Shown here in pieces: positions 1 through 20,835 of a stretch of 20,835 bases of DNA. The DNA comes from a virus. The notes under the pieces were generated by a model that had not been told where the DNA came from, did not search any database, and was given only the letters and a program-made list of their open reading frames with translations. Within the stretch, counting starts at the first letter, position 1. Every line of letters begins with the position of its first letter. A program made the translations under genes and the position numbers. The stretch is from the IMG/VR virus record IMGVR_UViG_3300025137_004670, positions 1-20,835 of that record. One strand, 5' to 3'.

Positions 1-6
1 AAAATT

Positions 7-1836
7 ATGACTAAGTGGTGGAGTGTATTAATAACTATAATGCTATTGGCATCTGTCAAGGTATGGAATCCTGATCCAATAAAATCTTTAAGGTTTATTC
101 AATACGATTACTTCCAACAGACTCAAGAACAAGTACAATCAGAAGACATAGTACTTATTAACATAGACGAAAAAGCAATTCAAAAAGAAGGACAGTATCC
201 TTGGCCTAGAGAAATAATGGCAAAGTATATGAATGAAGGACCTGGTAATTCTTTATATGTTCTAAACATGATATATTCAGAGCCAGATAGATTTGGTGGT
301 GATCATGAATTCATGCAAGCAATTGCAAACAAAGCAACAGTATTAACATCAGCACCAACCAATCAATTATCAGATGGAGTTGGTGCTCATGTTGGTGTAG
401 GTACATTTGGAAAAGATCCTAAAGGATGGTTATATGAATATCCAGGATTATTATATCCTATTGATATACTTGGTAACTGGGCAATGGGAGTTGGAGCTGC
501 AGCAAGTATTCCAGACCAGCCAACAGGCGTTGTGCGAAGAGCTCCTCTTATCATTAGAGCAAATGATACTCAGTACCCTGGACTTGCGCTCGATACGCTT
601 AGGGTGTTTACTGGAGAACCAAGCTATAATGTTAAAGTTGGAGACAATGGAGTAGAGTGGGTTAGGATTGGAAAACTAGATCCAATTACAACAGATAGCT
701 TTGGCCAAATCCCAATTGCATTTTGGAATAAATTTCAATCACAATCTATACTAGATGATATACCTCAAGGCAAAGTATTAGTATTTGGAATTACAGCTGA
801 AGGATATTCTAATCCAGTTGCAACATCAATGGGACCAATGTATCCCCACGAAGTTCAAGCACATCTAATTCAGACCGCCCTTTCAGGTATTCAAATAATC
901 GAACCCGACTGGAGTGCAATAGCCGAGCTCGCTCTTCTGGTGAGCATATGTTTAGGAATTCTTCTAGCGGTCTATACTCTTCCCACAGCTGCTGCGGGGT
1001 TAGTGTCAGTTGGTATGATTGGCGCCTCGATTGGAGTGTCGTGGTACTTATGGACGACCTTAATCTTCTTAGATGCATCCTTCGCTTTGCTTTGTTCAAT
1101 AGTGGTATTTGCGCAGAGCTCGTTTAACAAATATTATACAACCTACAAGTTAAAAGAGCAGATTAAAAAACAATTTCAAACATATTTATCTCCTGACATG
1201 GTGCAGAAATTACAGGACGACCCATCGCTATTAAAGCTAGGTGGAGACAGAAAAGAGATGTCATTTTTATTCATGGACATATGTGGATTCACTCCCATAT
1301 CAGAGCATTACAAAAATAATGATGACCCTGAGGGACTTGTAGAATTAGTTAATGAATTTTTAGATGCTATGACTAAAATTATATTGGCCAACGGAGGAAC
1401 CATTGATAAATATATGGGCGACTGTATTATGGCTTTTTGGAATGCACCTGTGGAATGTAACAACCATGCTGAGATGGCAGTCAAATCAGCAATAGAAATA
1501 GAATTAAAAACAAATGAACTTAAAAGAATCTACAAAGAACGCGGTCTCCCTGACATTAATGTTGGCACTGGTATTAACACCGGCGATTGTATTGTTGGTA
1601 ACATGGGTAGTGAATCCAGATTTGACTATTCGGTTATTGGAGATGCAGTCAACCTTGCTGCTCGACTCGAAGCTACCGCTGCACGGCATGAGTATATAGA
1701 ATATAAAACTATAATATCTAGTTTTACAAAAGACCAACTACCTTCAAGTTATCATTGCAAAGAGATAGGTGATATTAAAGTTAAGGGTAAAGAAGAAGTA
1801 ATTAAAATATATTCACCCAGTCATCTAGGAGTTTAA
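7..1836 (+). CDS. CHASE2-domain membrane adenylate cyclase (class III)
   Basis: Likely makes cAMP from ATP at the inner membrane under control of an extracytoplasmic CHASE2 sensor. Seen: one N-terminal hydrophobic segment (about residues 4-20). A CHASE2-like region follows (about 25-290), with the INIDEKAIQ stretch near 52-60 and a PWPR motif near 65. Three clustered membrane segments lie at about 303-370, then a class III cyclase domain (about 392-600). Catalytic residues look intact: metal-binding D424 (FMDICGF) and D472 (YMGD), adenine-selecting K468 with S542 at the second specificity position, and transition-state N549 and R553 (AVNLAARLE). Lys plus Thr/Ser is the usual bacterial adenylate pattern. 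The length (609 aa) is normal for CHASE2 cyclases. The ATG at 7 gives a plausible first membrane helix, but upstream sequence is missing, so a longer start is possible. The membrane part (about 860-1110) is visibly richer in GC than its flanks. Confidence 0.9.
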   Translation: MTKWWSVLITIMLLASVKVWNPDPIKSLRFIQYDYFQQTQEQVQSEDIVLINIDEKAIQKEGQYPWPREIMAKYMNEGPGNSLYVLNMIYSEPDRFGGDHEFMQAIANKATVLTSAPTNQLSDGVGAHVGVGTFGKDPKGWLYEYPGLLYPIDILGNWAMGVGAAASIPDQPTGVVRRAPLIIRANDTQYPGLALDTLRVFTGEPSYNVKVGDNGVEWVRIGKLDPITTDSFGQIPIAFWNKFQSQSILDDIPQGKVLVFGITAEGYSNPVATSMGPMYPHEVQAHLIQTALSGIQIIEPDWSAIAELALLVSICLGILLAVYTLPTAAAGLVSVGMIGASIGVSWYLWTTLIFLDASFALLCSIVVFAQSSFNKYYTTYKLKEQIKKQFQTYLSPDMVQKLQDDPSLLKLGGDRKEMSFLFMDICGFTPISEHYKNNDDPEGLVELVNEFLDAMTKIILANGGTIDKYMGDCIMAFWNAPVECNNHAEMAVKSAIEIELKTNELKRIYKERGLPDINVGTGINTGDCIVGNMGSESRFDYSVIGDAVNLAARLEATAARHEYIEYKTIISSFTKDQLPSSYHCKEIGDIKVKGKEEVIKIYSPSHLGV

Positions 1837-2478
1837 ATGAAATTAAGATTAAGTAAAAACAGACTTAACCCTCATAAAAATTGGAAAAAGGCAATACCAA
1901 ACAGTGAACTTTGTAAGTTTACTGCAAGAGAGTTAGCATTGTTTGATCAAAACGGATACGACCTAACTATAGTAGAAAAAGCATTTGCAGCTGCAAATGG
2001 GTATGTTGTTCAAGCTCATAGAGACAAATTTACATGCAAGACTCCATGGTTTAGAGACCTTGATGCTAAAACATACGGTCCTCATTTAAACCATGCAGAT
2101 TTATATTTTAGACATGGGTTTGCAGGACCAGCACTTAAACAGCTAGAAGAAAGATCCAAAGTGCATCCTATTTTTCATAAGTTTACTCAAATGAGACCAA
2201 AATGGGGTATTGATATTAGTGTCGATTATGCTGACTTTGATGGTAATGTATTTGAACTGTTACATTTTGAATGGGACGGGTTTGATCTTATACAAGTTAC
2301 TGAACAAAAATTAAAAGTTGAAAAAATAGTTAAAGGAATAGACTTTGATGCAAAAGCTCAAGAGATGCTTGATAGGAAAGAAGAGTGGCATCACTTAGAT
2401 TTCTTTGGTCAGTCAGATTGGAAGCAAGCATTCTGGGGATTACCAAAAGAGAATTTTAAAGAAGTAATTTGGCGTTGA
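1837..2478 (+). CDS. Conserved-looking phage protein of unknown function (213 aa)
   Basis: I do not recognise the family. The protein is soluble, rich in aromatic and charged residues, and has no signal peptide or membrane segment. Its ATG directly follows the cyclase stop codon. A good ribosome binding site, AGGAG at 1827-1831, lies inside the end of the cyclase gene, so the two are probably cotranscribed and coupled. The C-terminal half has several Trp/His-rich stretches (EEWHHLDFFG, WKQAFWGLP) that suggest a compact globular domain. The stop codon lies in the -35 element of the next promoter, so this gene ends its transcription unit. The reading frame is secure; the function is unknown. 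Confidence 0.8.
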   Translation: MKLRLSKNRLNPHKNWKKAIPNSELCKFTARELALFDQNGYDLTIVEKAFAAANGYVVQAHRDKFTCKTPWFRDLDAKTYGPHLNHADLYFRHGFAGPALKQLEERSKVHPIFHKFTQMRPKWGIDISVDYADFDGNVFELLHFEWDGFDLIQVTEQKLKVEKIVKGIDFDAKAQEMLDRKEEWHHLDFFGQSDWKQAFWGLPKENFKEVIWR

Positions 2479-2503
2479 CTTTTAACCGAAACTTTAGTAT
2501 AAT
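2475..2503 (+). promoter_or_regulatory. Sigma70-type early promoter
   Basis: TTGACT at 2475-2480, a 17-base spacer, then TATAAT at 2498-2503. The -35 overlaps the stop codon of the upstream gene. The predicted transcript would start near 2510 and enter the HAD gene, whose ribosome binding site AAGGAG is at 2513-2518. Confidence 0.85.
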
Positions 2504-2525
2504 GTCCCATGTAAGGAGATAAATT

Positions 2526-3119
2526 ATGATAAAGAAAAAAGTTATAGTCACAGATGTCGATGGCGTACTACTGAATTGGGAAGACGCGTTTCAGATATGG
2601 ATGGAACATCAAGGCTTTGAAAAAGTAAAAAAACATAAGTTCATTTATAATGCAGCAGAGCAATTTGGTCTTGATAAAGCAGAGGGTAAAAAGTGGGTTA
2701 GGTTATTCAACCAGTCAGCCGCTATTGGTTTCTTACCACCTCTAAGAGATGCACAAGAAATTGTATCACTACTAGCTAATAATTATGGATACAGATTTGT
2801 AGTATGTACGAGTCTATCCAAAGACAAAGCAGCACAAGACTTGAGAACCAGAAACCTCAAAAAATACTTTGGTGATGTTTTTGATGACTTTGTATATCTT
2901 GATACAGGAGCAGATAAAGATGAGGCTCTATATAAGTTAGGTAAAAAATACAGAGGATGTTTGTGGGTAGAAGATAAAGTAGAGAATGCTATTGCAGGAG
3001 CTAAGGTAGACTTTGAACCTGTAGTAATGGAACATGGCTACAATATGAATGAAGAGCACGATTGCTTCGTAGCTAAGAATTGGGAAGATATTTACTTACA
3101 TATTATTAAAAGGAAATAA
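2526..3119 (+). CDS. HAD-superfamily hydrolase (probable phosphatase)
   Basis: A haloacid-dehalogenase-fold enzyme, most likely a phosphatase acting on a nucleotide, a sugar phosphate or a nucleic-acid end. Seen: motif I VTDVDGVLL with nucleophile D10 and acid/base D12; motif II VVCTSLS with T95/S96; a lysine (K131) in the motif III position; and motif IV WVEDKVENA with D150. All four motifs are present in the right order in 197 aa, so it should be active. The small cap region between motifs I and II (about 18-85) suggests a 5'-nucleotidase/PNK-phosphatase-like type, but the substrate cannot be read from sequence. It has its own strong promoter and the ribosome binding site AAGGAG. The next gene begins three bases after the stop. 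Confidence 0.85.
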   Translation: MIKKKVIVTDVDGVLLNWEDAFQIWMEHQGFEKVKKHKFIYNAAEQFGLDKAEGKKWVRLFNQSAAIGFLPPLRDAQEIVSLLANNYGYRFVVCTSLSKDKAAQDLRTRNLKKYFGDVFDDFVYLDTGADKDEALYKLGKKYRGCLWVEDKVENAIAGAKVDFEPVVMEHGYNMNEEHDCFVAKNWEDIYLHIIKRK

Positions 3120-3122
3120 ATT

Positions 3123-3581
3123 ATGTTTTGTTATGTTACCGGAACAAAGGGCGGACCTGTTGGTAAAAAATTAGAGCTATCTCTGGAAAATATATTCCAA
3201 GTTTGCGTTAATGAGCTGAATATTGGAAGATTTAAAGGGATGGTTCATATAAAATACCCTAAAAAGAAAGGTCTGTTAGAAAATAGTTATCACGGTCTTT
3301 GTGTAATGGATATAGTTGATACAGAAGAACATGGTAAGGTTTGGTGGTCTACAATCGATCTAGCAAATACAAAAAGTTTTAAGGAAGTCGTTTCTACATT
3401 ATGCCATGAGATGGTTCATGTAAAACAATTTCTTAGAAAAGAGCTATCATTAGATGGCATGCATTGGAAAGGTGAGGAAATGGAGAATTTAGATAATCCT
3501 TTTGAACCGCCTTCTGAAATAGAGGCGTATGCACGAGAGAAAGTATTATTTCAAAAGTGTGTTGACCTTAAATTAGTATAG
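3123..3581 (+). CDS. HEXXH zinc metallopeptidase-like protein
   Basis: A putative zinc-dependent peptidase. Seen: CHEMVHVKQF gives H95-E96-x-x-H99, the classic HEXXH zinc site. Downstream, PPSEIEAYAREK (about 130-140) supplies E134 or E132 as a possible third ligand, an arrangement found in several small phage and SprT/gluzincin-like families. The HWKGEEM segment (114-120) resembles the H-W-x-G block seen after the HEXXH helix in SprT-like proteins. There is no signal peptide, so it is probably cytoplasmic. It could process phage or host proteins, but there is no direct evidence of substrate. It is cotranscribed with the HAD gene (three-base gap). Its 3' end contains the promoter of the next unit. 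Confidence 0.75.
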   Translation: MFCYVTGTKGGPVGKKLELSLENIFQVCVNELNIGRFKGMVHIKYPKKKGLLENSYHGLCVMDIVDTEEHGKVWWSTIDLANTKSFKEVVSTLCHEMVHVKQFLRKELSLDGMHWKGEEMENLDNPFEPPSEIEAYAREKVLFQKCVDLKLV

Positions 3582-3590
3582 TGGTATAAT
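3562..3590 (+). promoter_or_regulatory. Sigma70-type early promoter
   Basis: TTGACC at 3562-3567, a 17-base spacer, TATAAT at 3585-3590. The -35 lies inside the end of the metallopeptidase gene and the -10 just after its stop. It drives the small gene at 3621, the peroxiredoxin and the phosphoribosyltransferase. Confidence 0.83.
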
Positions 3591-3620
3591 ATCGCTACTT
3601 TTATATTATAGGAGAAAGAA

Positions 3621-3857
3621 ATGGCAGATAAAGAATTTGCAAATATAGATAAACAAGTCTTTGCTATTGCTGGACTGTTAGATGCTCAATTGAGACTAGC
3701 TGGTTTATCAGCAGGAGAGTTTTCAGAATTAGAAACTGACTACTTAAAGAATTGGTTAAACAAAGAAAAAGATCCTTTGCTTGGCACTATCGTTGCTCAA
3801 CTTGTAGGACTCAGAGAAGTTAGCTCTGGAGAAACTGGTGCACCGGATGATAGCTAA
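3621..3857 (+). CDS. Small acidic protein of unknown function (78 aa)
   Basis: Not recognised. A small acidic protein predicted to be mostly helical, with a hydrophobic first helix (about 10-30) and a short disordered tail. It is the first gene after a strong promoter and has a good ribosome binding site, AGGAG (3611-3615), so it is likely well expressed early. Its stop codon overlaps the start of the peroxiredoxin gene by 11 bases, implying translational coupling. A role connected to the peroxiredoxin is only a guess from position. Confidence 0.7.
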   Translation: MADKEFANIDKQVFAIAGLLDAQLRLAGLSAGEFSELETDYLKNWLNKEKDPLLGTIVAQLVGLREVSSGETGAPDDS

Positions 3858-4380
3858 AGGAGATAAATTTCCATTATTTAACTATGCTGACAGGAAAGCT
3901 GGTGAATGGATTAAGATAGATTTCAACAAAGAAATACAAGGACAGAAAGTTCTTATCTTTGGTCTACCTGGTGCATTTACTCCAACATGCTCTTCTAAGC
4001 AATTACCTGGATTTGAAAAACTTTTTAGTAAGTTTAAAGAACTAGGGGTTGATAACATCTATTGTACTACAGTAAATGATCCGTTTGTAATGAATGCTTG
4101 GTTTGATAAGCATGATATTGAAAATGTAAGATCACTACCTGATGGAAATGGAGACTTGTGTCAGAAATTTGGAATGAATTGTCAGAAGAGAAACGTAAAC
4201 TTTGGTATGCGTTCTTGGAGATATGCAATGCTTGTTGATGGAGACACGCAAACCGTTATTGATGTGTTTGCAGAACCTGAAATGAGAGACAATGCAGACG
4301 ACGATTCATATGTTGCTTCAACACCTGAAGCAGTTTTAAAATGGATGCAACAAAATCCTGAATGGTACTTTCAGAAGTAA
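3847..4380 (+). CDS. Peroxiredoxin, Prx5/AHP1 type
   Basis: A thiol peroxidase that reduces hydrogen peroxide and organic peroxides. Seen: GLPGAFTPTCSSKQLPGF, the hallmark of the Prx5 subfamily, with the peroxidatic cysteine at C48 when translation starts at 3847. The conserved Prx5 segments TVNDPFVMNAW and FGMRSWRYAMLVDG follow. Extra cysteines downstream (for example DLCQ and MNCQ) could act as resolving residues, though that is not certain. A GTG at 3838 is in frame, but the ATG at 3847 gives the usual MIAxGDKxP N-terminus. The length (177 aa) is slightly above the family norm of about 160. Likely partner: the glutaredoxin encoded at 7033, since some Prx5 proteins are reduced by glutaredoxin. 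Confidence 0.92.
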   Translation: MIAKGDKFPLFNYADRKAGEWIKIDFNKEIQGQKVLIFGLPGAFTPTCSSKQLPGFEKLFSKFKELGVDNIYCTTVNDPFVMNAWFDKHDIENVRSLPDGNGDLCQKFGMNCQKRNVNFGMRSWRYAMLVDGDTQTVIDVFAEPEMRDNADDDSYVASTPEAVLKWMQQNPEWYFQK

Positions 4381-4811
4381 GCAGACGAGTAGTCAGCTGG
4401 GAAGAGTATGATGAGATGGTTCAATCAATCATCTCTCAACTTGGCAAATGGAAACCAGATGCAATAATAGGATTGACAAGAGGAGGATTAATTCCTGCTG
4501 TCAATCTTTCGCATTGTTACGATTGTAAACTTTATACACTAAACATCTCTCTCAGAGATGGTAAAGCCCCTGAGTCTAAATTTAAGTGGCAAGATGTTTA
4601 CAAATACAACAATTTACTTATAGTTGATGATATAAACGATTCTGGTCGCACATTGCGTGAAGTCCATAATCAATTTTATTTAAGGGCCATGAAAAACCCT
4701 AAATTTGCTACATTATTAAGTAAGCCCTCATCTCAAATGAAGGTCAACGTGTGTGGAGAGACTATAAATAAAGATAGGGAAGACGATTGGATCGTATTTC
4801 CCTGGGAATAA
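4362..4811 (+). CDS. Phosphoribosyltransferase-domain protein
   Basis: A type I PRTase fold, as in purine salvage enzymes such as xanthine/hypoxanthine phosphoribosyltransferases. Seen: PDAIIGLTRGGLIPA (about 32-46) and the PRPP-binding loop LLIVDDINDSGRTL (85-98), with the two acidic residues D89 and D90. The region between is shortened, and the C-terminus is rich in charged residues ending FPWE, as in some xanthine-PRTase-like proteins. It would convert a free base plus PRPP into a nucleotide, which suits phage nucleotide supply; the base specificity is not readable. The gene starts inside the peroxiredoxin gene (19-base overlap), which suggests coupling. Confidence 0.85.
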   Translation: MVLSEVSRRVVSWEEYDEMVQSIISQLGKWKPDAIIGLTRGGLIPAVNLSHCYDCKLYTLNISLRDGKAPESKFKWQDVYKYNNLLIVDDINDSGRTLREVHNQFYLRAMKNPKFATLLSKPSSQMKVNVCGETINKDREDDWIVFPWE

Positions 4812-4828
4812 TAAAAAACGGAGATTGT

Positions 4829-5005
4829 ATGTTAGATACAGCAAAAAATTGGATCATGGCCCGTTGGGCAGAAAGAACTACCTGGGATGGTGGTGTAATT
4901 ATAGGGTTATCCCTGTGTTGGATATTATTAGGTGGACTTATAGACTGGTTAGCTTACGTAGCACTAGCCTATGGTGTGTATACATTTATTGTATCAGAGA
5001 AGTAA
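4829..5005 (+). CDS. Small membrane protein (58 aa)
   Basis: A short protein with a charged N-terminus (about 1-18) and one long or two tightly paired hydrophobic segments (about 20-54), so it is probably an inner-membrane protein. The start at 4829 is chosen because CGGAG (4820-4824) sits four bases upstream. An in-frame ATG at 4787 has no such site and would overlap the previous gene. The function is unknown. Confidence 0.65.
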   Translation: MLDTAKNWIMARWAERTTWDGGVIIGLSLCWILLGGLIDWLAYVALAYGVYTFIVSEK

Positions 5006-5023
5006 ATTATAGGAGATCCTACT

Positions 5024-5893
5024 ATGTGGAGAATACGTAAAATTTGGAAAGCAACTAGTATCATAGTAAATCACTATGGAACTGACAAGGGAAAGGAAAC
5101 TAAATTTGAAGATTATAATGGCAATGAAAGAGTTGATGCCATTCCTACATTATACCGTGAACTTAGATTTACTGGTAATTTTAGTTTATTATATAAACTC
5201 AGAAGTACTTCTGAGGGAAGAGATATTCTATGGGGTAGAAGATTTAACGACCCCGATCACGTAAAGAATGTTACGGTAAAAAAATTGTCAGATCTTGAAT
5301 GGTTGCAATCCCTACCCGCTAATACATTAGGCGGTCACTTGGGCCATATGTTTAAAAATTTTCCACTAGAGGACGTATACGAAAATAGATATCAGGAAGA
5401 AGAGGTCATTAATAATAACAGTAGAGACATTTATGGAATATATGGTGGTGCTGTTGATGATATAAGAGTTAATATAAACAGATACCTTTATTTGCTACAT
5501 GATGTTTACCATACATTATTCAGATATGATACATCATCAATGGGCGAATCCGCTGTACAGGGTGTTACATATAAACAAGTAAATTATTTTCCAATGAGAT
5601 GGTGTGGTCTAGCTATTGCAGCTGGAATTGCAATGCAAACAAAATCTTTAGATCCTTTCAGAGTTTACTTTGAATCAGAACGACTCAGTAAAAAAGCAGC
5701 TGCTAAAGGATTGTGGTATCAGGATGTTGGAGCTTTACTTGAAAGAGATATTGAAGAGATAAGACAAGAATTTGACATTGGGGTGCCAGTAAAATATAAA
5801 CAGTTCTGTGAAAAATATAAGGACCTTGTAAAATTGGATAACATTCATCCTGAGTATAATGATATTGAATGGCTTGAAGAACAAGCAGTTTAA
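5024..5893 (+). CDS. COQ4-like ubiquinone biosynthesis protein
   Basis: Resembles COQ4, a zinc protein needed for ubiquinone synthesis in alpha-proteobacteria and mitochondria; work on COQ4 links it to the oxidative decarboxylation step and to organising the COQ complex. Seen: LPANTLGGHLGHMF (about 97-110), matching the family's L-P-x-x-T-L-G block. HDVYHTLFRYDTSSMGE contains the diagnostic HDxxHx(11)E metal motif as H159, D160, H163 and E175. SAVQGVTYKQ follows, as in family members. At 289 aa it is a little longer than typical (about 220-260). The ribosome binding site AGGAG is at 5010-5014. Cellular COQ4 is membrane-associated; no membrane helix is obvious here. A motif this specific makes chance similarity unlikely, but activity in quinone synthesis is inferred. 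Confidence 0.82.
   Translation: MWRIRKIWKATSIIVNHYGTDKGKETKFEDYNGNERVDAIPTLYRELRFTGNFSLLYKLRSTSEGRDILWGRRFNDPDHVKNVTVKKLSDLEWLQSLPANTLGGHLGHMFKNFPLEDVYENRYQEEEVINNNSRDIYGIYGGAVDDIRVNINRYLYLLHDVYHTLFRYDTSSMGESAVQGVTYKQVNYFPMRWCGLAIAAGIAMQTKSLDPFRVYFESERLSKKAAAKGLWYQDVGALLERDIEEIRQEFDIGVPVKYKQFCEKYKDLVKLDNIHPEYNDIEWLEEQAV
5772..5800 (+). promoter_or_regulatory. Candidate promoter inside the COQ4-like gene
   Basis: TTGACA at 5772-5777, a 17-base spacer, TATAAA at 5795-5800, with 11 of 12 consensus positions matched. It lies in coding sequence about 100 bases before the small hydrophobic gene and the Fe-S cluster genes, so it could drive that block separately. AT-rich coding DNA can produce such matches by chance. 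Confidence 0.4.
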
Positions 5894-5896
5894 TAA

Positions 5897-6082
5897 ATGA
5901 AAATTAGATTATGGTTTTGGAAGTTTCCAATATTAAACTTCATATTCAGTAAAGGAAAAAAAGCAGCTTGGACAATTTTTTGGATAGGGTTTTTTAAGAT
6001 TATGATTATCAATAATATTATAGTTTGGTGGACGGGAACAGGATATTACTTTCCAGTATTCAGATCAATAGGCCTTATATGA
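5897..6082 (+). CDS. Small hydrophobic protein (61 aa)
   Basis: Starts four bases after the COQ4-like stop and ends in an ATGA overlap with the zinc-ribbon gene, which is good evidence that it is translated. The protein is basic and rich in Trp, Phe and Ile, with a probable membrane segment at about 23-46. No family was recognised. Confidence 0.55.
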   Translation: MKIRLWFWKFPILNFIFSKGKKAAWTIFWIGFFKIMIINNIIVWWTGTGYYFPVFRSIGLI

Positions 6083-6243
6083 ATTGTTGGCACTGCGGTA
6101 CAGAATTAATTTGGGGTGGCGATCACGACCTCGAAGAAGATGAAACATATGACATGGTTACTAATTTAACCTGTCCAAACTGTCAGGCATATGTAGAAGT
6201 ATACATGCCTAGAATAATAGAAAACAACGAACAATACAATTAA
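6079..6243 (+). CDS. Small zinc-ribbon protein (54 aa)
   Basis: Two CxxC knuckles (MNCWHCGTEL at 1-10 and LTCPNCQAYV near 34-43), separated by an acidic linker, form a rubredoxin-like zinc ribbon. The MNCWHCxTELIWGGDHD type of N-terminus is, from memory, common in small proteins of marine T4-like phages. The start at 6079 is preferred over an in-frame ATG at 6025, because it gives the ATGA overlap with the upstream gene and begins right at the first knuckle. Its stop overlaps the IscU start by one base. The metal could be zinc or iron; the function is unknown, but the position next to IscU is suggestive. Confidence 0.75.
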   Translation: MNCWHCGTELIWGGDHDLEEDETYDMVTNLTCPNCQAYVEVYMPRIIENNEQYN

Positions 6244-6710
6244 TGGCATATTCAGACGAAGTAGTACAACGGTTCGAAGCCGTATTAGCAAATCCTAAAA
6301 AACATTCCGTCGGAAGTTTAGATAGGAAAGACCCGAATGTTGCAACAGGACTTGCAGGCGCGCCTGCGTGTGGTGATGTAATGCAACTACAGCTACTACT
6401 AGATGATAATGAAAAAATAATTGATGTTAAATTTAAAACATATGGTTGCGGATCAGCAATTGCATCTTCATCATTATTTGTAGACATGATGATGGGTAAG
6501 ACTATTGCAGAAGCAAAATTAATTAAAGATAAAGATATTGCAGAGGTATTAAACTTACCTCCAATTAAACTACATTGTAGCGTACTAGCAGAAGATGCTA
6601 TTAGACAGGCTATGGTAGATTATGAAACAAAGAACGACAAGGACTACAACCATCCAATATTAGACACAGCAGGGTCTATGGTGGGTCACAATAATCCACC
6701 AAATGATTGA
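6243..6710 (+). CDS. iscU: IscU-type Fe-S cluster scaffold protein
   Basis: A scaffold on which [2Fe-2S] clusters are built before transfer. Seen: nearly the whole IscU core, including GAPACGDVMQLQL (C43, D45), FKTYGCGSAIASSSL (C69) and LPPIKLHCSVLAEDAI (H111, C112), so all three cluster cysteines and the Asp are kept. LPPIK matches the LPPVK site that the HscA chaperone binds in the bacterial Isc system. The core ends near residue 128. The remaining 27 residues are an extra tail ending GHNNPPND, a type of ending I recall in other marine phage proteins. No cysteine desulfurase, HscA or HscB gene is in the window, so sulfur would come from the host or from elsewhere in the phage. Confidence 0.96.
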   Translation: MAYSDEVVQRFEAVLANPKKHSVGSLDRKDPNVATGLAGAPACGDVMQLQLLLDDNEKIIDVKFKTYGCGSAIASSSLFVDMMMGKTIAEAKLIKDKDIAEVLNLPPIKLHCSVLAEDAIRQAMVDYETKNDKDYNHPILDTAGSMVGHNNPPND

Positions 6711-7017
6711 TCTAACAGACAGAGCAATTACTCATGTTATGAATAACTTGAGAGCGGAAGGAGAATATGTTAGAATAGGTTTAATGCCTGCTGGGTGTAC
6801 AGGATTTGAATACAAAATTGATTGGGACAATGATGTATCAGCTGATGATATTATAATTGACTTCGGTAAGTTCGGAGTTGTTATAGATGTAATGTCGGCT
6901 CCAATGATAGAGGGATCTACATTGGATGTTATTACAGAAGGAATAAATACTACTGTAAAAGTTTTAAACCCAAAAGAAACAAACTCGTGCGGTTGTGGAG
7001 CAAGCGTACAATTTTAA
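6703..7017 (+). CDS. A-type Fe-S carrier (IscA/ErpA/SufA family)
   Basis: Transfers Fe-S clusters from the scaffold to target proteins. Seen: the three conserved cysteines, C32 in MPAGCTGFEY and C96/C98 in the C-terminal CGCG, at the normal spacing and in a normal length (104 aa). The N-terminus MIDLTDRAITHV fits the family. The start overlaps the IscU gene by eight bases, so the two are probably coupled and made together. Sequence alone does not separate IscA, ErpA and SufA. Confidence 0.95.
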   Translation: MIDLTDRAITHVMNNLRAEGEYVRIGLMPAGCTGFEYKIDWDNDVSADDIIIDFGKFGVVIDVMSAPMIEGSTLDVITEGINTTVKVLNPKETNSCGCGASVQF

Positions 7018-7032
7018 CTGAGGAACTATATT

Positions 7033-7278
7033 ATGACCAAGTGGCTAATTTATTCAAAGAACAACTGCCCTTATTGCGAAAAGGCTAAGTTCGAGCTTCA
7101 ACACGAAGCAGAAGTACAAGTAAAAAATATCAATGAGGATCCAGAATTCTTTACGGAATTGATGGAAAAAAATCCTAACGCAAGAACCATGCCTCAAATA
7201 TACAAAGATGATCAACTCATCGGTGGGTATGATCAACTTATTGCTCATAGAGCAATTGACGCTAAGTACGGACTATGA
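7033..7278 (+). CDS. Glutaredoxin (dithiol, CPYC)
   Basis: A small thiol-disulfide oxidoreductase reduced by glutathione. Seen: the active site NNCPYCEKAK (C12, C15), the cis-proline motif RTMPQIY, and the GGYDQL glutathione-binding segment, in the standard 81-residue length. A GAGGA ribosome binding site lies at 7020-7024. In T4-like phages glutaredoxin usually feeds electrons to ribonucleotide reductase. Here it sits right behind two Fe-S assembly genes and not far from a peroxiredoxin, so it may also serve those. The CPYC site is the dithiol type rather than the CGFS type dedicated to Fe-S work. Confidence 0.95.
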   Translation: MTKWLIYSKNNCPYCEKAKFELQHEAEVQVKNINEDPEFFTELMEKNPNARTMPQIYKDDQLIGGYDQLIAHRAIDAKYGL

Positions 7279-8264
7279 AGTTAAACGTAATCGGTGATCC
7301 TAAAGCAGCAAAGGACGCTAGAGTTAAAGCTGAACAAAACGAAGTAGATCAGAATGCAATGGGTGGAACTGAGATAATGAAACATGCATTGTTTGATAAG
7401 TTAGATGATGCTACTCTTGATAAGTTTCAAATAATTCCATCAAGGTTTAGAGGAACAAAGAAAGGCAAGAAACCAATCTATTGGGTACACGACTTAGCTG
7501 GCGATCCAGAAATGGCTCATCTTAAAGATGGCGGCCATAATAAGTTTGATGGTATAGTGTGCGTGTCACATTGGCAAAGACAACAAATAGAAAACTATCT
7601 AAATGTTCCAGCTGGTTCTTTGACTGTATTACAAAACGCCATTGAACCTATTCCGGAACATACAAAACCAGATTCCAAAGAATGTGTTAATTTAATTTAT
7701 CATACTACTCCTCATAGAGGATTAGATTTGTTGTATCCGGTCATGGAATGGATTGAGCAGACTCTACCTGACATTAACTGGCACTTAGATGTTTATAGTT
7801 CATTTGGGATATATGGTTGGGAAGAAAGAGATAAAGAATTCCAGCCTCTGTTTGATAAAATTAAAAAGCATCCTAAAATGACTTATCACGGACACGTAGA
7901 TAATAAAGAGATACACAAAGCATTACAGAAAGCTCATATATTTGCTCTACCAAGCATATGGCCTGAGACTTCTTGTATTGCTCTCATAGAGGCTATGAGT
8001 GCTGGATGCATATGTGTACATAGTAGTCTTGCAGCACTACCTGAGACAGCTGCTAATTGGACCCTAATGTATGATTATACACAGGACATGAATGAGCACG
8101 CTTCGAGGCATGCTTTAACCTTAGCTGACGCTATGAGATTAGTTGAAGAACCATCTATGAAAGAAAGATTGCAAATGCAAAAAGCATATGCTGATGGTTT
8201 CTATTCATGGGATGTGAGATCAAAGCAATGGGAAGTTTTCTTAACATCATTACTAAGTAAATGA
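7275..8264 (+). CDS. GT4-type (GT-B fold) glycosyltransferase
   Basis: Likely transfers a sugar from a nucleotide-sugar donor. Seen: a GGTE segment near the N-terminus (30-33), HRGLDLL (147-153) and the C-terminal donor-binding motif PSIWPETSCIALIEAMSAG, with the EX7E pair E231 and E239 typical of GT4 retaining enzymes. At 329 aa it is somewhat short, with a trimmed N-terminal domain. The ATG overlaps the glutaredoxin stop (ATGA). The acceptor could be a virion glycan, modified DNA or host surface sugar; there is no evidence to choose. Confidence 0.9.
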   Translation: MKLNVIGDPKAAKDARVKAEQNEVDQNAMGGTEIMKHALFDKLDDATLDKFQIIPSRFRGTKKGKKPIYWVHDLAGDPEMAHLKDGGHNKFDGIVCVSHWQRQQIENYLNVPAGSLTVLQNAIEPIPEHTKPDSKECVNLIYHTTPHRGLDLLYPVMEWIEQTLPDINWHLDVYSSFGIYGWEERDKEFQPLFDKIKKHPKMTYHGHVDNKEIHKALQKAHIFALPSIWPETSCIALIEAMSAGCICVHSSLAALPETAANWTLMYDYTQDMNEHASRHALTLADAMRLVEEPSMKERLQMQKAYADGFYSWDVRSKQWEVFLTSLLSK

Positions 8265-8422
8265 CAAACAAACAAATAAATTTAGATACTTATTATAAGG
8301 GTACAGTAAAAGAACTACAAGAACAAGTCTATAAGCTGTATCAAAGAATTCAAATATTAGTAGACGAAAAAAAAGAGCTAGCCGATGAGGTCGAACGCCT
8401 CTCTAAGCTCAAGAAACTTTAA
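8261..8422 (+). CDS. Small coiled-coil protein (53 aa), convergent with the nuclease gene
   Basis: An open frame reading MTNKQINLDT at its start and ERLSKLKKL at its end. Residues about 16-52 show heptad-spaced hydrophobic positions (V16, L19, V23, L26, I30, L33, L40, V44, L47), so a short parallel coiled coil is likely. Its ATG overlaps the glycosyltransferase stop (ATGA), which supports coupled translation. Its last 45 bases run antisense into the 3' end of the - strand nuclease gene and contain that operon's terminator. Size and context favour a real gene; the function is unknown. Confidence 0.6.
   Translation: MTNKQINLDTYYKGTVKELQEQVYKLYQRIQILVDEKKELADEVERLSKLKKL
8367..8410 (-). terminator. 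Rho-independent terminator of the - strand operon
   Basis: Read on the - strand: an outer stem GAGCT (8410-8406) with AGCTC (8379-8375) and an inner stem GAGG with CCTC, then eight T residues (8374-8367). The nuclease stop codon overlaps the base of the stem. The internal loops make the stem imperfect, but the T8 tract is in the right place. The same bases encode part of the convergent small gene. Confidence 0.6.
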
Positions 8423-9043
8423 TAAGTATTGATTTCTCTCTTTAGTATTCTTGATGAATACTTGAGGTTCGCTTTCACCATCAACTCCAATGATAGTTAC
8501 TAGCTGAGGTATTTGTATACCTGTCATTTGTTCAAACATAAAGCTATAAGCTGCTTCCTGTACAAAATAATTCTGACACCATGCTTCAGGTTTCTTTTTC
8601 TTAGATGTCTTAAAATCTATAACAGACATTACTCCATTATATTCACCAACACAATCTACCTGTCCAGCTGATCGTAAGAAGTCAGAGAATAAAAATCCTT
8701 CTACACATTTAATTACGCCCAATGAATCACCAAGATGTTTTGACATTGCATCAAACATCTCTTTGTTAGATGGCATCACCTTAACATCATCCATTGTTCC
8801 TAGAACATAATGCTCACACAACTTATGAATAGATGTTCCTCTTGAAGCTGCTTTAGTTGTTATTTCATTAGCAACTTTTTCTCCTACCCGGGCGCGCCAT
8901 TCTGTAATAGCCTTCTTCGTCATCTGCCCCGTTATAGTCGTTACTGACGGATATAAAGTACCATCTGGTGTCTCATATAGTCTCTTACCATTTACGTTCC
9001 TTCTAGGCAGTCTCTGAAGGTCTGAGAGCTGGAGATCTATCAT
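8378..9043 (-). CDS. PD-(D/E)XK nuclease (RecB/Cas4-like exonuclease fold)
   Basis: A probable DNA exonuclease. Seen: RGTSIHKLCEH with H73, AGQVDCVGEY with D130, and VIDFKTSKK with the D143-x-K145 catalytic pair, then a Q162-x-x-x-Y166 motif (VQEAAYSF). This order (H, D, DxK, QxxxY) is that of RecB-family nucleases. The four-cysteine Fe-S set of Cas4/AddB is not apparent, so it is probably a plain RecB-like phage exonuclease. It is the last gene of the - strand operon, starting three bases after the co-chaperonin stop. A role in DNA end processing or host DNA breakdown is inferred. Confidence 0.88.
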   Translation of the reverse strand: MIDLQLSDLQRLPRRNVNGKRLYETPDGTLYPSVTTITGQMTKKAITEWRARVGEKVANEITTKAASRGTSIHKLCEHYVLGTMDDVKVMPSNKEMFDAMSKHLGDSLGVIKCVEGFLFSDFLRSAGQVDCVGEYNGVMSVIDFKTSKKKKPEAWCQNYFVQEAAYSFMFEQMTGIQIPQLVTIIGVDGESEPQVFIKNTKERNQYLLKFLELREAFDLIG

Positions 9044-9046
9044 GAT

Positions 9047-9325
9047 CTAGTCTCTCACCGCTTTGACAGACTCTAAAGGCAAGATTACGCCCTGTCTATC
9101 ATCATCAACATCAATAATCAATCCTTTAGACCAGTCTACATAAACCACATCATTTGGTTTAATATATGTTACATCTGGGCCAACGGCAATTACCATTGCT
9201 GGTGCTGAGCCTGGTTTAGTATCATCGACGTCAGCAGAAAGAATAATACCAGATTCGGTTACTCTTTCTTTCTTTTCTTTTACTTTCATCTCTGCAACTA
9301 AAATGTTGTCTGTTGTCATCTTCAT
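9047..9325 (-). CDS. GroES-like co-chaperonin (gp31-type analogue)
   Basis: A small protein with the GroES fold: DNILVAEMKV at the N-terminus, a mobile-loop-like segment KERVTESGIIL (about 19-29), AMVIAVGPDV, then IKPNDVVYVDW and VILPLESVKAV. Length (92 aa) and motif order match GroES (about 97 aa). In T4 the equivalent, gp31, replaces GroES on the host GroEL so that the major capsid protein can fold. A phage GroES-like gene most likely does the same. Its ATG overlaps the stop of the upstream gene (ATGA). Confidence 0.85.
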   Translation of the reverse strand: MKMTTDNILVAEMKVKEKKERVTESGIILSADVDDTKPGSAPAMVIAVGPDVTYIKPNDVVYVDWSKGLIIDVDDDRQGVILPLESVKAVRD

Positions 9326-9666
9326 AAATTTTCTATTCCTTTGGTGTCATACACCTTGTTGTCTTTTGCGGCTTTCGCCTTCCATTTATCAACAGCTTTA
9401 TTAACCTGGCCCTGTTTACCAGACTTAGCTGAATTCATTTCCCTACCAAAGTTAGATTGAGGATTCTGCTCACCTATCTTTTGTAGTACTTCATTAAAGC
9501 CATCATCGACTTTACGTAAACCGTCTACACCACCTACGATCATTGGAGCACCTACTTTCTGTTTTACGTTTGGATTGTCTTTTAAGAACTCCTCACGTTC
9601 GGCTATTTTGAGCATCAGCTCAAATTCCTCACCAGTTTCAGTGTCTATGAAATCGTATAGTGGCAT
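9322..9666 (-). CDS. Small phage protein with FmdB-like N-terminus (114 aa)
   Basis: The first 20 residues (MPLYDFIDTETGEEFELML) recall the start of FmdB-type zinc ribbons, but none of the ribbon cysteines is present, so a metal site is not expected. The middle has a GGVDGLRKVDDGFNEVL stretch, and the C-terminal third is Lys/Ala-rich and probably flexible. Similar proteins are, from memory, common in T4-like marine phages without a known role. The gene overlaps its neighbours by one and four bases, so it is tightly coupled. Confidence 0.75.
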   Translation of the reverse strand: MPLYDFIDTETGEEFELMLKIAEREEFLKDNPNVKQKVGAPMIVGGVDGLRKVDDGFNEVLQKIGEQNPQSNFGREMNSAKSGKQGQVNKAVDKWKAKAAKDNKVYDTKGIENL

Positions 9667-10127
9667 TATACGTCTTGGTTTTCTGCTTCGTTTAGAAATT
9701 CAGGATAGGCCATCTTAACAGTCTTCTTGCTAACGCCTTTAATTTTTCTGTCTTTTACTTGTACTAAAAGGGATGCATCATCAGGATCGACTGTCTCAAG
9801 TATTTGAACAAACATTTGTTCTCTTCTAGCTTGAGTAATATTTGCCTTACCTTCTAAGAACACATACATTCTTCTCATCTCTGTATGTAATGTTCCTTGA
9901 GCATCCATTGATTTGTCCAATGGTTTGTAAGGAGGGTTGCCTTCTGGCAGTGCCCATTTAATTCGATTGTCATATGCTAGCTCAAAGATTCCTCTAAGCT
10001 CTCGACTATCGCATTGTTGTAGGATTTTTATTTTAGAAGCTACAGACTTTTCTTTCTTAACTTCAAGAATAATTTCACCCAGTCCGTCTTTCTTTGCATT
10101 TACCGCATTTGGATTTTGTAGTGCCAT
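9666..10127 (-). CDS. DUF6433-type phage protein
   Basis: Matches the pattern I know from cyanophage DUF6433 proteins: a helical N-terminus, L-P-E-G-x-P-P-Y-x-P (here ALPEGNPPYKPL), then a basic segment, MFVQILETVDPDDASLL, KDRKIKGVSKK and AYPEFL. The function is not known. An in-frame GTG at 10139 would add four residues inside the rnh gene. I prefer the ATG at 10127, one base after the rnh stop, which has GTGAG upstream. It sits next to rnh in the operon, which suggests a replication or host-takeover role, but this is inference. Confidence 0.8.
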   Translation of the reverse strand: MALQNPNAVNAKKDGLGEIILEVKKEKSVASKIKILQQCDSRELRGIFELAYDNRIKWALPEGNPPYKPLDKSMDAQGTLHTEMRRMYVFLEGKANITQARREQMFVQILETVDPDDASLLVQVKDRKIKGVSKKTVKMAYPEFLNEAENQDV

Positions 10128-10128
10128 A

Positions 10129-11037
10129 TTAAAACTCACTTATGTTTTCGATAAGATTATTTAATCTCTTTTTAATAAAGTAATTAAACAACCCATCTCT
10201 TCCACCTGGATCTACATTGAACTGTTCTAAAACTTGTTCTCTAATATAATCAGGTGTGTATTGTAAATCGACTAATATCCTATTTCTATGATATCCAGCC
10301 GCCCATTCATATTCGCCATTAATCTTATCCAACGGAGTAGATTGAACAACGCCTATAATTTCTGATAATCTATTTGCTCGCATTGGCTTTTGACGGCCTC
10401 CACTAACAAACGTATCATCTGATGATAAACAATTCGGAATACCATCGCCTCTATCTCCCTTTACTATATGCTCTTGAAGATATTGGTGTGCATCTTTATG
10501 CTTAATCATTCTTTTTCTAATTGGATCATATTGACTCACATTTACAAATTGTTGTAATTGTATAAAGTCTTTATCACCACTTAAAACTAGTATTGGTTCT
10601 GCTTCTGTTCCATATACTGTACTATTAGCTGTTACACCAGATCCTAATTGTACACCAAACTGATGACACAAGACACCAATAATGTCATCTGCCTCAGCTG
10701 TATGTACTCTTAGATGCTTATAAGGAAAAAATTCTTTGAGCTCATCTCTAACAACATTCAAAGTATCAAATATATTCGGCCAATCTAAAACTGACTCATC
10801 TCTGTTTTGTTTTCTATGAGCTTTGTAGTATGGATATTCTTTCTTACGCCAGTTATTAGTATCATCACAACAGATAACTATTTCACCGTACTTGTCTTTG
10901 AATTTGTTTCTATACGATCGAATACCATTAAGCACCATATGTCTTAATAGCTCTTCATCAACAGTATTGGATCTACTGCTGTGTAGTTGAGCCATCAGGT
11001 TTGATATCATCACCTGATTTAAGTCTACTAATATCAT
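10129..11037 (-). CDS. rnh: T4-type RNase H (5'-3' exonuclease, FEN-1 family)
   Basis: Removes RNA primers from Okazaki fragments with 5'-3' exonuclease activity, working with gp32. Seen: MILVDLNQ (D5), CCDDTNNWRKKEYPYYKAHR (D58/D59 with the basic arch segment), TAEADDIIGVL (E115, D117, D118), VLSGDKDFIQL (D155, D157) and KGDRGDGIPN (D195, D198), which are the two-metal acidic residues of the family in order. The end, YFIKKRLNNLIENISEF, closely follows the C-terminus of T4 RNase H (about 305 aa; here 302). It is transcribed from the promoter at 11061-11089 and possibly also from 12900. It overlaps the DUF6433 gene slightly if the longer start of that gene is used. Confidence 0.96.
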   Translation of the reverse strand: MILVDLNQVMISNLMAQLHSSRSNTVDEELLRHMVLNGIRSYRNKFKDKYGEIVICCDDTNNWRKKEYPYYKAHRKQNRDESVLDWPNIFDTLNVVRDELKEFFPYKHLRVHTAEADDIIGVLCHQFGVQLGSGVTANSTVYGTEAEPILVLSGDKDFIQLQQFVNVSQYDPIRKRMIKHKDAHQYLQEHIVKGDRGDGIPNCLSSDDTFVSGGRQKPMRANRLSEIIGVVQSTPLDKINGEYEWAAGYHRNRILVDLQYTPDYIREQVLEQFNVDPGGRDGLFNYFIKKRLNNLIENISEF

Positions 11038-11060
11038 AATTTATCCATATTAAAACTACC

Positions 11061-11089
11061 ATTATACATTAATGGTATTATAAAGTCAA
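11061..11089 (-). promoter_or_regulatory. Sigma70-type early promoter for rnh
   Basis: Read on the - strand: TTGACT (11089-11084), a 17-base spacer, TATAAT (11066-11061). A start near 11054 gives a short leader before the rnh ATG at 11037. It lies between the 124-aa gene and rnh, in one of the few gaps of this operon. Confidence 0.83.
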
Positions 11090-11092
11090 CTG

Positions 11093-11467
11093 CTATTGGT
11101 CGTTATATAAGTCCTGCCATGTGCTGGCAAAAATCTTGCTTTCTTCGGAATTAACAACCTGCTCTGTTATCTTTTGAAGTGGATGATCGTGACCACATGC
11201 TTTTAACAATGCAGATTTTAATGCCTCGCATACCATTAGCAAATCTTGATCTAGCTCTTTATTGCGTAATTTAATTCCTCTTGCTTCGATCTCTTCGAAT
11301 AGTTGATACGTAAGCTCAATGGAAGTGTTTAAAGAAAGCTCCGCTTGATAGCGCTTAATATTATTAAGTCTCTCTTCCTCACTTACAGGTACGTTGTGAG
11401 AACCCATTTTTGGGAATTGAATTACTTCGCCCATGGAAGTATTTAGCTCACTTTTGTTTAGCTTCAC
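11093..11467 (-). CDS. Phage protein of unknown function (124 aa)
   Basis: No family name is known to me. The N-terminus carries GEVIQFPK, a type of short motif found at the start of several small marine-phage proteins. The second half is helical and ends ALKSALLKACGHDHPLQKI, which I recall in hypothetical proteins of T4-like cyanophages. The longest frame starts with GTG at 11467, overlapping the upstream gene by 20 bases; an ATG at 11434 would give 113 aa. Neither has a strong ribosome binding site, so the start is uncertain. Confidence 0.68.
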   Translation of the reverse strand: MKLNKSELNTSMGEVIQFPKMGSHNVPVSEEERLNNIKRYQAELSLNTSIELTYQLFEEIEARGIKLRNKELDQDLLMVCEALKSALLKACGHDHPLQKITEQVVNSEESKIFASTWQDLYNDQ

Positions 11468-12068
11468 GTGCTTTCTTCATTCTATCAACAAATGCTTGCT
11501 TCTGTAATAATCCCATTGGCTTTCTTTTCTTTTTAGACTTGGTAGTCTTCTTAGCACTAGATGTTGAAACTAGTATATGACCTTTTTCTGTAAACTCAAG
11601 TTTAGGCATACCATAACTTTCTCGCTCTTCATTCTCTAGCTCTGGTGTCCAGTCTTGCATATAGTCATTATAGAATACGCCAAACTCTCTTTTAGGTTTT
11701 CCGTTAGGAAAGTATGCCATTGCAATACATGCTCTCTTTACTTTTCTTTCCATATCGCCTCCAGCAAATGGACTGGTATAATCACCGGTTCTCAAATAGC
11801 CATCTAATTGAGAAATATAACCTTCCCAAGTTATTCTTCTTGCAAGTGCAGATTTATCTCCACCAACATGGGATCTATGTTCAGAAGTTTTATGCATCTT
11901 AGCTTCTTTAATCCATTCACGTACATTTTTTAAACTAAAGTCATGGTCATCATCTAATGCTACAACTGATGGTGCAAACTGAGTATACTTAGGAGGGTTC
12001 TTTTTATACCTCTCCTCTCTAGCCTTTGCCAATCTTTCTGCTGCTGCTAATCTAGCTTCCTCTTTCAT
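11448..12068 (-). CDS. Phage protein of unknown function, basic C-terminus (206 aa)
   Basis: The N-terminal helix (1-25) is rich in Ala, Arg and Glu and leads into YKKNPPKYTQFAPSVVAL. A central domain follows (about 45-140: REWIKEAK, SALARRITWEGYISQLDGYLRTGDY) and then a Lys/Ser-rich, probably disordered tail (165-206). The EERYxKNPPKY and EGYIxxLxxYLRxGD patterns recur in T4-like cyanophage hypothetical proteins as I remember them. The strongly basic tail suggests nucleic-acid contact, but this is not shown. It overlaps both neighbouring genes by 17-20 bases. Confidence 0.72.
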   Translation of the reverse strand: MKEEARLAAAERLAKAREERYKKNPPKYTQFAPSVVALDDDHDFSLKNVREWIKEAKMHKTSEHRSHVGGDKSALARRITWEGYISQLDGYLRTGDYTSPFAGGDMERKVKRACIAMAYFPNGKPKREFGVFYNDYMQDWTPELENEERESYGMPKLEFTEKGHILVSTSSAKKTTKSKKKRKPMGLLQKQAFVDRMKKAREAKQK

Positions 12069-12861
12069 ATAGTTTCTCCAGTATGTGTAATTGTCTGTAT
12101 GTTGTTGGTTCGTAAATTGATCCTAACTTCTTGCTATGCTCTATTGTCGAGTCTACTTTAGGATAAAAGCATTGAGTAACTGGAGCATTCTGTAATCCCT
12201 TTGTACCACTCAGTGCTTCTTTCCATCTATTAGACATTCCTAATTTATTCTTTGAATGAATAGTAGGCCATAACAATCTTGCTCTTTTGGCTTTGCTAGA
12301 AAGTTTCTGTACCTCAATTTTTTCTTTCTTGCCATCAAATCTATCGAGCATGTCAGTATATTCTGTAAATGCTGTAAACAGCTCTGCCATTGGTCCTGCA
12401 TCAATCATTTCATTAACTGTCTGCCACTTACTCATACAGTATCTTGCAAAGCCAGGTGACATTGATACACATTCCATTGCAATGCCAACACACCACAAAT
12501 CTTTACCTTCTATCTCGTCAACTAGCGCCATCAGTTTTTTAGGGTGAGTGACATATGCATCATGTTCTAATATAATAACTTGCTCTCCTGTATCAGCTAT
12601 ATGCTTCCACCAATGAAACATTGAGGTAAGGCATGCCTTCTCTGTCGGAGTTATCTCATGTCTGTTTGTTTTATACTTACCAGCACTACTATATTTGCCC
12701 CAGTTGATTTTAAAAGGTGCATCGTTTATAGTAGCGGGCGTATAACATTGAAACCTTTCGACCTCAACATTCTCAACAGCTTCCCAAGTCTTGAGAGCTA
12801 TCTTTGAATACGCAACAGAGATGGGATTATTGAAATCGCAAATCATTTTCGCTTTTATCAT
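12052..12861 (-). CDS. Glycosyltransferase-like phage protein
   Basis: Probably a GT-A-like protein. Seen: an N-terminal strand followed by NPISVAYSKIALKTWE, then EQVIILEHDAYVTHPKKL, in which the E-H-D-A block sits where GT25/GT-A enzymes have a metal-binding acidic motif, and AMECVSMSPGFARYCM. No full family signature is visible, so this is moderate. The frame extends to 12900, but that start lies within the promoter; a transcript beginning near 12865 can only use the ATG at 12861 or at 12846. Neither has a recognisable ribosome binding site, so translation may be nearly leaderless. It is the first gene of the - strand operon. Confidence 0.72.
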   Translation of the reverse strand: MIKAKMICDFNNPISVAYSKIALKTWEAVENVEVERFQCYTPATINDAPFKINWGKYSSAGKYKTNRHEITPTEKACLTSMFHWWKHIADTGEQVIILEHDAYVTHPKKLMALVDEIEGKDLWCVGIAMECVSMSPGFARYCMSKWQTVNEMIDAGPMAELFTAFTEYTDMLDRFDGKKEKIEVQKLSSKAKRARLLWPTIHSKNKLGMSNRWKEALSGTKGLQNAPVTQCFYPKVDSTIEHSKKLGSIYEPTTYRQLHILEKLYERGS

Positions 12862-12871
12862 AATAGAGTCC

Positions 12872-12900
12872 ATTATACTACAATTTAGATTAAAAGTCAA
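12872..12900 (-). promoter_or_regulatory. Sigma70-type early promoter of the - strand operon
   Basis: Read on the - strand: TTGACT (12900-12895), a 17-base spacer, TATAAT (12877-12872). It starts the operon running down to 8378. It faces away from the -35-like element at 12944, forming a divergent pair. Confidence 0.83.
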
Positions 12901-12943
12901 TATCGACTTTTTTAACTTTTTACTAAAATATATATATTAGCTG

Positions 12944-12972
12944 TTGACTTTTGATTCTTTTTAGTGGATCAT
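12944..12972 (+). promoter_or_regulatory. Weak candidate promoter for the flavodoxin gene
   Basis: A perfect family -35 (GTTGACTTTT, core 12944-12949) is followed after 17 bases by GATCAT (12967-12972), which matches only four of six -10 positions. A weak or activator-dependent promoter is likely. The 111-base gap 12901-13011 otherwise holds only an AT-rich tract (12919-12938) and the flavodoxin ribosome binding site AAGGA at 13001-13005. Confidence 0.45.
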
Positions 12973-13011
12973 CTCGTCTGTGAGTAGGTCAGGTATAGAT
13001 AAGGAAAAATA

Positions 13012-13542
13012 ATGAATAAGGTAAAAATAGTAGTAGGAACCGATACTGGTAATACAGAGTACCATGCTAAGTATATTAAGAAGGAGCTCTTAGAGCATTA
13101 TAATATAGAGTCAGAGATAGTAATGGTGCATGACATCCAACCAGAAGATTGGACGTCGCATGATTATTATATATTAGGAGCGCCAACGTGGTTTGATGGA
13201 GAGATGTCTCAAGATTGGAATTGGTATCTCCCTACTTTCAAAGACACTAACTTTACAGACAAGACTATATTCATATATGGGCTAGGCGATCAGGTAGGAT
13301 ATCCTACTTACTATTGCGATGCTGTAGGCTTATTAGGTAGAGCAGTAACAGAGGCTGGTGGATCAGTTGAATGTTTAACTACTACTGATGGCCATGACTT
13401 TAAAGAATCACAAGCCGTAATGACTGAAGGAGTATTCTGGGGTCTTTGCTTAGATGAAGAAAACCAACCAGAAATGTCAGATGATCGTATTAATGAATGG
13501 GTACAAAACATAGCCAGAATAATTAATGCAAAAATAATTTAA
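13012..13542 (+). CDS. Long-chain flavodoxin
   Basis: A one-electron carrier using FMN, able to replace ferredoxin under iron limitation. Seen: the phosphate loop GTDTGNTEYHAK (T10-x-T12-G-N-T15), the isoalloxazine-stacking W60 in GAPTWFDGEMSQDW, and Y97 in GLGDQVGYPTYYCDA. The loop of about 20 residues around 115-145 that marks long-chain flavodoxins is present, and the length (176 aa) fits. All FMN-binding features look intact. Partners could be host ferredoxin-NADP reductase or a phage reductase outside the window. It is transcribed alone, facing away from the - strand operon; the next gene has its own promoter. Confidence 0.95.
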   Translation: MNKVKIVVGTDTGNTEYHAKYIKKELLEHYNIESEIVMVHDIQPEDWTSHDYYILGAPTWFDGEMSQDWNWYLPTFKDTNFTDKTIFIYGLGDQVGYPTYYCDAVGLLGRAVTEAGGSVECLTTTDGHDFKESQAVMTEGVFWGLCLDEENQPEMSDDRINEWVQNIARIINAKII

Positions 13543-13550
13543 AATAACTG

Positions 13551-13579
13551 TTGACTTTAAATGAACTATTTTGTATAAT
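13551..13579 (+). promoter_or_regulatory. Sigma70-type early promoter for the DUF932 gene
   Basis: TTGACT at 13551-13556, a 17-base spacer, TATAAT at 13574-13579. A second TATAAT follows at 13585-13590 within the predicted leader. The downstream ribosome binding site is AGGAG (13601-13605). Confidence 0.87.
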
Positions 13580-13614
13580 AGCTGTATAATTTAAACTAAT
13601 AGGAGAAATAAATT

Positions 13615-14589
13615 ATGGCACATATGGTAGAAACAATGGCTTACGCAGGGGAACTTCCTTGGCATGGTCTTGGTACGAAAGTAGCAGATGGTATCGGCGT
13701 AGACGATATGATCAGAGAAGCTGGTTTAGATTGGCAAGTCGAAAAGATTCCTGCATTAGCAGATTTCAATGGCGAGAAAATCTATTCTGGTCACGATATG
13801 TTAGTGAGAAGTTCTGATGGAATGCCTCTTGACATGGTAAAGGAAAACTGGGTTCCTGTTCAAAACTCAGATGCGTTTGAATTCTTTAGAGAGTTTTGTG
13901 ATGCTGGTGATATGGAAATGCATACTGCTGGTTCTTTACAAGACGGTAAAAGAGTTTGGGCACTTGCTAAAGTAAAGGATGACTTTACAATTAACGGTGG
14001 AGATAAAGTAGATTCTTATTTGCTTCTAACTAATCCACATATGTATGGTAGAGCAGTAGATATTAGGTTTACTCCTATAAGAGTTGTATGTAACAATACG
14101 CTTACTCTTTCTCTTGCTCAGAAAGGAGACTATCAAGTTTCTCTTAACCATAAGAAAGCGTTTGATGTTCAAGAAGCTAAAGAGCTACTTGGAGTTGCTA
14201 AAGGCAAAATGGAAACTTATAAAGATATGGCTCAGTTCTTATCTTCTAAGCGTTATACTCCTGAGTCTCTTAGAACTTATTTCACTACAGTGTTCGCTAA
14301 TCAGAACCCTAAAGTGAAAGGCATTGGATTCGATCCAGCTAATACTGAGGACTTCCTTAAGTATGGATCTAAAAATGCAAAGAGAGCAATGGAAGTTGTT
14401 GGAACTCAACCTGGCGCGCAATACGCAGAAGGTTCATTCTGGCAAGCATTCAACGCTGTAACATATTTGACTGACCACGAGCTTGGTAGAGAAAATGATT
14501 CCAGAATCAACTCTGCTTGGTACGGTGTCAATAAAGTCAAGAAGGTTAAGGCGTTAGAGTCTGCTCTTGCTTTTGCAGAAGCTGCTTAA
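13615..14589 (+). CDS. DUF932 (phage/plasmid-like, TIGR03299-type) protein
   Basis: A family widespread in phages and plasmids with no settled biochemical role. Seen: MAYAGELPWHGLGTKV at the N-terminus, WVPVQNSDAFEFF, RVWALAKV, LLLTNPHMYGRAVDIRFTPIRVVCNNTL and the C-terminal FWQAFNAVTYLTDHE, all in family order over 324 aa. This gene forms a one-gene transcription unit with a strong promoter and a perfect terminator, which suggests high, separate expression. Codon use looks slightly different from its neighbours (frequent CTT/TCT), in keeping with strong expression, though I have not counted it. A role in DNA metabolism or host takeover is only a guess. Confidence 0.92.
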   Translation: MAHMVETMAYAGELPWHGLGTKVADGIGVDDMIREAGLDWQVEKIPALADFNGEKIYSGHDMLVRSSDGMPLDMVKENWVPVQNSDAFEFFREFCDAGDMEMHTAGSLQDGKRVWALAKVKDDFTINGGDKVDSYLLLTNPHMYGRAVDIRFTPIRVVCNNTLTLSLAQKGDYQVSLNHKKAFDVQEAKELLGVAKGKMETYKDMAQFLSSKRYTPESLRTYFTTVFANQNPKVKGIGFDPANTEDFLKYGSKNAKRAMEVVGTQPGAQYAEGSFWQAFNAVTYLTDHELGRENDSRINSAWYGVNKVKKVKALESALAFAEAA

Positions 14590-14605
14590 TTAAGTAGCTA
14601 CAAAG

Positions 14606-14628
14606 AAAGGGCCCTGTAGGGCCCTTTT
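14606..14628 (+). terminator. Rho-independent terminator after the DUF932 gene
   Basis: AAAGGGCCC (14606-14614), loop TGTA, GGGCCCTTT (14619-14627) plus a further T. A nine-base-pair perfect stem with a four-base loop and a short T run. The A run on the 5' side means it could also work, more weakly, on the other strand. Confidence 0.93.
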
Positions 14629-14661
14629 GGCGTTAAATATATATTATAGGGACCTTTTTTT

Positions 14662-15198
14662 ATGTATTACAAAATTGAAAACATTATAAGCGATACTCAC
14701 AGAAAACAATTAATAGATGTGTACAATTCATTGCCATCAGAGCTAGCACATCAAGACTACAATTTATTTGATGTAGATAAAAGGCATCCTGAAAAGTCGC
14801 AAGTTGAAATGGAATGCTTTGGAGCAATAGATCAATATGCATCTAACCATGAAAAAACATTTAGACATTACTTCCTAGACTATACAGAAGAATCGTTTAC
14901 TAAATTTCATACCGATAACGATGATGCAGTTGGATTAACTATCGTCACATTCTTAGATGCATCAGATGACTTAAAAGGTGGCCAAGCATTAGCCATGTTG
15001 CCATACGAAAAAAGGGGCAGGCCAGAGAACAAATATAGAAAGGGAGATGCGCCTATAGGCGATAGATGCATTCCAAAAGTAATTGATATGCATGTAGGAC
15101 AATCGTTGGTATACGATAAACATTTAATGCATGGAGTAGGACAAGTTGAAAGGGGCAACCGTTTAGTGTTGATAAGTTGGTATGGCCACGCAATTTGA
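14662..15198 (+). CDS. 2-oxoglutarate/Fe(II)-dependent oxygenase-like protein
   Basis: Likely a dioxygenase of the prolyl-hydroxylase-like class. Seen: SFTKFHTDND with H83-x-D85, TIVTFLDASDDLKGGQAL (the usual G-G strand), and VYDKHLMHGVGQVERGNRLVLISWYG with distal H157 and R167 for 2-oxoglutarate. The HxD...H facial triad and Arg are in correct order and spacing in 178 aa. The substrate is unknown; phage members may act on proteins or nucleic-acid bases. A ribosome binding site AGGGA lies at 14648-14652. No clear promoter is visible in the 33 bases after the terminator, where a TTAAATATATATT stretch may hold a late or alternative promoter. The gene overlaps the next one by 17 bases. Confidence 0.87.
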   Translation: MYYKIENIISDTHRKQLIDVYNSLPSELAHQDYNLFDVDKRHPEKSQVEMECFGAIDQYASNHEKTFRHYFLDYTEESFTKFHTDNDDAVGLTIVTFLDASDDLKGGQALAMLPYEKRGRPENKYRKGDAPIGDRCIPKVIDMHVGQSLVYDKHLMHGVGQVERGNRLVLISWYGHAI

Positions 15199-15715
15199 AT
15201 CACTAAAAGGTACAGACATTTATGATGATTTGTATGAGGGTTACACAGCAGGATTTAAGATCATGCGTAACCTGGTCGATGTTAATTTAACTGCATTAGA
15301 TGTAGTAAAAGCATATCAACATGCCGACAAGAAAAAGTATCTACAACCTCTAAAAGAAATAAACTATAACAATAGATGGTTACAATTTAAGGGAGAGTTC
15401 GAGCCTGAATCTGAAAAGGTTGCCAGGTATATGAAAAAAAGGTTTAAGTTCTCTCAACAACACATTTATGCCAATTGGATACCAGACGGATTTAGTTTTG
15501 GAAGACATAAAGATGGTATGGATGTTATTATATTGCAGTGTTGGAACACAGTTGCGTATACTGTAGAAAGCCCATATGGCGAAAAAGAAAATTCTTCTTT
15601 TGTTTTGTCGCCTGGTGATGCAATATATATACGTAGCGGGGTATATCATACTCCTATTATATTTGGCGAAAGAATGACAATGAGTTTCAGTTGGCCGTTG
15701 ACTTCCAGTCAATAG
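15182..15715 (+). CDS. Second HxD...H cupin-fold, 2OG/Fe(II) oxygenase-like protein
   Basis: A cupin/double-stranded beta-helix protein. Seen: FSFGRHKDGMD with H109-x-D111, FVLSPGDAIYIRSGVYH with H156, and R164 in FGERMTMSFSW, so the facial triad and a candidate 2-oxoglutarate-binding Arg are present. The PGD-x-x-YI block before the distal His recalls JmjC/cupin-type hydroxylases more than prolyl hydroxylases, so this is not simply a duplicate of the gene before it. It starts inside the preceding oxygenase gene, so both are probably made together. The stop lies within the spacer of the next promoter. Confidence 0.75.
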   Translation: MATQFESLKGTDIYDDLYEGYTAGFKIMRNLVDVNLTALDVVKAYQHADKKKYLQPLKEINYNNRWLQFKGEFEPESEKVARYMKKRFKFSQQHIYANWIPDGFSFGRHKDGMDVIILQCWNTVAYTVESPYGEKENSSFVLSPGDAIYIRSGVYHTPIIFGERMTMSFSWPLTSSQ

Positions 15716-15726
15716 AGCTGTATAAT
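15698..15726 (+). promoter_or_regulatory. Sigma70-type early promoter ahead of the structured leader
   Basis: TTGACT at 15698-15703, a 17-base spacer, TATAAT at 15721-15726. The predicted start near 15733 is only about five bases before the first stem of the structured RNA. The -35 lies in the end of the preceding gene. Confidence 0.87.
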
Positions 15727-15732
15727 AAACTC

Positions 15733-15840
15733 ATATTCGGTAGAGCATCTGGTAGCTCTACCCGCGGAAAGACAATCAAGAGCGGGGGATTGTCGGATAA
15801 ATGGGCGAGGGTACAGAACGAGGGGCCACATTATCACCTT
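15733..15840 (+). ncRNA. Structured, probably pseudoknotted 5' leader RNA (candidate riboswitch-like element)
   Basis: A GC-rich noncoding stretch in an AT-rich genome, right after a strong promoter. Seen: stem A GGTAGAGC (15739-15746) with GCTCTACC (15755-15762), eight pairs; stem B GACAATC (15771-15777) with GATTGTC (15788-15794), seven pairs. The loop of B contains GCGGG (15782-15786), complementary to CCCGC at 15761-15765, giving an H-type pseudoknot. A third stem can form between GATAA (15796-15800) and TTATC (15831-15835), extended by TGG with CCA. Its purine-rich loop holds AGGGT (15808-15812), able to pair with ACCTT (15836-15840), one pair being G-U. It could be a cis-regulator of the gene at 15861 or an independent small RNA. 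Phage-associated motifs such as manA and wcaG are possible relatives, but I cannot verify that. Confidence 0.65.
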
Positions 15841-15860
15841 TAATATTAACAGGACAGTGA

Positions 15861-16769
15861 ATGCCAAATAATCCGGACACACCATTTAGATTAGATCATC
15901 CTCTCCAAGACTATAAAGAACATAGTATAAGAGATAACTTTGATCCTTTAATAATCAATTGGAAAGGTAAGATAGGTTACGGTGATATAATATCACCAAT
16001 TTCGTATGCTTATAATATGGCAGAAAAGAACAGTACAGATGTAGTTCTAAAATTCCATTGGCCAGATCCTGAACCTAAGTTATATAAAGAATCAGATTCA
16101 GAAACTATCCAACAATGGATATCTATAACAAACAACATAATAAAGAAACCTCCTTTCTGGGATGTAGGAATAGAACACGTATACGATAGTCCTCTAGGAT
16201 ACAATCATGACAATTATGACTCAAAAGATATGGAGCTTCATAACATGAGATTCTCTCAATACGGGATGAATGATGGGGACAATGCTTTTAGTACATACAA
16301 TAAAATTACTATGGTTACTAGCATTAAACACAAACAACAATTAGCCGACTACGACGCTGGCAAAGCATGGAAGGACCCGCTCGCAAACACACCTTCCGGA
16401 ATGGCTTGGCCAAGAGTAGGAGACCTAATTAAGAAACGTGGATGGGATCCTAGACACGTACATTATGCAACACCAATGAAAAAAGTTGTTGACTTAATGT
16501 TGCAAAGTAGGGGTGTTATAGGGTATCATGGAGCCCATATGTGGATTGCTAGACTACTAGGCATGCCAATGATTATATTTTCAAAAGGCAGCTTAACTAA
16601 AAAAGCATTCCCATGGGCAATAATATTTGAATACTGGAGTGATTATCACCCAGAACTTACTGAAGAATATTTTCAGCAAAGTATACAAAAGAGAGAGGAA
16701 TGGATACATGAGTACAAATACTGGCTCACAGAACCAAATTTTCATAGGTTACGACAGCAGAGAAACTAG
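15861..16769 (+). CDS. Glycosyltransferase-like protein (GT9-like C-terminus, tentative)
   Basis: A soluble 302-aa protein. The N-terminus has GKIGYGDIISPISYAYNMA, like the first strand-loop-helix of a GT-B Rossmann domain. The C-terminal part has GVIGYHGAHMWIARLLGMPMIIF, which resembles the donor-domain motif of heptosyltransferase-type (GT9) enzymes (D-S-G-x-x-H-x-A). It is not a full match, so this is tentative; the genomic context (next to two further glycosyltransferases) supports it. The weak ribosome binding site AGGA (15851-15854) follows the structured leader, so translation may depend on leader folding. Confidence 0.6.
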   Translation: MPNNPDTPFRLDHPLQDYKEHSIRDNFDPLIINWKGKIGYGDIISPISYAYNMAEKNSTDVVLKFHWPDPEPKLYKESDSETIQQWISITNNIIKKPPFWDVGIEHVYDSPLGYNHDNYDSKDMELHNMRFSQYGMNDGDNAFSTYNKITMVTSIKHKQQLADYDAGKAWKDPLANTPSGMAWPRVGDLIKKRGWDPRHVHYATPMKKVVDLMLQSRGVIGYHGAHMWIARLLGMPMIIFSKGSLTKKAFPWAIIFEYWSDYHPELTEEYFQQSIQKREEWIHEYKYWLTEPNFHRLRQQRN

Positions 16770-17400
16770 AGCATACGAAGTATGCGAATACAGCTTACGT
16801 AATTCTAAACTAAAAGTCAATAAACTTTTTAGTGAAGATATTGAATCCTATAACCGTAACTGGGGAGAGGTTCAATCAACCGACTTTACATTTACCAGAT
16901 TCTGGGTACCATTCTTATCCAACTTTAAAGGGTGGTCATTCTTTGTTGATTGTGATTTTCTTTTCTTAGATGATCCAGCTAAGCTAATAGATACATTTGA
17001 CAATAGCAAAGCAGCATATTGCTGTCAGCATCCTGGATATATTCCTAACAGTCAAATAAAAATGGATGGCGTTCCTCAGCACAGAGCGTTTAGAAAAAAC
17101 TGGGCTAGCTTTATGGCTTTTAACAACGAACATCCTTCTAATAAAATATTGACACCAGAGTATTGTAACAATCATAGACCAGGATTAGATTTCCACCAAT
17201 TAAGATGGCTTGATGATGAAGAAATAGGAAGCATACCTTTAGAATGGAATTGCTTAGACGACTACTACCACTTAGACAATCCAAAGGCTATTCATTATAC
17301 AGATGGCGGACCTTGGTTTGATGACTACACTGAAACTTTTTATAGCAGCAGATGGATAAAAGCAGAGCAAGAGATGCTCAATAATCGTTGGGCAACATAG
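16708..17400 (+). CDS. GT-A glycosyltransferase-like protein (DxD motif)
   Basis: Starts FIGYDSRETRAYEVCEYSL, typical of GT8-like or related enzymes that take a nucleotide sugar in an N-terminal Rossmann-type fold. D81-C82-D83 in FFVDCDFLFLDD is the metal-binding DxD. RFWVPFLSNFKGW precedes it, as in the family, and PWFDDYTETFY near the C-terminus may contact the acceptor. I chose the ATG at 16708 because GAGAGGAA (16692-16699) lies eight bases upstream; an in-frame ATG at 16627 would run 27 residues further into the preceding gene without a good site. The overlap with that gene is 62 bases. Confidence 0.85.
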   Translation: MSTNTGSQNQIFIGYDSRETRAYEVCEYSLRNSKLKVNKLFSEDIESYNRNWGEVQSTDFTFTRFWVPFLSNFKGWSFFVDCDFLFLDDPAKLIDTFDNSKAAYCCQHPGYIPNSQIKMDGVPQHRAFRKNWASFMAFNNEHPSNKILTPEYCNNHRPGLDFHQLRWLDDEEIGSIPLEWNCLDDYYHLDNPKAIHYTDGGPWFDDYTETFYSSRWIKAEQEMLNNRWAT

Positions 17401-17401
17401 T

Positions 17402-18202
17402 ATGACAACAGCAAAAACATTAAATGATCTCACCGTAATTATGACCTGGTATGGCCAAGAGAATCATTTGTTTAATCAAATGCAATTCTATAATTCTATG
17501 GCACAGCAGTATCCTCATTTGACTCCTAGACTAATAGTAATAAATGATGGCCATGAAAAAGGCAGAGACTATTTTAGAGAAGTAATTAAAGTACACAGAG
17601 ACAGATTTGATCTTACAGGCATTGATGTAATGGAAGATATGGGATTTAATTCTCATGCTTGTAGAAACATAGGCGTTAAGCAATGTAAGACCGATTGGAT
17701 GTTATTAATGGATGTTGATTGCTTTGAGTCTGTTGGAATGTACAAGTATTTAAGATTCTTTAAAGAATTAAAAGATGGCATGTGGTATGCTCCTAAAGCA
17801 GATATGGAGATGCCGGAAGAAATGTCTTCATATGAATTGCTGGATCCCAAAGGAATAATTAAATACGTGACACATCCTAATACATGGATAATGAGCAAAG
17901 AATGTTTTTGGTCCACAGGTGGATATGATTTAGAGTTTCAGGGTGTAAGGCATGGTGATGCAGAATTCTTTACTGGTATTGGAAGACCGGGCGTTAAGGA
18001 ATGGGATTATGATTTGCTATCTGATTCTGATAACCATAGAATGATTGTTAAGGTTCCAAAGAGGGATCCATTCTATATTAGACAGGAGTCAAGAAAGCAG
18101 AAACAAGCATCTCCAATAATAAACTTTGTAAGGGTCAAGAATTTGGATCCTTATAAAAAATATAGGAAAAGATTATGGAACACTCCATGGGAGTTTGTGT
18201 GA
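17402..18202 (+). CDS. GT2-family glycosyltransferase
   Basis: A GT-A inverting-type enzyme. Seen: NDLTVIMTWYGQ at the N-terminus, RLIVINDGHE, then NSHACRNIGVKQCKTDWMLLMDVDCF, with D104-V-D106 as the DxD metal site. WIMSKECFWSTGGYDLEFQGVRHGDAEFF is the usual acceptor-side GG-x-D...E/D-D block of family 2. The length, 266 aa, fits a single-domain enzyme. It starts one base after the stop of the previous glycosyltransferase, so the pair are likely to act on the same glycan. The gp33 gene overlaps its end by four bases. Confidence 0.9.
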   Translation: MTTAKTLNDLTVIMTWYGQENHLFNQMQFYNSMAQQYPHLTPRLIVINDGHEKGRDYFREVIKVHRDRFDLTGIDVMEDMGFNSHACRNIGVKQCKTDWMLLMDVDCFESVGMYKYLRFFKELKDGMWYAPKADMEMPEEMSSYELLDPKGIIKYVTHPNTWIMSKECFWSTGGYDLEFQGVRHGDAEFFTGIGRPGVKEWDYDLLSDSDNHRMIVKVPKRDPFYIRQESRKQKQASPIINFVRVKNLDPYKKYRKRLWNTPWEFV

Positions 18203-18462
18203 GTAAGAAACAAGTAGAGCTGAAAGTATTATCATCAGCTGAATTTGCTCGTGCTATTGAAGAAGCTGTAGTAGATGCAAAAGGTAAGATAACTCACCTT
18301 GATGCAGTACAAGACTTTTTAGAAAGAAACGAAGAAGTAGAACCAGAAACACTGGCGTCTCTAATACAGAGAAATCAAAAGCTAAAGGCAATCTTGTATG
18401 AGAACGCAGAAGGTTTAAACCTCGTTCAAAAACAAAGTAGATTACCTTTAGATGAAGAATAA
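18199..18462 (+). CDS. 33: gp33-like late-transcription accessory protein
   Basis: In T4, gp33 binds host RNA polymerase and links the sliding clamp to late transcription. Seen: a small acidic helical protein; the segment ITHLDAVQDFLERNEEVEPETLASLI resembles the gp33 core (x-LEA-x-x-x-FLEEN-x), and the C-terminus RLPLDEE recalls the hydrophobic-acidic end that contacts the clamp in T4 gp33. The position next to gp59 and gp32 supports this strongly. The GTG at 18199 is preferred: GGGAG at 18189-18193 is well spaced and the start makes a GTGA overlap with the previous stop. An ATG at 18175 would add eight residues. Confidence 0.75.
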   Translation: MSKKQVELKVLSSAEFARAIEEAVVDAKGKITHLDAVQDFLERNEEVEPETLASLIQRNQKLKAILYENAEGLNLVQKQSRLPLDEE

Positions 18463-19234
18463 ACCGTACGATTTAAAAGATGCAGATTGCATATTGGCCA
18501 TGTCTGGCGGTATGGATTGTGTTGCATTATTACATTGGCTTTTGAAGAATGGAAGAAAGCCATACATCTTTAGATATGAGTTTACATCTAACATAAAAAA
18601 TAATGCATGGCATAGATCAGTAATAAAAAAAATAGAAGACTATTATAATGTCAATGTAATCAATTGGAAATTAGAGCCAGAACACAATCTCAATGGCTTT
18701 ATAGACAGAGAAAGAACAAAAAAATACAATAAAGATAAACCTAGAACAGCAGGCATATCTAATACAATACCAATATTATCTAAATGGCCTGCAATAGCAT
18801 ATATGATTAATTTTGCAAATCCATGGATTAAAGAAATACATTTTGGTATGTGCTATGGAGGACAGCTAGAATTTGATGATGGACGTGCAGATGGGCTGTA
18901 TGACTACAATGAAGATGGCGTACTAGAGCGAAGACCTGCAATGCCATTTGGACTAGACGCAACCAACTATGATGATAGGCATAAAAAATTATTTGATGGA
19001 TACATCAGCAATCTTAAAGACTACGGAATACATACAGAGTTTAAATCACCTATAGGTCATAGAACTAAATTACATTTATGGAATACGTTACCAAGAGAAA
19101 TGCAAAAAGCTGTTGTCACTTGTGGCGATCTAGTGTATAATAAAGATAATACAAAAGTAATTGGTGAATGCGGCAAGTGTATTAAGTGTCGCGAATTAAA
19201 TGGAGTAAAGAACTTTGCTGCAAGGCAGGCTTAA
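18452..19234 (+). CDS. QueC-like PP-loop ATPase (7-cyano-7-deazaguanine synthase type)
   Basis: An adenine-nucleotide alpha-hydrolase-fold enzyme. Seen: ILAMSGGMDCVALLHWLL (PP-loop S18-G-G-x-D22, with Cys instead of the usual Ser at 23) and a C-terminal zinc-type cysteine set, C224, C240, C243 and C246 (GECGKCIKCREL), like the C...CGxCxxC cluster of QueC. QueC converts 7-carboxy-7-deazaguanine to preQ0, used in queuosine tRNA or in 7-deazaguanine DNA modification, which several phages carry out. At 260 aa it is slightly longer than QueC (about 230). No queD, queE, folE or transglycosylase gene is in the window. It is inserted between gp33 and gp59, where T4 has none. It could also be another PP-loop enzyme with an unknown substrate. 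Confidence 0.75.
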   Translation: MKNKPYDLKDADCILAMSGGMDCVALLHWLLKNGRKPYIFRYEFTSNIKNNAWHRSVIKKIEDYYNVNVINWKLEPEHNLNGFIDRERTKKYNKDKPRTAGISNTIPILSKWPAIAYMINFANPWIKEIHFGMCYGGQLEFDDGRADGLYDYNEDGVLERRPAMPFGLDATNYDDRHKKLFDGYISNLKDYGIHTEFKSPIGHRTKLHLWNTLPREMQKAVVTCGDLVYNKDNTKVIGECGKCIKCRELNGVKNFAARQA

Positions 19235-19238
19235 ACAA

Positions 19239-19820
19239 GTGGACCCATATGACGCATATGTAAAATACTTAGCACTGAAGTCTCACTTTAGTGACAAGAA
19301 CTACGACTATTTTAAATACAATGGTAAAGTCAAAGCCTGGCGCCAGACATTTGAAACAAGAAAAGACAAATACTTTTTCTATAAACTAAGCAAGAAGAAA
19401 GACCCAGTGGAGTTTCTTGTAGCTAACTTTATAGGTAGTAAAGATTTTTATATTGGCAGTATAAGAGAAGATAGTGCTGAAGACATCTACATGGAATATA
19501 AAAAGAGACATCAATCTCTAACTTATATTTTTAAAGGCGATATAGCTAAAATGAAAGATGACTTCAATGACAATATCATTGTGCCTAAGAACGAGCATCC
19601 TTATCTATTGAGATTATATATGCGTGGAGATATTTGTATTGAAACGTTGACTTTAATTAATAGATGTTGTAAAATGTTCGCATATTGGGATAAAGAATTA
19701 AGTGATGATATTATGTGGCCTGACATTAAATTGAAAGCCATAAAGTACCAACCCTTTCTTAATGTTGATATAAATAAGTATAGAGAGATAATACTCTCTA
19801 ATTTTAATAAAACGCAATAA
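19239..19820 (+). CDS. 59: gp59-like DNA helicase loader
   Basis: In T4, gp59 binds forks and gp32-coated ssDNA and loads the gp41 helicase. Seen: DPYDAYVKYLALKSHF at the N-terminus and ETRKDKYFFYKLSKKKDPVEF, nearly identical in pattern to T4 RRDKYFFQKLSEK, then LVANFIGSKDFYIGSI (T4 NLVANQDAWIGDI) and a helical C-terminal domain. At 193 aa it is slightly shorter than T4's 217. I prefer the GTG at 19239, five bases after the preceding stop. An upstream TTG at 19215 would overlap the QueC-like gene. A promoter for gp32 lies inside its second half. Confidence 0.88.
   Translation: MDPYDAYVKYLALKSHFSDKNYDYFKYNGKVKAWRQTFETRKDKYFFYKLSKKKDPVEFLVANFIGSKDFYIGSIREDSAEDIYMEYKKRHQSLTYIFKGDIAKMKDDFNDNIIVPKNEHPYLLRLYMRGDICIETLTLINRCCKMFAYWDKELSDDIMWPDIKLKAIKYQPFLNVDINKYREIILSNFNKTQ
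19647..19675 (+). promoter_or_regulatory. Candidate gp32 promoter inside gp59
   Basis: TTGACT at 19647-19652, a 17-base spacer, TAAAAT at 19670-19675 (five of six). The GTTGACTTT context is the same as in the other promoters of this window. It would give gp32 mRNA a leader of about 170 bases. Confidence 0.6.
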
Positions 19821-19848
19821 ATCGCATACAACGCATATAGGAGTAAAT
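19781..19848 (+). promoter_or_regulatory. gp32 leader: hairpin and CGCATA repeats, possible autoregulatory site
   Basis: A perfect seven-pair inverted repeat, TAGAGAG (19781-19787) and CTCTCTA (19794-19800) with loop ATAATA, lies in the last codons of gp59. Three spaced CGCA(T/A) units follow at 19813, 19823 and 19832, then the ribosome binding site AGGAG (19839-19843) and the gp32 ATG. T4 gp32 represses its own translation by binding a leader that contains a pseudoknot and an unstructured repeat region, so a similar function is plausible but not shown. Confidence 0.4.
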
Positions 19849-20748
19849 ATGACTGATTCATTCGGCGCACTCAAGCGCAATAGAGCTGAAGGTTTTGATA
19901 AGCTAACAGCATCCCTTAATAAACTACAATCTAAGTCTAGCGGACCTGGACCTGATGAACGTTTCTGGAAACCAGAAGTCGACAAAGCAGGTAACGGTTA
20001 TGCTGTAATTAGATTCCTACCTGAGTCTGAAGGAGAGGATGTCCCATTCGTAAGAGTGTGGGATCATGGCTTCCAAGGAACTGGTGGTTGGTATATTGAG
20101 AACTCTCTGACCACTCTTGGTCAAAAAGATCCAGTATCTGAGTATAACTCAATGTTATGGAACTCTGGTATTGAAGCCAATAAAGATAAAGCTAGAAAAC
20201 AGAAAAGACGTTTGTCCTTTGTTTCTAATATCTATGTTGTTAAAGATCCATCTAATCCAGAAAACGAAGGAAAAGTATTCCTTTACAAGTTTGGTAAAAA
20301 AATCTTTGACAAACTAAACGAATCTATGAACCCGCAGTTCGAAGATGAGTCACCAATCAACCCATTTGATTTATGGGAAGGTGCTGACTTCAAACTAAAG
20401 ATTAGAAACGTAGAAGGATTTAGAAACTATGATAAATCTGAGCTAGACGTTTCAGCTCCTTTATCTGATGATGATGAGCAATTAGAGCAAGTATGGAAAT
20501 CACAGCACATGCTTCAAGAGTTTGTTAATCCTACTAACTTTAAAACTTATGAGGAACTTCAATCGAAGCTCAATAGAGTGTTAGGTCTTGATGGAGCAGC
20601 TCCATCTACAACAGCAGAATCTAGTTTTGGTTCTGAGCCAGCAGCTGAAATACCATCAGCTCCAGCAGCACCTGTTGCACCAGAAGTTATGTCATCAGAA
20701 TCTGATGATGAGTCTTTAGATTTCTTTAAGAAATTAGCCGAAGACTAA
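19849..20748 (+). CDS. 32: gp32-like single-stranded DNA-binding protein
   Basis: Coats ssDNA during replication and recombination and recruits gp59 and RNase H. Seen: a basic N-terminal arm (LKRNRAEGF), FWKPEVDKAGNGYAVIRFLPESEGE, DHGFQGTGGWYIE, VSNIYVVKDPSNPENEGKVFLYKFGKKIFDKLNE, NPFDLWEGADFKLKIRNVEGFRNYD and an acidic C-terminal tail (about 245-299, ending DESLDFFKKLAED) that in T4 binds partner proteins. The order and spacing match T4 gp32 (301 aa; here 299). Odd: the T4 zinc-binding cysteines are replaced; H73 is kept, but the C-P-V-C site reads D94-P-V-S97 and the first Cys is absent, so it should fold without zinc. The C-terminal linker is Ala/Pro/Ser-rich. Confidence 0.97.
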   Translation: MTDSFGALKRNRAEGFDKLTASLNKLQSKSSGPGPDERFWKPEVDKAGNGYAVIRFLPESEGEDVPFVRVWDHGFQGTGGWYIENSLTTLGQKDPVSEYNSMLWNSGIEANKDKARKQKRRLSFVSNIYVVKDPSNPENEGKVFLYKFGKKIFDKLNESMNPQFEDESPINPFDLWEGADFKLKIRNVEGFRNYDKSELDVSAPLSDDDEQLEQVWKSQHMLQEFVNPTNFKTYEELQSKLNRVLGLDGAAPSTTAESSFGSEPAAEIPSAPAAPVAPEVMSSESDDESLDFFKKLAED

Positions 20749-20760
20749 TTACTGAGCACC

Positions 20761-20811
20761 AACATAGAAACCGCGTGAGGTAGTGGGTGAACCACCCTCA
20801 TGCGTTATGTT
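20761..20811 (+). terminator. Long hairpin after gp32 (possible terminator or mRNA-end structure)
   Basis: CGCGTGAGG (20772-20780) pairs with CCTCATGCG (20796-20804), one pair being G-U. Inside it, GTGG (20783-20786) pairs with CCAC (20792-20795) around the loop GTGAA. Outside it, AACATA (20761-20766) pairs with TATGTT (20806-20811). No T run follows directly, so it is not a classic intrinsic terminator; it may protect the gp32 mRNA end. A TTGACA at 20819-20824 suggests that the next promoter begins at the window edge. Confidence 0.55.
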
Positions 20812-20835
20812 AGTTGATTTGACACTAGAGTTTTG

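Follow-up and report, generated by a model that had tools for sequence, protein, structure and literature searches.

Among described structured RNAs, SAM-II and preQ1 are small H-type pseudoknot riboswitches, and the put RNA of phage HK022 is a structured antitermination RNA placed at the start of an early phage transcript. In marine phages, manA and wcaG are described as leader RNAs, wcaG occurring near exopolysaccharide or high-light genes (PMC2864571). The methylophage Melnitz carries a glutamine riboswitch (glnA) near ssrA and a transcription coactivator gene (PMC9004378), and a riboswitch scan in pelagimyophages was reported as negative (PMC7029224). We found no description of the RNA presented here (15733-15841) in the parts of the literature accessible to our search.

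The window, i.e., the whole stretch of DNA that we analysed (20,835 nucleotides, IMG/VR record IMGVR_UViG_3300025137_004670), is a fragment of the genome of an uncultured T4-like phage. Pfam and PHROGs identify gp33-like, gp59, and gp32 genes downstream of the element, the gp32 resembling that of Kyanoviridae phages. A JmjC-like gene ends at 15715 and the next start codon is at 15861; part of a promoter and a GC-rich element lie between them. The features are the following:

15698..15726, + strand: sigma70-type promoter, TTGACT-17-TATAAT, with 11/12 consensus matches
15733..15841, + strand: candidate structured leader RNA of a new family, ~105 nt, from the predicted start to the end of the conserved tail
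15739..15762, + strand: P1 hairpin, 8 bp (15739-15746/15755-15762), its loop containing TCTGGT (15748-15753), invariant in 33 variants
15763..15770, + strand: linker NGYGGNAA, whose CGC (15763-15765) is complementary to GCG (15782-15784) in the P2 loop
15771..15794, + strand: P2 hairpin, 7 bp (15771-15777/15788-15794), its loop containing GAGCGGG (15780-15786), invariant in 33 variants
15796..15835, + strand: P3 hairpin, 10 bp (15796-15806/15825-15835), with a bulged purine at 15828
15836..15841, + strand: 3′ tail ACCTTT, conserved, mostly AYYTT in relatives
15861..16769, + strand: first operon gene, heptosyltransferase-like protein (fold match)
16675..17400, + strand: second operon gene, putatively GT8-like (phrog_28018, function not annotated; weak fold match)
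17402..20748, + strand: GT2, gp33-like coactivator, QueC-like, gp59, and gp32 genes (Pfam/PHROGs)

The position of the promoter predicts a transcript start near 15733, 5-7 nt before P1, in agreement with a previous reading of this DNA from its letters alone (hereafter, the sequence-only reading), which placed the start about five bases before the fold. That reading also described a GC-rich fold in an AT-rich genome, and the 145-nt intergenic region holding the element does reach 46% G+C, versus 36% in the window overall and 24-28% in the other three intergenic regions longer than 90 nt, none of which is GC-rich. The promoter pattern matched upstream of the RNA in 30 of 32 parsed variants, the two misses being L012 (TTGACA-17-TATACT, seen for the same variant in a separate check) and L023, whose contig begins too near the RNA. 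This promoter is not special to the RNA, since the same type recurs elsewhere in the window (2503, 3590, and 13579, plus 11060 and 12871 on the minus strand), where it precedes genes without such a leader. Together with the one ending at 15726, these promoters make up a near-identical early-type set, with TTGACT or TTGACC, a spacing of exactly 17 nt, and TATAAT.

The Rfam scan that had been proposed as a check gave no match in the window at the Rfam 15 cut-offs. Relaxing the threshold to E ≤ 10 brought up a single snoRNA match below the cut-off in the window (15642-15737), lying almost wholly before the element, and the elements of six relatives gave no match. With this library, tRNAs, tmRNAs, manA, and wcaG are recovered from related phages, including manA in P-SSM4 and wcaG in cyanophage DSL-LC02. 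Membership in manA or wcaG, which the sequence-only reading had envisaged, does not hold: neither manA (RF01745) nor wcaG (RF01761) matched the window element or the six relatives even at E ≤ 10, and in alignments the consensus and helix layout of true cyanophage members are unlike those of the window RNA. What they have in common with it is being structured RNAs in the potential 5′ UTR of marine T4-like phages (PMC2864571), as well as, for wcaG, a similar size. The alternative contemplated in that reading, a new RNA, is the one in agreement with the scan, and we class the window RNA as a new family among the structured leader or noncoding RNAs of phages, a kind already known. With SAM-II and preQ1 it shares a possible pairing of a hairpin loop with upstream sequence near a start codon, although its pseudoknot stem has only 2-3 bp and Rfam shows no match. 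It resembles the put RNA of HK022 in description, as a structured RNA starting an early phage transcript. The Melnitz riboswitch is likewise a phage RNA element in a region with a coactivator gene (PMC9004378), but the window has no glnA match. Permuted tmRNAs (RF04321, RF01849) occupy the same place upstream of the same operon in several related phages. However, the RNA-bearing sequences tried have no tmRNA match: ARAGORN predicted none in the window or in the RNA-bearing loci tried, and RF04321 was found in 0 of 16 RNA-bearing contigs versus 8 of 8 others, six of these being previously known positives. We also rejected mimicry of 16S or 23S rRNA through short look-alikes, for which nhmmer gave no match; among the five segments compared, the score of the best one (the linker) was reached by 4 of 60 shuffles and those of the others by 13-47 of 60, the test of the apical segment being flawed because its best score fell on the spacer between the two rRNAs.

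Comparison among relatives indicates that the ~105-nt element is almost certainly a real conserved RNA family. Using the first downstream protein as query we fetched 58 loci, part of which show the element directly upstream, and a DNA pattern derived from its loops retrieved 38 viral-contig stretches, some with another gene between the RNA and the operon. The loci gathered contain 33 distinct variants of the RNA. A covariance model built from 11 sequences (R1) matches 43 of the 63 searched sources at E ≤ 1e-10, and each of the 10 phage contigs searched whole has a single copy. Out of 11 further records R1 matches one, the remote member L176 (40.2 bits), which deviates from the invariant bases (TCTGAC, GAGTGGG, and a shorter apical loop) and sits after a UDP-sugar dehydrogenase gene, a different upstream gene, yet with the same operon downstream. 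By eye, L176:567-640 shows a longer branched P1 region, which the minimum-energy fold of this member does not reproduce, and no promoter precedes it. Five DNA patterns aimed at more distant members in viral contigs produced some extra matches that looked like chance upon inspection, the last patterns giving one R1 match (E 0.16) in GC-rich DNA. Concerning a host-encoded homologue, none of 14 pattern matches in genome contigs had an R1 match, and R1 matched 0 of 282 genomes of one phylum (strict filters, no positive control among them), a weak result.

The support for the fold comes from this comparison, with covariation above controls, and not from the folding energy of single sequences. The latter is unexceptional in the window (z -1.08 and -1.44), ranges from z -2.34 to 0.92 over six members, window included, and is 0.43 in L176; the minimum-energy folds of L016, L063, and L176 differ partly from the three-helix consensus. 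When 32 variants are aligned to R1, 99.7% of pair cells are standard, 178 cells show double changes versus 9-22 with partners slid, and 17 of 24 pairs have double changes, with a covariation score of 0.653 versus 0.03-0.08 for slid partners. None of 500 shuffles reaches the observed standard-pair percentage, double-change cells, or score, 3 reach the count of pairs with double changes, and 11 the count of pair types, the alignment in the slid-partner and shuffle tests having been fitted to the structure. In this structure-fitted alignment, double changes occur in 6 of the 7 modelled pairs of P1, in 4 of 7 pairs of P2, with all cells paired, and in 7 of 10 pairs of P3, with 99.4% of cells paired. 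The second test, which was purpose-written, used a sequence-landmark alignment, left P1 out, and relied on a null that keeps the tree and the substitution counts; among 3,403 column pairs in 31 distinct rows, six had E < 0.05, two of them in P2 and four in P3. Thus, the covariation analysis of homologous leaders that the sequence-only reading had named as a check was passed against both slid controls and the tree-preserving null. It upholds a structured RNA of three conserved helices with a near-consensus promoter directly upstream; the two perfect stems of 8 and 7 pairs are P1 and P2, located as that reading had them.

The helices change much more than some of the bases that they hold apart: P1 pairs change type between phages and the hairpin around TCTGGT stays, while ~30 unpaired bases are invariant among the 33 variants, namely TCTGGT, most of GNGGNAA, GAGCGGG, and most of the P3 apical loop, GAGGGTACAGAACGAGGG (15807-15824) in the window. 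The tail has A in 33 of 33 variants, followed by TC (14), CC (11), or CT (8) and never by TT (hypergeometric 0.005, not corrected for relatedness), and L176 has the same tail. Two tertiary pairings had been drawn on these helices. The loop-to-upstream pairing of CCCGC with GCGGG takes two Cs already paired in P1, and what is conserved in the family is its centre, a 2-bp GY-GC core. In the 33 rows of alignment A5, the pair 15764-15783 is G-C in 32 and A-U in L176, and 15765-15782 is C-G in 18, U-G in 14, and a broken A-G in one; the third pair, 15763-15784, is standard in only 9. The linker and the P2 loop probably form a short H-type pseudoknot, the one compensatory change being suggestive. 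The third stem is also real, in the form of the bulged 10-bp P3, but the pairing of its loop with the downstream tail (AGGGT-ACCTT) cannot coexist with it: as the tail begins with zero nucleotides after P3 ends, the two are mutually exclusive. We therefore rejected this second pseudoknot, for which 93.1% of cells pair but 261 of 500 shuffles do equally well, and whose forced alternative is 3.6-9.7 kcal/mol weaker in seven sequences.

Across the 35 contexts listed, and within the reach of each contig, the RNA heads the same gene order on the same strand: heptosyltransferase-like, GT8-like, GT2, gp33, gp59, and gp32, with a QueC-like gene in some. The first protein has no match in Pfam, NCBIfam, or PDB sequences, and its AlphaFold model (pLDDT 74.7) finds the heptosyltransferase TibC as best Foldseek match (E 2.8e-5, TM-score 0.41), which suggests a heptosyltransferase-like fold. 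The low-confidence model of the second (pLDDT 59.9) has glycosyltransferases as top Foldseek matches (best E 7e-3), a weak match consistent with a GT8-like protein, and the third is a Pfam GT2, in line with the three-gene glycosyltransferase block that had been described behind the RNA. The first gene varies between phages (heptosyltransferase-like, methyltransferase, GroES, or BFD-like ferredoxin), the inserted genes lying between the RNA and the operon and not between the promoter and the RNA. The first open frame has its assigned start codon 10-38 nt downstream of P3 in all 33 variants, this frame being short and doubtful in L010, L011, and L033; no Shine-Dalgarno sequence was seen in L004 and L005.

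We tentatively read this new family as a 5′ leader that acts in cis on the early operon of a single uncultured clade of T4-like phages, a reading to which we give somewhat less than an even chance. The domain folded at the start of the transcript would act in cis, its conserved G-rich loops would recognise a ligand or a protein, and this recognition would set the expression of the operon, the first start codon of which follows P3 so closely. Given the variable first gene, regulation would bear on the operon as a whole (surface glycosyltransferases together with gp33, gp59, and gp32), and this variation argues against a switch for one gene product. In favour of a leader are the covariation and the invariant loops beside changing stems, as in binding domains, together with the promoter directly upstream, the same strand and operon in all 35 contexts, the single copy per contig, the spacing of the start codon, and the lack of a terminator-like site right after P3 in the window. 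The RNA of L176 also precedes the same operon despite another upstream gene and no promoter seen. As general for riboswitches, a conserved structured domain lies in the 5′ leader, as defined by the predicted transcript start. Several points speak against this reading: neither a terminator switch nor a sequestered ribosome-binding site was found, the gene following the RNA is not constant, the same type of promoter is found elsewhere without a leader, and some minimum-energy folds do not have all three helices. The spacing of the start codon is not diagnostic, since it is equally close after the tmRNA of L177. Metabolite sensing by a leader RNA, as the sequence-only reading had imagined, may hold, and so may a stand-alone RNA.

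This second option supposes a noncoding RNA that is processed out of the operon transcript, has come to occupy the slot of the tmRNA, and acts in trans on a target of the host or the phage, such as the ribosome, the polymerase, or mRNAs. It seems to us unlikely but deserving serious attention, because a start codon follows the L177 tmRNA equally closely, the gene behind the RNA differs between phages, and we found no expression platform. Its credibility increases since several relatives have a tmRNA in the same slot. In 19 contrasting loci with a distant version of the first operon gene (L040-L058), tmRNA is present in 17, 13 of them detected by ARAGORN, three by Rfam (L041, L045, and L046), and one by further search (L044). 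It lies within ~800 nt upstream of the heptosyltransferase-like gene in 10 (L041-L049 and L055), and likewise upstream of the operon in L185. In L177, it is located between a DUF932 gene and a methyltransferase-like (by eye)-2OG-glycosyltransferase block, behind a promoter-like sequence and with no terminator seen before the next gene. R1 has no match below E 0.86 in L040-L058 (this weak one, L050, was not counted as a member) and, beyond them, only the L176 match already mentioned; the RF04321 contrast and the insertion of genes always downstream of the RNA point in the same direction. No searched contig has both RNA and tmRNA, but these contigs are fragments and a tmRNA could lie elsewhere. 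The slot is not fixed either: the tmRNA is at another place in 7 of the 19 loci (L050-L054, L057, and L058) and none was found in L040, whose contig is cut close to the slot, and L056, so that replacement is only one possible history. The RNA has its own promoter, as for a stand-alone small RNA, in the window and nearly all variants, none being visible in L176; by contrast, no terminator or known processing site is found and the RNA stays at the head of the operon in the contigs seen. The more specific proposal, in which the phage tmRNA of one T4-like lineage gave way to a trans-acting RNA of a new class, released from the early operon transcript to act through its G-rich loops on the host translation or transcription machinery, appears improbable. 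As an observation in its own right, permuted two-piece tmRNA genes head the glycosyltransferase-gp33-gp59-gp32 operon in L177 (2833-3130), L041, L043, L045, L046, L048, L049, and L055.

The RNA was found in one phage clade. In the gp32 tree (32 rows, from 37 loci offered), a single branch (support 92/92, present in 94% of bootstrap trees) groups the 18 RNA-bearing rows; L176 is the first to diverge, and L181, for which the contig does not reach the slot, falls inside the group; 11 contrasting rows were hand-labelled as tmRNA type, with two (L040 and L178) without a tmRNA seen. The RNA label requires at least three changes on the tree of the GT8 gene versus one on that of gp32, and the glycosyltransferase gene may recombine. 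Most simply, the RNA was gained once, perhaps by taking the place of a tmRNA. The data also point to a single site, at the start of the gp33-gp59-gp32 operon, where related phages carry different structured RNAs.

It is quite improbable that the leader works like the HK022 put RNA, by binding RNA polymerase so that it reads through terminators along the operon. The RNA does appear tied to the promoter rather than to one gene and heads a ~5-kb operon, in a window with 11 terminator-like sites on both strands, four of them on the + strand, versus 2.6 in shuffles. However, these sites are weak and mostly within genes, and the RNA of L176 lies behind another gene without visible promoter. In many of 25 loci, visual inspection shows a hairpin followed by a T-rich stretch where gp59 ends, which would suit antitermination, but this hairpin is missing, again by eye, in the L034/L035/L088 group. 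A passive 5′ structure protecting the early mRNA from degradation is very improbable, since, even with hairpins a few bases from the predicted start, it would not need ~30 invariant unpaired bases.

For an uncultured phage lineage, this is a covariation-supported RNA family that Rfam 15 lacks, and its sequence, fold, and approximate limits are known precisely enough for bench work. If cis-acting, it would imply joint control of surface-glycan genes and of replication and late-transcription genes; if trans-acting, it could be a phage substitute for tmRNA.

Other observations concern the remainder of the window and gp32. From translations and by eye, we recognised a cyclase-like protein gene (7-1836) and a cluster of iron-sulphur assembly-like and glutaredoxin-like genes (6243-7278). 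The gp32 leader (19801-19848 in the window, and in 24 relatives) contains, by eye, repeated A/T-rich units of ~10 nt with ACG or CCG, possibly a site of gp32 self-regulation. In the Pelagibacter phage HTVC008M (KC465899.1, 5037-5223; L156:1501-1687), a sub-threshold manA-like RNA (25.9 bits, cut-off 55.2) sits just upstream of the gp32 gene, so that structured leaders may be a repeated feature near gp32 in these phages.
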